Source: an uncultured Roseobacter sp.
Lineage (GTDB): Bacteria > Pseudomonadota > Alphaproteobacteria > Rhodobacterales > Rhodobacteraceae
Direction of reading: 5' to 3'
Length of the DNA stretch: 64,000 nt
Assembly (NCBI GenBank): GCA_947501635.1
Contig: CANMWT010000004.1
Location: forward strand, 310,001-374,000
The translations under genes and the position numbers were made by a program. Under the pieces are notes generated by a model, which was not told where the DNA came from, did no database searches, and worked only from the letters and a program-made list of their open reading frames with translations. Within the stretch, counting starts at the first letter, position 1. Each line of letters starts with the position of its first letter. Of this stretch, positions 1-64,000 are shown piece after piece.

Positions 1-84
1 AGGCGGCAGGACACGCCAGAGCAGCAATTGCCGTCGGAAGATACAAGTCCCGATCCCGGGTCTTACATGCCGAAGTTTTCGTAA
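1..84 (+). CDS. C-terminal end of an unidentified protein (partial)
   Basis: From base 1 an open frame runs without interruption to TAA at 82-84, giving 27 residues of a hydrophilic tail that ends in PGSYMPKFS. Its composition (Gln, Pro, Asp, Ser rich) looks like a disordered C-terminal tail of a protein whose body lies before the window. The family cannot be named from this tail. It could be a chance open frame, since only 27 codons are visible. Confidence 0.4.
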   Translation, partial: RRQDTPEQQLPSEDTSPDPGSYMPKFS

Positions 85-168
85 CGCGTTAACCGGACAA
101 AAAGTCAAACCCGTTATGGCTGTTGCCAACTGTCCGATAGATCAGGTGACCAATCAGCCCCGACAACG

Positions 169-570
169 GTGAACTATGTGACGATACGCGAAGAATTGCT
201 AGCATTCCGACAGCGGATACCAGGCTGTCGCGTCATCGCGTTCGCGGATCTGTCGACAGGTATGGTGCTCGCTTCATCCACATCGGAAAAAACCACGCAG
301 GAAAAATTGGATGCGCTCTGCGCCGCCGGTCTCAAAACCCTGATGGGGGAAATGGCGCATGTTGTTCATGAACAGTTTGGCCGTGGGGCCGGCGCATCCT
401 CGCGCGTGGCCGTTAACGCGACGCTTGTTGGCACTCGTTGCTTCGTGCGCGCCCGTCCACCGGCGCAAGAGGCGCTTTGTTTGGTGATGGACCCCAAAAC
501 CCCGCTGGCTCCGCTTCTTTCTGCGGCTCTTGCTTTGGTCGACCAGTTGGCGGGCGAGGGGGAGCAATGA
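169..570 (+). CDS. Roadblock/LC7-like small protein
   Basis: A 133-residue protein starting at GTG 169. The N-terminal part (a helix, then IPGCRVIAFADLSTGMVLAS, then a long helix) matches the pattern of roadblock/LC7 domains, where a GxxxxxVxDxxGxxLAS strand pair is followed by helices; roadblock proteins usually partner small GTPases or act as homodimeric scaffolds. This assignment is by pattern only. Its TGA stop overlaps the ATG of the next gene by 4 bases, so the two are probably translated together and may form a complex. There is no signal peptide or membrane segment, so a cytoplasmic location is expected. Confidence 0.6.
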   Translation: MNYVTIREELLAFRQRIPGCRVIAFADLSTGMVLASSTSEKTTQEKLDALCAAGLKTLMGEMAHVVHEQFGRGAGASSRVAVNATLVGTRCFVRARPPAQEALCLVMDPKTPLAPLLSAALALVDQLAGEGEQ

Positions 571-1328
571 CGCAAAGCCCCGCAGATGACACCGGACGTT
601 TCATGAAGGCCATTGCCGCTTTTTCCGCAGCACCGGAAGAGGTGACAGTCTATGGCCGGTTACTGGCGACCCGGCGCGATCAATTCATCCCGGCCGCGCT
701 GGGCGAGATAACGGAAACCGTATTGCGCAGGGTGATACATTTCTCCACATCAGACGGCGCGTCGCTCGCACTCGACGTGGCCGAGCGGCGGGTTCATCGG
801 ATTTGCCAGATCCCGCCAGCGCTGGAGAGTGCGTACGCTCAACTCTTAGGTCGTGATCTGACGCCGGAGGACGCGCAAAGCGTGTTGGATGCCTTCGATG
901 CCCTCACAGCAAAGGCGGGTGCACTTTACGCAAAGGCTGGCCTGCCTGAAGCGGGCACAGCCGTCGCGTTCAATGGTCTGTCCGTCAATGACCTGCAGGC
1001 CAGCCTGCGCGCGCACACAGGCAAGCAGGAGCGCGCCACCGTGGCTTGGCCCATGGCCAAGCTTCAAGCTCGGGCGCTTGCGGTCTGCGTGCAGCCCGCC
1101 GATGCTGAGCCCGCGTATTTTGGGGATGGGTCTTATCGGGAAGCATTGCAAAAACTCTGTGCCACCTCCCCGCAGGCGGGAGAGGCATACCTTTGGCATG
1201 GTGCTCTGGTCGACGAACATGCAGTCTTGCTTGCGGCAACCCCGGACAGCACAATTGCCACAGTTGTGCCAGGTGACGAAATGTATGCAGTCTTAGACCA
1301 GCTTTGCGCTACATGCTTTTATGCCTGA
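567..1328 (+). CDS. Conserved-looking protein of unknown function, partner of the roadblock-like protein
   Basis: A 253-residue protein. I chose ATG 567, which overlaps the stop of the preceding gene (ATGA) and has a GAGGGGGA ribosome site just before it; the open frame extends further upstream but would run over the upstream gene. It is soluble, has no signal peptide and no motif I recognise. The C-terminal half (about residues 180-253) again has a roadblock-like feel (alternating short strands and helices with an AVLLAATPDST turn), so it may contain a diverged second domain of the same fold; that is inference. Coupling to the upstream gene suggests a two-component structural or signalling module. 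Confidence 0.6.
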   Translation: MTQSPADDTGRFMKAIAAFSAAPEEVTVYGRLLATRRDQFIPAALGEITETVLRRVIHFSTSDGASLALDVAERRVHRICQIPPALESAYAQLLGRDLTPEDAQSVLDAFDALTAKAGALYAKAGLPEAGTAVAFNGLSVNDLQASLRAHTGKQERATVAWPMAKLQARALAVCVQPADAEPAYFGDGSYREALQKLCATSPQAGEAYLWHGALVDEHAVLLAATPDSTIATVVPGDEMYAVLDQLCATCFYA

Positions 1329-1673
1329 AGGGCTGATGTGGTAAAAAACCGATAATCCAGTGCTTTTACACTTCAAACGGCCATAAAAGTGAACAACCCT
1401 GTTTTCCGAAAAGGCGCTGGCGTCACGGGAAGGCACTACATCCGCCGACCTCGCTTTCGATCATCTGAAAAACGTTCTGCGCGCTGCGGGCAAGGTTGTG
1501 CAGGCCCGTACCGTGCTCGTCCCGTGCCAACTTTGCGCATAGCCATGCATCTGGATCAAAGCAGCCTGTGCAAAATCAACCATTGAGTTTCTTGTCAAAC
1601 TGTGGTTGTTAGCGCTAACGAAAACAATGACCATTCATCTGTCGACAGGCGTTGGCATGTTCAGGAGGTTCAA
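1329..1673. other. Non-coding stretch before gap, with a coding-like remnant and a LacI-type palindrome
   Basis: About 345 bases without a convincing gene. One frame, 1393-1542 (+), stays open for 49 codons with strongly coding-like third positions and reads like the end of a helical protein (SADLAFDHLKNVLRAAGK), but it follows a TGA directly and has no ATG or GTG near its beginning; it may be a gene remnant. A second small open frame from 1389 has an arginine-rich product with no support. Downstream, a TTGTCA (1592-1597) could be a -35 element for gap, and the palindrome at 1608-1619 lies where a repressor would block it. Confidence 0.5.
1608..1619. promoter_or_regulatory. LacI-family type operator palindrome upstream of gap-edd-eda
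   Basis: The sequence GTTAGCGCTAAC is a perfect 12-bp palindrome with a central CG, the form typical of LacI/GalR-family operators. It lies 54 bases before the gap start codon and just after a TTGTCA that could serve as a -35 box, so a bound repressor would cover the promoter. No LacI-family gene is present in the window, so the regulator must be encoded elsewhere. Control of the ED genes by sugar or sugar acid is inferred. Confidence 0.6.
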
Positions 1674-2675
1674 ATGTCTACTGCAATAGGAATCAACGGA
1701 TTCGGGCGCATTGGCCGTGGTGTGCTCAGGGCGCTGGTTGAAAACAATATCTCGGATGTCGAAGTTGTTGCCATCAACGATCTGTCCAGCCCTGAAACGC
1801 TGGCGCATTTGCTGCGATACGATAGCGTGCACGGCCGGTTTTCGGGCACAATCGAGGTGCAGAACGACGCGTTGGTTGTGAACGGCAAGACCATAAAGGT
1901 GACAGCGCTGCGCGATCCTGCCGCTTTGCCGTGGGATGGTGTCGATGTGGCCATGGAGTGCACAGGTTTTTTTACGGCACGCGACAAGGCGGCGGCACAT
2001 CTTGAGAACGGGTCTTCGCGGGTATTGATCTCCGCACCGGGCGCCAATGCCGACCGTACCGTGGTCTTTGGGGTCAACGACAAAGACCTGACCAAAGATG
2101 ATATCGTGGTTTCGAACGCGTCTTGCACCACTAACTGTCTGGCGCCAGTGGCATCGGTTCTGGACGCGACGGTCGGGATCAAAACCGGCTATATGACCAC
2201 AATCCACGCCTACACCGGGGATCAGCCATCCCATGACGCGGCACACCGCGACCCTTATCGCGGTCGCGCGGCGGCGGTGTCGATGGTGCCGACCTCCACC
2301 GGTGCGGCCAAAGCGATCTCTTTGGTGTTGCCGCGGCTGGAGGGCCGGCTTGAAGGTTCTGCTATCAGAGTGCCGACCCCCAATGTATCGCTCGTGGACC
2401 TTAGTTTTGTGCCAGAACGTGCGACTTCAGAAGACGAGATCAACGCCGCCATGCAAGCGGCGGCCAACGGGCACCTAAAGGGTGTACTGTCGTATGAGAC
2501 AGACCCTACGGTATCCATTGACTACAATCATGACCCGCATTCGTCCTGCTTTGCCGCGCCACAGACCAAAGTCACCAAGGATGGTATGGTTCGCGTTGTC
2601 AGCTGGTATGACAATGAATGGGGCTTTGCCAATCGTATGATCGATACAAGCCGCGCGATCGCGGCACTGATCTGA
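1674..2675 (+). CDS. gap: Glyceraldehyde-3-phosphate dehydrogenase, class I
   Basis: This 333-residue protein has the usual GAPDH length. The NAD site NGFGRIGR is at residues 8-15; Asp36 after the second strand favours NAD over NADP. The catalytic cysteine is Cys151 in ASCTTN, and its histidine partner is His178 in TIHAYTGDQ. I chose ATG 1674 because AGGAGG lies 6 bases before it; a longer open frame begins at 1602 but runs through the palindrome region. The enzyme oxidises glyceraldehyde 3-phosphate with phosphate in the cytoplasm. Its place as first gene before edd and eda suggests it takes the glyceraldehyde 3-phosphate released by the KDPG aldolase into lower glycolysis. Confidence 0.95.
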   Translation: MSTAIGINGFGRIGRGVLRALVENNISDVEVVAINDLSSPETLAHLLRYDSVHGRFSGTIEVQNDALVVNGKTIKVTALRDPAALPWDGVDVAMECTGFFTARDKAAAHLENGSSRVLISAPGANADRTVVFGVNDKDLTKDDIVVSNASCTTNCLAPVASVLDATVGIKTGYMTTIHAYTGDQPSHDAAHRDPYRGRAAAVSMVPTSTGAAKAISLVLPRLEGRLEGSAIRVPTPNVSLVDLSFVPERATSEDEINAAMQAAANGHLKGVLSYETDPTVSIDYNHDPHSSCFAAPQTKVTKDGMVRVVSWYDNEWGFANRMIDTSRAIAALI

Positions 2676-2725
2676 ACGAACGTCTGCGCGCTTGAGGCGC
2701 ACAACCGATAGACCGGAGGATGCAA

Positions 2726-4531
2726 ATGGCATTGAACGACACGATCGCACGGGTCACCGACCGTATTGTTGAGCGCAGCGCCGGCCCGCGCAAAGACTAC
2801 CTGGATCGCATGTCCGCAGCGCGGGTCAAAGGGCCGGCTCGCGCGCATCTCAGTTGCAGCGGGCAGGCGCACGCCTACGCAGGCGCAGGAATTGACCAGT
2901 CCAAACTCGCTCGTGAAAGCGCAGGCAACCTTGCGATTGTGACGACCTACAATGACATGTTGTCCGCGCATCAGCCGTTCGAGCGGTTTCCCGAACTGAT
3001 ACGTGACGCCGCGCGCGAAGCGGGGGGCACCGCGCAGGTTGCCGGTGGCGTTCCTGCCATGTGCGATGGCGTGACTCAGGGTGAACCGGGCATGGAGTTG
3101 AGTCTGTTTTCGCGCGATGTCATCGCCATGGCGACGGCCGTAGCCATGAGCCACAACACCTTTGACGCGGCTGTTTATCTTGGCGTTTGCGACAAAATTG
3201 TTCCGGGGCTGGTGATCGCGGCGCAGACCTTTGGACATGTCCCGACGGTCTTTTTGCCCGCTGGCCCAATGACGTCAGGGCTTTCAAATGATGAAAAAAG
3301 CCTTGTGCGTCAAAAGTTTGCCGCAGGAGAGGTCGGGCGTGAGGAGTTGATGGCAGCAGAGATGGCAGCCTACCACGGCCCGGGTACCTGCACCTTCTAC
3401 GGCACGGCCAATACCAATCAGATGCTGATGGAGTTCATGGGGCTTCACCTGCCGGGAACCAGCTTTGTGACGCCCAACACTGGCCTGCGCGACGCTCTGA
3501 CCAAAGCTGGCGCAAAACGCGCGCTAGAGCTTTCGGATCTGGGCAATCACTATACGCCTGTGTGCGATATCCTGACCGAGAAAGCCTTCGTAAACGGGAT
3601 CGTTGGGCTTAATGCTACGGGCGGGTCGACGAACCTGCTCATCCACCTTGTCGCCATGGCGAGGGCAGGTGGGATCATTCTGGACTGGCAGGATTTTTCG
3701 GACATTTCAGATGTGACCCCGCTTTTGGCGCGCATCTACCCGAATGGCCTTGCCGATGTGAATCATTTCCACGCAGCGGGTGGACTGGGCTACATGATCC
3801 ACGAGCTGTTGGCGGCAGGTCTGCTGCATGACGACACGCAAACTGTGGCGGGTGGGGGTTTGTCGCTTTATACACAAGAGCCCAAGTTGAAGAACGGTGA
3901 GGTTGTCTGGGAACCCGGCACAACCAAGAGCCTTAACGAAAAGATCGTGCGCCCCTCGGCAGAGCCGTTCCAGGCCACCGGTGGTTTGAAGCGGTTGAGC
4001 GGGTCGCTGGGCAACGCGGTGATGAAAGTCTCGGCCGTCAAAGCAGAACATCAGGTGGTCGAGGCACCCGTTCGGGTGTTTCACGATCAGGACAGTGTCA
4101 AAGCTGCCTGCCGTGCCGGCGAGGTGACTGAAGACACCGTGATTGTTGTGCGGTTTCAGGGGCCCAAGGCCAACGGCATGCCCGAATTGCATAGTCTGAC
4201 GCCTGCGCTTAAGAACCTGCAGGCGCGCGGTATCAACGTGGCGTTGGTCACAGACGGGCGCATGTCGGGGGCATCAGGTTCTGTTCCGGCGGCCATCCAC
4301 GTCAGCCCCGAAGCACTGGACGGCGGCGCAATTGCCAAACTCCACGACGGAGATATCGTACGTGTCGATGCAGTCGCCGGCGTTCTGGAGATCGTGACTG
4401 AAGGCGTCTTGGAACGCCCGGTCGCCACTGCAGACCTTTCTGTGAACGAATTCGGACTTGGCCGCGAGCTTTTCAAAAACTTCCGCAGCGCTGTTGGCAC
4501 TGCTGATACCGGCGCGTGTTCGCTGTTCTAA
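2726..4531 (+). CDS. edd: 6-phosphogluconate dehydratase (Entner-Doudoroff)
   Basis: A 601-residue IlvD/Edd-family dehydratase, close to the usual length of about 603. It converts 6-phosphogluconate to 2-keto-3-deoxy-6-phosphogluconate. The cysteines expected to hold the iron-sulphur cluster occur in [10 protein letters not shown] and VCDKIVPG, and the family motif [10 protein letters not shown] is present. The RBS GGAGG at 2715-2719 abuts an ATG at 2720, so the in-frame ATG at 2726, seven bases after GGAGG, is the better start. It follows gap by 50 bases and precedes eda by 13, making a gap-edd-eda unit. The IlvD homologues (dihydroxyacid dehydratase) are excluded by length and by context. 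Confidence 0.96.
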
Positions 4532-4544
4532 AAAGGAGCGTGAA

Positions 4545-5186
4545 ATGACACCTCAAGAGGCAAGCGCTCTCGCGCGTGAAATCTGCAGCATGGCGCCGAT
4601 TGTGCCTGTGCTGGTGGTACAGGACGCAAGCAAAGCGCGCCAATTGGCCGAAGCTCTGGTGGCGGGGGGGCTGCCAGCACTTGAAGTTACTCTGCGGACG
4701 CCCGCGGCTTTGGATGTGATCGCCGCCATGGCGGATGTTCCGGGCGGTGTTGTGGGCGCGGGCACGCTGGTAACTGCAGATGACGTGCGTGCCGCCAAAG
4801 CGGCGGGCGCGAAGTTCGGCGTGTCGCCCGGTGCAACGGATGCGTTGATGGATGCGTGTGAAGCAGAAGGGCTGCCACTGCTTGCCGGGGCTGCGACTGC
4901 GACCGAAGCAATGCGGTTGCTGGCGCGAGGCTATGACATGCTCAAGTTTTTCCCGGCCGAAGCCTCCGGTGGTGCACCTGCACTCAAAGCCATTGGTGCG
5001 CCCTTGCCGCAAATCTCTTTTTGCCCCACCGGTGGGGTAAGCCCGGAAAACGCCCTGTCCTATCTTTCGTTGCCCAATGTGGTCTGCGCAGGTGGCAGTT
5101 GGGTGGCGCCTGCCGCGATGGTTGAAACCGGAGACTGGGCCGGGATAGAAAGTCTCGCCCGCGACGCTGCCCGTTTGGGGCGTTAG
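4545..5186 (+). CDS. eda: KDPG aldolase (2-dehydro-3-deoxy-phosphogluconate aldolase)
   Basis: A 213-residue class I aldolase that splits KDPG into pyruvate and glyceraldehyde 3-phosphate. The Schiff-base lysine is in the MLKFFPAE motif and the general base glutamate lies in ALEVTLRTP. I chose ATG 4545, 8 bases after AAAAGGAG; an upstream in-frame start at 4458 lies inside edd. It resembles E. coli Eda in length and in the FFPAEASGG pattern. A second, distinct paralogue for the galactose pathway (dgoA, 22126-22731) is encoded further on; this one is tied to glucose by its place after edd. Confidence 0.96.
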   Translation: MTPQEASALAREICSMAPIVPVLVVQDASKARQLAEALVAGGLPALEVTLRTPAALDVIAAMADVPGGVVGAGTLVTADDVRAAKAAGAKFGVSPGATDALMDACEAEGLPLLAGAATATEAMRLLARGYDMLKFFPAEASGGAPALKAIGAPLPQISFCPTGGVSPENALSYLSLPNVVCAGGSWVAPAAMVETGDWAGIESLARDAARLGR

Positions 5187-5221
5187 CACGGCGGCCTTGG
5201 GGCCCAACAAGGAGTAAAATC

Positions 5222-6148
5222 ATGATCTTATGCTGTGGGGAAGCACTGATCGACATGATCCCGTCGCCGACCGTTTCGGGCGCCGAAGGCTTCGTGCCGC
5301 ACTCCGGTGGTGCGATTTTCAACACGGCCATCGGGCTGGGGCGACTGGCCGTGCCAACAGGTTTTTTGACTGGGCTTTCAAACGATCTTTTTGGCCAACA
5401 ACTGGCCGCCGACCTCGCTCGTAGTGGGGTAGAGACCGATTTGGCCATTCGATCTGATCTGCCTACGACACTGGCCTTTGTCAGATTGACCGATGGGCAT
5501 GCCACCTACACGTTTTACGACGAAAACACCGCAGGCCGCAGCTTGCAACCTGACGATCTGCCACAACTGCCCGATACCGTCTCTGCACTTTATTTTGGTG
5601 GCATCAGCCTTATAAGCGAACCCTGCGCGGACTTCTACGCCGCTTTGGCAGAACGAGATGCAGCACACCGTTTCATCGCAGTCGATCCCAACATCCGACC
5701 GGGCTTTATACGGGACGAAGCGCGCTACCGTGCACGGCTGGAGCGTATGATTGCTGTGGCGGATCTGTTGAAGGTTTCCGACGAAGACCTGAACTGGATT
5801 GTGCCGGGCGTGCAAGAGCTGGAAGACAAAGCGCAGCATCTGCTGCGGCTTGGCCCTAAGATCGTAGTGCTGACCAAGGGCAGGGAAGGCGCGCTGGCCC
5901 TTGTTCCTGACTGTGAGCCCATTGTTGTACCCGCACAAAGGGCTGAAGTTGTTGATACCGTCGGTGCGGGCGACACCTTTAATGCCGGCGTGCTGGCAAA
6001 TTTGTTCAAAGCCGGTGTTCTCTCCAAATCCAAAGTGACGACTGTAACGGTTCCGCAACTGCAAGCCGCTCTGAGCTTGGGGGCGGCCGTCGCTGCGGTT
6101 ACTGTCTCACGTGCGGGCGCCAACCCGCCCTGGTCCCATGAACTGTAA
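5222..6148 (+). CDS. frk: Fructokinase (PfkB/ribokinase family)
   Basis: A 308-residue PfkB-family sugar kinase. The opening MILCCGEALIDM, the substrate motif GGAIFNTAIGLGRL near residue 30, VDPNIRPGF in the middle, the ATP-side signature DTVGAGDTFNAG with the catalytic Asp, and the C-terminal SRAGANPPW are the pattern I know from rhizobial Frk, so fructose is the likeliest substrate, phosphorylated to fructose 6-phosphate. A 2-keto-3-deoxygluconate kinase is the main alternative, because such kinases also lie beside eda. The gene starts at ATG 5222 after AAGGAG, 35 bases behind eda, and is probably in the same transcript. Confidence 0.85.
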   Translation: MILCCGEALIDMIPSPTVSGAEGFVPHSGGAIFNTAIGLGRLAVPTGFLTGLSNDLFGQQLAADLARSGVETDLAIRSDLPTTLAFVRLTDGHATYTFYDENTAGRSLQPDDLPQLPDTVSALYFGGISLISEPCADFYAALAERDAAHRFIAVDPNIRPGFIRDEARYRARLERMIAVADLLKVSDEDLNWIVPGVQELEDKAQHLLRLGPKIVVLTKGREGALALVPDCEPIVVPAQRAEVVDTVGAGDTFNAGVLANLFKAGVLSKSKVTTVTVPQLQAALSLGAAVAAVTVSRAGANPPWSHEL

Positions 6149-6246
6149 CACTGCTTGCTGCCGCCTGACCTCGTGGCACAATGATGTTAACTTCCGAATC
6201 CAATGCATTTCGTGCCCTCAGCCACGAACAGAAAGCAAAGTGAACC

Positions 6247-8670
6247 ATGTCTGCCATTGAATTACCCCCCGTGTCGGTTGAAGATTTCCGCGACACGCTT
6301 TTACGCCACCTGAAACTCTCGTTGGGCAAAGACCCGGAACATGCGTCGCTCTATGACTGGCGTATGGCCCTGTCCTTCAGCCTGCGCGATCACGTTGTAG
6401 ACCCGTGGTTCGAAAGCACGCGCAAGACCTATGAGGCGCGCGGCAAACGCGTTTATTACCTCTCGATGGAGTTTCTGATCGGGCGTCTGATCGAGGATGT
6501 CGCCGTCAATCTGCGACTGGATGAGGTGGCCGAGCAGGCAATCACATCGGTCGGACAGGACTACGCGGCGGTCGTGGCCGATGAACCTGACGCGGCGCTC
6601 GGCAATGGCGGGCTGGGCCGGTTGGCGGCCTGTTTCATGGATTCGCTGTCGACGTTGGGTATTCCTGCCTATGGCTACGGTATCCGATACGAACACGGGC
6701 TTTTCGAACAGCACTTCAAGGACGGTGTGCAGATTGAAACGGCCGAGACTTGGTTAGCACAGCGCCACGTCTGGGAGTTTGAACGCCCGGAAGTGGCCTA
6801 TGCCATCGGTTTTGGCGGCCATGTAACCGAACAGGCGGGCAAGGCTGTATGGCACCCTGCGGAAACGGTCATGGCGTCTGCATACGACACTCCGGTTGTC
6901 GGATGGCAGGGTCGCTGGGCAAATACGCTGCGCCTTTGGGCCGCAAAGCCCACGACGATCTTCGATCTGGAAAGCTTTAATCGTGGGGACTTCATCGCCG
7001 CCAGCGCCCCGGAGGCACTGGCGCGCACAATCAGCCGCGTGCTTTATCCCGACGACACCACGGATGTTGGCAAGGAGTTGCGCCTCAAGCAGGAGTATTT
7101 CTTTACAGCCGCATCGCTTCAGGACTTGCTGCGCCGCTTTCTGAGTGAGGGTGGAGAGTTGCAGGCACTGCCCGAGCACGTCGCCATCCAATTGAACGAT
7201 ACGCACCCCGCGGTTGCCGGTCCCGAATTGGTCAGGTTGCTCTTGGACGAGCATGGCATCGAAGTGGAGCAGGCAATCCGTCTTGCGCGCGGCTGCCTTG
7301 CCTATACAAACCACACGCTGTTGCCCGAAGCGTTGGAACGCTGGCCGGAAGATCTTTTTGCGCGTGTTCTGCCCCGCCACCATCAGATCGTCCGATTGAT
7401 CGAAGCGGCGCATTTCGCCGATGCCGGCGAGACGGTGCGGATCATTGAGCATGGGGAGGTCAAAATGGGCGAGCTGGCCTTTGTGATGGCCCACCGGGTG
7501 AATGGCGTCTCTGCGCTGCACTCGGAACTTGTGAAAGAAACCGTCTTCGCCGACCTGAATGCACTCTATCCCAAACGGATCGTGAACCAAACGAACGGGA
7601 TCACACCGCGCCGCTGGCTTTACGCCTGCAATCGCCCTTTGCGCACCCTGGTGAACGATACAATCGGCACGAACTGGCCGGACAATTTGGAACGGCTTTC
7701 GGGTTTGGCGGCCCATGTGGACGACCTGGGGTTTCTGGACCGGTTCCAGGCAGCCAAGGATGCCAACAAGGCGCATCTGTCTGACTGGCTCGCCGCGCGG
7801 CATGGCGTCAAACTGGACCCCGCAGCGATGTTTGACGTGCAGATCAAGCGTATCCACGAGTACAAACGCCAGTTGATGAACCTGCTGGAAACCGTCGCTT
7901 TGTGGAATGACATCCGCGAAAACCCGAACGGAAACTGGACCCCACGAGTCAAGATTTTTGGCGGTAAGGCCGCACCTGGATATGTCGTTGCAAAGGAAAT
8001 CATTCACCTAATCAACGACGTGGCAAAAGTTGTTAACGTCGATCCTGCCACCCGCGACATGCTTCAGATTGTTTATCCGGAAAACTACAATGTCTCTATG
8101 GCAGAGGTGTTGATCCCGGCTGCGGATCTGTCGGAACAGATCTCGACTGCAGGCAAGGAGGCCTCGGGCACGGGCAATATGAAATTCGCTCTCAACGGCG
8201 CGCCCACAATCGGGACGTTGGACGGTGCGAATGTCGAAATCCTCGAATGCGTCGGCGCTGAGAACTTCTTTCTTTTCGGTCTTACGGCCGCTGAGGTTGC
8301 CGCGCGCAGAGCCGAGCCCGACTATGCACGCCGCGCTGTGGAGGCGAGCCCAAAGCTGTCGCGCGTTTTGCAGCAAATTCGCTCTGGTGTGTTCTCGGGC
8401 GGCGATACTGGCCGTTACCAAGGTTTGGTCGACGGGCTTGTTGCACATGACTATTTCCTCGTTACCTGCGATTTTGACAGCTACTTCGATACTCAGAGGG
8501 TGGTCGACCGTGCCTATACTGATCGCACCGCCTGGGCGCGCATGGCGGCGCTCAACACGGCGCGTGTCGGCTGGTTCTCTTCTGACCGCACGATCAACGG
8601 CTATGCGAAAGACATCTGGAACGCGCAAAGCTTGCTGGATTCGCGCAAAACCAGTCGCGACGTCGCTTAA
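6247..8670 (+). CDS. glgP: Glycogen/alpha-glucan phosphorylase (GT35)
   Basis: An 807-residue GT35 enzyme that releases glucose 1-phosphate from glycogen ends in the cytoplasm. The pyridoxal phosphate lysine lies in EASGTGNMKF; family blocks NGGLGRLAACF, the YGIRYEHGLF loop, NDTHP and QIKRIHEYKRQ are all present, and the length is normal for bacterial GlgP. The start ATG 6247 is preceded only by a weak GAAAG site. The 98-base gap after frk is the largest in this block and may hold a separate glycogen promoter. It is the first gene of glgP-B-C-A-X-malQ-pgm, so its product can be turned by Pgm into glucose 6-phosphate for the ED route. Confidence 0.97.
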   Translation: MSAIELPPVSVEDFRDTLLRHLKLSLGKDPEHASLYDWRMALSFSLRDHVVDPWFESTRKTYEARGKRVYYLSMEFLIGRLIEDVAVNLRLDEVAEQAITSVGQDYAAVVADEPDAALGNGGLGRLAACFMDSLSTLGIPAYGYGIRYEHGLFEQHFKDGVQIETAETWLAQRHVWEFERPEVAYAIGFGGHVTEQAGKAVWHPAETVMASAYDTPVVGWQGRWANTLRLWAAKPTTIFDLESFNRGDFIAASAPEALARTISRVLYPDDTTDVGKELRLKQEYFFTAASLQDLLRRFLSEGGELQALPEHVAIQLNDTHPAVAGPELVRLLLDEHGIEVEQAIRLARGCLAYTNHTLLPEALERWPEDLFARVLPRHHQIVRLIEAAHFADAGETVRIIEHGEVKMGELAFVMAHRVNGVSALHSELVKETVFADLNALYPKRIVNQTNGITPRRWLYACNRPLRTLVNDTIGTNWPDNLERLSGLAAHVDDLGFLDRFQAAKDANKAHLSDWLAARHGVKLDPAAMFDVQIKRIHEYKRQLMNLLETVALWNDIRENPNGNWTPRVKIFGGKAAPGYVVAKEIIHLINDVAKVVNVDPATRDMLQIVYPENYNVSMAEVLIPAADLSEQISTAGKEASGTGNMKFALNGAPTIGTLDGANVEILECVGAENFFLFGLTAAEVAARRAEPDYARRAVEASPKLSRVLQQIRSGVFSGGDTGRYQGLVDGLVAHDYFLVTCDFDSYFDTQRVVDRAYTDRTAWARMAALNTARVGWFSSDRTINGYAKDIWNAQSLLDSRKTSRDVA

Positions 8671-8684
8671 AAAAGGATCAGCAC

Positions 8685-10886
8685 GTGCCCATCACTTCGC
8701 AAGATGTACAGGCTCTGGTTGCTGGCCGGCACGCCGATCCTTTCTCTGTGCTCGGCCTGCACGCTGACGCCGGCGCGCTTTTCGTGCGTGCCTTTGTGCC
8801 GGGTGCCACCGCTGTTGATGTTGTGGATCCGAAAACGGCGCGGGTCATCGTCAGCTTGTCCGAATGCGAAAGCGGCAGCGGCGTTTTCGAGGCTCGTGTG
8901 CCACGGCGGCGCAAGCGCTTCTCCTACCGGCTATGCGTCACGCAAGATGGCCACCAATGGACGGCTGATGATCCGTACCGCTTTGGTCCGGTGATGGGGG
9001 AGTTGGACGAATACCTTTTGGGCGAAGGCGCGCACCGTCAGCTCTGGCGGGCATTGGGCGCGCATGTGATGACCCACGAGGGCGCGCAGGGTGTGCATTT
9101 TGCCGTCTGGGCCCCGAATGCGCAGCGGGTTTCGGTTGTCGGTGATTTCAATGTCTGGAATGGGTGCCGTACGCCCATGCGCAGGCGCGGTGCAACCGGC
9201 GTGTGGGAGATATTCGTGCCCGATCTGCATGTGGGCGACGTCTACAAATATGACATCATCGGCGCTGATGGCAGCGCGCTACCGCAAAAGGCGGATCCCG
9301 TCGGTTTTGGTGCAGAGCATCCGCCGCGTACAGGGTCGGTGGTGCGTGATCTGACGGGGTATACATGGTCCGACCACGCATGGCTGCAACGGCGTGGCGA
9401 CCTGCAGAAAACGGATCGGCCTATCTCGATCTATGAAGTGCATTTGGGCTCTTGGCAAAGGGTTCTCGACCAGGGTCACCGGCCAAAATCCTATGCCGAG
9501 CTTGCCACAGATCTGGTAGGCTATGTCAAAGACCTTGGTTTTACGCACATCGAGATGATGCCGGTCTCCGAGTTTCCTTTCGACGGGTCATGGGGATACC
9601 AGCCTGTCGGACTTTTCGCGCCAACTGTCCGTCATGGAACGGCAGATGAATTCCGTGCGCTGATTGACGCATGCCACGCTGCGGATATCGGCGTGTTGAT
9701 CGACTGGGTGCCGGGGCACTTCCCCGAAGACGCGCATGGGTTGGGCCGTTTCGACGGCACGGCGCTCTACGAGCATGCCGACCGCAAAGAAGGCTTTCAT
9801 CCCGATTGGAACACGCTGGTCTACAATTATGGCCGTGCAGAGGTATCCAACTACCTGACCGCAAATGCACTCTACTGGTTGCAGGAACATCACATCGACG
9901 GATTGCGCGTCGATGCCGTGGCATCCATGCTGTACCGTGATTACTCGCGCAAGGACGGTGAATGGATACCAAACAAGGACGGCGGCCGCGAAAACTATGA
10001 GGCGATCGCCTTTTTGCAGCAAATGAACATCCAAGCCTATGGTGAGGTGCCCGGCATCATGACCGTGGCCGAGGAATCCACCGCCTTTCCCAAGGTCAGC
10101 GCGCCGGTGGATGCCGGAGGTCTGGGTTTTGGTTTCAAGTGGAACATGGGCTGGATGAACGACACGCTGTCCTACATGTCCGAAGATCCGGTGCACCGCA
10201 AATACCACCATTCGAAAATGACTTTCGGGTTGCACTATGCTTTTTCGGAAAACTTTGTGCTGCCGCTCAGTCACGATGAGGTGGTGCATGGTAAAGGATC
10301 GATCCTCGCTAAAATGCCCGGGCAGGGCGCAGACCAATTCGCCAATCTGCGCGCCTACTACGGGTTCATGTGGGGACATCCGGGCAAAAAACTGCTGTTC
10401 ATGGGGTGCGAATTCGCTCAGGCGGCGGAATGGAACCACGACGCACAGCTAGATTGGCACTTGCTGGACCAACCACTTCACAAGGGTGTTCAGGCGCTGA
10501 TGCGCGATCTTAACACCCTCTATCGGAACGCACCCGCCCTGTACCAACGAGACGCAGAACAGCAAGGATTTGAATGGGTTGAGGAAAACGCCTCTGACAT
10601 TTCTGTGTTTGCCTGGGTGCGCCATGGCGCGGCAGGTGCCGCACCAGTTCTCGTCGTATCGAACTTTACCCCGATTGCGCGCGAGGGTTTTCGAGTAGGA
10701 GTGCCGGAACCCGGGCGGTGGGTTGAGCGTTTGAATACGAATGCAGACGTCTACGGCGGAGACGGGCGCGGCAACTTTGGCGCGGTGGACAGCGATTCGG
10801 TCGCTGCACAAGGGCGGGCACACTCGCTCAACATCTATCTGCCGCCGCTGACCACGCTGTTTTTTGAATTGGACGACAAGACATAG
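8685..10886 (+). CDS. glgB: 1,4-alpha-glucan branching enzyme (GH13, CBM48)
   Basis: A 733-residue GlgB of the long type: an N-terminal extension of about 110 residues, a CBM48 domain ([18 protein letters not shown] near residue 140), then the GH13 barrel and a C-terminal beta domain. Catalytic blocks are visible: [10 protein letters not shown] with the nucleophile Asp, TVAEEST with the acid Glu, and [10 protein letters not shown] with the transition-state Asp. It makes alpha-1,6 branches in glycogen. The start is GTG 8685, preceded by AAAAAGGA and 14 bases after glgP. The other GH13 member of the operon, glgX, differs in its catalytic neighbourhood. Confidence 0.97.
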
Positions 10887-10926
10887 GCCGGCACTTCCGG
10901 CAGAAAGTTTCAGGGGAGGAAGACTA

Positions 10927-12186
10927 ATGAACACGGAATCGCAGCGCCTTGCCGCGCAGACAATGGCCTTTGTTCTTGCGGGGGGACGTGGCAGCCGCCT
11001 TTATGAATTGACGGATCGGCGCGCCAAGCCCGCGATGTACTTTGGCGGCAAAAGCAGGATCATCGACTTCCCGCTGTCCAATGCTGTCAATTCCGGTATC
11101 CGGCGTATTGGCGTGGCGACACAGTACAAAGCTCATTCCCTGATCCGTCACTTGCAGCGCGGATGGAGCTTTTTTCGCGCTGAACGCAATGAGAGCCTCG
11201 ATATCCTGCCCGCTTCCCAACAGCTTAACAATGAAAACTGGTACAAAGGCACCGCGGATGCGGTTGCGCAGAACAGGGATATCATCGAAGGCTACGGACC
11301 CAAGTACATCGTGATCCTCGCGGGCGATCACATCTACAAGCAAGACTATTCGCTGATGATCAAACACCATGTGGAAAGCGGGGCGGATGTGACTGTCGGC
11401 TGTATCGAAGTGCCGCGCATGGAAGCAACCGGCTTTGGAGTGATGAAGGTGGACAGCTCCGACCGCATTTTGGATTTCGTGGAAAAGCCCAGCGATCCGC
11501 CCGCCATGCCAAACGATCCCGAACGCGCGTTGGCCAGTATGGGGATATACGTTTTCGAGACGGAGTATCTTTTCAAAGTGATGGCAGAATGCGAAGCCCA
11601 AGAGGGCTACAACCATGATTTCGGCGGTGATGTGATCCCTAAAATCGTACGCGAAGGCAAGGCAATCGCACATCCCTTCAGCCGCTCTTGCGTGCGCACG
11701 GAAAACGAACGGCACGCCTATTGGCGCGACGTGGGTACCGTGGATGCTTTTTGGCAGGCAAACATCGACCTCACGGACTTCGAGCCCGAACTTGATCTTT
11801 ATGACACCGAATGGCCCATCTGGACCTACTCGGAACTGACGGCACCGGCCAAGTTCATCCACAACGAAGAAGGTCGGCGCGGCTCTGCGGTGTCGTCCAT
11901 GGTGTCAGGGGGCTGCATCATCTCGGGATCGACGCTGAACCGTTGCCTTTTGTTTACCGGTGTGCGCACGCATTCCTTTTCGCACCTTACCGGTGTCGTT
12001 GCGATGCCCTATGCCGAGATCAACCGCAACGCACATCTGACCAACGTCGTGATCGATCGTGGCGTGACCATTCCGCAAGGGCTGGTCGTGGGCGAGGACG
12101 CAGAATTGGACGCGCGCCGCTTCCGCCGTTCTGAAAATGGCGTCTGTCTTATCACGCAGCCCATGATCGACAAACTGGACATGTAA
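10927..12186 (+). CDS. glgC: Glucose-1-phosphate adenylyltransferase (ADP-glucose pyrophosphorylase)
   Basis: A 419-residue nucleotidyltransferase with a C-terminal left-handed beta-helix. The N-terminal LAGGRGSRL is the nucleotide loop, and [15 protein letters not shown] the regulatory and substrate region; WYKGTADAV and the FVEKP glucose 1-phosphate lysine block are also present. It makes ADP-glucose, the committed step of glycogen synthesis, and is normally allosterically controlled; in alphaproteobacteria with ED metabolism fructose 6-phosphate and pyruvate are the usual activators (family knowledge). I chose ATG 10927 behind GGGGAGGA; an upstream in-frame start at 10864 lies inside glgB. 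Confidence 0.97.
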
Positions 12187-12187
12187 A

Positions 12188-13627
12188 GTGAAGGTTCTTT
12201 TTGTCGCCTCTGAATGCGCACCCTTTGTCAAAACGGGTGGACTGGCCGACGTGATCGGCGCCGTGCCCAAGGCACTGGCTGGTCTGGATGTGGACGCACG
12301 GGTTCTGATGCCACTCTACCGGCCGATGAAACACTACGGTGCAAAGGGCCGCTGTGTTTGGAAGGCGGCAAATCTTCAGGGCGGCAAGGCGCGGCTGATT
12401 GCGACCAAGGCAGAGGGCGTTGAACTGCTGCTATTGGAGGCGCCGCATCTGTTTGACCGAGATGGCGGCATATACATCGACACCGCTGGAAAGGACTGGG
12501 CAGACAATGCGTTGCGCTTCGGCGCGCTTGCACAGGTCGCCGCAGAAGTTGCGCAAGAGGGGGCCGCAGGCTGGCTGCCCGATATTGTACACGCGCACGA
12601 CTGGCAGGCTGGTCTGGTCCCCGCCTACTTGCGTCAAAGCGCAAAGCCTGCACCGCCCACTGTTCTGACAATCCACAACATTGCCTTTCAGGGTAACTTC
12701 CCGAACGACATGATGAAGCCTTTGGGCCTCAAGCCGGCGTTGTACACGCAGGAAGGGTTGGAGTTCTGGGGCCATCTGGGTTTTCTCAAAGCGGGAATAG
12801 CATATTCCGACAGGGTGACAACGGTCAGTCCGACCTATGCGCGCGAGATCATGGAGCCCGAATTCGGCATGGGGTTCGAAGGTTTGCTGAGCGCGCGGGC
12901 GGCGGATGTGTCGGGCATTCTCAATGGCATTGATACGCAGGTGTGGGATCCTGAAACTGATACCGATCTTGTCAGCACCTATTCTGCCAAAAGGCTTAAG
13001 CCAAAAGAGAAAAATCGCGACAGCCTGTTGCAGCGGTTCGGGTTGACCGCACCGGATAACGCCCCTTTGTTCTGTGTTGTAACGCGTTTGACCACGCAAA
13101 AGGGTGTCGATCTTCTGCTGGAGGCATTACCCGCGCTGACGGGGCGCGGCGCGCGCCTGGCTGTGCTGGGCAGCGGAGACAAAGCGCTTGAAGCTGCCTT
13201 TGTAGCCGCGGCGCGCCAATACAAGGGGCAAGTGGGTGTTATCATCGGATACGATGAACCGCTTTCGCATCTCATGCAGGGTGGCAGCGACGCCATCCTG
13301 ATCCCCTCGCGCTTTGAACCCTGCGGTCTGACGCAGCTTTATGGTCTGCGCTATGGCACGATACCCGTGGTGGCGCGCACCGGTGGCCTTGCCGACACGG
13401 TGATCGACGCGAACGAAGCCGCCATTGCCGCAGGCTGCAGCACTGGTGTGCAATTTTCACCGGTAACCGTTTCGGGGCTTGTGCATGCCATTCACCGCGC
13501 ATGCGATCTTTTTGCAGATCGCAAGCAGTGGGTGGGTATGATGCGGCGCGCCATGCGCCATCCCGTAGGGTGGGCAGACTCCGCGCAAGCCTACAAAGAC
13601 ATCTATACGGCACTGAAAGAAACTTAG
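12188..13627 (+). CDS. glgA: Glycogen synthase (GT5)
   Basis: A 479-residue GT5 synthase with the usual length of about 477. The ADP-glucose binding KTGGLADV lies at residues 15-22, HAHDWQAGL and the C-terminal block PSRFEPCGLTQLYGLRYGTIPV with its catalytic Glu are complete. It adds glucose from ADP-glucose to the glycogen primer. The start is GTG 12188, one base after the glgC stop codon, so the pair is almost certainly coupled in translation. Order glgC-glgA-glgX matches synthetic and trimming steps being made together. Confidence 0.97.
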   Translation: MKVLFVASECAPFVKTGGLADVIGAVPKALAGLDVDARVLMPLYRPMKHYGAKGRCVWKAANLQGGKARLIATKAEGVELLLLEAPHLFDRDGGIYIDTAGKDWADNALRFGALAQVAAEVAQEGAAGWLPDIVHAHDWQAGLVPAYLRQSAKPAPPTVLTIHNIAFQGNFPNDMMKPLGLKPALYTQEGLEFWGHLGFLKAGIAYSDRVTTVSPTYAREIMEPEFGMGFEGLLSARAADVSGILNGIDTQVWDPETDTDLVSTYSAKRLKPKEKNRDSLLQRFGLTAPDNAPLFCVVTRLTTQKGVDLLLEALPALTGRGARLAVLGSGDKALEAAFVAAARQYKGQVGVIIGYDEPLSHLMQGGSDAILIPSRFEPCGLTQLYGLRYGTIPVVARTGGLADTVIDANEAAIAAGCSTGVQFSPVTVSGLVHAIHRACDLFADRKQWVGMMRRAMRHPVGWADSAQAYKDIYTALKET

Positions 13628-13633
13628 GGTCAC

Positions 13634-15739
13634 ATGCGCTACCACGTCACCGCAGGAAGCCCGGTTCGTATGGGCGCTCATGCCGATCCGCAAGGTGTAA
13701 ACTTCGCGGTGTTCTCTGCGCATGCCGCACAGATTGACCTGTGCCTTTACAGCGAGGACGGCGTTGCTGAAACCGCACGCATTCCGTTGCCGGAACGCAC
13801 GGGCGATATCTGGCATGGGCGGGTCGAAGGGATCGGGGCGGGGACCGTTTACGGCTTTCGCGCCCATGGGGAATATGCGCCCGAGCGGGGGCACCGCTTT
13901 AACCCCAACAAACTGCTTATTGATCCATATGCCCGCGCGTTCCGCGGCGGATTTGTGCACCACCCTGCGGTCTTGGGGTACACTGAAGGGGATGCGCGGG
14001 CCGATCTGTCTTTTGACACGCGGGACTCGGCACCCTATGTGGCCAAATCCGTGGTCACGGATTTTGGGCCGTTTCCAGACGCTGCCGCGCGCCCGGATGT
14101 AGACTGGAAAGATCTTGTCATCTACGAAGCACATGCCAAAGGGCTCACCCGGCAAAATCCGAAGGTGCCGGCAGGTGTGCGCGGCACATACGAGGGGCTT
14201 GCCAGCGATGCGATGCTTGACCATCTGTCCACTCTGGGCATTACAGCCATCGAATTATTGCCGGTTCATGCCTTTTTGGACGATGCTTTTTTGCTTAAGA
14301 AGCGTCTCGTAAACTACTGGGGTTACAACACAATCGGATTCTTCGCGCCAGAGCCGCGCTACTTCGGCTCCGCTGGCGTCGAAGGCTTCCGAAAGATGGT
14401 GCAGCGCTTTCACGCAGCAGGCATCGAGGTTCTCCTGGATGTGGTCTACAACCACACTGCCGAAGGCGACCACCGCGGTCCGAGCCTGAGTTTTCGGGGG
14501 CTCGACAATGCCTCATACTACCACCTGCAAGAGAGTGATCCGCGGTTTTATGTGAACGATACCGGCACCGGGAACACGGTCAACGTCGCGCACCCCAATG
14601 TGCTGCGCCTTGTGACTGACAGCCTGCGCTATTGGGTCGAGTGCATGGGGGTCGACGGGTTCCGCTTTGATCTGGCCACGACCCTTGGCCGTGAGGCGCA
14701 TGGGTTTGATCCGCGGGGAGGATTCTTTGATGCCTTGCGCCAGGATCCCGTGCTGGCGCGTGTAAAAATGATCGCCGAACCATGGGACATCGGCCCGGGC
14801 GGTTATCAACTCGGAGCCTTTCCCGCCGAATTCGCGGAATGGAATGACGTTTACCGCGACACCGTGCGGCAGTTCTGGAAAGGAGATGCGGGCAGTGCGC
14901 AGGCCTTGGGCGCGGGGCTGCTCGCATCAGCACCGCACTTTGATCACTCGGGCAGGCGCAGCACAGCCTCGATCAATTTTGTCGCCTCGCACGACGGGTT
15001 CACGCTTGCTGATGTCACGGCCTATAACAAGCGTCACAACCGCGCCAATCTCGAAAAGAACAGGGACGGTCATGCGGCAAACCAATCCGACAACTGCGGC
15101 GTCGAGGGGGCTACCCAAGACCCCAAGATCGCCGCAACGCGTGCGCGCCGCCAGCGCAACATGCTGGCCACGCTTTTTCTGTCTCAGGGCACACCAATGC
15201 TGCTGGCCGGGGACGAGATGGGAAACACGCAAGACGGCAATAACAATGCCTATTGTCAGGACAACCCCACCGCTTGGGTCGACTGGACCGCAGTGGACAA
15301 CGACAAGGTTGCGTTTGTAGCGCATCTGGCGGCCTTCCGGCGCGCGCACCCGGTGCTGCGTCAAACACGGTTCTTGCACGGCGCGCTGCGCGATCAGGAC
15401 AACTTGCCGGATGTGTCATGGTTCGGGGCGGATGGACAGGATTTGGACTGGGCCGACCCCGCGCTGGCGACGCTGGGCGTGCTGTATCGCGGATCAGCTG
15501 AGGCGCAGTTCAGCACCGAGGCCGCGCAGGACGCCGTTTATGTGCTGTTTCACCGTGCTACGACCTCTGTGCAGGTGACGCTGCCGCCGCCGCGTGCGGG
15601 ATCGCAGTGGACGGTCGGTATTGACAGCGCTCAAGACACTTCGCAACCGGTGCTGCTCGCGCGCGAATATTTGGAGTTGGATGGCCCGCAGGTCATCGCC
15701 CTTGTCGAAGCAGAGCGGGGCAAATCACATGACCGCTGA
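13634..15739 (+). CDS. glgX: Glycogen debranching enzyme (GH13_11, isoamylase type)
   Basis: A 701-residue debranching enzyme that cuts alpha-1,6 links, probably the short stubs left by GlgP. It begins with a CBM48-like domain (GVNFAVFSAHA), then the GH13 barrel with DVVYNHTAEGD, GFRFDLATTLGRE (nucleophile Asp), MIAEPWDIGPGGY (acid Glu) and ASHDGFTLADV (third Asp). The length and the GGYQLGAFP block fit GlgX rather than plant isoamylase or pullulanase. It starts 6 bases after glgA, and its last 11 bases overlap malQ. A nearby promoter is not visible, so it depends on the upstream transcript. Confidence 0.96.
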   Translation: MRYHVTAGSPVRMGAHADPQGVNFAVFSAHAAQIDLCLYSEDGVAETARIPLPERTGDIWHGRVEGIGAGTVYGFRAHGEYAPERGHRFNPNKLLIDPYARAFRGGFVHHPAVLGYTEGDARADLSFDTRDSAPYVAKSVVTDFGPFPDAAARPDVDWKDLVIYEAHAKGLTRQNPKVPAGVRGTYEGLASDAMLDHLSTLGITAIELLPVHAFLDDAFLLKKRLVNYWGYNTIGFFAPEPRYFGSAGVEGFRKMVQRFHAAGIEVLLDVVYNHTAEGDHRGPSLSFRGLDNASYYHLQESDPRFYVNDTGTGNTVNVAHPNVLRLVTDSLRYWVECMGVDGFRFDLATTLGREAHGFDPRGGFFDALRQDPVLARVKMIAEPWDIGPGGYQLGAFPAEFAEWNDVYRDTVRQFWKGDAGSAQALGAGLLASAPHFDHSGRRSTASINFVASHDGFTLADVTAYNKRHNRANLEKNRDGHAANQSDNCGVEGATQDPKIAATRARRQRNMLATLFLSQGTPMLLAGDEMGNTQDGNNNAYCQDNPTAWVDWTAVDNDKVAFVAHLAAFRRAHPVLRQTRFLHGALRDQDNLPDVSWFGADGQDLDWADPALATLGVLYRGSAEAQFSTEAAQDAVYVLFHRATTSVQVTLPPPRAGSQWTVGIDSAQDTSQPVLLAREYLELDGPQVIALVEAERGKSHDR

Positions 15740-17759
15740 CGCCAAGCTGATGAAACTGGCGGCCAAAATGGGTGTTTTCGACCGATTCAAAGACATGCAG
15801 GGCGTCCTGCGTCCCACGTCACCGGATACGGCCCGTGCACTCTTGCGGGCGCAAGGCGTCGCTGCGTCGACAGAGCGCGAGGTGTCAGAGGCGCTTGCGG
15901 CCTTCAAGGCGGGGGCCGCGCAGTCCATACTATCTGACGATGTGGTTGTTACAGCAGGCAAGGCGTCTGTCCTGCCCATCCACCTGCCGGGCCACCGCTC
16001 CCTCTCGCAGCCAGTTGAATGGCAGGTTACACGAGAGCAAACAGGTGCGTTACTGGCCGAAGGGCGTGCCGGGCCTGATGTGGAACTCCCGGCTTTGCCC
16101 TTGGGTGTGCACCAGTTCCACATCTCCACAGGAGCGATCACGCGATCGGTCAATCTGCTGGCGGCACCAGAGCGGGCGCCTTCGCTGCCAGACGTCGCCG
16201 GGCAGGACAAAACATGGGGCGTCATGACCGCTCTTTATGGATTGCAGGGCGCCGTGCCCAAGGCGTTGGGCGACTTTGACGACCTGGGTGCATTCGCCGA
16301 AGCGTTCGGTGCAATGGGCGCGGGTTTTTTGGGTATCAATCCGGTGCATGCATTGGGTTATGCCGCGCATGACACAATCAGCCCATACTCTCCAACCCAT
16401 CGTGGCTTTCTCAACAGTGACCACATCGCGTTTGATGGCGCGGAGCACGAGGCAACGACGGGCGCGCTGGTTGACTATGCCGCGCATCGCGCCACACAAC
16501 GCCCCGCGCTGGAGCGAGCCTTTGCCGGCTTTCAAAGCACGGCATCCGCGCAAGATCGCGCGGCGTTCAAGCGGTTTTGCGAGATGGCGGGGCCGCGGCT
16601 TGAGGACTTCGCCGTCTTTGAAACTCTGAGCGAGGCGCATGGCCCGGATTGGCGATGCTGGCCTGCAGCCCTGCGATACGGGGAATGCACAGAGGTGGCC
16701 CCCGACCGCGTGCTTTTTCACAAATGGCTGCAATGGCAGGCCGATCGGCAATTGGGTGCAGCACAGCAACGCGCGAAATCCTCAGGCATGGCGCTTGGGC
16801 TCTATCTTGATCTGGCGGTGGGCGCACGGGCGGGGGGAGCGGAAAGCTGGGGGCAAACTGCGGCTGCGGCAAAAGGCGTGACACTTGGCGCCCCGCCGGA
16901 TCATCTTAGCCCGGCAGGTCAGAACTGGCAGTTGGCCGCACTGGACCCATCCAAGCTGCAAAAAACGGGCTATGCCGCCCTGCGCCACGTTCTGCGCGCT
17001 GCCATGCGCCACAGCGGTCTGTTGCGCATTGACCACGCGCTCGGACTAAGCCGCAGCTACTGGATCCCCGAAGACGGCAGCCCCGGAGGCTACATCCGGC
17101 AGAATTTTGACGCACTGACGGCAGTCATCGCGATCGAAGCGGCCCGTAGCGACACGGTCGTTGTGGGCGAAGACCTTGGCCTTGTACCCAAAGGGTTCCG
17201 CTCTGCGATGGCCGCGCGAGGCTTTTACGGCTATAGCGTGCTGCAGTATGAAAAGGACGCCGAAGGCGTGTTTCTGCCCATTAGCCGTTTGCGGGCACAG
17301 TCTCTTGCCTGTTTCGGCACGCATGACACCCCGACGCTGGCAGGGTTCTGGGAAGGGCACGACATCGCCTGGTGGGAAAAGCTGGGTTGGATCACGCGGA
17401 ACGAAGCCGAGCGCGTGGCCAATACCCGGCTCACTGAAAAACGCGCGCTTGTTGGGATCCCCGCACCCGCACCTCTGCCGCCTGCCGCCACACCGGGGCT
17501 GCGCGACACGGTGCACGTCAGCCTCGCTGGAGCGCCAGCCGCGCTGGTTGCTGTGCAGCTCGATGATATAGTGTTGACAAAAGAGGCGCAGAACCTGCCC
17601 GGAACGGTGACGGAACACCCAAACTGGCGCAGGCGCACAACGGTTGCGGCAGCAGATCTCGCTGCCCGCCCCGAGGTGGTAAAAACCGCCGAAATCATGA
17701 AAGGTGCCGGTCGCGCCAACGCTTTGCAAAGGACAGATCATGACACTTCAAATTGTTGA
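15729..17759 (+). CDS. malQ: 4-alpha-glucanotransferase (amylomaltase, GH77)
   Basis: A 676-residue GH77 enzyme with an N-terminal domain of about 170 residues. Family blocks are GINPVHAL, YSPTHRGFLN, LRIDHALGLSR with the nucleophile Asp, VVGEDLGLVP with the acid Glu, and FGTHDTPTLAGFW with the third Asp. It moves maltosyl or longer units between alpha-1,4 glucans, so within this operon it likely recycles short maltodextrins left by debranching. I chose ATG 15729, overlapping glgX by 11 bases; the open frame extends upstream within glgX. Its 3' end overlaps pgm by 20 bases. MalQ inside a glg operon is less usual than with maltose genes. Confidence 0.95.
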   Translation: MTADAKLMKLAAKMGVFDRFKDMQGVLRPTSPDTARALLRAQGVAASTEREVSEALAAFKAGAAQSILSDDVVVTAGKASVLPIHLPGHRSLSQPVEWQVTREQTGALLAEGRAGPDVELPALPLGVHQFHISTGAITRSVNLLAAPERAPSLPDVAGQDKTWGVMTALYGLQGAVPKALGDFDDLGAFAEAFGAMGAGFLGINPVHALGYAAHDTISPYSPTHRGFLNSDHIAFDGAEHEATTGALVDYAAHRATQRPALERAFAGFQSTASAQDRAAFKRFCEMAGPRLEDFAVFETLSEAHGPDWRCWPAALRYGECTEVAPDRVLFHKWLQWQADRQLGAAQQRAKSSGMALGLYLDLAVGARAGGAESWGQTAAAAKGVTLGAPPDHLSPAGQNWQLAALDPSKLQKTGYAALRHVLRAAMRHSGLLRIDHALGLSRSYWIPEDGSPGGYIRQNFDALTAVIAIEAARSDTVVVGEDLGLVPKGFRSAMAARGFYGYSVLQYEKDAEGVFLPISRLRAQSLACFGTHDTPTLAGFWEGHDIAWWEKLGWITRNEAERVANTRLTEKRALVGIPAPAPLPPAATPGLRDTVHVSLAGAPAALVAVQLDDIVLTKEAQNLPGTVTEHPNWRRRTTVAAADLAARPEVVKTAEIMKGAGRANALQRTDHDTSNC

Positions 17760-19371
17760 AAAAGGCCCCTTTGAGGGCCAGAAACCCGGTACGTCAGGAC
17801 TGCGCAAGAAAACGCGCATCTTTATGGAGCCCGGGTATCTTGAATGTTTTGTGCAATCGACTTTCAACGCGATTGGCGGCGCAGCCGGCAAAAGCTTTGT
17901 GATCGGCGGCGATGGTCGCTTCTTTAACGCCGCTGCAATCCAGACGATCCTCAAGATGGCGGCGGCCAATGGTGCTGCGCGGGCCGTTGTGGGGCAGGGT
18001 GGTATCCTGTCAACGCCAGCGGTTTCGCATCTGATCCGCAAACGGGGCACAGACGGTGGTCTTGTGCTCTCCGCCAGCCATAACCCCGGTGGCATCGACG
18101 AAGATTTCGGTATCAAATACAACATCGCCAACGGTGGTCCGGCCCCTGAAACGGTGACAGCTGGCATCCATGCAGAAACCCAGAAGATCGCCGCCTACCG
18201 CATCAGCGATGCGGCCGATGTGGACCTGAACCAACTAGGCAGCAGCCGAATTGAAGAGATGACAGTAGAGGTTGTAGACCCCGTCGCGGATTACGCGGAT
18301 TTGATGGAAACGCTTTTTGATTTCAATAAGATCAGAGCGCTTTTCCAAGGGGGATTCACCCTGTGCTTTGATGCGATGCACGCCGTCACCGGACCCTACG
18401 CGACCGAGATTTTGCAACGCCGACTGGGTGCTGCCGATGGGTCGGTTATCAACGCCATCCCAAGCGAGGATTTCGGCGGCGGGCATCCTGACCCGAACCC
18501 GGTGTGGGCCAAAACCCTGATGCAGCGCATGATGTCCGACGACGCGCCCGATTTCGGCGCGGCATCTGACGGGGACGGGGACCGCAACATGATTGTGGGC
18601 CGCCACACTTATGTGACCCCGTCTGATAGCTTGGCGGTGCTGGCCGCGAACGCGCATCTGGCTCCGGCCTATGCACAAGGGCTGGCCGGTATCGCGCGCT
18701 CCATGCCGACAAGCACGGCTGCGGACCGGGTGGCGGACAAGCTCGGGGTTGCCTGCTATGAAACGCCAACCGGCTGGAAGTTCTTTGGCAATCTGTTGGA
18801 CGCAGGTCGCGCGACGCTGTGCGGCGAGGAAAGTGCGGGCACCGGCTCGGCGCATGTGCGTGAGAAAGACGGGCTGTGGGCGGTTCTGCTGTGGCTGAAC
18901 ATTCTGGCCGAACGGGGCCAGTCTGTAGCGGATATCATGCGCGATCATTGGGCCTGCTACGGGCGCAATTACTATTCGCGCCACGATTTCGAGGCCATTC
19001 CCACAGATCAGGCTAACGCACTGATGCAAGCGCTCGAGGCGCAGCTGGACCGGCTGGCAGGCACACAGTGGTCCGGTCTGACCGTCGCACAGGCAGACAG
19101 TTTTTCCTATCTTGACCCCGTAGACGGTTCCGAGAGCCATAATCAGGGTTTGCGTATTGTTTTTGAGGGGGGTGGCCGTGCCGTGTTGCGTCTGTCCGGC
19201 ACGGGCACCGAAGGTGCAACGCTTCGGGTCTATCTTGAACAATACGTGGACGCTTCGGGCGATCATACGCTGGCGACAGATGCCGCGCTGGAGAACGTCA
19301 GCAGCGCTATGCGCGATATCACCGCCCTGCAAGAGTATATCGGCAGGACCGAACCGGACGTCAAAACCTGA
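17740..19371 (+). CDS. pgm: Phosphoglucomutase (alpha-D-phosphohexomutase)
   Basis: A 543-residue mutase interconverting glucose 1-phosphate and glucose 6-phosphate. The catalytic serine lies in VLSASHNPGGI, the metal loop is SDGDGDRNMI, the sugar-specificity loop is GEESAGTGS, and the phosphate-binding C-terminal loop is RLSGTGTEGATLR. I chose ATG 17740, which sits 20 bases before the malQ stop with AAAGGACAG ahead; an earlier in-frame ATG at 17704 lies within malQ. As last gene of the operon it joins both directions: ADP-glucose synthesis and glycogen breakdown. It meets the GH42 gene on the other strand with only 2 bases between them. Confidence 0.97.
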   Translation: MTLQIVEKGPFEGQKPGTSGLRKKTRIFMEPGYLECFVQSTFNAIGGAAGKSFVIGGDGRFFNAAAIQTILKMAAANGAARAVVGQGGILSTPAVSHLIRKRGTDGGLVLSASHNPGGIDEDFGIKYNIANGGPAPETVTAGIHAETQKIAAYRISDAADVDLNQLGSSRIEEMTVEVVDPVADYADLMETLFDFNKIRALFQGGFTLCFDAMHAVTGPYATEILQRRLGAADGSVINAIPSEDFGGGHPDPNPVWAKTLMQRMMSDDAPDFGAASDGDGDRNMIVGRHTYVTPSDSLAVLAANAHLAPAYAQGLAGIARSMPTSTAADRVADKLGVACYETPTGWKFFGNLLDAGRATLCGEESAGTGSAHVREKDGLWAVLLWLNILAERGQSVADIMRDHWACYGRNYYSRHDFEAIPTDQANALMQALEAQLDRLAGTQWSGLTVAQADSFSYLDPVDGSESHNQGLRIVFEGGGRAVLRLSGTGTEGATLRVYLEQYVDASGDHTLATDAALENVSSAMRDITALQEYIGRTEPDVKT

Positions 19372-19373
19372 AG

Positions 19374-21272
19374 CTAGCGCGCCTCCCAATGCACGCCCGC
19401 GGGCGGCAGTGTGATCTCGTCAATCGTTTGTGGCTCAGCTGCGTAGTTGAAGTAAAACCGGTGCGTCTGCGTCAGCGTGATGCGCAGACCATCCGGCAGG
19501 GTGCGCAGCTCAAGCCCCGCGTCAGCGGCCGCAGCGGTAATGATCCTATCCCAAAGTGCTCTGTCGGGATAGCCGCCGATGTAGCGCAGCGCGCCTGCGC
19601 GCATGACGAGCGGGCTGTCATCTTTATAACGCAGCTCCACCTGCGCCGCCCCTTCCAGACGTTCGGCCCAATGTACCACGGCGCCGCCGCCCTCGACATG
19701 CCGCGCAACACCGGGCGGCAGGCTTTCAACGCGGCTTACCGTGCAATCAAGCCTAGGCAATGCCGGGCCCATTGGCGTGGGGATTGTCAATTCGGGCGTT
19801 ACCGCATTGCTACGCGGCCCCACCACCGCGCAGGTTTGCGTCAAGGCCTGTGACAGTGCCGGCGGAAGCGTCGCAAGGCCGGGGGCCAGTACCAGTTTAT
19901 AGGCGCTTAGATCCGTGACAGTGGAAGGTACGATATTAACGGTCAAACCCTGCCGCCTGAGTGCGCGGTAGGCGTCAAGCATCAAGCGGAAGTAGCTGAA
20001 ACCGGCCCCTTGAGGCAGCGTCTGCCACGTCCATTCCGAGGCATAATCGAACACGAGCGCTACGTCGGCGCAGGGCGCTGTTACATCAGGCATCTGCCTG
20101 ATTTCAGCGGCGACCTCTTGGACTTCCGCCAATCCTGGGGCGGCGGCATCATCGGGCCGTAACAGCCCCGCATGCATCTGCTCCTGCGCGAAAGGCGCTT
20201 GTCGCCAGCGGAAATAGCTGACCACTTCGGCGCCATGGGCAAAAGCCTCCCACGTCCAAAGACGCACCATACCGGGCAGCGGGGCCGGATTGTAGGGCGC
20301 CCAGTTCACCGGGCCTGGTTGCTGCTCCATCACCCACCAGCGCCCGTCACGTCCGACAGCGCGATAGAGGTCATGGTGAAAGGCCTGCATATCCGGGTCG
20401 CCCTGTTGCAAGAACCGCATCTTTTGGGCATCATCCGCCTCCAAACGGTCCGACAGAAAACCGATAGGGTAGCTGTCCCAACTGGCTATTTCGAGAGAGG
20501 CGCCGACGTCGAAATGGTCAAAGTCGAGCACCCGCCCCATGTAGTTGTGAATGAGCGGCGCATCCGTATAAGCGCGCAAAGCGCTGACCTGCGCGGTGTG
20601 AAAGGCCACCACCTGATCTGAACTGAAGCGCCGAAAGGCCAGCGCGTGGCTGGGGTTGGGTTCGGTGACTGTCAGGTTGGGCAGGCCGATATCGCGAAAG
20701 TCACGGTACTCCATCGACCAGAACACATTGCCCCAGGCCGTATTCAGCGCAGAAATTGATCGGTAGTGTTTTGCCAGCCAGTCACAAAATGCTGCCTGTG
20801 CCGCGGGCGAATAGGACAAAACCGTATCGTGGCAGCCGTATTCATTGTCGATCTGCCAGGCTTTGACACGGTTGTCGCTGCCATAGCGTTCCCCCAGCAC
20901 AGCCGCCATCTGTGCGGCAGCGGCGCGGTAGCCAATGTGACTGAAACAGTAATGCCGGCGCGCACCGAAACGGCGCGGATGGCCCTGTTCATCCAGCGCC
21001 AGCATATCCGGAAACCGGTCGAGCATCCAACGTGGCGGCGTGCAACTGGGTGTGCCAAGCACCACAGAAAGCCCTGCCTGCGCTAAAACTGCAATCGCAC
21101 GGTCAAGCCAGTCAAAGTCATACCGTCCCGGTTCAGGCTCGATCCGGCTCCATGCAAACTCTCCGATCCGGACCAAAGAAATGCCCGCGTCGACCATGCG
21201 CGCCGCATCCCGTGCCCACATCTCCTCCGGCCAATGCTCCGGGTAATAGCAAACTCCCAGCGCCCGTTTCAC
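19374..21272 (-). CDS. Beta-galactosidase (GH42)
   Basis: A 632-residue GH42 enzyme that releases galactose from beta-galactosides. The barrel begins with GVCYYPEHWP; the acid/base glutamate is Glu144 in WQIDNEYGCHD and the likely nucleophile is Glu316 in WWVMEQQPGPVNW, by comparison with Thermus GH42. A trimerisation domain and a small C-terminal domain follow. There is no signal peptide, so it acts on imported oligosaccharides. It is the last gene of the galactoside operon; its ATG overlaps the stop of the lactonase gene by 4 bases. Lactose is one possible substrate, but GH42 enzymes often prefer plant or algal galactans (family knowledge). Confidence 0.93.
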   Translation of the reverse strand: MKRALGVCYYPEHWPEEMWARDAARMVDAGISLVRIGEFAWSRIEPEPGRYDFDWLDRAIAVLAQAGLSVVLGTPSCTPPRWMLDRFPDMLALDEQGHPRRFGARRHYCFSHIGYRAAAAQMAAVLGERYGSDNRVKAWQIDNEYGCHDTVLSYSPAAQAAFCDWLAKHYRSISALNTAWGNVFWSMEYRDFRDIGLPNLTVTEPNPSHALAFRRFSSDQVVAFHTAQVSALRAYTDAPLIHNYMGRVLDFDHFDVGASLEIASWDSYPIGFLSDRLEADDAQKMRFLQQGDPDMQAFHHDLYRAVGRDGRWWVMEQQPGPVNWAPYNPAPLPGMVRLWTWEAFAHGAEVVSYFRWRQAPFAQEQMHAGLLRPDDAAAPGLAEVQEVAAEIRQMPDVTAPCADVALVFDYASEWTWQTLPQGAGFSYFRLMLDAYRALRRQGLTVNIVPSTVTDLSAYKLVLAPGLATLPPALSQALTQTCAVVGPRSNAVTPELTIPTPMGPALPRLDCTVSRVESLPPGVARHVEGGGAVVHWAERLEGAAQVELRYKDDSPLVMRAGALRYIGGYPDRALWDRIITAAAADAGLELRTLPDGLRITLTQTHRFYFNYAAEPQTIDEITLPPAGVHWEAR

Positions 21273-22129
21273 AAGATCACCTGCGGTTCAGCCAGGCCGC
21301 GCGCGCCTGCATCGCAGGCAAAGGTCATGCCTTGCTTTGGTGCGTCGCGCAGCACGTTTTGTGACAGACCTTCGGTCGCCGAGGTAACAAACAGACGATC
21401 AAACGCGTCACCCCCGAAAGCAGGGCAGGTGATCTGCTGTGCCGGAAGCGCTACCGTTTTGAGCAATGCGCCCTCGGGCGAATAGCATACCACACGCCCC
21501 GCACCCCACTGTGCAATCCAAAGATTGCCTGCACTATCTGTGACTGCCCCGTCCGGATTCAGCGCGTCCTGCGTCAGATCGACAAGCACTGACGGTTCGC
21601 CCTCCGGCCAGCCATAGCGATCCATTGCCACCCGCATGACTTGCCGCGTCGGCGTGTCGGTGAAATAGGCAAACTTGCGGTCAGGCGCGAAGCAGATCGC
21701 GTTTGAGATCGTGATCCCACCGTACAACTGCTGTAGCCGGCCTTGATAGTATCGATAGATCGCACCTGCACCCTTAGCTGCGTTGATGCCCATCGTGCCA
21801 ATCCAAAAACCGCCCCAAGGGTCGGCCCGCCCGTCGTTTGACCGGATCTTGGTGTTGCCCTTTTCCAATGGGCACAGAAGGCTTTTGCTGTCATCTGTCA
21901 GATCATACCGCCAAAGACCGGTCGCTGAGGCCACCAACAGCCTGTGCTCGTCCACCCAGCCTGCGGCAGAGACATAGTCGTCAAAAGACCACGACAGCGG
22001 ACCGGACGCGTCCATGCTCATCAGTTTCTTGTTGAGAATATCAAACCAGAACAATTGTTTGCGCAAAGGATGCCACAAAGGACCTTCGCCCAGCAGGCAA
22101 CTGCGCGAGTCAAAAACAGACGCCGTCAC
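21269..22129 (-). CDS. SMP-30/gluconolactonase family sugar lactonase, probably galactonolactonase
   Basis: A 286-residue six-bladed propeller lactonase of the SMP-30 family, with GEGPLWHP (metal-binding Glu), a DP/N-rich central region including [20 protein letters not shown] and the later [18 protein letters not shown]. It hydrolyses an aldonolactone to the open aldonate, using a divalent metal. Being encoded between dgoA and the beta-galactosidase, and after a galactose dehydrogenase candidate, its substrate is most likely D-galactono-lactone; arabinonolactone is the other option often seen in this family. Its start overlaps the end of dgoA by 4 bases and its end overlaps the GH42 start by 4. 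Confidence 0.88.
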
Positions 22130-22731
22130 GGTTGCGCGTCCTTATAGGCGGCCACGATGGAGCGGGCCCGTTCTGCCACCTCTTCTGCGCTCGATCCCTG
22201 CCGGTAGAGCGCCGTACCCAGACCAAAGCCGTCGGCACTTGCCTTGATCCAATCCGCAAAGTTACCCGGGCCCGCGCCGCCCACCGCGTAAACCCGCGTT
22301 CCTTCGGGCAGAATGGCACGCATGGCCAACAGCCCCGCCGGCCCCGCCATCGCGCCGGGAAACAGCTTCAGCCCGTCCGCGCCGGCCTTGAGCGCGCTTA
22401 ACGCTTCGGTGGGTGTGAACACGCCCGGCCAGCTTTGCATGCCGCGCGCCTTGGTTGCGGCGATGACGTCAGGATCGCAATTGGGCGACACGATCAGTTT
22501 TCCCCCCGCATCAGCAACCTCGGTCACCTCCGCCTCGGTCAGCACAGTGCCAGCCCCAATCACTGCCGTACTGCCGAAACGCCGCGCGAGCGCGGCAATG
22601 CTTGATATTGGATCGGGCGAGTTCAAAGGCACCTCGATCTGTGTGATCCCGGCCGCGATCAGCACCTCTGCAATGGCGGGCGCTTCGGCGGGCGTCACGC
22701 CGCGTAGAATGGCAATCAGGGGAAGGGTCAT
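22126..22731 (-). CDS. dgoA: 2-dehydro-3-deoxy-6-phosphogalactonate aldolase
   Basis: A 201-residue class I aldolase of the KDPG/KDPGal family. The Schiff-base lysine lies in [11 protein letters not shown] and the base glutamate in [10 protein letters not shown]; those two blocks (PLNSP and KLFP in place of TLRTP and KFFP) are the differences that separate DgoA from Eda. It cleaves 2-keto-3-deoxy-6-phosphogalactonate to pyruvate and glyceraldehyde 3-phosphate, joining galactose breakdown to the same end products as the ED enzymes at 1674-5186. It overlaps dgoK and the lactonase gene by 4 bases on each side, so these are a tightly coupled unit. Confidence 0.94.
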
Positions 22732-23630
22732 ATCATCTCTCTCGCTGCGCGGTAGGCGGTCGTCAAGCCGGCCAGCGTTGCGCGTTCCGAACCAACCAAA
22801 AGTACCGGTACACCTTGTGTTTCAAGCCCGGCCCGATATGCCCGCGCCTGATCTCCGCTGCCAAGAATGCCAATATTCTGACCCAGCCAATAAGCGCGTG
22901 CGGCGGCAAGCTCCGCGCCGATCAGGTATCCAGACAAGGACGCGCGCGCCGCAGCCTTGGACTGCGCGTGTAACAAATCAGACGCCCTGAGCATAAAGAG
23001 ACGGGCCGCCAGCCTCTCTGGCGTGCTCAGCGTTTCAGATAAAGCTGCATCAAACGCCGTATCATCCCAGCCATCCCCCCCGACCGAGTGCCTCAGCACC
23101 GACGTATGGCTCAGCAGGTCGAAAAGCTCACCTGTCATAAATGTTTGAAAACTTACAATTTCGCCCGCGCTTATATGCACCCATTTGGTGTGAGTTCCCG
23201 GCAGGCAAAGAACGCCATCCCATCCCGGGTTGAGGTTCAGAAAGCCGGCGATCTGTGTCTCTTCGCCCCGCATCACGTCTGCGGGGCGGTCTTGCGACAG
23301 TCCCGGGATGATGAATACCGGCCTTCCGTCAGTCGTGGGCGCGCGCGTCGGCCTTGCTGCAAGCGGGGCGCAGGGCACTGGCTGGTACGCAGCCTCAGTC
23401 CACCCCTGCCGCGAGCCGACCATGCCGCAGGCCACAACCGGTACAGGGCCTGCCTGCCAAGGGGCGGTCAGCCGGTTCAGTGCGGCTTCAAACTGGTCGG
23501 GCGCAAGACGGCTCATGCCGTCTTGCGATTGTACCTGTGCCAGCGCTGTCGCCCCCTGCATCGCATAGGCGCGCAGGTTGGACGTGCCCCAGTCCACGGC
23601 GATCCATTCGGGTGTGACTTTGGTCTGCAT
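22728..23630 (-). CDS. dgoK: 2-dehydro-3-deoxygalactonokinase
   Basis: A 300-residue kinase of the DgoK family, with the sugar-kinase phosphate-1 loop [12 protein letters not shown] near the start, then [12 protein letters not shown] and a [10 protein letters not shown] block, and a C-terminal GSGDQARAY. It phosphorylates 2-keto-3-deoxygalactonate using ATP. The gene follows the SDR gene by 7 bases and overlaps dgoA by 4. The ribosome site is weak, suggesting coupling to the upstream gene. Length and motifs agree with E. coli DgoK (about 292 residues). Confidence 0.93.
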
Positions 23631-23637
23631 GCCGCTG

Positions 23638-24408
23638 TTACCCCGTTGTCACCACACCGCCGTCGACCACCATGCACTGCCCGGTCATCATCCGACTTGT
23701 GTTCGACGCAAGAAACAAAACCGCATCTACCACATCCTGAGGCTGCAGGTGGGTTTTGAGGCACTGCCGCTCCAGATGTGCGGCCAGCCCCTCTGGCGTT
23801 GCCCATTTATCAAGCTGTTTTTGCGTCAGAACCCAGCCCGGCGCCAGCGCATTCACTCGCACGCCGTCGGGGCCCAATTCGCGTGCAAGGCTGCGCGTCA
23901 TGGCGGTGATCCCGCCATTTGCCGCAGTGTAGGCGGGATAGCCTGCGTTGCCCATCATGTAGCTGATCGAACTGAAGTTGATGATCGATCCCGTGCCGCC
24001 GGCGATCATGCCCGGCGCCACGGCCTGCGCCGCAAAAAAATATGCTTTCAGGTTCACAGCCAGCAAACTGTCCCACTCTTGCGGCGACAAGGCCAGCCAG
24101 TCATGGCGTTTGTCATTGGCGGCATTTGAGACAAGGGTTGTTATGGGGCCATGGGCGTCAGCGGCAGCGGCGACCGTTTCTTGCAACCGCTTCGTATCGG
24201 TGATGTCGCCCTGAAAGAACAGCGGTGCGACGCCGTGTTTCGCTTCCATTTCGGCGACAAAACCCGTCGCGTCTGACCGGCCGATAAAGGCAACCTTGGC
24301 GCCTTGCGCCAGAAACCCGTCCGTGAGGTCTGCGCCAATGCCCGAACCGCCGCCGGTTATGTATACCGACGCGCCCGCCAGATCGTGAAACGTCGCCGTT
24401 CTGGACAT
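23638..24408 (-). CDS. SDR oxidoreductase, probable D-galactose 1-dehydrogenase, with an altered catalytic motif
   Basis: A 256-residue classical SDR. The cofactor loop TGGGSGIG is at residues 18-25, NAAND lies near 95-99, and the active site has serines at 146-149 and Tyr160. The catalytic lysine expected four residues later is replaced by Asn164 (codon AAT at 23917-23919), which is unusual. The C-terminal part (GWVLTQKQL, then CLKTHLQPQDV, MMTGQCMVVDGG) is that of sugar 1-dehydrogenases of this family. Between GH36 and dgoK it would oxidise galactose to galactonolactone. It is the first gene after an 80-base gap with its own regulatory repeats. Whether it is active with Asn164 is uncertain. 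Confidence 0.8.
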   Translation of the reverse strand: MSRTATFHDLAGASVYITGGGSGIGADLTDGFLAQGAKVAFIGRSDATGFVAEMEAKHGVAPLFFQGDITDTKRLQETVAAAADAHGPITTLVSNAANDKRHDWLALSPQEWDSLLAVNLKAYFFAAQAVAPGMIAGGTGSIINFSSISYMMGNAGYPAYTAANGGITAMTRSLARELGPDGVRVNALAPGWVLTQKQLDKWATPEGLAAHLERQCLKTHLQPQDVVDAVLFLASNTSRMMTGQCMVVDGGVVTTG

Positions 24409-24421
24409 CTCTTCAGTCTCC

Positions 24422-24461
24422 TTTGCAAACCGGTTCTGAAAATTTGCAAAAAACTTGCAAA
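24422..24461. promoter_or_regulatory. Array of three TTTGCAAA-type palindromes and an AACCGGTT palindrome before the dehydrogenase gene
   Basis: In the 80-base gap between the alpha-galactosidase gene and the dehydrogenase gene there are TTTGCAAA at 24422-24429, TTTGCAAA at 24443-24450 and CTTGCAAA at 24454-24461. Their spacing is 21 and 11 bases, about two and one helical turns, so all would face the same side of the DNA. The palindrome AACCGGTT overlaps the first copy at 24428-24435 and is of LacI-family type. They suggest an internal regulated promoter for the dehydrogenase-dgoK-dgoA-lactonase-GH42 genes. The binding protein is not known. Confidence 0.55.
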
Positions 24462-24488
24462 CTCAAGAAGCTCAATCTAGTGAATGGG

Positions 24489-26579
24489 TTAAGTATCAAT
24501 GCGCTGCCCTTCCACCACCCACATACTTTGCGGAAAACTCCACGGCAGACGTATGCCCTGCGCCATCAAAGCGGTACCGGAAAGCGTCAGGTCATGCTCT
24601 TTCAACGCCAGCGGTGCGCGCGACAGATGCGATGCGCTTGCACGATTTCTAAGCGAGATGCGGTAGCGCGCGAACGGGTCGAGGCGGGTCAGACGCAGCG
24701 GGCGCGGCGCAATCTGGGCAGAGGTCGTGCTGCGGCCGGCAAAGACAACAAAGCGGCGTGCGTCACGGTCCATCTGCTGTTCGGCGATCACTGCGGCGTC
24801 GGCGCTGTCCAACCGCAGGATATCAGCGGCATAAAGCCAGTCGCGGTTCTCTTTCCACCACCCTGTAACATCGCGCAAAACCGCCGCTTCATGCTCGGTC
24901 AATTCGCGCGGGTCCATCTCGAACCCCATATGGCGCTGTGCTGCAACCCAGGCGCGGAATTCAATGTCGAGGATGCGGCCCGATGTATGGCACCGCCGTG
25001 GCCCCACATGGCTGCCGGTCACAGCCGAGGGCAGGAAAAGTGCTGCATCATGTTGCATCCGCAACCGCTCCAGTGCGTCGTTGCTGTCAGACAGCCACAC
25101 CCGCTGCGTCCGCGCCAGTATCCCGAAATCAATCCGACCGCCGCCTGATGCGCAGCTTTCGATCTCCACCTGTGGAAAATCCTGTCGCAACCGGTCGATC
25201 AGCGCGTAAGACCCGCGCGTTTGAGCGGCGTCCGGCATCGGCAGAACGCGGTTGTGATCCCACTTGATATAGTCGATCGGATGCGCCACGAGCAGTGCCG
25301 ATATCCGCGCAAACAGAAAGTCGCGCACCTCAGGCAACGCCATGTTCAGCGCCTTTTGGTGGCGCCCCAATATCTGGTCTTCCGCGCCCAGTGCCCAATC
25401 TGGGTGCGCGCGGTGAATGTCACTGTCGGGGTTGACCATTTCCGGTTCGAACCAGATGCCGAACCCCATGCCTTCGCCATGCACATGATTGATCAGCGGT
25501 GCCAGACCTTCGGGATACTTGCGTGGATCAACCTCCCAGTCCGAGAGGCTCGAGGTGTCATCGTCGCGCCGCCCAAACCAGCCGTCATCCAGAACGAACC
25601 GCTCTGCCCCCAAAGCTGCTGCACGGGTCGCGATATCGCGCAGTTTTTCAAGATCATGGTCAAAATAGACCGCCTCCCAGCAATTGTAATGCACCGGGCG
25701 TGGGCGGGCTGATTTGGGCCACTGTACAACGCGGTCGCGCAGATGCCGCTGGAAAGACACAGCACAGCCGTTCAACCCGTCGGCGGCATAGACCGCATAG
25801 AGCGTCGCAGTGCTGAAAGTGGTGGCTGCTGCCGTCTCCATGCGCGTTGCGTGACCGAACTGGATCTGGCGACGCCCGTCGGGCAGTTCTTCGGCTATCA
25901 TCCGGTGCCCACCTGACCAGCCATAGTGAAACGCGTAAACCTCACCGCCAGTGTTTGTGGCCCCGCGGCACGGCACAATCAGACCGGGGAAATGCTCGTG
26001 CCCCGTGCGGCCCGTGCGGTTCTCGCGATAGCGTATGCCTGCCGCCCAATCCGTGCGGTTCAGCTGAAACTCGCCACACCAGCGCCCGGCTACATCGATC
26101 ATACTATCGCTCTGCGGCGGCGCGGGCATCACAGGTGCGGCCAGCCAGTGCAGATGCAGTGGAGCCTGAGCTGTCAACTGCGCGCGCATCGCAATCACAT
26201 GGGTCTCGGGGTCAAGCTCGATATACGCTTCATAGACCAGCCCCAGGGTTACGTCATCGCAGATGACATGCAGCCCATGCGCCGTCTTCGCGACATCGCG
26301 CAACTTGAACTTGGGCATAAGAGCCGCGCCATCCGTTCCGCGCACAACCATCCCCGGCTGACCGGGAAATGACCGGGCCGCTTCAGGGCAAAGGGACAGA
26401 TCAGGGTGCGCATCAAGCATACCTCCGGTCACATCCGCCTGATGCGCCACGGCCACCGCCGTCAGATCTTCCTCCTCCGGCAAAGGCGCGCCCCAATACA
26501 CAACTTCGGGGCACCTCATGTTCTGAGACGCCAGCACCAGCGACTGGCGCGCACAGCCCAACCGCCAAACCCGTGTCAC
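24489..26579 (-). CDS. Alpha-galactosidase (GH36)
   Basis: A 696-residue GH36 enzyme that cuts terminal alpha-galactosyl groups from melibiose, raffinose or similar sugars. It has an N-terminal beta-sandwich, then the barrel with NCWEAVYFD, FVLDDGWFG and GIWFEPEMV; the nucleophile is Asp441 in YIKWDHNR and the acid/base probably Asp498 in WLSDSND. The CASGGGRIDFG block is also typical. It begins at GTG 26579, which overlaps the TGA of the permease gene by 4 bases. No signal peptide is present, so hydrolysis follows import by the adjacent ABC transporter. Its release of galactose feeds the enzymes encoded downstream. Confidence 0.95.
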   Translation of the reverse strand: MTRVWRLGCARQSLVLASQNMRCPEVVYWGAPLPEEEDLTAVAVAHQADVTGGMLDAHPDLSLCPEAARSFPGQPGMVVRGTDGAALMPKFKLRDVAKTAHGLHVICDDVTLGLVYEAYIELDPETHVIAMRAQLTAQAPLHLHWLAAPVMPAPPQSDSMIDVAGRWCGEFQLNRTDWAAGIRYRENRTGRTGHEHFPGLIVPCRGATNTGGEVYAFHYGWSGGHRMIAEELPDGRRQIQFGHATRMETAAATTFSTATLYAVYAADGLNGCAVSFQRHLRDRVVQWPKSARPRPVHYNCWEAVYFDHDLEKLRDIATRAAALGAERFVLDDGWFGRRDDDTSSLSDWEVDPRKYPEGLAPLINHVHGEGMGFGIWFEPEMVNPDSDIHRAHPDWALGAEDQILGRHQKALNMALPEVRDFLFARISALLVAHPIDYIKWDHNRVLPMPDAAQTRGSYALIDRLRQDFPQVEIESCASGGGRIDFGILARTQRVWLSDSNDALERLRMQHDAALFLPSAVTGSHVGPRRCHTSGRILDIEFRAWVAAQRHMGFEMDPRELTEHEAAVLRDVTGWWKENRDWLYAADILRLDSADAAVIAEQQMDRDARRFVVFAGRSTTSAQIAPRPLRLTRLDPFARYRISLRNRASASHLSRAPLALKEHDLTLSGTALMAQGIRLPWSFPQSMWVVEGQRIDT

Positions 26580-27424
26580 TTGACCGCTCCCAGCGTCAGA
26601 CCTGCAATGAAATGCTTCTGCATGAGAAAGAACATCAACACAGGCGGCAGAGCAGCAACAATCGAGCCGGCACTCATCAAATGATATGCCGCACGGAACT
26701 GCGCGTTGAAACTGGTGATCCCCGCGGTTACCGGCTGGCTCTCCGGCCCCTGTGTCAACACGACCGCCCAGAAATAATCATTCCAGATAAAGGTGAAAAT
26801 CAACACACTGAGCGCGGCAATCGCAGGCTTCATAAGCGGGATCACCACATACCAGAAAATCTTCCACTCCGCGATGCCCTCAACCCGTGCGGCCTCGATC
26901 AACTCATAGGGCAGGGCGCGGATAAAGTTGCGCATGAACAGCGTGCAGAACCCCGTCTGGAATGCAATATGAAACAGCACCAACCCGGTCTTGGTATTGT
27001 ACAATCCCATATCCAGCGTCAGATCCCGCACCGGCACCATCAAGATCTGAAACGGCACAAAATTGCCAGCCACGAACATGAAGAAAATCCAGATGTTGGA
27101 TTTGAATTTGTAAATGCCCAAAGCAAAACCGGCAAGACACGACAAAGCAACCGCCCCCACAACCGTTGGCACGGTTATCAGGAAAGAATTCAGCATGTAG
27201 CGCGGCATGTCGGAGTTGAAAAACACCTGACCATAGTTGTTGACCATCTCAAAAGACGACGGCACCCCCCAATAGTTGCCCTGCGTAAAGTCTTCGGCCG
27301 GCTTGACCGAAAAAATGGCCACGGCAATCAGCGGCAACAACCACATAACCAAAGCCAGAGGCAGCAGAGATTGATATGTCACTTGCCACTGGCGCGACGT
27401 TTTCTCTATGGGTGTCGGAAACAT
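26576..27424 (-). CDS. Sugar ABC transporter permease, MalG type
   Basis: A 282-residue CUT1-family inner-membrane permease with about six membrane segments. The EAA loop is clear (YELIEAARVEGIAEWKIFW, then PLMKPAI), and NDYFWAVVLTQ near the end fits MalG-type subunits. I chose ATG 27424, which opens MFPTPIEK and leads into the first membrane helix; a longer open frame from 27553 adds an arginine-rich stretch without support. It pairs with the MalF-type permease encoded upstream, but 224 bases separate the two genes, which is odd in such an operon. Its end overlaps the alpha-galactosidase start. Confidence 0.92.
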   Translation of the reverse strand: MFPTPIEKTSRQWQVTYQSLLPLALVMWLLPLIAVAIFSVKPAEDFTQGNYWGVPSSFEMVNNYGQVFFNSDMPRYMLNSFLITVPTVVGAVALSCLAGFALGIYKFKSNIWIFFMFVAGNFVPFQILMVPVRDLTLDMGLYNTKTGLVLFHIAFQTGFCTLFMRNFIRALPYELIEAARVEGIAEWKIFWYVVIPLMKPAIAALSVLIFTFIWNDYFWAVVLTQGPESQPVTAGITSFNAQFRAAYHLMSAGSIVAALPPVLMFFLMQKHFIAGLTLGAVK

Positions 27425-27425
27425 G

Positions 27426-27578
27426 TCAAAGGGCCCCCCGCACGGCTCTGGGCCAAGCATGCACTTCCGTGCCGTGACTCGCACCGACAAGCTGCGCCGC
27501 CGCATCAGGGATGGGATGTTCCAACACCAACCGCGCCCCGCGATTGCGCGCACAGATCTGATCGAATTTGGTCCGCAT
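27426..27578 (-). CDS. Possible 50-residue protein or gene remnant between the two permease genes
   Basis: In the 224-base gap between the permease genes, an open frame begins at ATG 27578 and ends with TGA at 27428-27426, leaving a single base before the ATG of the next gene. Codon use looks coding (frequent GCG, CGG, CTG-type codons), and the sequence (RLVLEHPIPDAAAQLVG, then HGTEVHAWPRAV) reads like a soluble domain rather than noise. There is no good ribosome site. It may be the surviving end of a lost gene, or a small coupled protein. I do not recognise the family. Confidence 0.3.
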   Translation of the reverse strand: MRTKFDQICARNRGARLVLEHPIPDAAAQLVGASHGTEVHAWPRAVRGAL

Positions 27579-27648
27579 CACCCAAGAAGCTCCCTTGTCA
27601 TCTTGCCAAAAAAACTCCCGCCGGAGGCACAAAAAATCTGCAGCCCGC

Positions 27649-28569
27649 TCATCGGCCTTGTTCCTCGCGCCACATGGACCACAAGAAATATGCGATGAAA
27701 ACAAGCATGATCAGAAACAGAACAACAGCAATCGCAGCGCCATAGCCCATGCGGAAGCCGTACTCGGACAACGCTTTTTCGAACATGTAAAAACTCAAGA
27801 CGCGCGTCATGCCGAAAGGCCCGCCGTTGGTCATGATCGAAATCAGATCGAAAGAACGCAACGCGCCGATGATCGTCACCACAAAAGCAATAAACGTCGC
27901 GGGTTTGAGCTGCGGAATGATGATGTACCACAACATCTTCCAGCCCTTCGCATTATCAAGCCGTCCCGCCTCAATCTGTTCAGGATCCACCGCGTTCAGA
28001 CCGGTCAGATACAGGATCATGCAATAAGCCGTCTGCGGCCAAAGCCCCGCGGCGATAATCCCGTACGTGGCCCATGTCGGATCGCCCAGCACATTGACCG
28101 GCCCCAGACCAAACAGCCCCAACAACCCGTTCAAAAGGCCCTCATTGGGCAGGTAAAACCAGGAGAAAACCAGCCCCACAACGACCTGAGACAGAACAAA
28201 GGGAAAGAAGAACAATGACTTGTAGATACGAATGCCCGTGACTGTCTGATTGAGAAACAAGGCAATAAAAAGCCCCGCAGGTATCGCGAGCAGATAAAAC
28301 AACAACCACTTCAGATTGTTCCAAAGCGACACCTCAAAGGCGCGGTCATCCATCAGCTCGACATAGTTGCCCATGCCTACATACCGTGCCTCGCCCAAAC
28401 CATCCCAAGCGTAAAAGGAAATCGCGATCGACTGGTAGATTGGCCAAAGGACATAAAAGGCAAAGAACAGGATCGCCGGCGCCAGAAACAGCCAGGGCGT
28501 GACGGCGATCTCGTTGCGCTTGTACCAGCTACGCTTGCCTGTGGTTACGGTGGGGTCTACGGATGCCAT
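27649..28569 (-). CDS. Sugar ABC transporter permease, MalF type
   Basis: A 306-residue CUT1-family permease with about six membrane segments; the first (WLFLAPAILFFAFYVLWPIY) begins near residue 25. The EAA loop is present (EQIEAGRLDNAKGWKMLW, then IPQLKPA). I chose ATG 28569, nine bases after AGGA; an upstream TTG at 28587 is in frame but has no such site. Together with the MalG-type permease, the binding protein and the divergently encoded ATPase, it makes a complete importer, whose likely cargo is an alpha- or beta-galactoside given the two glycosidases in the operon. Confidence 0.92.
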   Translation of the reverse strand: MASVDPTVTTGKRSWYKRNEIAVTPWLFLAPAILFFAFYVLWPIYQSIAISFYAWDGLGEARYVGMGNYVELMDDRAFEVSLWNNLKWLLFYLLAIPAGLFIALFLNQTVTGIRIYKSLFFFPFVLSQVVVGLVFSWFYLPNEGLLNGLLGLFGLGPVNVLGDPTWATYGIIAAGLWPQTAYCMILYLTGLNAVDPEQIEAGRLDNAKGWKMLWYIIIPQLKPATFIAFVVTIIGALRSFDLISIMTNGGPFGMTRVLSFYMFEKALSEYGFRMGYGAAIAVVLFLIMLVFIAYFLWSMWREEQGR

Positions 28570-28647
28570 CGCGGTGTTTCCTCGCAATCCTGTTCGGGGC
28601 AGGCGACAGGGCGGGCGGTCCCGCGCTGGCGGCTGCGCCGGTCAGCG

Positions 28648-28678
28648 GTGGGCCCGGGCACAGCGGTACCCGGGCCAC
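28648..28678 (-). terminator. Stem-loop between binding-protein gene and permease genes
   Basis: GTGGGCCCGGG at 28648-28658 pairs with CCCGGGCCAC at 28669-28678, with one bulged base and a loop of about ten bases. It lies 8 bases after the end of the binding-protein gene and has no U-run after it on the transcribed strand. Such hairpins usually protect the binding-protein message or partly stop transcription so that binding protein outnumbers permease; that role is inferred. Confidence 0.6.
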
Positions 28679-28685
28679 TAGGGTG

Positions 28686-29945
28686 TCATTTGGCGTAGAC
28701 GCGCTCCGCGACTTTGTCCAAACGGTTCAGGATGTCATCCAGATTGTCCGGGATCACCATGAACTCCTGCAGACCCTGCATCGCTTCTGCAGCCATTTCT
28801 GCCGGGTAGTCGCGGTCAAAGAACTGCGCGACACCGCCGGGGCTGTTAGATGACAGCATCGCAAAACCCTCATTGAGGAACTTGTCGTCGTCAACCGAAG
28901 CGCTCGCATTCACGGGCAACTGCCCGAGGTTTGCGCCATTGTTGATCTCGGTCTGGACATCCGCTGATACCACGTAGCGCAGGAATGCGCGTGCCGCTTC
29001 CTTGTTCTGCGCATTGGCGGGAATATGGAATGTATCTGTTGGCGCGTCTTCAGCCAGAGCCACATCGGGATTGATCGCGGGGAACTGGTAGAAGTCGAGC
29101 TGGTCATCCGTCAGGCCCGCTTCGCGCAGCGGTGCCACGGCGAAGTTCCCCATCAGATAAGCGGCAGCCTCGCCATTTACCATAAAGGGCAGGGCCTCCT
29201 GCCAGCTGTAATTCTGGTGGTTGTCGACAAAGGCGCCCATGTCGATCAGCGTGCGCCAGTTGGCAAAGGTCTGACGCACCCGGTCATCGGTCCACTTCAC
29301 TTCTCCGGCCGCCAGTTCCATGTGGAAATCAAAGCCGTTGGTGCGCATGTTGAGATAGTCAAACCAGCCGCCGGCAGTCCACAGGAACTTGGAGCCGATC
29401 GTGTAGCACTTGCGCCCCGAATCGAGGATGGCCTGACAGTTCGACTTCATCTCTTCGAAGTTCGCAGGTTCATTCAGCCCAAGCTCTTCATAGATGTCTT
29501 TGCGATAGTAAATACCCCACTGGTAGTAAGTGTAGGGCACACCCCACTGTTTGCCGTCAATTGTCATCGCACCCTTGGTCGACGCGAGATTTTCAGCAAT
29601 TTCAGGCTCCTGCCACAGGTCGGACACATCCTCAAACAAACCTGCCGATACATAGGGTGTCATCCGGTTTGCCGCATACCACGTCGCCACATCCGGCGCA
29701 TCGGCAGTTAGAAAGTTGCGGATCTGCGTCTTGTAAGCTTCGCGATCAATCACTGTTGTTTCGATGCTCAGATCAGGATGCAGTGCCTGAAAGTCACCGA
29801 TCATCTTCTCCATCGTCGCGCGGGGTGCGGGGTTGGAAGTATCGAGAAAGATACGAAGATCGCCCGAAAGCTCGGCCAAAGCCGCGCCGGCAAACATGGT
29901 TGAGCCGGCCAATGCCGTCAGCATTGTTTTGGTTGTTGAACGCAT
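28686..29945 (-). CDS. Sugar ABC transporter substrate-binding protein (CUT1)
   Basis: A 419-residue periplasmic binding protein. Residues 1-24 form a signal peptide (MRSTTKTML, then a hydrophobic run ending AALA). The mature part has the SBP_bac_1 fold with DLRIFLDTSNPAP at the first strand, AYKTQIRNFL, PDVATWYAANRM and GKQWGVPYTYYQWGIYYRKD in the hinge region. The start ATG 29945 has GGGAGGA nine bases before it. It is the first gene of the operon and is followed by a strong stem-loop. The sugar is not shown by the sequence; a galactoside is inferred from the GH36 and GH42 genes in the operon. Confidence 0.92.
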   Translation of the reverse strand: MRSTTKTMLTALAGSTMFAGAALAELSGDLRIFLDTSNPAPRATMEKMIGDFQALHPDLSIETTVIDREAYKTQIRNFLTADAPDVATWYAANRMTPYVSAGLFEDVSDLWQEPEIAENLASTKGAMTIDGKQWGVPYTYYQWGIYYRKDIYEELGLNEPANFEEMKSNCQAILDSGRKCYTIGSKFLWTAGGWFDYLNMRTNGFDFHMELAAGEVKWTDDRVRQTFANWRTLIDMGAFVDNHQNYSWQEALPFMVNGEAAAYLMGNFAVAPLREAGLTDDQLDFYQFPAINPDVALAEDAPTDTFHIPANAQNKEAARAFLRYVVSADVQTEINNGANLGQLPVNASASVDDDKFLNEGFAMLSSNSPGGVAQFFDRDYPAEMAAEAMQGLQEFMVIPDNLDDILNRLDKVAERVYAK

Positions 29946-29987
29946 GGTGTCCTCCCTGGGGTACGTTACGCGATATGCTAGTCGTTT

Positions 29988-30006
29988 TGTTCCATTATTT
30001 GGAACA
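29988..30006. promoter_or_regulatory. 19-bp palindrome, probable operator for the IclR-family regulator
   Basis: TGTTCCA-TTATT-TGGAACA is a perfect inverted repeat with seven-base arms and a five-base centre. It lies between the divergent binding-protein gene (starting 29945) and the IclR-family gene (30130), so one bound dimer could control both. The arm length and spacing fit IclR-family sites, and the surrounding DNA is AT-rich (TTTATATATT at 30011-30020). Binding is inferred, not shown. Confidence 0.7.
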
Positions 30007-30129
30007 GTGTTTTATATATTGAAAACTACATCGCACTCTGGCTAAACTGTCAACCGTGTTCTTCAAAACGTCAGCAAGACGCGCCACAGAAGACAGGCAA
30101 TGAAGCACAACAAAGGGGAGGCTGGGGAA

Positions 30130-30921
30130 ATGACCGGCGACGGTACGGTAGGAAAAGCGCTGGACGTTCTGGAACAGGTAGCCGCCTTTGGCCGGCCCGT
30201 GCGCTTTGCCACGTTGCTCAGCCAAAGCGCGTTTCCCAAGGCAACGCTCTACCGGCTGCTGCAAACTCTCACCAGTCAGAACTTGCTGGAATACGACGCT
30301 GAGACGCAAACATATAGCCTTGGCATCCGCCTGGTGCGTCTGGCCCATAACGCGTGGACGCAAAGCTCGTTGGCGCCCATCGCGCGCCCCCACCTCGACA
30401 GGCTAAGTGCGGAGTTGAAGGTCACTGTCCATCTGGCGCAACTCGACAATGCGCAGGTGCTTTATGTCGACAAACGCAATGCCGCCGAACCGATCGAAAT
30501 GTTCAGCGCAGCAGGCAAGGTTGGCCCGGCGTATTGTACCGGCGTTGGCAAGGCGATGCTGGCTTTCCTGCCGGACGCGGCGCAACGCAGCGCTGTTGCA
30601 CAGCAGTCTTTCCACAGGTTCACAGAGCATACCTACACAACAGCGCAGGCGCTGACCAAAGAGCTGGCAGCCATTCGTGCGCGCGGGTATGCCTTTGACC
30701 GCGAAGAGCATGAGCCCGGCATCATCTGTGTCGCGCTACCGATTTTGACCCAAAACACCAGAGTTCTGGGAGCGATCTCAGTCACCGGGTCAACGCAGGC
30801 CATCAGCCTTGACCAACTCCAGGAACTGACCCCCAAGCTGGCGCAGACCGCGGCAGCCATTGCGGCGGACGCGCAGGAATGGCGTTTTCCCGATATTAAC
30901 TTGCAGCACACAGGGACATAG
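30130..30921 (+). CDS. IclR-family transcriptional regulator of the galactoside cluster
   Basis: A 263-residue regulator with an N-terminal winged helix (about residues 1-65: [10 protein letters not shown], then [13 protein letters not shown] as recognition helix) and a C-terminal IclR effector domain ([11 protein letters not shown]-like GVGKAMLAF, then [20 protein letters not shown]). I prefer ATG 30130, eight bases after GGGGAGG; an in-frame ATG at 30100 would add ten residues but has no clear ribosome site. It diverges from the transporter operon across a 19-bp palindrome and is followed after 4 bases by the ATPase gene, so it is probably the local regulator and self-regulated. The effector may be galactose or a pathway intermediate. 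Confidence 0.9.
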
Positions 30922-30925
30922 CGAC

Positions 30926-31984
30926 ATGACAGGCGTTACTCTTAATCAGGCGGTGAAACGGTACGGTGACGTTCAAGTCATCCACGGCATCGATCTGGAT
31001 ATCGAAGATGGCGAGTTCTGCGTCTTTGTCGGCCCCTCGGGCTGCGGAAAATCCACGCTCCTGCGCATGATCGCTGGCCTTGAAGAGACAACCGCCGGTC
31101 AGATCCACATTGGCACCCGCGATGTCACCCATATGGATCCGTCCGAAAGGGGGGTGGCCATGGTCTTTCAGACCTATGCTCTGTACCCGCACATGAGCGT
31201 CGAAGAAAACATGGGCTTTGGCCTCAAGATGAACGGCGTGCCCAAGGCGGAAATCAAAGAAAAGGTGCAAAAAGCCTCGGATATTCTCAAGCTGGATCAA
31301 TATCTTGACCGCAAACCCAAGGCACTGTCGGGCGGACAGCGGCAGCGGGTGGCTATCGGTCGCGCCATTGTGCGGGGCCCCGAGGTTTTTCTCTTCGATG
31401 AACCGCTGTCGAACCTCGATGCGGAACTGCGGGTTGAAATGCGTGTCGAGATCGCGCGCCTGCACAAGGAAATCGGTGCTACGATGATTTATGTGACACA
31501 CGATCAGGTCGAGGCGATGACCCTCGCTGACAAGATCGTGGTGCTGCGTGGCGGGCATATCGAACAGGTGGGTGCACCACTTGATCTGTACCGCGATCCC
31601 GACAACCGTTTTGTCGCGGGCTTCATCGGCTCACCAGCCATGAATTTTCTGGACGCGGTTGTGGTGGACGGCGGGCTGGAAGTGCCGGCATTGGGCCGGA
31701 CGGTTGCAGTCTCGGCGCAACTGCCTGCGGCGGGCACTGGGGTAACACTTGGTATCCGGCCTGAGTTTCTGCATGTTCAGGCGGGCAAAGGTGCTTTGCG
31801 CGCCGAGCTTGCCGAAGCCTTGGGCGGTGTCTCCTATCTTCACCTGGATGCGCCCACAGGGGAGCGGATCATCGTGGAAGAACGCGGTGACGAGCGTGCG
31901 CGCGAGGGTGACGTAGTGGACCTGACATTTGAGGCGCACCGCGCGATGGTTTTCGACAGTGAAACGGGAATACGCATTCGTTAA
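30926..31984 (+). CDS. Sugar ABC transporter ATP-binding protein (MsmK/UgpC/MalK type)
   Basis: A 352-residue ATPase of the CUT1 importer family: Walker [10 protein letters not shown] near residue 38, Q-loop in [14 protein letters not shown], signature [14 protein letters not shown], Walker [13 protein letters not shown], switch His in [10 protein letters not shown], and a C-terminal TOBE domain of about 120 residues. I chose ATG 30926, 4 bases after the regulator stop. The transporter operon on the other strand lacks an ATPase, so this gene supplies it; splitting the transporter over two divergent transcripts is a notable layout. Automatic annotation often calls this UgpC, but glycerol phosphate transport is not supported here. 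Confidence 0.93.
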
Positions 31985-32255
31985 CCTGCCAGGTCCGACC
32001 TCATCGCCAGGAGCCTGTCTATCCGCAGGCCGCAGTCGTTAAAATGTTCCGAAAAGATCAAAAATGTCTGCATTTTGTGGATAACTTGCGCGCATCGGCC
32101 CGCTTGAAACAAGCTAACCTCGGGGCAGATTGGCTCGGCCAGACCTGCAACAGGGGCAAAACTGGCCCATGGCGGGTGCGATTCCGCTTGCGCTGCGCGA
32201 GCCTGACCTGATTTAGCAGATGCAGCTTTGTGACCGCGCGCAAGAGGGACGGTGA
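31985..32255. other. Intergenic stretch before kynU with a small AT-rich inverted repeat
   Basis: These 271 bases hold no convincing gene. AAAATG at 32061-32066 and CATTTT at 32071-32076 form an inverted repeat with a four-base centre, about 180 bases before kynU, which might be an operator or a weak hairpin. GCCTG at 32013-32017 and CAGGC at 32026-32030 can also pair but are not followed by a T-run. Confidence 0.3.
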
Positions 32256-33446
32256 ATGTCATCAGTACTGCGAAAAGACGCTTTCGATTTGCCGGAAGGG
32301 CTCATCTATCTTGACGGCAACTCGCTGGGGCCCTTGCCACGCCGCGCTGCAGATCAACTCAGCGCGGTGGTGCAGGACGAGTGGGGCAAGCTGCTGATCA
32401 AAGGCTGGAATGCGGCGGGCTGGATGGAGCAACCTTCGCGCGTGGGCGATACCGTGGGCCGGCTGATTGGTGCGCCACAGGGTTCCGTGGTGATTGGCGA
32501 CACGTTGTCGATCAAGGTCTTTCAGGCGGTTGCCTCGGCGATCAAACTGATACCGGAGCGTCGGGTGATCCTTTCCGACAGCAACAACTTTCCCAGCGAT
32601 CTTTACATGGTTGAAGGTCTTATCAACCTGCTGGGGCAGGGGTATCAGCTGAAAACCGTGCCGACAGATGCGCTTTTTGATGCCATCGACGAAACCGTTG
32701 CTGTGGTGATGCTCACTCAGGTCGATTACCGGACGGGGAGGATGCTGGACATCGCCGAGACCACCGCGCGCGCGCATGCGGCGGGTGCGGTAATGGTCTG
32801 GGATCTGGCGCATTCCGCCGGTGCGCTGCCGGTGGATATCGCCGCCTCCGGCGCCGAATTCGCCATCGGCTGCACCTACAAGTATCTTAATGCCGGTCCG
32901 GGGGCACCTGCCTTCATCTACGTGCGCCCCGATCTGGCAGAGCGTGTCGAGCCGGCACTCAGCGGGTGGTTGGGCCACCGCGCTCCTTTTGAATTTGCCG
33001 AAAGCTACCAGCCGGGGCAGGGGATCGAGCGCATGCGCGTCGGCACGCCGCCCGTTCTGCAGATGGCAGTGCTCGAAGCTGCTTTGGAAGTGTGGGAGGG
33101 AATTGACATGTCCGCCCTGCGCGCCGCGTCGATCGCGCTGCAAGAGCAGTTCATTGCTGAGATTGAAAGCCGCGTCCCCGCCCTGTGTCTGGCCAGCCCC
33201 CGTGATCCTGCGCAGCGCGGCAGTCAGGTGTCTTTTGCTTTCGAGCATGGCTACGCCGCGATGCAGGCGCTCATCCATGCGGATGTCATTGGCGATTTCC
33301 GCGCGCCGGATATCATGCGTTTCGGGTTCACGCCGCTCTATCTCGATGCCGATGATGTGCACGAAGCGGTAAACCGGATCGCGCAGGTTATGGATGAAAA
33401 ACGGTACATGCAGCCCGAGTTTCAGGTGCGCAACCGCGTCACCTGA
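32256..33446 (+). CDS. kynU: Kynureninase
   Basis: A 396-residue pyridoxal phosphate enzyme that splits kynurenine into anthranilate and alanine (3-hydroxykynurenine also possible). The fold-type I features are visible: YLDGNSLGPLP near the start, SDSNNFPSDLYM, VDYRTGRMLD, VWDLAHSAG with the cofactor Asp183, and the Schiff-base Lys209 in GCTYKYLNAGPG, which is the kynureninase block. The start ATG 32256 follows GAGGGACGG. No other tryptophan-degradation gene is beside it, so it stands alone; it is convergent with znuB. Confidence 0.93.
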   Translation: MSSVLRKDAFDLPEGLIYLDGNSLGPLPRRAADQLSAVVQDEWGKLLIKGWNAAGWMEQPSRVGDTVGRLIGAPQGSVVIGDTLSIKVFQAVASAIKLIPERRVILSDSNNFPSDLYMVEGLINLLGQGYQLKTVPTDALFDAIDETVAVVMLTQVDYRTGRMLDIAETTARAHAAGAVMVWDLAHSAGALPVDIAASGAEFAIGCTYKYLNAGPGAPAFIYVRPDLAERVEPALSGWLGHRAPFEFAESYQPGQGIERMRVGTPPVLQMAVLEAALEVWEGIDMSALRAASIALQEQFIAEIESRVPALCLASPRDPAQRGSQVSFAFEHGYAAMQALIHADVIGDFRAPDIMRFGFTPLYLDADDVHEAVNRIAQVMDEKRYMQPEFQVRNRVT

Positions 33447-33541
33447 CCTATCTGGGCTCCGGCATGTCCAATTGTTGAGATATTGAAACTAATTCAGGCA
33501 TCGGGACCATCATTGTTCGCAAGAAGCCGCTTTAGTGAAAG

Positions 33542-34336
33542 CTACCCGCGACCCGAAGCAACCGAAAGCCCTTGTGTCAGCGCGAAAATTGCTGCGGCAA
33601 CCGTGACAATGGTAGGCCCTGTGGGCGTGTCGAGAGCGAACGATAGCAGCAGCCCGCCGAGGGCGGCGCAGCTTCCAACCGCAGTGGCCATCACCGCCAT
33701 GGTTTCGGGCGTACGCGACACCGGACGCGCGGCAGCGGCAGGGATGATCAGCAGGGCCGCAATCAACAGCGCTCCCACCACCTTGATCGCCACCGCCACT
33801 GTCACAGCCAGTGCGACGGTCAGGATCAGTTGCTCTTTCTTCGGTGACAGACCCGCCGCCTGCGCCATGTCGGCGCTGAGCGTAGTGGCCAGCAGTGCCT
33901 GCCAGCGCCAAACCACCAGCGCGACAACCACGGCCGCGCCCAACCAGATCACCACCAGATCGCCCCGCGATACCGCCAGAATATCGCCCACCAGATATCC
34001 CATCAGGTCGACCCGCGCATTGGGCAGGAACGAGACCGACACCAACCCCAGCGCGAGACCGGAATGGGCGATCACCCCCAGCAACGCGTCGCTGCCCAGC
34101 GACCGCCCGCTCAGGCCCGTCAACAACACTGCAACCGACAGCGCAATCAGCAACACACCGGCAAAGACCGACACGCCAAATGCCAAAGACAGTGCGACCC
34201 CCAGAATAGCGGCATGCGCCGTGGCATCTCCGATATAGGCAAACCGCCGCCAAACCACGAAGCAGCCTAGGGGCGCCGCAGCAACCGCCACGCCCAAACC
34301 GGCAAGCGCCGCCCGCACCATGAAATCGTCCAGCAT
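33542..34336 (-). CDS. znuB: Zinc ABC transporter permease
   Basis: A 264-residue ABC-3 family membrane protein with about seven to eight membrane segments, the permease of the high-affinity zinc importer. Typical blocks are the early GCFVVWRRFAYIGDATAHAAILG, the central YLVGDILAVSRGDL, and VGALLIAALLIIPAAAARP. Its ATG overlaps the znuC stop by one base. Operon order on this strand is zur-znuC-znuB, with znuA on the other strand. Manganese transport is the other possibility for this family, but the neighbouring Zur-type regulator and His-rich binding protein favour zinc. Confidence 0.93.
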   Translation of the reverse strand: MLDDFMVRAALAGLGVAVAAAPLGCFVVWRRFAYIGDATAHAAILGVALSLAFGVSVFAGVLLIALSVAVLLTGLSGRSLGSDALLGVIAHSGLALGLVSVSFLPNARVDLMGYLVGDILAVSRGDLVVIWLGAAVVVALVVWRWQALLATTLSADMAQAAGLSPKKEQLILTVALAVTVAVAIKVVGALLIAALLIIPAAAARPVSRTPETMAVMATAVGSCAALGGLLLSFALDTPTGPTIVTVAAAIFALTQGLSVASGRG

Positions 34337-35106
34337 TACTCGGCGGCCTCGTGGCTGTGGTCACAGTCGGGACCATGGCTGTGGCTGTGTTCGTGCCGGT
34401 AAAGTGCCAAAGCCCCTTGGGTGCCGGTGCCAAACAGTGCCCGATACTCCGGGGCCGAGGCCACCGTTTCCGGTGTTCCCTCGCAGCAGACATGCCCGTT
34501 AACGCATAAAACCCTGTCCGAGGCTGCCATTACTACGTGCAAATCATGGCTGACCATCAAAACCGCGCAGCCCGTTTCTTGACGCACAGCCTCGATCTGC
34601 TGGTAGAAACGCGCGGCCCCGGGTTGGTCCAGCCCCTGCGTCGCCTCGTCAAGGATCAGGATGTCAGGTCGCTCCAGCAGCGCGCGCGCCAGCAGCACGC
34701 GCTGGAACTGCCCGCCTGAAAGCCCAATCATCTGTTGCGCGCCCACAGAAGGCACGCCCGCCGCTTGCAGCGCATCGTCGATCCGCGCGGCTGAAACACG
34801 ACGGGGCAGGTTCAAAAACCGCGAAACCGTCAAAGGCAGCGTCGCATCGATTGTCAGGCTTTGCGGGACATAGCCGATCTTCAGCCCCTTCTTGCGCGTG
34901 ACTTTTCCGCCCGTCGGGGCCAGCGCGCCGATCAGCGCGCGCATCAGGCTGGATTTGCCGGACCCATTGGGCCCGACGATCGTTACGATCTCGCCGGGCA
35001 TCAAAGACAGAGTCACATCGCGCAGCACCACATTGCCGTGATAGGCGAGGGTCAGATCCCGCGTTTCGATCAAGGGCTGCATATCGGTCACTGACAATCC
35101 GGGCAT
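34336..35106 (-). CDS. znuC: Zinc ABC transporter ATP-binding protein
   Basis: A 256-residue ATPase: Walker A GPNGSGKSS, signature LSGGQFQRVLLARALL, Walker B ILILDEATQGLD, and switch MVSHDLHVV. The C-terminal tail is rich in His (YRHEHSHSHGPDCDHSHE), a common zinc-chelating tail in ZnuC. I give ATG 35106 as start, with AGGGA just before it; it overlaps zur by 19 bases. An in-frame ATG at 35082 (MQPLIETRD) would avoid the overlap but has a poorer ribosome site. It powers zinc import with ZnuA and ZnuB. Confidence 0.93.
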   Translation of the reverse strand: MPGLSVTDMQPLIETRDLTLAYHGNVVLRDVTLSLMPGEIVTIVGPNGSGKSSLMRALIGALAPTGGKVTRKKGLKIGYVPQSLTIDATLPLTVSRFLNLPRRVSAARIDDALQAAGVPSVGAQQMIGLSGGQFQRVLLARALLERPDILILDEATQGLDQPGAARFYQQIEAVRQETGCAVLMVSHDLHVVMAASDRVLCVNGHVCCEGTPETVASAPEYRALFGTGTQGALALYRHEHSHSHGPDCDHSHEAAE

Positions 35107-35555
35107 AGTCCCTGCGCTTCAACAACTGTGCGTTCGATCTGAAAGCCCGCCGCCCGCGCGGCATCGCCAAGCCGACCGCCAGCAGGCGTTGTTTCGGTTT
35201 CAGCTACTGAATTGCACTTGCGGCAGATCAGAAAGGCCGGCGCATGCGCCTCACCAGTATGGGTACAGGCAATGTAGGCGTTCAATGCTTCGATCTTATG
35301 GGCAAACCCTGCTTTGACCAGAAAATCCAGCGCGCGATAGGCCACCGGCGGTTGCGAGCCAAGCCCGTCTTCGGCCAGTTGCGCCAAAAGTTCGTAAGCG
35401 CCAAGCGCGCGGTGTTCGCGCAGCAGTATTTCAAGGGTACGGCGGCGTACCGGCGTGAATTTCAGCCCGGCCTGCGCGCAATGCGCCTCTGCCCGCTGCA
35501 ATGTGCTTGCAACGCAGGCAGTATGATCCTGACAATTGAAGCCGATTGCATTCAT
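35088..35555 (-). CDS. zur: Zinc uptake regulator, Fur family
   Basis: A 155-residue Fur-family repressor. It has the winged-helix domain (FTPVRRRTLEILL, then GAYELLAQL and PPVAYRALDFLVKAGFAHKI as the recognition part), a dimer domain with AFLICRKCNSV, and a C-terminal CPDC, so both Cys pairs of the structural zinc site (CRKC and CPDC) are intact. I chose ATG 35555, which opens MNAIGFNCQDH; the open frame runs far upstream but over znuA. It is divergent from znuA with the Zur box between them and leads znuCB, so it would repress all three when zinc is plentiful. Confidence 0.93.
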   Translation of the reverse strand: MNAIGFNCQDHTACVASTLQRAEAHCAQAGLKFTPVRRRTLEILLREHRALGAYELLAQLAEDGLGSQPPVAYRALDFLVKAGFAHKIEALNAYIACTHTGEAHAPAFLICRKCNSVAETETTPAGGRLGDAARAAGFQIERTVVEAQGLCPDCQ

Positions 35556-35584
35556 GAGACAAGTTTCCTTGAAAGTTAGTTGAT

Positions 35585-35596
35585 ATGTTATAACAT
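35585..35596. promoter_or_regulatory. Zur box between zur-znuCB and znuA
   Basis: ATGTTATAACAT is a perfect 12-bp palindrome lying in the 81 bases between the divergent zur and znuA starts. It matches the ATGTTATA-type core known for Zur operators in proteobacteria. Bound Zur would cover both promoters, giving zinc repression of zur-znuC-znuB and znuA together. Confidence 0.85.
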
Positions 35597-35636
35597 CCCT
35601 GATAGCAGATCGCGACCCGAACAACAAGGTGACGTT

Positions 35637-36740
35637 ATGAAACGAGTGTTTGCCACCCTTTTGACTTTGCTTGCCACCACCGCTCAGGCCGAAGCGCCGC
35701 GCGTCGCAACTGACATCGCTCCTGTGCACGGACTGGTGGCCGCCGTGATGGCGGGGACGGGCACGCCTGATCTGGTCGTTCCCATTGGTGCCGATCCGCA
35801 CGGCTATGCGATGCGCCCGTCCGAGGCGCGCGCGCTGTCGCAGGCGGATGTGGTGTTTTGGGTCGGACCTTCGCTTGCACCATGGTTGGCCGAACCGGTT
35901 GAAACGCTGGCCACTCAGGCAAATCTTGTGACTCTGGAAGAGGTTGAAGGGCTCAACCGGCTCGAGCTGCGCAACAATGCCCGCTTTGTCCCGCACGATC
36001 ACAGCCATGATGGCGGGCATGACCATGCGGAAGACCACGGGCACGATGACGGTCATGCATCGGCTCATGCCCACAGCGACGATCATGGCCATGCAGACAA
36101 TAAAGAGCATGCACATGACCATGCCGAAACCCATGATCACGACCATGGCCATGAGGACCACGCCGGCCACGAAGAGATCGAAGCGCATGGTGCAGCAGAT
36201 GAGGCGCATCCGGCGCATGTAGTGGATTCGCACTTCTGGCTCGATCCATACAACGCGATCCTCTGGGTGGCCGAGATCGCCCGCGTCCTGTCAGAGCACG
36301 ACCCGCAGAACGCAGCACTTTACCAGGATAACGCAGCTGCCATCACCGCCCAGATCAAGGCCACGCAAGAGCAGGTGCGCTCGCAACTCGCTCCGCTGGC
36401 GGACCGCCCGTTCATCGTTTTTCACGACGCCTACCAGTATTTCGAAACCCGTTTCGGGGTGACGGCGCAGGCGGCGGTGACACTGGCGGACGCGGGCGCA
36501 GCCAGTGCCGCGCGTCTGGCTGAGGTGCGTGAGGTCGTCGCCGAAACAGGGGCTGGATGCGCATTGGCAGAGCCACGCGCCAGTCAGGGCCTGATCGACG
36601 CTGTCGCTGAAGGTGCGCAAATCCGCGTGGTGCGCGTCGATGCCTTGGGTGTGGATCTGCAACCCGGTCCGGCATTCTACCCACAGCTCATCACGCAGAT
36701 CGGCGCGGGCCTCGCCGCTTGCCTCTCCGGCACATCCTGA
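35637..36740 (+). CDS. znuA: Zinc ABC transporter periplasmic binding protein
   Basis: A 367-residue cluster A-I binding protein. A signal peptide spans residues 1-18 (cleavage after TAQA). Zinc ligands likely include His55 (ADPHGYAM), His199 (VDSHFWLDP) and the His in FHDAYQYF. Between residues 120 and 194 there is a very long acidic, His-rich loop with 24 histidines, which in ZnuA gathers zinc ions and passes them to the main site. I chose ATG 35637 after AAGGTGACG. It diverges from zur across the Zur box. The loop is longer than in E. coli ZnuA. Confidence 0.95.
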   Translation: MKRVFATLLTLLATTAQAEAPRVATDIAPVHGLVAAVMAGTGTPDLVVPIGADPHGYAMRPSEARALSQADVVFWVGPSLAPWLAEPVETLATQANLVTLEEVEGLNRLELRNNARFVPHDHSHDGGHDHAEDHGHDDGHASAHAHSDDHGHADNKEHAHDHAETHDHDHGHEDHAGHEEIEAHGAADEAHPAHVVDSHFWLDPYNAILWVAEIARVLSEHDPQNAALYQDNAAAITAQIKATQEQVRSQLAPLADRPFIVFHDAYQYFETRFGVTAQAAVTLADAGAASAARLAEVREVVAETGAGCALAEPRASQGLIDAVAEGAQIRVVRVDALGVDLQPGPAFYPQLITQIGAGLAACLSGTS

Positions 36741-36788
36741 TCACTGCTACGCGCGGTTCTGAGGCCAAGGTTCCAGCGGCGATACCTG

Positions 36789-36823
36789 AAAAAAGAACAA
36801 GGCCCCGCCGGGGATGCGGGGCC
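36789..36823 (-). terminator. Rho-independent terminator for phoX
   Basis: GGCCCCGC at 36801-36808 pairs with GCGGGGCC at 36816-36823 around a seven-base loop. Read on the - strand the stem is followed by TTGTTC and then six T residues (complement of 36789-36794), the pattern of an intrinsic terminator. It lies just past the end of phoX. In the + direction it might also help end znuA, but no T-run follows there. Confidence 0.85.
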
Positions 36824-36857
36824 CATTAGGTCATTAAAATTATTGCCTTAAATTCGA

Positions 36858-38888
36858 TCAGACGGCGATTTTCCCGCCGCCCTGTTTGGTCACGACAACC
36901 ACAGAGGGGCGCGGCGGCATGGCAGGGTCGAAATCCGGCCAGCGCGTTGCGGGGTCCTCAAAGGTCGAGGCGCGCTCGAAACCTTTAAAGTCCATCGTGC
37001 CATCCGTTCCCGGGTGCTGCACGGCAAGAAACAGTGTTTCGAGGTTGTCGTGGAAGTAGGGGCCGCAAAGCTCTCCGCCGACAGGGCAGCGGAAGAACAG
37101 CTTGGAATGGCCGCGCAGGTTGCCGTCGGTCTCCAAAGCGTAAAGACCATCTGATTTTCCGGTCTTTCCCCAGTTGCTGCCCTGATCGGTTGAAATCCAT
37201 AGGCGGCCATCGGCGTCGATCGCGCAGTTGTCAGGGCTGCCGAACCAGCCGTTTTCCGACGTTTCGGGGTTCCACGCCGCGCCAACCGCCGCCACTGCAG
37301 GGTCACCGCATTTCACAAGGATTGACCACGTGCCAGTGGTCGCGGCGTGATCCTCACCGGTTTCCCGGATCTCGATGATATGGCCAAAGGCGCTTTCGGG
37401 GCGCGGGTTGGCGGCATTGACCTGATCAGCCGTGCGGCGGGTGTTGTTGGTCAACATCAGATAGGCGGTACCATTGGGGCCGGGTTGCGCATCTTCGGGG
37501 CGGTCCATCGGTGTCGCGCCCAGTAAATCCGCAGCCAGACGCGTGTCGATCAGCACGTCCGCCTGACTGTCAAAGCCATTGGCGGTATTGAGCGGCCCGT
37601 TGCCGTGCACCAGTGGCAACCACTCAAGGCTGCCGTCGGCGTCAAAGCGTGCCACGTAAAGCGTGCCTTCTGACAGCAGTGAAGACCCAAAGACGGCGTT
37701 TTCGTCGCTGATCGTTCCGGCAGAGACGTATTTGTACTGGTAGTCAAAGCGGTTGTCATCGCCTGAGTAGATCACCAGATGGCCGTCCTTGGACAGGGTC
37801 GTCTCGGCCCCCTCATGGCGGAAACGTCCCAGCGCGGTGTGCTTGATCGGTGTGGCGTCTGGGTTGCGTGGATCCACTTCAACAACCCAGCCGAAACGGT
37901 TGGGTTCATTGGGTTCTTTGTCTATATTGAAGCGGTCGTGGTATTGCCCCCAAGCGTACCAGCGCCCGGGCACACCGTAACGCTTCATCTGCCGCGCCTC
38001 AGCTTGGCTGGAAATGTCGGGTTTGCCCTCAGCGTCCACCACATCCGTCCAGAAGTACCCGTGGAAGTTCTCCTCGGCCAACAGATAGGTGCCCCAGGGC
38101 GTCATGCCGCCTGCGCAGTTGTTGATCGTCCCGATGACTTTCATGCCGGTGGGGTCCGCGTTGGTCTTCATCCGATCGTGACCCGCCGCCGCGCCAGAGA
38201 ATGTCATTTCGGTGCTCAGCGGCGTGATGCGGCGGTTGTAGCGGCTGTCGCGCACCAGCGACCATTTGCCATTCGCATCCTGTGCAATCTCGACAACCGT
38301 GCCGCCATGCGCGGCCATCTCGATGTCTACAAGCTCTTTCGTCATGCCCTCAAAACCGGCGCGGTCCTGCCGGCCAAGACCGGGAAACATGACCTCTTCG
38401 TTGGTGTACTCGTGGTTCACGCAAAGCAGACCGCGCGTGCCCTCTTCGTTCAGCGCCGTAAAGCCGACATAATCGTTATTGTATCCAAACTGCTGGGACT
38501 GTGCTTGGGCAGTCTGGTTCATCACGTCAAATTCCGGTGCGTCTGCGGTGATCGGGTCACCCCAGCGCAGCAGGATGTCTGCGTTGTAGCCTTCGGCGAT
38601 GTGGTGCGTTTCGTCGTTACCCCATGCCAGCTCTTCAAAGTTGTAGCGTCCTGCATCCGCCGCCGCGGCGGCTTGCCGGGGCGCCACCATCGCGGAAGTG
38701 CCGAAGAGGGCCGTCGTCGCCGTGACCCCCAACACGCCGCGCAGCACATCGCGGCGCCCGTAGCGTGCATTGATGACATCGCCGATGGTCCGGGTCAGGT
38801 TTGGATTGGTCGGAATATCGTCAAAAGCCTCGAAAGCCTCTGATTTATTTGTATAAGATGGGTCTTGCAGGATGTCTTTGCGGTCCAT
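36858..38888 (-). CDS. phoX: PhoX-type alkaline phosphatase (DUF839), TAT exported
   Basis: A 676-residue PhoX-family phosphatase that frees phosphate from organic esters in the periplasm, using calcium and iron in characterised members. A twin-arginine signal lies at about residues 45-75 (GRRDVLRG followed by a hydrophobic stretch and QAAAAA), after an N-terminal acidic extension normal for PhoX. Core blocks are CVNHEYTNEEV, NNCAGGMTPWGTYLLAEENF, DPRNPDATPIKHTALGRF and SGDDNRFDYQYKYV. A Pho box lies 89 bases before the start, so phosphate starvation induction by PhoB is expected. An intrinsic terminator follows the gene. It is transcribed alone. Confidence 0.94.
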   Translation of the reverse strand: MDRKDILQDPSYTNKSEAFEAFDDIPTNPNLTRTIGDVINARYGRRDVLRGVLGVTATTALFGTSAMVAPRQAAAAADAGRYNFEELAWGNDETHHIAEGYNADILLRWGDPITADAPEFDVMNQTAQAQSQQFGYNNDYVGFTALNEEGTRGLLCVNHEYTNEEVMFPGLGRQDRAGFEGMTKELVDIEMAAHGGTVVEIAQDANGKWSLVRDSRYNRRITPLSTEMTFSGAAAGHDRMKTNADPTGMKVIGTINNCAGGMTPWGTYLLAEENFHGYFWTDVVDAEGKPDISSQAEARQMKRYGVPGRWYAWGQYHDRFNIDKEPNEPNRFGWVVEVDPRNPDATPIKHTALGRFRHEGAETTLSKDGHLVIYSGDDNRFDYQYKYVSAGTISDENAVFGSSLLSEGTLYVARFDADGSLEWLPLVHGNGPLNTANGFDSQADVLIDTRLAADLLGATPMDRPEDAQPGPNGTAYLMLTNNTRRTADQVNAANPRPESAFGHIIEIRETGEDHAATTGTWSILVKCGDPAVAAVGAAWNPETSENGWFGSPDNCAIDADGRLWISTDQGSNWGKTGKSDGLYALETDGNLRGHSKLFFRCPVGGELCGPYFHDNLETLFLAVQHPGTDGTMDFKGFERASTFEDPATRWPDFDPAMPPRPSVVVVTKQGGGKIAV

Positions 38889-38976
38889 GAAATGCTCCCG
38901 TTTGCTACTGTTGACCTATGCTGGCGATCGCGCGAATCTTACTCTCGCGCTCTGTGCAAAGAGGTGCCCGGCAACT

Positions 38977-38994
38977 GTAACAGGGTAATGACAC
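38977..38994 (-). promoter_or_regulatory. Pho box upstream of phoX
   Basis: Read on the - strand, GTGTCAT-TACC-CTGTTAC matches the 7+4+7 PhoB consensus (CTGTCAT spacer CTGTCAY) with one mismatch in each half. It lies 89 bases before the phoX start, the right place for a PhoB-activated promoter. Confidence 0.8.
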
Positions 38995-39017
38995 CGCACC
39001 CATGCGCGCGGACTGCT

Positions 39018-40241
39018 CTAAACACGCTCCGCCAGATCAAGCTGCGCCAAAAGGTCAGGGATCTTCTTTTTAAAGGGAAAAAACCCGCGCGTTGCATGTG
39101 GCCATGCCATAGCATCATAAGGCCGGCGCAGCTGCACCACGTCTGGCGCGTCCGGTGCCGCGGCCAGCGCCGCCAGCACGCCAGCAACCGGCCCCACGGG
39201 CGCGTAGGCCGTAACAATCTGGTCAAGCCCGCGGCGCGCCGCCCAGTCCTTTAGCTCGGCCAGACCCGTCACCTGATTCACATCGCCCAGATGCGCGCCC
39301 CAGCGCGTGGCCGCATCTTGCAGACAAGCTGTGCGAAACGCAGCCACCCGGGGGGCTGCCTGTAGTGGGCCAAAGCCGGTCTGAGGAGCCAGCACCGCGC
39401 AGCTGTCCAAAGCGCAGCCCCCGGTCAACCGCTCCAGCGCATATCCAGGGCCAAGGTCTTCTTCATGCAGAAGAAATCCGGTCTTGAGGCCAGCAACCGG
39501 CGTGCCGTCCGGTGGCAGCAAACGCGGCGCGGGCAGGGGCGGTGCGGGGCGCGGTTCAGCAACACCGGCCAATTGCCACTTGGGGTGAAACCGCCCTTCG
39601 GTGTATTTGGAAATATTGCTCGTGCGCGCCAGATACGTCTTGCCCTGCGTCTGGATGCCTGCGACCCACCGCCAGCTCAGCGTGTTAGATGCAGGGTCTC
39701 CGTCCAGAAGGTGGCGCAGGAAGAAATCAGCCCCCAACTCCCACGGCAGCTCGAGCGTGAAAACCCAGATCGACGCGAACCACATCCGGGCATGATTGTG
39801 CAAATATCCCGTCTCAGCCAGTTCATCGGCCCAACTGTCGAAACACGCGATCCCTGTCTCGCCCCGGCAGGCCGCCTCCCAGCGTGCGCGCAGACCGCCC
39901 TGCGTCTGCACATCGTCCCACGCCCGCGTCAGCCCTTGTTGGTACTGCTGCCAGACACCCGGGCGCAACTCCAACCAGCCTTTCCAATAGGTGCGCCAGA
40001 ACACCTCCTGCACGAATTTTTCTGCCGCGCCGTAAGAATGCCGCGCCAGGACAGCCTGCAAGACCTCTTCTTCGCTCAGCAGGCGGCAGCGCACGTAAGG
40101 CGAAAGGGTCGAAACTGCTTCGTGACGGCCCGCGCCCAGATCATAGTTCCGCCGTGCCGCGTAGGTGCGGCCGGCCAAGGGCACAAAACGGGAAAGCCGC
40201 TCCAGTGCGGCGGTGCGGGTCGGGAGAAAAACATCATTCAT
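39018..40241 (-). CDS. Photolyase/cryptochrome FAD-domain protein with unusual domain order
   Basis: A 407-residue protein. Residues about 30-220 match the helical FAD-binding domain of photolyases: VSTLSPYVRCRLLSEEEVL, ETGYLHNHARMWFAS, FFLRHLLDGDPASNTLSWRWVAGIQTQGKTYL. The photolyase antenna domain that normally comes first is missing; instead a proline-rich linker (about 228-245) leads to a C-terminal region of about 160 residues (250-407) that has an alpha/beta feel and ends WPHATRGFFPFKKKIPDLL, recalling the end of photolyase barrels. This looks like a permuted or short photolyase-like protein. Its repair activity is not shown. Start ATG 40241; it follows nothing on its strand. Confidence 0.75.
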   Translation of the reverse strand: MNDVFLPTRTAALERLSRFVPLAGRTYAARRNYDLGAGRHEAVSTLSPYVRCRLLSEEEVLQAVLARHSYGAAEKFVQEVFWRTYWKGWLELRPGVWQQYQQGLTRAWDDVQTQGGLRARWEAACRGETGIACFDSWADELAETGYLHNHARMWFASIWVFTLELPWELGADFFLRHLLDGDPASNTLSWRWVAGIQTQGKTYLARTSNISKYTEGRFHPKWQLAGVAEPRPAPPLPAPRLLPPDGTPVAGLKTGFLLHEEDLGPGYALERLTGGCALDSCAVLAPQTGFGPLQAAPRVAAFRTACLQDAATRWGAHLGDVNQVTGLAELKDWAARRGLDQIVTAYAPVGPVAGVLAALAAAPDAPDVVQLRRPYDAMAWPHATRGFFPFKKKIPDLLAQLDLAERV

Positions 40242-40402
40242 GGGCTTGCAGGTAGCGGTCGCGCCTCAAGGATCAACGCCCCAAAGCGCGCCCAGACCAA
40301 ATCTGTTCGGCCCCCCTTGCAGCCCCCGAGCGCCAACACTAATGTTCTGATAACGGTTGGCGGGTATGGTCTTGCCAACACCAGACTAGACAGGCACCCC
40401 TC

Positions 40403-41029
40403 ATGCAAGATCCCATCGAAACATATATGAATCTCGTCCCCATGGTTGTGGAACAAACCAGCCGTGGCGAACGGGCCTATGACATCTTTTCGCGCCTGTT
40501 GAAGGAACGGATCATCTTTCTCAACGGGCCTGTGCACGACGGCATGTCATCGTTGATCGTAGCCCAGCTTCTGCACCTTGAGGCGGAAAACCCTTCCAAG
40601 GAAATTTCCATGTACATCAACAGCCCCGGCGGTGTGGTAACCTCGGGCCTGTCGATCTATGACACGATGCAATACATAAAGCCCAAAGTGTCCACACTGG
40701 TGATCGGGCAGGCCGCCTCCATGGGGTCACTGTTGCTCACAGCCGGTGAGGCCGGCATGCGCTTTTCGCTGCCCAACAGCCGCGTGATGGTGCACCAGCC
40801 TTCCGGGGGATATCAGGGTCAGGCAACCGATATCATGATCCACGCGGCAGAGACGCAAAAGCTCAAGACACGCCTGAACGAAATCTACGTCAAGCACACC
40901 GGCCAGACCCTCAAAAAGGTGGAAGCAGCGCTTGAGCGTGACAACTTCATGTCACCGGAAGAGGCGAAAGAGTTCGGCCTGATCGACGAGATTGTTGAGA
41001 ATCGCAGCAAAGAAGAGGCTGACAGTTGA
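40403..41029 (+). CDS. clpP: ATP-dependent Clp protease proteolytic subunit
   Basis: A 208-residue serine protease of normal length. The catalytic triad is Ser106 (GQAASMGS), His131 (VMVHQPSGG) and Asp180 (ALERDNFMS). It forms a 14-subunit barrel that degrades proteins fed by ClpX, encoded 139 bases downstream. The start ATG 40403 follows ACCCCTC without a strong ribosome site. The region before it (40242-40402) contains a GTTGGC/GCCAAC stem (40356-40379) but no heat-shock promoter I can identify. Confidence 0.97.
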
Positions 41030-41168
41030 TCTCGCGCCACAGCGCACAGTCAGTTTACCATTTTGCGATTGTGGACGGGTTCTTGCTGTCCTAAGCTGCC
41101 ACCAAATCAGGGCGCGCGCGTGGCAAGCCGTGTGCGCCTGACGAGACGCGAGACCGGAAAGGCTACGA

Positions 41169-42434
<1,266 letters not shown>

Positions 42435-42467
42435 GTGTCGCCTCGGGCTGCAGTTGAAATGATAAAG

Positions 42468-42493
42468 AAGGCAGGCGCCGCGCCTGCCTTTTT
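42468..42493 (+). terminator. Rho-independent terminator after clpX
   Basis: AAGGCAGGCG (42468-42477) pairs perfectly with CGCCTGCCTT (42481-42490) around a three-base loop and is followed by TTT, so a ten-base-pair stem with a five-T run ends the clpX transcript. Confidence 0.9.
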
Positions 42494-42586
42494 GCTGTTG
42501 CCTGTGTCAAGATTTGCTAAAGCATGCGCGCGCGTCGTACCGACGCGATACCGACGTGGCCCCGCCACCGCTTTCAGGAGGGAAAA

Positions 42587-42949
42587 ATGACAGTGACACG
42601 CATCTATTCTGGTGGCGAGTTTGAACCCAAAGTCGGCTATTGTCGCGCCGTCGTTGCGGGCGGTTGGGTCCACGTGGCTGGAACCGTCGGGCACGGGGTC
42701 ACCGCCGTCGAGCAGTGCCGCTCGGCTTTGGAAATCATAGGCAAGGCATTGAGCGAGGCCGGCACCGATTTTTCCCATGTGGTTCGAGTGACTTACATGT
42801 TGCCTGACCGCAACGAATTTCCAGCCTGCTGGCCATTGCTGCGCGCGGCTTTCGGTGAGAACCCACCAGCGGCCACGATGATTGAATGCGGGCTGATCAC
42901 CCCCGAAGACCGCATCGAGATTGAGGTCACCGCAATCCTGCCGGAATAG
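42587..42949 (+). CDS. RidA/YjgF family protein
   Basis: A 120-residue protein with the RidA fold: IYSGGEFEPKVGYCRAVVAG at the start, VHVAGTVG, EQCRSALEIIGKALSEAG, and the end block PPAATMIECGLITPEDRIEIEVTAIL. RidA proteins are trimers that deaminate reactive enamine or imine intermediates. The glycine- and arginine-containing end block of classical RidA (conserved Arg105) is replaced here by MIECGL, so it is a divergent subfamily member and its activity is not sure. I chose ATG 42587, six bases after AGGAGGG; an open frame begins at 42524. It is flanked by the clpX terminator, so it has its own promoter. Confidence 0.87.
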   Translation: MTVTRIYSGGEFEPKVGYCRAVVAGGWVHVAGTVGHGVTAVEQCRSALEIIGKALSEAGTDFSHVVRVTYMLPDRNEFPACWPLLRAAFGENPPAATMIECGLITPEDRIEIEVTAILPE

Positions 42950-43029
42950 CCGCGGCAAAGCGCGCATCCGTCTAGACCTTTGCGCCACAATCCTGCATAT
43001 GTTGTGCAGAGTGCGATCGGAGATAACCC

Positions 43030-43413
43030 ATGGGCCTATTAACTTCAGTCTTGCGTGCCGCAACGTGGTGGAACGGGCAGACCCTGAACACCCAGCTTTG
43101 GACGTGGCGCAACGGCGTTAAGGTCGGTGAAGACTCGCAAGGCAACGTTTTTTATGAAACCAAAGACAAAAAACGCCGCTGGGTGATCTTTAACGGAGAG
43201 GCCGAAGCCAGCCGCGTTGACCCTGATTGGCATGGCTGGCTGCATCACACTTGGGACGCAGCACCGACAGATGTCCCGCTGGAGCATAAACCATGGCAAA
43301 AACCGCATCAGGAAAACCTGACAGGCACCGCCCTGGCCTATGCGCCCAGAGGTTCCATCCGTCGCGCGGACCCGGAACCGCGGCGCGACTATGAGGCCTG
43401 GACGCCGGAGTAA
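43030..43413 (+). CDS. NADH:ubiquinone oxidoreductase subunit NDUFA12 (B17.2) homologue
   Basis: A 127-residue supernumerary complex I subunit found in alphaproteobacteria and mitochondria. The pattern [17 protein letters not shown], then [12 protein letters not shown] and [25 protein letters not shown] is characteristic. It attaches to the peripheral arm of NADH dehydrogenase. It precedes mlaD by 5 bases and the DUF2155 gene in an order common in this class, probably one transcript. The ribosome site before ATG 43030 is GGAGAT. Confidence 0.95.
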
Positions 43414-43418
43414 CAGAC

Positions 43419-43865
43419 ATGTCTGAACACACCACCGAAGTTATCGTGGGCGCTGGCGTCCTGGCCGCTGCCATCGGCTTTGTCGTATACGCGGGGCAGA
43501 TATCGGGCTACTCGGGCGCCAGCACGACCTATCCTCTGGAAGCAAGCTTTCGCAGCCTCGAGGGGGTGAGCGTCGGAACCGACGTGCGTCTGGCCGGTGT
43601 CAAAGTCGGATCAGTCACCGATGTTGAATTGAACCCGGAAACATATCGGGCTGATACCACTGTTTCGCTCGACGCAGGTATCGAGATACCGGACGACAGC
43701 GCGATCATCATTGCGTCCGAAGGTCTCTTGGGCGGTAACTTTGTCGAGATTGTCCCAGGCGGGTCACCGTTCTTTTATGAACCGGGTGACACGATCGACG
43801 ATACCCAAGGGGCAATCAGCCTTGTGTCACTGCTGCTGAAGTTCGTCAGCGGCTCCTCTGAATGA
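43419..43865 (+). CDS. mlaD: MlaD-type lipid-binding protein of the outer-membrane asymmetry system
   Basis: A 148-residue protein with an N-terminal membrane anchor (VIVGAGVLAAAIGFVVYAG) and a periplasmic MCE domain (YPLEASFRSLEGVSVGTDVRLAGVKVGSV, then GLLGGNFVEIVPG). It carries phospholipids between the membranes with MlaFE, which are not in the window. The last residues give a short helical tail (SLVSLLLKFVSG) that lines the hexamer pore in the family. It overlaps the DUF2155 gene by 4 bases. Confidence 0.93.
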   Translation: MSEHTTEVIVGAGVLAAAIGFVVYAGQISGYSGASTTYPLEASFRSLEGVSVGTDVRLAGVKVGSVTDVELNPETYRADTTVSLDAGIEIPDDSAIIIASEGLLGGNFVEIVPGGSPFFYEPGDTIDDTQGAISLVSLLLKFVSGSSE

Positions 43866-44221
43866 TCCTGCGCGGCTTTTTGGCTGCGGTTCTTCTTGCC
43901 GCTCCGGCAGCCGCTCAGCAGACGGCGACGGAAGCCACCGGCGCTCAATTGCGCGGAGTTGACCGGATCAACGGCGAAGTCTTTGAAATTGTTGTGTCTT
44001 CAGGGCAGACCGCGCGCCTGCAACAGATCGAAATTACCCTGCGGTCCTGCCGCTATCCGGCGGGCAACCCTGCGGGCGATGCCTTTGCCTCGCTGGAAAT
44101 CACAGATACAAACGACGGCAGCAGGCTGTTCTCGGGGTGGATGATCGCCTCCTCCCCGGCGCTCTCGGCGATGGATCATCCTCGCTATGACATCTGGGTC
44201 ATGCGCTGTACCACCTCCTGA
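43862..44221 (+). CDS. DUF2155 domain periplasmic protein
   Basis: A 119-residue secreted protein: a signal peptide at 1-18 (LAAVLLAAPAAAQ) followed by the DUF2155 core (LRGVDRINGEVFEIVVSSGQ, then CRYPAGNPAGDAFASLEI and LFSGWMIASSPALSAMDHPRYDIWVMRC), with two cysteines that may form a disulphide bond. The function is unknown; it regularly accompanies NDUFA12 and MlaD in alphaproteobacteria. Its last 37 bases overlap the end of aat on the other strand. Confidence 0.9.
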   Translation: MILRGFLAAVLLAAPAAAQQTATEATGAQLRGVDRINGEVFEIVVSSGQTARLQQIEITLRSCRYPAGNPAGDAFASLEITDTNDGSRLFSGWMIASSPALSAMDHPRYDIWVMRCTTS

Positions 44222-44817
44222 GGGCTGCGCACCGGCGGGAGCGTGAAATCAGCAGGGCGGTTCACAGCCACATCCAAGGCTCGGTGATACTCGGCGCGGC
44301 TGATCTCGACCGCTCCCAAAGATGCCAGATGATCGGTTAGAAACTGCGTGTCAAAAAGCACAAACCCGCCGTCAATCAACCGGTCCACCAGACAAGCCAG
44401 CGCAATCTTGGAGGCATCGGTCCGCCGCGAAAACATGCTTTCCCCAAAAAACGCAGCACCGAGAGTGACCCCATAAACGCCCCCGACCAGCGTGTCGTTA
44501 TCCCAGATTTCCAGAGAATGCGCGCGTCCCTGACGGTTCAGCTCAATGTAAAGCCCCCTGATCTCCTCGTTGATCCAAGTGTCGATACGGTCAGCGCAGC
44601 CGTCTACAACCGCTTGAAAATTTGTGTCTATCCGCACCTCAAACGTCGTGCGCCGCATAGTGCGCCGCAAAGACCGGCTTAGATGAAAACCCAGCAGAGG
44701 CATAACGCCCCGACGTTGCGGATCGACCCAAAACACATCGGGGTCGTCGCGATGTTCAGCCATGGGGAAAATACCACTGGCATAGCCCTGCATCAAAACT
44801 TCGGGCGTCAGTCGCAT
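44185..44817 (-). CDS. aat: Leucyl/phenylalanyl-tRNA--protein transferase
   Basis: A 210-residue transferase that adds Leu or Phe from tRNA to proteins with N-terminal Arg or Lys, marking them for ClpAP. The family opening LMQGYASGIFPMAE, then FWVDPQRRGVMPL, the core WINEEIRGLYIELNRQGRAHSLEIWD, and GGVYGVTLGAAFFGESMFSR are all present; GGFVLFDTQFLTDHLASLG closes the active site. It follows accC by 12 bases and overlaps the DUF2155 gene tail to tail. The N-end-rule substrate recruiter ClpS is not in the window. Confidence 0.95.
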   Translation of the reverse strand: MRLTPEVLMQGYASGIFPMAEHRDDPDVFWVDPQRRGVMPLLGFHLSRSLRRTMRRTTFEVRIDTNFQAVVDGCADRIDTWINEEIRGLYIELNRQGRAHSLEIWDNDTLVGGVYGVTLGAAFFGESMFSRRTDASKIALACLVDRLIDGGFVLFDTQFLTDHLASLGAVEISRAEYHRALDVAVNRPADFTLPPVRSPQEVVQRMTQMS

Positions 44818-44829
44818 ATCAGCACGCGC

Positions 44830-46182
44830 CTAGCCGTCGCCAAGATTGCTTTCCAACCACTGCTCGAGCCAGTGGATATTGTAGTTTCCCGTCAGGACCG
44901 CCTCTTCGTGCATAAGCGCGTGAAACAGCGGGATGGTCGTGTCGATACCATCGACAATTAACTCGCCCAACGCGCGGTCCAACCGCGCCAATGCTTCGCG
45001 CCGGTCGCGTCCGTGCACAATCAGCTTGCCGATCAGGCTGTCGTAATACGGCGGGATTTTGTATCCGTCATACAGCGCGGAATCCATCCTCACACCCAGC
45101 CCGCCCGGCGCATGATACTGCGTGATGCGCCCGGGTGAAGGCGAAAAGTTCGGCAGCTTTTCCGCATTGATACGAACTTCGATCGCGTGACCGTTGATCT
45201 GCAGATCGTCTTGCGTGAAAGACATGTCCATGCCGGATGCAACGCGTATCTGCTCGCGCACCAGATCGACCCCGAAAATCGCCTCCGTCACAGGGTGTTC
45301 GACCTGCAAGCGTGTGTTCATCTCGATAAAGTAGAACGCGCCGTTTTCGTACAGGAACTCGATGGTGCCCGCACCGATATAATTGATCCGCGCCACAGCA
45401 TCGGCGCAGGTCTTGCCGATGGCCGCGCGCTCTTCGGCGGAAATCGCGGGGCCGGGGGCCTCTTCAAAGACTTTCTGGTGCCGGCGTTGCAGCGAACAGT
45501 CCCGCTCGCCCAGATGGACCGCACCGCCCTTACCATCACCAAAGACCTGTATTTCGATGTGCCGCGGCGTGGTCAGATATTTTTCGATATAGACTTCATC
45601 ATTGCCGAAGTTGGATTTGCCCTCGGCGCGCGCCGTCATAAAGGCTTTTTCCATCTCGTCGGCGTTTTGCGCCACTTTCATCCCGCGTCCGCCACCGCCT
45701 GCCGTGGCCTTGATGATAACAGGATAGCCGATCTCTGCGCCGATACGCTGCGCGTCTTCCAGCGTTTCAACGCCGCCATCCGATCCCGGCACGCAGGGCA
45801 CTCCCAGCTTTTTCATGGTATCCTTGGCGGTAATCTTGTCACCCATAATGCGGATATGCTCGGCGGTGGGACCGATAAAGGTGATGCCGTGGTCCTCGAC
45901 GATCTGAACAAAGCCTGCGTTCTCGGACAAAAATCCATAGCCGGGGTGGATCGCTTCGGCCCCCGTAATCTCGCAGGCTGAAATGATCGAGGGAAAAGAC
46001 AGGTAGCTTTGCGCGCTTGATGGCGGGCCGATGCAGATGCTCTCGTCTGCCATACGAACATGCATCGCGTCGCTGTCGGCGGTCGAGTGTACCGCAACAG
46101 TCGCAATCCCCATTTCGCGGGCGGCGCGCACGACGCGCAGCGCGATTTCGCCCCGGTTGGCGATCAGAATTTTTTCAAACAT
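44830..46182 (-). CDS. accC: Acetyl-CoA carboxylase biotin carboxylase subunit
   Basis: A 450-residue ATP-grasp enzyme that carboxylates biotin on AccB, the first half of malonyl-CoA synthesis. It begins [16 protein letters not shown]; the glycine-rich ATP loop is [12 protein letters not shown], the active-site stretch is [19 protein letters not shown], and [16 protein letters not shown] carries the catalytic Glu and Arg. It is complete and of normal length. It follows accB by 11 bases. Confidence 0.97.
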
Positions 46183-46193
46183 TGCCGCCGCTC

Positions 46194-46691
46194 CTATTCG
46201 AGGATGACAAGGGGCGTGCCAAACTCAACCGCGGCACCATCTTCCACAACGATACGCTTGACCGTGCCCGCGCGGGGTGCCGGAATGTGGTTCATGGTCT
46301 TCATCGCCTCGACGATCAGCAGTGTGTCGCCTTCGGCAACTGTTGCGCCAACGGAAATGAAGGGGGTCGCGCCCGGTTCGGGCTGCATATAGACGGTGCC
46401 CACCATGGGCGACGTGACCGCACCGGGCAAATCTGCAGGGTCCTCGCTGCCAACCGCTGCAGGCGCTGCCGCTTCCGCGGGTGCCAGCGATGCGGGTGCT
46501 GCTGCGGCCGGTGCCGCAGCGGCGGCTACCTGTGTTACCACCTGCTGCTGATGGCGGCTGACACGCACATTCAGGCTGTCGTCGGCGCTGTAGTCTCGTT
46601 TGACCTGTAGCTCGGTCAGGTCGTTCTCGCGCAGCAGTTCTGCCAATGCCTGAATAAAGGCCACGTCGGCGTCATGGTTCTTTTTTGTCAT
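46194..46691 (-). CDS. accB: Biotin carboxyl carrier protein of acetyl-CoA carboxylase
   Basis: A 165-residue carrier. An N-terminal helical domain (to about residue 45) is joined by an Ala/Pro-rich linker (residues 55-80, many AAAP repeats) to the biotinyl domain, with the biotin Lys131 in EAMKTMN. I chose ATG 46691 after GAGGAAATAC; an in-frame ATG four residues earlier is less well placed. It is the first gene of accB-accC-aat. The diverging acyl-CoA synthetase gene begins 139 bases away. Confidence 0.96.
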
Positions 46692-46830
46692 GTATTTCCT
46701 CAACCATTCTGGGCAGGCCTTCGTCTCTTGCGGCCCGTTATCCTGCGCGCCTGTTATAGGCCATGGTTTACGCTATGGAAACCCACAGTTGGCGTGGTTA
46801 ATGTGATCGCGGAACGCATCGGGGCTCAAT

Positions 46831-48330
46831 ATGAATCTGGCACATTGGCTCGCGCGACAGGCGCAATCAAACCCGCGTCGGCCGGCGCTCTTTTCCGGTC
46901 ATGACTGTGTGGCGGACTACGCGGCATTCTGGGCCGACGCGCGGGCCGTTGCCGGCTGGTTGGCAGCACAAGGGGTCCGCGCCGGTGACCGCGTGGCCAT
47001 CTACATGAAAAATGTGCCAGACTACCTCAGGGTGTTTTACGGCATCTGGATCGCCGGGGCGGCTGTTGTGCCGATCAATGCCAAGCTGCACGCACGCGAG
47101 GCTGCGTTCATACTTGCCGACAGTGGAGCGTCGCATGCCTTTGCCTCGCCCGAGCTTGCCGAGGCTTTGCCGCCTACCGGCGTGGAGGTGCCCGTCGTCT
47201 CGGTGCCCGGCACGGATTTCGAGAAACTCCGCAACCATGCGCCGCTGCCTCAGATCGTTGCGCGTCTGCCGCAGGATCTTGCGTGGTTATTTTATACATC
47301 CGGCACCACGGGCAAGCCTAAAGGGGTGATGATGACTCACCGGATGCTGATGTCCATGAGCTTGTGCTATGTGTCGGATATCGAGCCCGTGTCAGGCGAT
47401 GACACAACGCTTTACGCCGCGCCGATGAGCCACGGGGCCGGAATATACAACATGCTGCACGTAAGGGCAGGGGCGCGGCATGTGTGCCCGCCCTCAGGCG
47501 GGTTCGACCCTCACGAGATTTTTGACCTTGCCGCCTCTTTCGGGCGGATGCATCTTTTCGCCGCGCCTACAATGGTCAAACGGATGACAGAGGTCGCCCG
47601 CGCCGCGGGGCTGGACGGTGAGGGGCTGCGCACTGTCGTTTACGCGGGCGGACCCATGTACAACGCGGATATCATTGAGGCGGTGGATCATTTCGGCGCG
47701 GTCTTTGTACAGATTTACGGTCAGGGCGAATGCCCTATGGACATAACAGCTCTGTCGCGTGCCGACGTCGCTGACCGCAGCCATCCACAGTGGGCGAGCC
47801 GCTTGCAATCAGTGGGTCGCGCGCAGTCCGCGGTCGAGGTGGCGATTGGATCGCCCCGTGGTACGCCTTTGCCGGTTGGCGCGCATGGCGAGATCATGGT
47901 GCGCGGCGATACAGTTATGCCAGGCTATTGGCGCAACCCTGAGGCTACCACCAAAACCTTGGTCGATGGCTGGCTGATGACGGGTGACATGGGCTTTCTG
48001 GACAAGGACGGCTATCTGACCCTGCAGGACCGGTCCAAGGACATGATAATCACCGGCGGCTCTAACGTGTATCCGCGCGAGGTCGAAGAAGTGCTGCTGA
48101 CGGCACAGGGGGTGCGCGAGGTTTCGGTTGTTGGGCGGCCGCATCCCGAATGGGGCGAAGAGGTGGTTGCCTTTGTCGTCGGGCAATTCGACCCAGAGGA
48201 TCTTGATGCGCTGTGCCTTGAAAACATAGCCCGGTTCAAACGCCCCAAAACTTATATTGCGCTGGAGGAGCTGCCCAAGAACAACTACGGCAAGGTTCTC
48301 AAAACCGAACTTCGCGCACGCCTTTCCTGA
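46831..48330 (+). CDS. Acyl-CoA synthetase (AMP-binding, class I adenylate-forming)
   Basis: A 499-residue adenylate-forming enzyme. The phosphate loop is FYTSGTTGKPKGVM, followed by IYGQGECPMD as the adenine-binding A5 block, GWLMTGDMGFLDKDGYL (A7), DRSKDMIITGGSNVYP (A8) and the A10 lysine in PKNNYGKVLK. It activates a carboxylic acid as an acyl-AMP and transfers it to CoA. The acid is not evident from sequence; length and blocks fit a medium-chain or aryl acid ligase. It diverges from accB; the GntR-controlled operon begins 114 bases after it in the same direction, so the ligase might share the catabolic theme. Confidence 0.88.
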   Translation: MNLAHWLARQAQSNPRRPALFSGHDCVADYAAFWADARAVAGWLAAQGVRAGDRVAIYMKNVPDYLRVFYGIWIAGAAVVPINAKLHAREAAFILADSGASHAFASPELAEALPPTGVEVPVVSVPGTDFEKLRNHAPLPQIVARLPQDLAWLFYTSGTTGKPKGVMMTHRMLMSMSLCYVSDIEPVSGDDTTLYAAPMSHGAGIYNMLHVRAGARHVCPPSGGFDPHEIFDLAASFGRMHLFAAPTMVKRMTEVARAAGLDGEGLRTVVYAGGPMYNADIIEAVDHFGAVFVQIYGQGECPMDITALSRADVADRSHPQWASRLQSVGRAQSAVEVAIGSPRGTPLPVGAHGEIMVRGDTVMPGYWRNPEATTKTLVDGWLMTGDMGFLDKDGYLTLQDRSKDMIITGGSNVYPREVEEVLLTAQGVREVSVVGRPHPEWGEEVVAFVVGQFDPEDLDALCLENIARFKRPKTYIALEELPKNNYGKVLKTELRARLS

Positions 48331-48407
48331 AAACACCGTCATAAGTGGACAAAAACGGCATTGTCCCGGCGCGCCTTGTCGCTAGGTGGCATTTTGGCCT
48401 CTGTTTT

Positions 48408-48427
48408 TTGTATACACTTTGTATACA
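48408..48427. promoter_or_regulatory. Tandem TTGTATACA sites, probable GntR-family operator
   Basis: TTGTATACA occurs at 48408-48416 and again at 48419-48427, exactly 11 bases apart, so both faces of the sites line up along one side of the helix. Each carries the GTATAC palindrome that fits the GntR/FCD consensus (TNGTnnnnACNA type). They lie 18 bases before the start codon of the GntR regulator, so self-repression and control of the genes downstream is likely. Confidence 0.75.
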
Positions 48428-48444
48428 TTGCTTGGAGAGGGACT

Positions 48445-49149
48445 ATGCCGCGGGGATCAAAAGAAACATGCTACGCCGATATCAAGTTGCGGATACTGCG
48501 CACCGAACTTGAGCCGGGCGTTGTTCTGGATGAGGCATCGCTCGCCGCTAAATATGCACTGTCGCGGACCCCCCTGCGCGAAGTGCTCCAACGTCTTGCC
48601 GGGGAAGGGTATGTAGCGCTGGCCGAGCACCGTGGCGCAAAGGTTGCTTCGATGGATGTGGCTGTTCTGCGCAGTTTCTATCAGACCGCGCCGATGATCT
48701 ATGCGGCTATCAGCCGTCTGGCCGCGCAAAACCGCAAGGATGTGCAGCTGGTGGATTTGCAAAACGCGCAAGACGCTTTTGCAAATCACACGGCCGTCGG
48801 GGATGCTTCCGCCGCGGCATTGGCCAACTACAGGTTTCACGAAATCATCGGAGAGATGGCCCACAACGCCTATCTTCGTGCGTCGCTCAGCAGGTTGCTG
48901 ATCGATCACACGCGTCTCAGCCAGACATTCTACCGACCGAAGTCGCCGCAGGATGCCGCGCTGATCCGTCAGGCATCCGACCAGCACGAAGCCTTGATCG
49001 CAGCGATCAAAGCACAGGATGCCGATCGTGCGGCTGACCTTACACTGCAGCATTGGGCTTTGTCGCAAGACCGGATGGAGCAGTTCGTCCGACCTGACCC
49101 GCTGCCGTTTGACGTGCTGTCCCCAAAGGATGAAACCCATGCAGTTTGA
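48445..49149 (+). CDS. GntR-family (FCD) transcriptional regulator of the downstream catabolic operon
   Basis: A 234-residue regulator: a winged-helix domain at residues 10-70 (YADIKLRILRTELEPG, then LAAKYALSRTPLREVLQRLAGEGYVALAEHRGAKV) and an FCD-type all-helical effector domain with metal or acid ligand positions (YRFHEIIGEMAHN, later SDQHEALIAAIKAQDADRA). I chose ATG 48445 after GGAGAGG; an upstream in-frame ATG at 48361 would add 28 residues across the operator. Its last 11 bases overlap the DapA-family gene, so it belongs to the operon it probably controls. Confidence 0.9.
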   Translation: MPRGSKETCYADIKLRILRTELEPGVVLDEASLAAKYALSRTPLREVLQRLAGEGYVALAEHRGAKVASMDVAVLRSFYQTAPMIYAAISRLAAQNRKDVQLVDLQNAQDAFANHTAVGDASAAALANYRFHEIIGEMAHNAYLRASLSRLLIDHTRLSQTFYRPKSPQDAALIRQASDQHEALIAAIKAQDADRAADLTLQHWALSQDRMEQFVRPDPLPFDVLSPKDETHAV

Positions 49150-50047
49150 CGGAATTTATACGCCGATCGTAACACCCTACAACGCTGATTTCTCTATCAA
49201 TGAGAGCGTGTTATCAGACGTTATTGATTTTTTAATTGAGGCGGGGGTGAGCGGCCTGATCGTGGCGGGTACCACCGGGGAATACTATGCGCAGACCAGC
49301 GCGGAAAGGTACGATCTGATGCGCTTTGCCAAAGAGCGTATTGCCGGTCGCGTCCCTCTGATCGTAGGTACTGGCGCCATTCGAACGGAGGACAGCGTGG
49401 CTTACGCGGCTGCCGCGCGGGACATCGGAGCAACTGCAATCCTGGTCGCAACCCCGCCTTATGCCTACCCGACGGACCGCGAGATCGCCCTGCATTGCCT
49501 TGCCGTTGACCGCGCGGCGAACCTGCCGGCGATGCTTTACAATTATCCGGGCCGGATGAGCGTGAACATGGGTGAGGAATGCCTTGACCGGCTAGGCCGC
49601 AGCCCGAATTTCTGCGCCATCAAGGAAAGCTCCGGCGATCCTAACCGCTTGCACATGCTTGCGCGGGACTATCCCCACATCGCGCTAAGTTGTGGCATGG
49701 ACGATCAGGCGCTGGAGTTCTTTGCCTGGGGCGCGCGCTCTTGGGTATGTGCCGGTTCGAACTTTGCGCCCGAGGCGCACATCGCATTGCACCGGGCCTG
49801 TGTGGTTGAAGGCAACTTTACCAAGGGGCGCGCAATCATGTCTGCCATGTTGCCTTTGATGCGCGTGCTCGAACAGGGCGGCAAGTTCATTCAATGTATC
49901 AAACACGGGCTTTCGACAAGGGGTTTTGACGTGGGTCCGCCGCGCAAGCCTCTGCAGCCGCTCAATAAAGATGACAAACGACAACTCGAAGAAGTGATCC
50001 GCACCATGAATACGACGATCACCGATATCGAAGGAGCCTTCTCATGA
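49139..50047 (+). CDS. DapA/NAL-family pyruvate-type aldolase or dehydratase
   Basis: A 302-residue class I lyase of the dihydrodipicolinate synthase superfamily. Schiff-base Lys162 lies in CAIKESSGD, Tyr134 in MLYNYPGRMS, and the carboxylate-binding GTTGE at 44-48. Family members include DapA, N-acetylneuraminate lyase, HypD (pyrroline-4-hydroxy-2-carboxylate deaminase) and 2-keto-3-deoxy-sugar-acid dehydratases. The neighbouring aldehyde dehydrogenase, DAO-type oxidase and MttB gene favour a catabolic role such as forming 2-oxoglutarate semialdehyde; biosynthetic DapA is unlikely. I chose ATG 49139, which overlaps the GntR gene by 11 bases and follows AAAGGATG. Confidence 0.85.
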   Translation: MQFDGIYTPIVTPYNADFSINESVLSDVIDFLIEAGVSGLIVAGTTGEYYAQTSAERYDLMRFAKERIAGRVPLIVGTGAIRTEDSVAYAAAARDIGATAILVATPPYAYPTDREIALHCLAVDRAANLPAMLYNYPGRMSVNMGEECLDRLGRSPNFCAIKESSGDPNRLHMLARDYPHIALSCGMDDQALEFFAWGARSWVCAGSNFAPEAHIALHRACVVEGNFTKGRAIMSAMLPLMRVLEQGGKFIQCIKHGLSTRGFDVGPPRKPLQPLNKDDKRQLEEVIRTMNTTITDIEGAFS

Positions 50048-51516
50048 CCGACCTGTTGACCCTTGCCGAATATGAGGCAATCGCACGCGACATCGATCTT
50101 CCCGCGGCCCCCTTTGTCGACGGTAAATTCCGGCGCGGCGGCGGGCCGATGATGGACACGGTCAACCCCGCGACAGGTCAGGTGTTGACACAGCTGTCTA
50201 CGGCGGATCAGGGCGATGTTGATTTGGCGGTGGCCAAAGCGCGCGAGGCCTTCGAGCAGGGCCATTGGGCGCGGTTGCATCCGTCCGACCGCAAAGAAGT
50301 TTTGATCAGACTGTGCAAGTACATGACACGCCGCAAACGTGAACTGGCGGTCATGGAGAGCATCGATAGCGGCAAACCGATCCGCGATTGCGAGCTGATC
50401 GATGTCCCTGAAGCCATTCATTGCCTGAAGTGGCACGCAGAGGCGGTCGACAAGATTTACGATCAGGCAGGACCGGCCGGCGATGACGCCATTTCGCTTA
50501 TCGTGCGCGAACCGATTGGGGTTGTTGCCGCCGTTCTGCCTTGGAACTTCCCGCTCTTGATGCTGGCATGGAAGATCGGGCCCGCGTTGGCGGCGGGCTG
50601 TTCGGTGATTGTCAAACCGGCCGAGCAGACATCGCTGACCGCACTGCGGGTGGCCGAACTTGCACATATGGCCGGTGTGCCGCGTGGCGTCTTGCAGGTC
50701 CTGCCGGGGGACGGGGCGGCCGTGGGCGAGCCTCTGGGGCGGCACATGGATGTCGATATGGTCAGTTTCACGGGTTCGACCGAAACGGGGCGACGCTTTT
50801 TGCACTATGCCGCCGACAGCAACCTCAAGAAAGTCGTGTTGGAATGCGGTGGCAAGAATCCCGCGCTTGTGCTTGAAGATGCGGAAAACCTAGATCATGT
50901 GGCCGAGCATGTTGTGAACGCCGCTTTTTGGAATGGCGGCCAGAACTGTTCGGCCGCATCGCGGTTGATTGTCCACAAAGCCGTAAAAGAGCTGTTGATG
51001 GCGCGGATCGAGGCACGCATGCGTGACTGGAAGACCGGTAACCCGCTGGATCCGGCCCACCACATCGGAACGATGATTGACGAGGACCATGCCGCAAAGG
51101 TGCGCGGCTACCTGCAAAGTGATGAGACAGGCCCCTACATCGTGCCCACAATTCTTTACGTCGGCGCGGATGATCCGGCCGCCCGCGAAGAGATTTTTGG
51201 CCCTGTCCTGTCGGTGATCGAGGTTTCCAGCACAGATCAGGCCATTGCTGTTGCAAATGACACGGCCTATGGCCTCGCGGCCAGCGTGTTCACCGCCAAT
51301 ACCCGACAGGCATTGCGCGCGGCCCGCGATATCCGCGCAGGCACCGTAACGGTGAACTGCTACGGCGAGGGCGACATGTCCACGCCATTCGGCGGATACA
51401 AACAGTCCGGTTTTGGCGGACGGGACAATGGCCTGCATGCCCATGACCAATACACCGAGATCAAGACCATATGGGTCGACCTGAGCGATCCAGCTGAAGG
51501 AGACAACATCGGATGA
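50044..51516 (+). CDS. NAD(P)-dependent aldehyde dehydrogenase with a shortened loop
   Basis: A 490-residue ALDH. The active-site residues are Asn168 (LPWNFP), Glu267 (LECGGKNP) and Cys302 (GGQNCSAAS), at standard numbering; GSTETGR (245-251) is the cofactor loop, and EEIFGPVLSV follows. Between the conserved helix ending AAKVRGYLQS (about 351-360) and YIVPTI (365-370) there are only a few residues where related enzymes have about fifteen to twenty more, usually including a GGxxxG turn. The deletion is in frame. The ATG overlaps the DapA-family stop by 4 bases. Substrate inferred: a semialdehyde or amino aldehyde, with 2-oxoglutarate semialdehyde one candidate. Confidence 0.88.
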   Translation: MTDLLTLAEYEAIARDIDLPAAPFVDGKFRRGGGPMMDTVNPATGQVLTQLSTADQGDVDLAVAKAREAFEQGHWARLHPSDRKEVLIRLCKYMTRRKRELAVMESIDSGKPIRDCELIDVPEAIHCLKWHAEAVDKIYDQAGPAGDDAISLIVREPIGVVAAVLPWNFPLLMLAWKIGPALAAGCSVIVKPAEQTSLTALRVAELAHMAGVPRGVLQVLPGDGAAVGEPLGRHMDVDMVSFTGSTETGRRFLHYAADSNLKKVVLECGGKNPALVLEDAENLDHVAEHVVNAAFWNGGQNCSAASRLIVHKAVKELLMARIEARMRDWKTGNPLDPAHHIGTMIDEDHAAKVRGYLQSDETGPYIVPTILYVGADDPAAREEIFGPVLSVIEVSSTDQAIAVANDTAYGLAASVFTANTRQALRAARDIRAGTVTVNCYGEGDMSTPFGGYKQSGFGGRDNGLHAHDQYTEIKTIWVDLSDPAEGDNIG

Positions 51517-52274
51517 GTAGCATCGGCTTCATTGGTACAGGGCACATCGCGGCGCCGATGGTCCGGTTTCTGTCACAACACGGTCATCAGCTGACCGTCT
51601 CCGCTCGAAACGCGGAAACTGCCGCTGAACTGGCCGCATCGCATGGTGTCACGGTTGCAGAAAATCAGGCGGTTCTGGATGCGAGCGATATCGTGTTTCT
51701 TTGCGTGAGGCCGCATCTCGCGGCTGAGGTACTCGCACCTTTGCGCTTTCGCCGCGACCACCGGATTGTTTCGGTGATGGCGGGTGTGCCGCTGGACAGT
51801 CTGGCGCGTGCCTGCGCGCCTGCGACGGACATTACGCTGACTATTCCGCTGGGCTATCTCGAACAGGGCGGCTGCCCGTTGCCAGCCTGTCCGAAGGCAG
51901 ATGTTCTGGAGGCACTTTTTGCCCCGGAAAACCCGGTTCTCGAAGTGGCGGATGAAGCGGCATTCAATATGCATTTCGCCGTTTGTGCCTTTGTGCCTGG
52001 TGTTTTGGACCTTATGGCAACGGCCGCGGACTGGCTGGCAGATCACACCAAAGATCCCGATCAGGCCGCGCGATACACCCGGCAACTTCTGGCGGGGTTT
52101 CTCGCGGCTTTGCCGGATGAAGGGGCCGCAGTGTTGCCTACGGAACGTGACGCGCTGGCCACCGCTGGCACTTTGAGCCTGCAGATGACTGATGGGCTGC
52201 GGGCCGGGGCGGTGCATGACGCGCTGACAGCCACATTGACCGGCATCGGGGATAGATTGAAGGGGACGACATGA
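51513..52274 (+). CDS. NAD(P)-binding pyrroline-5-carboxylate reductase-like protein
   Basis: A 253-residue protein with a Rossmann N-terminal domain (SIGFIGTGHIAAPMVRFL, then ADIVFLCVRPHLA-like DIVFLCVRPHL and VSVMAGVPLDSL) and a helical C-terminal domain. It resembles ProC in its N half, but the C-terminal catalytic block of ProC (a GTGxAG-SGPAY stretch) is not evident, so it may reduce or oxidise a different imino acid. It overlaps both neighbours by 4 bases (ATGA type), so it is coupled with the aldehyde dehydrogenase and the MttB gene. An imino acid substrate is inferred. Confidence 0.75.
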   Translation: MSSIGFIGTGHIAAPMVRFLSQHGHQLTVSARNAETAAELAASHGVTVAENQAVLDASDIVFLCVRPHLAAEVLAPLRFRRDHRIVSVMAGVPLDSLARACAPATDITLTIPLGYLEQGGCPLPACPKADVLEALFAPENPVLEVADEAAFNMHFAVCAFVPGVLDLMATAADWLADHTKDPDQAARYTRQLLAGFLAALPDEGAAVLPTERDALATAGTLSLQMTDGLRAGAVHDALTATLTGIGDRLKGTT

Positions 52275-53821
52275 GTGTTGATGCAGTCGGAACGGTCAGG
52301 CGGGGGCGCGGCGCCCGGCGTGCCATTCGGCAGACCACCGATGTGACGATGCTGCCGGCTTTGCGCCGTGGTTTGCCGCTCACCGAGCCGATGTCAGAAG
52401 ACCAGATCGCCCGCATCGATGCGGCGTCCATGGATATACTGGAAAACGTGGGCGTTGTCTTTCGCGACCCGGTGGCTTTGCAGGACTGGAAGGATGCGGG
52501 CGCAGATGTGCGTGGTGAGAGAGTACATCTTGACCGGGCGCTGGTCCGGTCTCTGATTGCGACGATCCCCGAAACATTTACCTATTACGCGCGCGATCCC
52601 GCGAAAAACCTGCCTTTCGGGCGCGACTACGCTATTTTCGTACCAATGACCGGCGCGCCGTACCTGCGTGATCTGGAGGACAAGCGCCGCAATCCGACGC
52701 TCGAGGATCTGGCGAACTTTCATAAGCTCAGCCACATGCTTCCGGCGATGCATTCCTCGGCACATCACATTGTGGAGCCTTACGACCATCCGATCAGCCA
52801 GCGCCATCTGCGCATTACCTATTCGTCGATGAAACACTCCGACAAGACGTTCATGGGCATGACGACCAGCCCTAAAAACGCCGAAGACGTGCTGGACATG
52901 TGTGCCATTCTTTTTGGAGAGGCGTTTTTGGAAGACCATCCCGTTGTCACGGGAAACTGTAACGGCAACTCGCCCCTGGTCTGGGATGAAACAATGCTCG
53001 GGGCATTGCGGGCGTTCAGCCGAAGGAACCAGCCGGTACTGTGCTCGCCTTTTGTATTGGGCGGGGCCAATACGCCTGCTTCTGTCGCCCCCACCGTGGT
53101 ACAACTGAATGCAGAGGCGCTGAGCGCGCTGGCCTATACTCAAGTGATCCGCGCGGGCGCGCCAGCCATCTACGGGCACTATCTGTCGACCGTGTCGATG
53201 AAGTCGGGTGCCCCCATGGCCGGCACGCCGGAAATCAGTCTGATGAACTTCATGATCGGGCAGATGGCACGGCACTACGGCATTCCATGGCGCACCTCGA
53301 CAACACTGGGCGGGGCCAAAACCTTTGATGCGCAAGCGGGATATGAAAGTGCGATGACGCTGAACGCCGTGCTGATGAGTGGGGCCAACTACATGTGGCA
53401 TGCAGCAGGCTGGAACGAGGCCGGCATGCATTGCTCGACCGCCAAATTCATTGTCGACGCGGAGGTATGCGCGATGGGATACCGCATGGCCGAAGGTGTC
53501 CGCTGGGATGACTTTGATGCGGCCCTGCAAGCTGTTGGGGATGTGGGGCCGGGGGGACATTACCTTGGCCACCCCCACACGCTGGAAAACTTTCAGAGGG
53601 CCTTTTTCATGCCGGAGATGTTCGACAACAACTCGATCGAGCAGTGGCAGGCAGAGGGGTCGGTTGCGGTCACCGAACGCGCGCTGGCGCGCGCGCGCAG
53701 CCTGCTTGGCGACTATGAAGAACCCAAGCTCGACCCGGGGATTGACGAGGCGCTGCGCGACTACATCGACCGCCGCGAGCGTGAAATCCCGCCTGCCGAT
53801 GCACTCAATCAGGAGTATTAA
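52271..53821 (+). CDS. Trimethylamine methyltransferase family protein (MttB-like, non-pyrrolysine)
   Basis: A 516-residue MttB-superfamily protein. The blocks ALRRGLPL, MTSPKNAEDVLDMCAILFG, PVVTGNCNGNSPLVWDE, GGANTPASVAPTVVQLNAEALSA and AGWNEAGMHCSTAKFIVDAE follow the family. There is no in-frame TAG, so pyrrolysine is absent; members without it include MtgB (glycine betaine) and demethylases for proline betaine, carnitine and related amines, which pass a methyl group to a corrinoid protein. No corrinoid protein or RamA-type activator gene is in this operon, so the methyl acceptor is open. It sits between the ProC-like and DAO genes. Confidence 0.9.
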   Translation: MSVDAVGTVRRGRGARRAIRQTTDVTMLPALRRGLPLTEPMSEDQIARIDAASMDILENVGVVFRDPVALQDWKDAGADVRGERVHLDRALVRSLIATIPETFTYYARDPAKNLPFGRDYAIFVPMTGAPYLRDLEDKRRNPTLEDLANFHKLSHMLPAMHSSAHHIVEPYDHPISQRHLRITYSSMKHSDKTFMGMTTSPKNAEDVLDMCAILFGEAFLEDHPVVTGNCNGNSPLVWDETMLGALRAFSRRNQPVLCSPFVLGGANTPASVAPTVVQLNAEALSALAYTQVIRAGAPAIYGHYLSTVSMKSGAPMAGTPEISLMNFMIGQMARHYGIPWRTSTTLGGAKTFDAQAGYESAMTLNAVLMSGANYMWHAAGWNEAGMHCSTAKFIVDAEVCAMGYRMAEGVRWDDFDAALQAVGDVGPGGHYLGHPHTLENFQRAFFMPEMFDNNSIEQWQAEGSVAVTERALARARSLLGDYEEPKLDPGIDEALRDYIDRREREIPPADALNQEY

Positions 53822-53823
53822 TC

Positions 53824-54075
53824 ATGGAGGGTTCAACCCTTGCGACCGCGGCGCAAGGTGGTGGAGAAATGAAAGCGATCGTTGAACCTGCGGCTGAACA
53901 GTCCCGTGGGCCAAAGTCTTGGACAATCTGTGTGGATGCGGCCGCCGACACAGCTGGCGTCGTTATTTTTCGTCTCTGCGCGCTTGGGGCTGAAACCTGC
54001 TTCCCACATCCGCAGGCTGCTGCAGGTCTCGCGCGGCAGGACACCATCGCACGCCTGCCGGAGCACGGCCGGTGA
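53824..54075 (+). CDS. Small unknown protein between the MttB and oxidase genes
   Basis: An 83-residue protein starting at ATG 53824, two bases after the MttB stop codon, with AGGAG at 53812-53816. Its TGA at 54073-54075 overlaps the GTG start of the oxidase gene by three bases, the arrangement used for coupled translation. No family is recognised; the middle (SWTICVDAAADTAGVVIFRLCALG) could be a beta-alpha element. Two Cys and a CFPHP motif might bind metal. It could instead be a leader that opens the oxidase start. Confidence 0.5.
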   Translation: MEGSTLATAAQGGGEMKAIVEPAAEQSRGPKSWTICVDAAADTAGVVIFRLCALGAETCFPHPQAAAGLARQDTIARLPEHGR

Positions 54076-55406
54076 AGGTTGCGCGTCTGCCTCGTGATCC
54101 CGGACCTGCCGGGTGGGATAGGCTATTGGCTGTGCCTGATCCCGCCACGCCCCTGGAAGAGAATACAACCGCTGACTGGTTGGTGATCGGGGCAGGGTAT
54201 GCGGGGCTCGCGGCCGCGCGCAGGTTGGCGCAACTCTGTCCCGCGGACCGCATTGTCATTCTTGACGCAACGCGGGTCGGATCGGGGCCAGCAGGGCGCA
54301 ATTCGGGTTTCATGATCGACCTGCCACATGATCTTGCCTCGGAGAACTACGGTGGCAAGCTCGACGCGGATCGCGCTCAGATCGAGGACAATAGACGCGC
54401 TATCGAGTTTGCCCAAGATATGGCAGATAACTTTAGCTTACCGTCGGAAGCTTTTGTAAAATCAGGAAAAATAAACGCAGCTGCCACGGCGAAAGGCTCG
54501 GCTCACAACCAGTCATTCGCGCGACATCTCACAGCCTTGGGTGAGCGGCATGAAATGCTTGATGCACACGACATGCAAGAGCTGACCGGAATCAACTACT
54601 ACGAGGGGGGGCTGTTTACGCCCGGGGCGGTAATGATCCAGCCGGCGCTCTTTGTGCGTTGCGTGGCGCAGGCTCTGCGCTCCAACCGTGTGCGCCTGCA
54701 CGAAAACAGCCCCGTGACGGCCTTGGTGCGGCAGGGGGCGGACTGGGTGGCCAGCACCCCGCGGGCGCAGGTGACAGCACCAAATGTGATATTGGCGGTC
54801 AATGGGCATCTTGAAAGCTTCGGGTATTTGTCCGGCCGACTGATGCATGTATTCACCTATGCCTCCATGACCCGTGCGCTCTCGGCTGAGGAAACTGCGG
54901 CACTGGGAGGCACCCCGCGCTGGGGCATCACCCCAGCAGACCCTTTGGGCACGACGGTGCGGCGCATCTCGGGGACAGGCGGGGACCGGATCGTGATCCG
55001 CAACCGCTTTACCTATGATCCTGCGATGGAAGTGAGCGATGCGCGCATTGCACAGGTCGCCCGCGATCATGACAAAGCATTTGCCGCACGGTTTCCAATG
55101 CTGCGGGGCGTCGGCATGGACTTCCGATGGGGCGGACGGCTTTGTCTGAGCTACAACAATGTGCAGGTCATTGGAGAGCTTGAGCCGGGGCTTTGGTCCG
55201 CTTGCTGCCAGAACGGTTTGGGCACGGCCAAAGGCACGCTGGCGGGGCTGTTGGTTGCGGAGGCGGCAAATGGCATCGGGTCCCCCGCACTTGACCGCGC
55301 GATGCAGGCTCCCAAGCCCCAAAAGCTTCCACCCGCGCCATTGGCACGGGTGGGAGCATTTGCGCGCTTGCGCTTTGGTGAATTCCGCGCGGGGCGCGAG
55401 CTGTAA
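54072..55406 (+). CDS. FAD-dependent DAO-family oxidoreductase (amino acid or polyamine oxidase type)
   Basis: A 444-residue flavoenzyme. The dinucleotide site WLVIGAGYAGLAAARRLAQL lies near residues 35-55, followed by GSGPAGRNSGFMIDLPHD and, near the C terminus, DFRWGGRLCLSYNN and WSACCQNGLGTAKGTLAG, the pattern of DadA/OrdL/PuuB oxidases. In the operon it may oxidise an N-methylated or cyclic amino acid to an imine, before the ProC-like and DapA-family steps. The start is GTG 54072, overlapping the small gene. The CCQNG stretch where many homologues have a GHG-type motif is noteworthy. It ends 4 bases from the livF end. Confidence 0.85.
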   Translation: MKVARLPRDPGPAGWDRLLAVPDPATPLEENTTADWLVIGAGYAGLAAARRLAQLCPADRIVILDATRVGSGPAGRNSGFMIDLPHDLASENYGGKLDADRAQIEDNRRAIEFAQDMADNFSLPSEAFVKSGKINAAATAKGSAHNQSFARHLTALGERHEMLDAHDMQELTGINYYEGGLFTPGAVMIQPALFVRCVAQALRSNRVRLHENSPVTALVRQGADWVASTPRAQVTAPNVILAVNGHLESFGYLSGRLMHVFTYASMTRALSAEETAALGGTPRWGITPADPLGTTVRRISGTGGDRIVIRNRFTYDPAMEVSDARIAQVARDHDKAFAARFPMLRGVGMDFRWGGRLCLSYNNVQVIGELEPGLWSACCQNGLGTAKGTLAGLLVAEAANGIGSPALDRAMQAPKPQKLPPAPLARVGAFARLRFGEFRAGREL

Positions 55407-55410
55407 GCAG

Positions 55411-56166
55411 TCAGATCGCGAGGTATTCTTCGCGCAACTCTTTGTTTTCAAGAACTTCTGCAGCGCTTCCGTCAAAAACGATACCGCCTGTGTCAAGGAT
55501 CACGGCACGGTCTGCAAGTTCAAGCGCACGGACCGCATTCTGTTCCACGAGGATCGTGGTCATACCCTGCTCTTTGATGATGCGGAGCGTTTTTTCGATC
55601 TCGTCCACGATTACCGGGGCAAGACCTTCGTATGGCTCGTCCAGCAACAACACTTTCAGATCGCGACACAGTGCCCGCGCGATGGCCAGCATCTGTTGCT
55701 CGCCACCGGACAGGGTGACCCCTTCCTGATTGCGCCGCTCGCGCAGGCGGGGGAAAAGGTCGTAGACCCGGTCGATAGACCAGCCAATCGGTGGTGCGAT
55801 CTGCGCAAGCTTCAGGTTTTCCTCGACCGTGAGGCCCGCAATGATCCGGCGGTCTTCGGGAACCAGCCCCAGACCGACCGTAGCGGCCTCATAGCTTGTC
55901 ATCTTGTGCAGCGGCTGGTGGTCCAACCAGATCTCACCATGGCGTACTTCCGGATCGCCAATGCGGGCGATAGAGCGCAGGGTTGAAGTTTTGCCGGCAC
56001 CATTGCGGCCCAGTAGGGCAAGGATTTCTCCCTCATGGACGTTAAAGCTGATGCCCTGCACGATATAGCTTTCGCCGTAGTAGGCGTGCATGTCCCAGAC
56101 CGACAGAAAAGCGGGCGCGGTCGACGCCATATTGGCGTTTTTGCTGAAATCGGGTTTGACGTTCAT
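55411..56166 (-). CDS. livF: Branched-chain amino acid type ABC transporter ATPase (LivF type)
   Basis: A 251-residue ATPase: Walker A GRNGAGKTS, signature LSGGEQQMLAIARAL, Walker B LLLDEPYEGLAP, switch LVEQNAVRALELAD. The NAxxGxxLxxx-type pattern and length of LivF fit, as does the partner LivG encoded 12 bases upstream. I chose ATG 56166 (MNVKPDF) after AAGGAG; an in-frame ATG twelve codons on is the other option. The cargo is not fixed by the family, which carries amino acids, urea, amides and short acids. Confidence 0.92.
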   Translation of the reverse strand: MNVKPDFSKNANMASTAPAFLSVWDMHAYYGESYIVQGISFNVHEGEILALLGRNGAGKTSTLRSIARIGDPEVRHGEIWLDHQPLHKMTSYEAATVGLGLVPEDRRIIAGLTVEENLKLAQIAPPIGWSIDRVYDLFPRLRERRNQEGVTLSGGEQQMLAIARALCRDLKVLLLDEPYEGLAPVIVDEIEKTLRIIKEQGMTTILVEQNAVRALELADRAVILDTGGIVFDGSAAEVLENKELREEYLAI

Positions 56167-56178
56167 ACCGGTATCTCC

Positions 56179-56943
56179 TTACGCCGCAGTCTGCGTTTCG
56201 CCCAGATAGGCTTCGCGCACTTTGGGGTGGCCCTTGATGTTGTCGGGGGTGTCTTCGACGAGAGGTGTCCCCTGCGCCAACACGGTGATGCGCTGGGACA
56301 GGCTGAAAACCACATGCATGTCATGTTCGATGATGGCGATTGTGATGTCGCGCTCCTCGCTGATCTGTTTAAGCAGGTCGATCGTGTTGTTGGTATCGGC
56401 CCGCGCCATACCGGCGGTCGGCTCGTCCAGAAGAAGCAGGCGCGGCTCTTGACTGAGGCACATGCCAATCTCAAGACGGCGCTTGTCGCCCCGTGACATG
56501 GAACTGGACGTCATGTGGCGCTTGTCTGCCATATTCATCTCTTCCAGCATATGTTCCGCGCGTTCGACCACGTCTTTCTGTGACAACACGTTAGAGATCG
56601 CGTTCAGCTCAAAGGCCCCGTCGCGCTTGGCAAAGCAGGGGATCATCATGTTTTCCAGCACCGAAAGGTCGCCAAAGATTTCCGGTGTCTGAAAGACGCG
56701 GCTGATGCCCATCTGGTTGATCTCGTGCGGTTTTCGCCCCAGAACCGACTGCCCGTCGAACATGACAGATCCGGTGTCGGGGATCAGCTTGCCCACAAGG
56801 CAGTTCAGCAAGGTGGACTTGCCAGCACCGTTTGGGCCGATGATGGCGTGCACGGAACGTTCGGCGATACTGAGGTTTACATCGCTCAGAGCCTGCAGGC
56901 CGCCAAAGCGCTTGCCGACGTTTTTGACTTCAAGAATTCCCAT
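56179..56943 (-). CDS. livG: Branched-chain amino acid type ABC transporter ATPase (LivG type)
   Basis: A 254-residue ATPase: Walker A GPNGAGKST, Walker B LLLDEPTAGMA, then IIEHDMHVVFSLSQRITVL, the LivG hallmark. The ABC signature reads MSRGDKRRLEIG instead of the usual LSxGQ-type sequence, with Arg and Asp-Lys in place of Gly and Gln, so ATP-site contacts may differ. Chain length is normal. It lies between livM (12 bases upstream) and livF. Confidence 0.92.
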   Translation of the reverse strand: MGILEVKNVGKRFGGLQALSDVNLSIAERSVHAIIGPNGAGKSTLLNCLVGKLIPDTGSVMFDGQSVLGRKPHEINQMGISRVFQTPEIFGDLSVLENMMIPCFAKRDGAFELNAISNVLSQKDVVERAEHMLEEMNMADKRHMTSSSMSRGDKRRLEIGMCLSQEPRLLLLDEPTAGMARADTNNTIDLLKQISEERDITIAIIEHDMHVVFSLSQRITVLAQGTPLVEDTPDNIKGHPKVREAYLGETQTAA

Positions 56944-56955
56944 AACGTCGTCTCC

Positions 56956-58200
56956 TTATTCGGCGGGGGTTGTTTTGCCGTCAGCTTTTTCGTCTGCAGC
57001 TTTTTTGCCGCGGAACATGCCGGCGATTTTCTGGCCACCCTGAACAAGACCACCCGGCAGGAAGATCACGACAAGCATGAAGATGATCCCCAGTGTCAGA
57101 TGCCATCCCTTGCCGATGAACGGGTAGATGATGGCTACGACAAAGTCTTCGAGCCCGTCGGGCAGGAAAGCAAACCATGTGTGCAGGATGTCAGAGTTGA
57201 TCTTGGACAGGATGTTTTCCATGTATTTGATCGCACCGGCCCCAAGAACCGGGCCGATCAGCGTGCCGACACCGCCAAGGATGGTCATCAAAACGACCTC
57301 GCCCGAAGCCGTCCAGAACATGCGTTCAGGCCCTGCCAGCGGATCCATGGAAGCCATCAGCCCGCCTGCCAGACCGGCATACATGCCGGAAATGACGAAA
57401 GCGGCCAGCATGTAGGGCTTGGGGTTCATGCCCGTATAGTTCAGCCTTTGCTGGTTGGACTTGATCGACTTGAGCACCAACCCGAATGGCGATCGGAATA
57501 TCCGGATCGACAGGTAGAAAGACAGCAGCATCACGAAGGCAGCGAAGTAGTAACCCGCCGAGAAGGTAAAGACCCAGTCTCCCACATTGAGTTCCGCGGC
57601 ACTGCGCATCTCAAGGCCGAAAAGGCTGGGCACGGGGATATTGCCCTCTGCCGTTGTTTGTTGCCCCAGGATACGCGGGTCCTGCAGTGTCAGCTGCAGA
57701 CCGGTTTCGCCACCCGTCAGCCCCTTTTGCAGCAGGCCCTGCTTGTCGGGGCCGTCCATATCCGTGGCCAGAACCGAGTAGGCGAGCGAGTAGGACATCA
57801 TCGCAAAGGCGAGCGTCAGGATTGAAAAGTAGATGCCAGAGCGTCGCAGGCTGATATAGCCAATAAAGACGGCAAAGATACCGGACATGATGACTGAAAG
57901 CGCAAGCGCTGGCAGTACGTTCATGCCAAGCACTTTGAACATCCACATGGCGGCGTAGGATCCAATCCCAAGAAAGGCCGCATGCCCGAAAGAGAGGTAG
58001 CCGGTCAGGCCGAAGAGGATATTGAACCCGATCGCGAAGATACCAAAGATCACAAAGCGCTGCATGAGGTCCGGATAACCGGCGTTGAACTGCGCCATTG
58101 CCGAACCTTCGGGGAAGGGGTTGAGGATGAATGGCGCTGCCATTGTCAGGATGACAACCAGCAAAAGTAGTCTGGTGTCCTGTTTGTTAAGTCCGAGCAT
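56956..58200 (-). CDS. livM: Branched-chain amino acid type ABC transporter permease (LivM type)
   Basis: A 414-residue permease with about ten membrane segments, longer than usual LivM (about 320-360 residues outside a few long members). The extra length lies in a hydrophilic loop of about 60 residues (from [11 protein letters not shown] to ELNVGDWVF) that should face the periplasm, and a charged C-terminal tail. The core [39 protein letters not shown] and [14 protein letters not shown] blocks are typical. It begins 4 bases after livH. Confidence 0.93.
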
Positions 58201-58204
58201 ATTC

Positions 58205-59236
58205 TTAGTCCTCCATCACGCCCTTGCGGCCCATCAGGCCCCGCGGACGGGTCAGCAAGATGATAATTGCGACCAGGTAAATGATGATCTGGTTGATACC
58301 GGGAAGCGTGTCGAGCACGACCGGCATGGATGCAAAGCTTTCCAGAACACCAAGCAGAAAGCCTGCCGCGACAGCTCCGGGCAACGACCCCATGCCGCCG
58401 ACAACGACAACAACAAAGCTAAGCACCAGAAAGTCCATCCCCATGTGGTAGTTGGGCGAGTTAATGGGCGTATACATCACCCCAGCTAGTCCTGCGACTG
58501 CCGCGGCTATGCCGAACATGATCGTAAAGCGCTTGTCGATATTGATGCCCAGAAGGCCCACTGTCTCGCGGTCTGCCATACCCGCGCGGACAACCATACC
58601 AAAGGTGGTGAACTGCAAGAAGGCAAAGACTGCACCGATGATAAGGGCCGCAAAGCCAAAGTAGACCAGACGCCAGTAGGGATAAATGATAGAGCCGGGA
58701 TCAAACCCAAGAAGTGCTCCGAAGTCGAAAGAGCCGGTAAAGGCTGACGGTGCGGGCGTGGGGATCGGGTTGGCGCCGTAGAAATATTTGATGACTTCCT
58801 GCAAAACGATGGCAAGGCCAAAAGTTACAAGGATCTGGTCGGCATGCGGGCGCTTGTAAAAGTGCTTGATAAGCCCTCGCTCCATCGCAAAACCGATCCC
58901 GATCATCACCGGGATCGCGAATAGGATTGACAGCGGTACGGCCCAGTCGATCACGGCGGCGCCGGTGGCTTCGCCCAGAATATCATAGATGTAGGGCACA
59001 TCGCGCATCATCGGGTTGCCAAGGAAGTCAACCTCGCCGGGTACTGCGACCTCATGGCTGACGCTGAGCAAGCGGCTGAATGTGACAGCGCAGAAAGCGC
59101 CGATCATGAACAGCGCACCATGCGCGAAGTTCACGACACCCAATGTGCCGAAGATCAGCGTCAAACCCAGCGCGATCAGCGCATAAGCCGAGCCTTTGTC
59201 CAGGCCATTCAGGATTTGAAGGATGATTGCGTCCAT
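58205..59236 (-). CDS. livH: Branched-chain amino acid type ABC transporter permease (LivH type)
   Basis: A 343-residue permease with about eight membrane segments. The N-terminal block [38 protein letters not shown] is the LivH hallmark; [28 protein letters not shown] and [27 protein letters not shown] are also typical. About 45 residues (from SRLLSVSHE to IDWAVPL) after the second membrane helix exceed the usual loop. It follows the binding-protein gene after 87 bases that hold a strong hairpin. Confidence 0.93.
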
Positions 59237-59281
59237 GGTCCCACCTTCATGAAACGAAGTTGCCCCTGAAACGGGGAGAAC

Positions 59282-59304
59282 CGGGCGGCGAGAAGCGCCG
59301 CCCG
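59282..59304 (-). terminator. Stem-loop between binding-protein gene and livH
   Basis: CGGGCGGCG (59282-59290) pairs perfectly with CGCCGCCCG (59296-59304) around the five-base loop AGAAG. It lies 20 bases past the end of the binding-protein gene and has no U-run on the transcribed strand, so it more likely protects or partly stops the message than ends it. It matches in position and role the hairpin at 28648-28678. Confidence 0.65.
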
Positions 59305-59323
59305 ATGTGTTGGATAAGTGGCG

Positions 59324-60664
59324 TTACGCGCCCGGGTTGCACGCACCCAGTTCGCCACCGAAAATGGAGGCGTCGTAGGTCACTTGCTCTACCGGCGTGA
59401 TTTCCACGATCTCGAGAAGGTCGAACTCGGATGTGGGGTTCTCTTTCCCTTTCACAACCAGCACGTCCTTGAAGCACTGGTGGTCTTCGCCGCGATAAAG
59501 CGTTGGGCCGTTGCCCATGCCATCGAAAGAGAAGTCCTTGAGTGCTTCGCCAACCGCACATGGGTTGAACGAGCCTGCACGCTGTACCGCATCCGCATAA
59601 AGCAGCGCCTGCACGTAGCATGTGTGCGCGGCCTGCGACGGCGGGAAGCCGTATTTGGTGCCGAAGGATTTAACAAAGGCTTTGGAGCCTTCATCCTGCA
59701 GCGACCAGTGCCAGTTGGTGGAGCCGAAGATGCCTTTAACGTTTTCACCGGCACCTTTCGCCATCAGGCGGGAGTAGAGCGGAACAACGATTTCGAAGTT
59801 CTTGCCGTTGGCGACGCGCTCACGCAGGCCGAACTGAACCGCGTTGGTCAGCGAGTTCACCATGTTGCCGCCATAGTGGTTGAGAACCAGTACGTCCGCG
59901 TCGGACTGCAGCACTGGCGCGATGTAGGACGAGAAGTCCGTTTGCGTCAGCGGTGTCAGAACCGTGCCGACGGTTTCCCAACCCATGGCCTCTGTGGACG
60001 TACGCACCGCTTCTTCGGTGGTGTAGCCCCAGTTGTAGTCGGCTGTCAGGTGGTAGGCCTTGCGGTCCGTGCCGTAGTTGTTTGCAAGCACAGGCGCGAG
60101 CGCCGCGCCGGTCATGTAGGAGTTGAAGAAGTGACGGAAGCCGTTCGCTTTCTTGTCCTTACCGGTCGTATCGTTGGAGTGGGTCAGACCCGCCATGAAG
60201 ATCACGCCGGCCTCTTGACACAGTGCCTGTACGGCAACAGCCACACCGGAGGACGAGCCACCCGTGATCATGATGGCGCCGTCTTTTTCGATCATCGAAC
60301 GAGCAGAAGCGCGCGCCGCGTCTGATTTCGTCTGCGTGTCGCCTGTCACATACTCGACCTTCTTGCCGAGGATGCCTGTGCCGTCCAGCGCCTTGGATGA
60401 GAACGTGTTCAGCAGACCGCCGTCACCGCCACCGTTCAGATGCTCGACTGCAAGCTCATAGGCGCGCAGTTCGTCCGCACCTTCGTCCGCGTAAGGGCCG
60501 GACTGCGGTACGTTGAAACCCAGTGTCACAGTGCTGCCTGTTGGCGCGTTGGTAAAGCCCGAGTGGCCATCCGCACGCAGATACGTCGGCAGCGTCAGAC
60601 CGGCAGCACCGGCGACGGCGCCAGTCTTGATAAGACCACGACGTGTTAAGTTCGATTTGGACAT
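59324..60664 (-). CDS. Branched-chain amino acid type ABC transporter substrate-binding protein, TAT exported
   Basis: A 446-residue type I binding protein. Residues 1-32 carry a twin-arginine signal (NLTRRGLIKTGAVAG, ending LRADG), so it folds in the cytoplasm before export. The Peripla_BP_6 core has TVTLGFNVPQSGPYADEG, the DTQTKSDAARASARSMI helix, ITGGSSSGVAVAVQ, and ADYNWGYTTEEAV. I chose ATG 60664, opening MSKSN, after GGGAGG; a longer open frame begins at 60796 but has no such site. It is expressed first in the operon and diverges from the XRE regulator. The ligand is unknown; a short-chain acid or amino acid derivative is a guess based on the regulator type. Confidence 0.9.
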   Translation of the reverse strand: MSKSNLTRRGLIKTGAVAGAAGLTLPTYLRADGHSGFTNAPTGSTVTLGFNVPQSGPYADEGADELRAYELAVEHLNGGGDGGLLNTFSSKALDGTGILGKKVEYVTGDTQTKSDAARASARSMIEKDGAIMITGGSSSGVAVAVQALCQEAGVIFMAGLTHSNDTTGKDKKANGFRHFFNSYMTGAALAPVLANNYGTDRKAYHLTADYNWGYTTEEAVRTSTEAMGWETVGTVLTPLTQTDFSSYIAPVLQSDADVLVLNHYGGNMVNSLTNAVQFGLRERVANGKNFEIVVPLYSRLMAKGAGENVKGIFGSTNWHWSLQDEGSKAFVKSFGTKYGFPPSQAAHTCYVQALLYADAVQRAGSFNPCAVGEALKDFSFDGMGNGPTLYRGEDHQCFKDVLVVKGKENPTSEFDLLEIVEITPVEQVTYDASIFGGELGACNPGA

Positions 60665-60800
60665 GAAAATCCTCCCATATGATTGATCAAACGTGGCTCT
60701 TACATCTCCCTCGAGCACACGTATGAAGCACTTAAGTGCAACCCCCAGACTGCATATCAAGAGAAAATTGCGCAACAACCCCCTTGAATTTAACAATTAT

Positions 60801-60892
60801 TTTGTAAATTATTCCACAGGTGCGGTGGCGTTTTTGTAAATTTCGTAATATTGCACCGCAGAAAGCCGTTGAATTCACCCAAGTTTGCGAAA
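60801..60892. promoter_or_regulatory. Repeated TTTGTAAAT sites upstream of the ScfR-type regulator
   Basis: TTTGTAAATT occurs at 60801-60810 and TTTGTAAATT again at 60833-60842, 32 bases apart (three helical turns); TTTGCGAAA follows at 60884-60892. They resemble the TTTGCAAA-type sites bound by RamB/PrpR-like regulators of the same family. They lie between the divergent transporter and regulator genes and overlap the regulator start region, so self-control and control of the transporter are likely. Confidence 0.6.
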
Positions 60893-60902
60893 GGGGCTTG
60901 CA

Positions 60903-62192
60903 GTGCCGCGTGAGGGATTAACAGGTAGCCGGATCCGCGAAAGACGCTCCATTGCTGGAATGCGTCAGGCGGATCTTGCGCGTTCTTTGGGAATTTCCCC
61001 CTCCTACCTCAATCTGATCGAGCATAACCGGCGCAGAATCGGCGGCAAGCTCTTGCTTGATATCGCCCGCGCGTTGGGGGTCGAGCCCTCAATGCTCACC
61101 GAAGGCGCCGAGGCCGCTTTGATCGCCACGCTGCGCGAGGCGGCCACCGGCGCGAACCTGCCCACCGACGAGGTAGAGCGGGCAGACGAACTTGCGGGCC
61201 GCTTCCCCGATTGGGCCGAAGTGCTGGCGGCCGGGCACCGGCGCATCGCCACACTTGAGCGGACGGTCGAAACCCTAAGCGATCGGCTGACACATGATCC
61301 AATGCTCGCCGCTTCGGTACACGAACTATTGTCGACGGCCGCGGCGATCCGGTCGACGGCGTCGATCCTTGCCGATGAAAAGGACATCGAGGCGGAATGG
61401 CGCGACCGTTTTCACGCAAACCTTAATCAGGACAGTAAACGGCTGGCGGACAGTTCCAAGTCTCTGGTCAACTATTTCGAGGCAGGGCGGGTGGATCAGG
61501 ACCTTGTTTCAAGCCCGCAGGAAGAAGTGGATGCGTTTCTTCAGAAAAGCGACTACTCATTTCCCGAAGTCGAACAGGGCACCCGGTCGATTGACGATGT
61601 GATCGAGGCGGCAGAGCAGTTGCGCAGCACTACCTCGCGCAAACTTGCGCGGATCGTATTGAAACGGGTCGCCAGCGACGCGGCGGCCGTGAGCGCTGCA
61701 GCACTAAGTGCTGCTATTGACCGTGTGGGATCCGACCCGCTGACACTGGCATCGGTCTTGGAAGTCCCGGTGTCGGTCGTGCTGCGGCGTCTGGCAATAC
61801 ACAAGGAAATGAATGCCGGACTGGTCGTCTGCGACCGTGCCGGCAGTATCCTTTTCCGCAAACCGGTAGGGCAGATGGTCATCCCCCGCTTTGGCGCGGC
61901 CTGTGCGCTATGGCCGATCTTTGCCGCATTGGGCCAGCCCGGGCAGGTTATTCACACACCCATGGTTCAATTGGGGCGCGGGCGCGCAGCCTTCGAATGC
62001 TACGCGGTGGCCGATGTGGTCGGGGAGATGCGCTACAATGCGCCGCCGCTCATCGAAGCGAGCATGCTGTTAGTGGCGACCAATGCGCCGGAGAAGGGAC
62101 CGGTTCTCGAAGTGGGCTCAACCTGCGGCGTCTGCCCCAAACGCAGTTGCCACGGGCGTCGGGAGCCTTCCATCCTGATGGACGGCATATAG
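60903..62192 (+). CDS. XRE-family short-chain fatty acyl-type regulator (ScfR/RamB/PrpR family)
   Basis: A 429-residue regulator: XRE helix-turn-helix at about 8-65 (IRERRSIAGMRQADLARSLGISPSYLNLIEHN), then a long region with the family pattern HANLNQDSKRLADSSKSL, and a C-terminal DUF2083-like domain ending in a cysteine cluster (STCGVCPKRSCHGR: C-x2-C-x4-C), which in PrpR or RamB may hold a cofactor. Related proteins sense acyl-CoAs and control acetate, propionate or glyoxylate use. I chose GTG 60903, six bases after AAAGGGG; a TTG at 60885 is in frame but less likely. It diverges from the transporter operon. Confidence 0.88.
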   Translation: MPREGLTGSRIRERRSIAGMRQADLARSLGISPSYLNLIEHNRRRIGGKLLLDIARALGVEPSMLTEGAEAALIATLREAATGANLPTDEVERADELAGRFPDWAEVLAAGHRRIATLERTVETLSDRLTHDPMLAASVHELLSTAAAIRSTASILADEKDIEAEWRDRFHANLNQDSKRLADSSKSLVNYFEAGRVDQDLVSSPQEEVDAFLQKSDYSFPEVEQGTRSIDDVIEAAEQLRSTTSRKLARIVLKRVASDAAAVSAAALSAAIDRVGSDPLTLASVLEVPVSVVLRRLAIHKEMNAGLVVCDRAGSILFRKPVGQMVIPRFGAACALWPIFAALGQPGQVIHTPMVQLGRGRAAFECYAVADVVGEMRYNAPPLIEASMLLVATNAPEKGPVLEVGSTCGVCPKRSCHGRREPSILMDGI

Positions 62193-62253
62193 AAAACCTA
62201 TGTCCGCCGCCCCACGGGCGCACCAAAGGCGGATGAGATGCAACAAGGGGAAA

Positions 62254-63150
62254 ATGATGCGAATTCTGTTCACTGGCGGGGCTGGCAAGGCCGGAAAACA
62301 TGCGGTTGCCTATCTTCTCGCGCGGGGGCACCGCGTTCTGAACGCCGACCTCGTTCCATTGGAGTTGCCCGGTGTCGACAACAGGATCGTCGATCTGGCG
62401 GATGCGGGGCAAGTCTATGACCTGATGATGAGCTATGCAGGTTTTGACGAATTGGAAGCCGGAACCGGTTTACCGTCGTTCGATGCGGTCGTGCACTTTG
62501 CCGCTGTGCCGCGTATCCTGTTGAAGCCGGACAACGAGTGTTTCCGTGTCAACACCATGAGCACCTACAATATTCTCGATGCGGCCACGAAGTTTGGCGT
62601 GCCAAAGATCATTTTTGCCTCCTCCGAGACGACATATGGGATTTGTTTTGCCGATGGAACGCGCCAGCCTGACTATCTGCCGCTGGATGAAAAGCACCCG
62701 ACCGTGCCCGAAGACAGCTACGCGATGTCAAAGGTGGTCAATGAAGCGACCGCGCGCAGCTTTCACGCGCGCAGCGGAGCCGATATCTATGGTCTGCGCA
62801 TCAACAATGTGGTCGAACCCCATGAGTACAAAGAGAACTTTCCAGCGTATTTCGCCGACCCTGCGCTCAGGCTGCGCAATTTTTTTGCCTATATCGATGC
62901 CCGCGATCTGGGGCAGATGGTACAGAAGTGTCTTGAGGCAGATGGTTTGGGGTATGAGGTATTCAATGTCTCTAACGACGATCATTCCGTGCATCTTACA
63001 TCGGACGAACTGATCGCGTCCTTTTACCCCGATGTGGCCATAACCTCGGAGATCGGACCGGACCAGACGTTTTACAGCAACAACAAGGCAAAGCAGCTCT
63101 TGGGTTTTGCACCGCAGCATTCATGGCGCGATGTGCTTGCGTCTCCCTGA
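62254..63150 (+). CDS. NAD-dependent epimerase/dehydratase (extended SDR)
   Basis: A 298-residue extended SDR. The cofactor loop is FTGGAGKAGKH near residue 6; catalytic Tyr and Lys lie in SYAMSKVVNE, with SSETTYG providing the serine-containing strand. GLRINNVVEPHEY and FFAYIDARDLGQMV are typical of sugar-nucleotide or uronate-related epimerases. I chose ATG 62254 behind AAGGGG; a second ATG follows at 62257. The family may dehydrogenate uronate or epimerise a nucleotide sugar; substrate unknown. It follows the regulator by 61 bases and may be read with it. Confidence 0.82.
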   Translation: MMRILFTGGAGKAGKHAVAYLLARGHRVLNADLVPLELPGVDNRIVDLADAGQVYDLMMSYAGFDELEAGTGLPSFDAVVHFAAVPRILLKPDNECFRVNTMSTYNILDAATKFGVPKIIFASSETTYGICFADGTRQPDYLPLDEKHPTVPEDSYAMSKVVNEATARSFHARSGADIYGLRINNVVEPHEYKENFPAYFADPALRLRNFFAYIDARDLGQMVQKCLEADGLGYEVFNVSNDDHSVHLTSDELIASFYPDVAITSEIGPDQTFYSNNKAKQLLGFAPQHSWRDVLASP

Positions 63151-63171
63151 GGGCAGAAGGCCAGCAAATCT

Positions 63172-63200
63172 TTGACTTTGTTGGAACAAGGGCCCATAAG
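63172..63200 (+). promoter_or_regulatory. Candidate sigma-70 promoter for the two-component locus
   Basis: TTGACT (63172-63177) and CATAAG (63195-63200) are separated by 17 bases, a close fit to -35 and -10 elements (five and four matches). They lie 66 bases before the response regulator start, so this locus is probably transcribed separately from the epimerase gene. Confidence 0.5.
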
Positions 63201-63265
63201 AATACACCAGCCTTTGCCCGCGCTCTCTTTGTGCTGGCAATACATGGCCTTGGGAGGAGGCTTGC

Positions 63266-63649
63266 ATGGGTAAACACGTACTACTCATCGAGGATGAATT
63301 GAACATCATCGAAGCCATACGCTTTTTGCTCAGCCGCGAGGGATGGCAGGTCGATACCCATAATAATGGAACAGATGCCGCACAAATCACACGGGAGCTT
63401 AAACCCGATCTGGTCGTTCTTGATGTAATGCTGCCCGGCAAGAGCGGTTTTGACATCCTTGAAGAGTTGCGCAGCCATGAGGAGACACAAGACCTGCCGG
63501 TCTTGATGCTGACGGCACGGGGTCAAAGCCGTGATCGGGAAATGGCAGAAAAGGCGGGGGTCAACAGGTTCATGACCAAGCCCTTCTCGAATTCCGAGGT
63601 CCTGACCGCGGTGCGCGATCTGTTGTACGTGCACCAACAAAAGGCCTGA
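63266..63649 (+). CDS. Single-domain response regulator
   Basis: A 127-residue receiver domain without output domain. The acidic pocket is Glu9, Asp10, the phosphorylated aspartate is Asp53 (VVLDVMLPG), with Thr83 (MLTARG) and Lys105 (MTKPF), so all catalytic positions are intact. The start ATG 63266 follows GGAGGAGG. It is the first gene before a two-TM protein and a symporter-type sensor kinase, so it may take phosphate from that kinase or be a sink. Confidence 0.92.
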   Translation: MGKHVLLIEDELNIIEAIRFLLSREGWQVDTHNNGTDAAQITRELKPDLVVLDVMLPGKSGFDILEELRSHEETQDLPVLMLTARGQSRDREMAEKAGVNRFMTKPFSNSEVLTAVRDLLYVHQQKA

Positions 63650-63652
63650 CTC

Positions 63653-63934
63653 ATGCCGCGCAAGCCGCTTCCGGTCTTTTTGGAGCGCAGCAGTTACCGC
63701 AAGCGCCGGGTAATGGACGCGCTCAAGCTTCTTGCCCTGTTTGGTTTCATTCTTTGGATGATCCCGACGCTGTGGCCCGACGGGTCCGACCCTGACGCAG
63801 CACCTGTGTCGATGTCGCATGCGCTGTTTTATGTGTTTGGGGTGTGGTTTGTCCTGATCGTGCTGTCTGCCGCCTTTGTATCGCGCCAGAGCGGGCCGAA
63901 AGAAAAAGCCGGGGAAAGTGACGCGGGCCCATGA
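63653..63934 (+). CDS. Small two-transmembrane protein of the sensor locus
   Basis: A 93-residue protein with two membrane helices (LKLLALFGFILWMIPTLW near 24-41 and ALFYVFGVWFVLIVLSAAFV near 57-76) joined by a short periplasmic loop (DGSDPDAAPVS) and a charged C-terminal tail. Its TGA overlaps the ATG of the next gene by 4 bases. I do not recognise the family; small membrane proteins of this kind often go with symporter-type sensor kinases or sodium symporters, so a role as partner subunit is a guess. Confidence 0.7.
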   Translation: MPRKPLPVFLERSSYRKRRVMDALKLLALFGFILWMIPTLWPDGSDPDAAPVSMSHALFYVFGVWFVLIVLSAAFVSRQSGPKEKAGESDAGP

Positions 63935-64000
63935 CGTCGCTGAATGTCCTGATCGCGGTTTGCCTTGCTTATGTGGCACTACTGTTCTTTATCGCCTTCG
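63931..64000 (+). CDS. Start of a probable symporter-type sensor kinase or sodium:solute symporter (partial)
   Basis: Only the first 23 residues are visible (MTSLNVLIAVCLAYVALLFFIAF) before the window ends. This single hydrophobic stretch with AYVALLFFIAF matches the opening of SSS-family proteins, including CbrA/CrbS-like kinases that have a symporter-type sensor domain. With the response regulator upstream a hybrid sensor kinase of the CrbS type is favoured over a plain symporter. Overlap with the two-TM protein gene is 4 bases (ATGA). Confidence 0.6.
   Translation, partial: MTSLNVLIAVCLAYVALLFFIAF

What the first reader, a model, noticed from the sequence alone, without database searches (positions are those of the whole stretch)
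48408..55406. GntR-controlled operon that looks like an unassigned pathway for a methylated amino acid or betaine
Seven genes in one direction, most overlapping by 4 bases: GntR, DapA-family lyase, aldehyde dehydrogenase, ProC-like reductase, MttB-family methyltransferase, a small unknown and a DAO-type oxidase. Known from the families: MttB-like enzymes without pyrrolysine take methyl groups from betaines; DAO enzymes oxidise amino acids to imines; DapA-family lyases such as HypD open a cyclic imino acid to 2-oxoglutarate semialdehyde; an ALDH oxidises that to 2-oxoglutarate. Inferred chain: demethylation of a betaine of the proline or hydroxyproline type, oxidation to an imine, ring opening, semialdehyde oxidation. 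What does not fit a known operon: no corrinoid protein and no RamA-like activator in the cluster, and a ProC-like protein of unclear role.
Basis: partly seen in the sequence, partly recalled or inferred. Interest (0 to 1): 0.82.

Follow-up and report, generated by a model that had tools for sequence, protein, structure and literature searches.

The report
B12-dependent hydroxyproline-betaine breakdown operon (predicted)
A conserved gene set of marine bacteria very probably lets them eat hydroxyproline betaine, a salt-stress compound, by removing a methyl group with a vitamin-B12 enzyme and turning the rest into a central metabolite; no experiment has yet shown it.

Summary
The operon is real: six intact genes (GntR, DapA-family, ALDH, ProC-like, MttB, DAO). 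The seventh, the 'small unknown', is most likely a decayed acetyltransferase gene. In 54 of 58 related loci with room on both sides, DapA, ALDH, MttB and DAO lie together. Relatives point to the substrate: MttB lies beside the hydroxyproline-betaine epimerase HpbD in Cereibacter sphaeroides and HpbD adjoins 7 of 80 loci. The same GntR-DapA-ALDH-DAO cassette, without MttB, lies with a 4-hydroxyproline epimerase and a betaine/proline transporter in Rhizobium and Agrobacterium. The corrinoid protein and activase are encoded elsewhere in the genome, as in published MttB systems. Best reading: catabolism of 4-hydroxyproline betaine. MttB removes one methyl, DAO oxidises the ring, the DapA-type lyase opens it, ALDH makes 2-oxoglutarate. 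This genome shows no proline racemase/HypF, no HpbA and no close HpbD or Rieske HpbC, so the second methyl may leave as methylamine; that is inference. An operator-like TGTATACA stands before most GntR copies examined. The substrate is unproven.

The parts
48409..48427 (.). operator-like double palindrome TGTATACA-CTT-TGTATACA, 17 nt before the GntR ATG
   Evidence: 0.01 matches expected by chance in the window at up to 3 mismatches; the only copy in the 4.2 Mb genome with fewer than 2 mismatches; TGTATACA upstream of GntR in 53 of 77 regions against 0.5% of mononucleotide-shuffled regions (four regions are in twice; absent in the closest relative L011)
48445..49149 (+). GntR/FCD-family regulator, predicted substrate-responsive repressor
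   Evidence: PF00392 and PF07729 over cut-off; ATG read
49139..50047 (+). DapA-family lyase, predicted Delta1-pyrroline-4-hydroxy-2-carboxylate (or its N-methyl form) dehydratase/deaminase
   Evidence: PF00701; equivalents of E. coli DapA Lys161, Tyr133, Thr45 and Tyr107 kept (window and E. coli rows); apart from E. coli and own biosynthetic DapA, NanA and YagE
50044..51516 (+). aldehyde dehydrogenase, predicted 2-oxoglutarate semialdehyde dehydrogenase
   Evidence: PF00171; 63% to the ALDH of the R. etli cassette; none of the 25 NCBIfam models shown reaches its cut-off
51513..52274 (+). ProC-like reductase, optional accessory
   Evidence: F420_oxidored domain; present in 13 of 80 loci; 35% to the ProC-like gene of a Paraburkholderia betaine/DapA/DAO/ALDH cluster
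52271..53821 (+). non-pyrrolysine MttB-family methyltransferase, predicted hydroxyproline-betaine:corrinoid methyltransferase
   Evidence: PF06253, 707 bits; 73-89% identical to the 22 clade members compared, 47% to 4yyc and 39% to glycine betaine methyltransferase 9yce
53824..54075 (+). probable remnant of a GNAT acetyltransferase gene
   Evidence: collinear alignment to the GNAT C-terminus of L016, L011, L044; full-length gene at this place in those three
54072..55406 (+). DAO-type flavin oxidase, predicted to oxidise (N-methyl-)hydroxyproline to the cyclic imine/iminium
   Evidence: PF01266; 52% to the DAO of the R. etli cassette; no PDB match by sequence at E<=1e-5; predicted fold of glycine/sarcosine oxidase, DMGDH and L-proline dehydrogenase type, 13-19% identity

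Best explanation
A GntR-controlled catabolic operon for 4-hydroxyproline betaine (N,N-dimethyl-4-hydroxyproline). MttB moves one N-methyl group to a shared corrinoid protein (MtgC-like, encoded elsewhere and kept reduced by a RACo/RamA-type activase), which passes it to tetrahydrofolate. The DAO-type flavoenzyme oxidises the resulting N-methyl-hydroxyproline (or hydroxyproline) to the cyclic imine. The DapA-family lyase opens and dehydrates it through a lysine Schiff base to 2-oxoglutarate semialdehyde, and the ALDH oxidises this to 2-oxoglutarate. Shown: genes, order, conservation, and the context that links them to HpbD, HypF and betaine transporters. Inferred: the substrate, each reaction, the stereochemistry and the fate of the second methyl.
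For: In C. sphaeroides 2.4.1 the MttB gene is followed by an HpbD homologue, two SDRs, DAO-ALDH-DapA-GntR and a ProV/W/X-type betaine transporter. That HpbD is 78% identical to an annotated 4-hydroxyproline betaine 2-epimerase of Paracoccus pantotrophus and gives 671 bits to the sequence of 4e8g/4izg/4j1o, an enolase of P. denitrificans. Of the 30 plasmid records listed for MttB (197 matched), 20 also stand among the 40 listed for HpbD (66 matched), 18 of them with a gap of at most 1.2 kb (my comparison; 7 of the 20 are C. sphaeroides). HpbD adjoins the operon in 7 of 80 loci, and L068 also carries an HpbA homologue, 46%. In R. etli and A. tumefaciens the same GntR-DapA-ALDH-DAO cassette (DapA 62%) lacks MttB in the stretch but lies with a glycine betaine/L-proline ABC transporter and 4-hydroxyproline epimerase (R. 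etli epimerase 581 bits over cut-off 376). BCCT-type genes adjoin DAO in L120, L077 and G017. The MttB orthologue (80% or more) and the DapA (E<=1e-60) occur in exactly the same 9 of 59 genomes. MtgC-like and RACo genes are elsewhere in the genome, matching shared corrinoid cores in print (PMC8604678, passages; PMC12478193, passages). Proline betaine was found in all four marine holobiont/alga samples tabulated and hydroxyproline betaine in the two holobionts (PMC11965087, passages).
Against: The window operon itself has no HpbD, and close betaine transporters adjoin only 3 of 80 loci. 4 of 58 well-covered loci lack part of the core, and in Leisingera caerulea (L121) an MttB of this clade stands without the cassette in 25 kb. 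Fragments of an MttB 63-68% identical to ours lie in G005 and G028, which lack the DapA. No NCBIfam cut-off is reached by DapA, DAO or MttB, nor by the ALDH among the 25 models shown, nor by the MtgC-like and RACo proteins. HpbD itself scores 261 bits to NCBIfam cis-3-hydroxyproline dehydratase, below its cut-off 500. The SDRs, P450 and GNAT of relatives have no assigned step. The genome has two HpbD-related enolases (35-39%) near a Rieske oxygenase and a DMGDH-like flavoprotein at another locus, which could act in trans or do the job instead. A corrinoid:THF methyltransferase (MtgD) was not searched for.
Confidence: 0.6

Rival explanations
1. The main substrate is proline betaine (stachydrine): MttB makes N-methylproline, and the DAO/DapA/ALDH part serves a hydroxylated branch (e.g. 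after P450 hydroxylation) or hydroxyproline from other sources.
For: The HpbD family includes a proline betaine racemase (PMC5144071, passage); E. limosum MtpB, an MttB homologue, demethylates proline betaine (PMC8604678, passages); a P450 lies in the operon of 6 of 80 loci; stachydrine shortens the lag phase of P. inhibens (PMC11306105, passage).
Against: Proline betaine would give proline and needs no DapA-type ring opening, yet ALDH and DapA are the commonest partners of MttB (76 and 73 of 80); the P450 is rare and absent from the window operon.
Confidence: 0.2
2. Another N-methylated hydroxy-cyclic amino acid (3-hydroxyproline betaine, N-methyl-hydroxyproline, a pipecolate relative) is the substrate, with the same logic.
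For: The DAO's best NCBIfam match is L-pipecolate oxidase AmaA, far below cut-off; one HpbD-related enolase of the own genome scores best with cis-3-hydroxyproline dehydratase, below cut-off.
Against: The annotated partners in relatives are 4-hydroxyproline enzymes.
Confidence: 0.12
3. The cassette GntR-DapA-ALDH-DAO degrades unmethylated hydroxyproline, and MttB is a passenger acting on glycine betaine or carnitine.
For: DapA, ALDH and DAO genes lie together with no MttB annotated in the fetched stretches of Rhizobium, Agrobacterium, Klebsiella and Paraburkholderia.
Against: Three of those four lie with betaine transporter genes; the MttB orthologue and DapA co-occur in the same 9 of 59 genomes; the own genome has another MttB, L001, 61% identical to 4yyc, a likelier glycine betaine enzyme (inference); no proline racemase family member (HypF) is found in the own genome.
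Confidence: 0.08

Closest known systems
Hydroxyproline betaine/proline betaine pathway of Paracoccus and Pelagibaca (HpbD, Rieske HpbB/C, HpbA, HypF, HypO, HypC, HypD; recalled from Zhao 2013 and Kumar 2014, neither paper held)
   Same: DAO-type oxidase, DapA-family protein and ALDH; HpbD and betaine transport in relatives
   Different: O2-dependent Rieske demethylation appears replaced by a B12-dependent MttB; the window genome shows no match to HpbA, Rieske HpbC or HypF at the thresholds used and no HpbD orthologue
E. limosum MtpB/MtcB/MtyB with MtqC, MtqA, RamQ (PMC8604678, passages)
   Same: non-pyrrolysine MttB enzymes, each for one quaternary amine, sharing a corrinoid core encoded elsewhere
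   Different: anaerobic acetogen; here Rhodobacteraceae-type bacteria, and the demethylated amino acid appears to be degraded by operon enzymes. MtpB's sequence was not at hand for comparison
MtgBCD(E) of Ruegeria pomeroyi (PMC12478193, passages)
   Same: MttB-family enzymes with an MtgC core in marine Roseobacters; here too an MtgC-like gene next to a homocysteine methyltransferase gene
   Different: glycine betaine; the window MttB is 47% to 4yyc, and its clade differs from the L001/4yyc-type group in 62 columns fixed in each of two 23-row groups
[quoted passage not shown] enzyme families recalled)
   Same: oxidation to cyclic imine, DapA-family deamination, ALDH
   Different: methylated substrate; no HypF in the window genome

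Membership tests
non-pyrrolysine MttB superfamily | PF06253 over cut-off and no in-frame amber codon | tested here: met
   706.9 bits against 25; no TAG
non-pyrrolysine MttB superfamily | methyl transfer from a quaternary amine to a corrinoid protein | not testable with these tools
   needs assay; a candidate corrinoid protein exists in trans
MtgB glycine betaine methyltransferase | closest to crystallised MtgB-type enzymes among the genome's paralogues | tested here: not met
   39% to 9yce and 47% to 4yyc, while own paralogue L001 is 44% and 61%; 62 group-fixed differences
biosynthetic DapA / N-acetylneuraminate lyase | grouping with E. coli DapA, NanA or the genome's own DapA | tested here: not met
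   24-26% identity; own C1 DapA joins E. coli DapA (100/99) and the window protein does not; the deepest forks are unresolved
[quoted passage not shown]
   PF00701; Lys161 and Tyr133 equivalents
[quoted passage not shown]
   no characterised sequence was at hand for comparison; context only
Hpb hydroxyproline betaine pathway | HpbD epimerase present | tested here: not met
   best own-genome match 38-39%; present in 7 of 80 related loci and in C. sphaeroides
Hpb hydroxyproline betaine pathway | Rieske HpbC and HpbA demethylases, HypF | tested here: not met
   own genome: none at E<=1e-30, none at E<=1e-100 with 20 of 27 candidates scored, no PF05544 at E<=0.001; another Rieske protein exists at C9. 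Some other operon-bearing genomes do have HpbA or PF05544 (see the Full report section)

The most novel reading that the evidence does not exclude
A one-demethylation shortcut: MttB removes a single methyl, the DAO oxidises N-methyl-hydroxyproline directly in its natural configuration, and the DapA-type lyase accepts the N-methyl iminium and expels methylamine instead of ammonia. Neither an epimerase nor an oxygen-dependent demethylase would be needed, and one osmolyte would yield methyl-THF, methylamine and 2-oxoglutarate. A 2-mismatch operator copy 33 nt before fhs hints that folate C1 oxidation is co-regulated.
Probability: 0.25. Interest if true: 0.78.

Novelty: new variant of a known kind. 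Interest (0 to 1): 0.62.

Why it matters
PMC12478193 (passages) reports up to seven MttB-family genes in marine bacterial genomes and suggests diverse methylated substrates for them. This assigns one widespread clade a specific, testable substrate, links vitamin B12 to the turnover of proline-type betaines in marine Rhodobacteraceae and relatives, and offers marker genes (mttB-dapA-DAO) for a betaine found in marine holobionts. It also suggests that an oxygen-dependent step of a known pathway has a cobalamin-dependent replacement.

Tried and rejected
Small ORF as a functional gene: rejected as most likely a GNAT relic. Neighbouring acyl-CoA synthetase (46831-48330) and LivFGMH with its binding protein (55411-60796) as parts of the system: among the 80 loci only L011, the record of a close relative (G018), keeps them close by at high identity, so they are treated as neighbours. 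Missing corrinoid gene as an anomaly: rejected. ALDH as a named semialdehyde dehydrogenase type: inconclusive. DAO fold comparison: closest to glycine/sarcosine oxidase, DMGDH, L-proline and D-arginine dehydrogenases, so it does not fix the substrate. The HpbD model had mean pLDDT 65; its Foldseek hits are used only for names and sequence identity. The ProC of P. pantotrophus does not align over its length with the window ProC.

Errors and limits: the first DapA tree contained a wrong row for the own biosynthetic DapA (another ORF was taken); one search replaces it. The crude gene picker lost some genes to reverse-strand ORFs, so counts rest on tblastn with identity and coverage thresholds I set. 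The MttB comparison used 17 of the 80 loci plus five plasmid loci; one search left out own paralogues L002, L004, L005, L006 and 9yce from its second group. In one search the records of G018, G016, G014 and G002 stand twice, and three regions are cassettes without MttB. Co-occurrence is not corrected for kinship. Literature: 10 searches; Zhao 2013 and Kumar 2014 are not held, and Kumar 2014, recalled to treat R. sphaeroides, may mention this locus. Papers: passages only of PMC12478193, PMC8604678, PMC5144071, PMC11965087, PMC11306105; others from search listings.
Full report
Anatomy. The six intact genes run on the + strand: GntR 48445-49149, DapA-family 49139-50047, ALDH 50044-51516, ProC-like 51513-52274, MttB 52271-53821, DAO 54072-55406. 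Three junctions overlap by 4 bases and one by 11. The small ORF 53824-54075 is most likely a decayed GNAT gene: relatives L011, L016 and L044 carry a 209-214 aa GNAT gene at that spot, and the small ORF aligns collinearly to its C-terminal part, with 0, 0 and 2 of 1000 shuffles reaching the scores against L016, L011 and L044.

Conservation. By tblastn with my thresholds, ALDH is present in 76 of 80, DapA 73, DAO 69, GntR 65, both SDRs 32, ProC-like 13, HpbD 7, P450 6, GNAT 4; many contigs are short. Of 71 loci with room upstream, 61 have GntR, DapA and ALDH; of 61 with room downstream, 57 have DAO; of 58 with room on both sides, 54 have DapA, ALDH, MttB and DAO. Counter-examples: L032, L038 and L073 lack DapA and ALDH, L071 lacks a detected DAO, L055 has GntR directly before MttB and no DapA or ALDH in its 12.8 kb, and a Leisingera caerulea plasmid has an MttB of this clade without the cassette in 25 kb. 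Among 59 genomes (own included), the orthologous MttB (80% or more) and the DapA (E<=1e-60) occur in exactly the same 9; Fisher P 1.4e-8 within the 35 genomes of the family, without correction for kinship. Not counted: fragments of a 63-68% identical MttB in G005 and G028.

Substrate context. Cereibacter sphaeroides 2.4.1 plasmid pB: MttB, HpbD homologue, SDR, SDR, then DAO-ALDH-DapA-GntR on the other strand, then ProV/W/X-type genes and a GlxA regulator. The HpbD homologue is 78% identical to the protein annotated as 4-hydroxyproline betaine 2-epimerase in P. pantotrophus and best matches the sequence of 4e8g/4izg/4j1o. The operon HpbD of L044 is 71% identical to that P. pantotrophus protein and to 4izg of P. 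denitrificans. That these structures are the HpbD of the EFI studies is recalled. In NCBIfam, which showed no HpbD model among its hits, both score best with cis-3-hydroxyproline dehydratase, below cut-off. P. pantotrophus has HpbD with Rieske and HpbA genes and no MttB in the stretch. R. etli p42f and an Agrobacterium plasmid have the GntR-DapA-ALDH-DAO cassette with glycine betaine/L-proline ABC genes and 4-hydroxyproline epimerase; the R. etli stretch also has an HpbA homologue (73%) and annotated Rieske-type and reductase genes. Paraburkholderia has ProV, a choline permease, a betaine-binding protein, SHMT, DapA, DAO, ALDH and ProC-like genes. A Mesorhizobium plasmid has DapA, ALDH, DAO, MttB and HpbD without GntR. 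A Yoonia plasmid and L077 have a BCCT gene right after DAO, and G017 has BCCT and then HpbD after DAO. Close transporters of these types adjoin only 3 of the 80 loci (L024, L069, L077).

Corrinoid machinery. The window genome encodes a 232-aa B12-binding protein at C9 (PF02310 and PF02607; best NCBIfam MtgC model 196 bits, below its cut-off 370) beside a homocysteine S-methyltransferase gene, and one RACo-type activase at C22 (its NCBIfam matches AcsV and RamA are below cut-off). A second, weak PF02607 match lies at C10. Shared corrinoid partners encoded elsewhere are established for E. limosum MtpB, MtcB and MtyB (PMC8604678) and suggested for the MttB homologues of R. pomeroyi (PMC12478193). 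A corrinoid:THF methyltransferase (MtgD) was not searched for. The genome has six MttB-family genes. One, L001, is 61% identical to 4yyc and is the likelier glycine betaine enzyme (inference); the operon MttB is 47%. 62 alignment columns are fixed differently (95% or more in each) between 23 operon-clade rows and 23 rows of the L001/4yyc type.

DapA. The genome has two DHDPS-family genes. The other one groups with E. coli DapA (46% identity, 100/99 support), while the operon protein falls with the cassette proteins of Cereibacter, Phaeobacter, Rhizobium, Agrobacterium and Klebsiella (16 rows, 89/93, short of the starred level). Several reference branches are long, so the deep order is uncertain. 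Equivalents of the Schiff-base lysine and catalytic tyrosine are kept.

What is missing. The window genome (listed 100% complete) has no PF05544 proline racemase family match, no HpbA match at E<=1e-100 (20 of 27 candidates scored), no match to the P. pantotrophus Rieske protein at E<=1e-30 and no HpbD orthologue. It does have, at C9, two HpbD-related enolases (35-39%), a DMGDH-like flavoprotein and another Rieske protein, so trans-acting substitutes cannot be excluded. The absence is not general: of the 9 operon-bearing genomes, HpbA-like proteins occur in 4 (G018 and G025 at 69-70%, G002 and G016 at 45%), PF05544 over cut-off in 2 (G007, G025) and an HpbD of 68% in 1 (G017). If nothing substitutes in the window genome, the DAO must oxidise an L-configured, possibly N-methylated, hydroxyproline, and the second methyl would leave as methylamine. 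This is inference.

Regulation. TGTATACA-CTT-TGTATACA at 48409-48427 is 17 nt before the GntR ATG; chance expectation in the window is 0.01. TGTATACA is present upstream of GntR in 53 of 77 regions, the window included, against 0.5% of mononucleotide shuffles; 8 regions have two perfect copies; the closest relative L011 has none. In the genome it is the only copy with fewer than 2 mismatches. The one 2-mismatch copy lies 33 nt upstream of the formate-THF ligase gene, with folD further downstream. One site in one genome is a lead, not evidence.

Verdict. New variant of a known kind: a betaine pathway in which a corrinoid methyltransferase appears to stand in for the oxygenase. The context evidence is strong for a (hydroxy)proline-type betaine, and the ring-opening enzymes favour the hydroxylated one. 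I found no paper assigning this clade in ten library searches, but two key papers on the Hpb pathway are not held.

Noticed in passing
G000:C8:67788-67806 (L202 1501-1519; L203): 2-mismatch copy of the GntR operator 33 nt before fhs (formate-THF ligase), folD further downstream: possible co-regulation of folate C1 oxidation.
   Followed up: partly
G000:C9 (L169 9617-16308): Locus with HpbD-related enolase genes, a DMGDH-like DAO/GCV_T protein and a Rieske oxygenase: a possible second betaine demethylation locus.
   Followed up: partly
L133 (Klebsiella pneumoniae IncR plasmid): DapA-ALDH-GntR-DAO genes, DapA 58% identical to the window's, with IS26 and other transposase genes near: a metabolic cassette on a plasmid.
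   Followed up: no
L035, L044, L047, L050, L068, L083: A cytochrome P450 gene at the operon; it may hydroxylate proline betaine or remove the second methyl.
   Followed up: partly
32 of 80 loci, e.g. L018 11554-13013: Two different tandem SDRs, mostly between MttB and DAO; a tandem SDR pair also lies in an S. meliloti DapA/DAO/ALDH/proline racemase cluster (L136). Could epimerise the 4-hydroxyl; role unknown.
   Followed up: no
window 55411-60796: Convergent Liv-type ABC transporter (LivFGMH plus Peripla_BP_6 protein); at high identity near the operon only in L011 among the 80 loci.
   Followed up: partly
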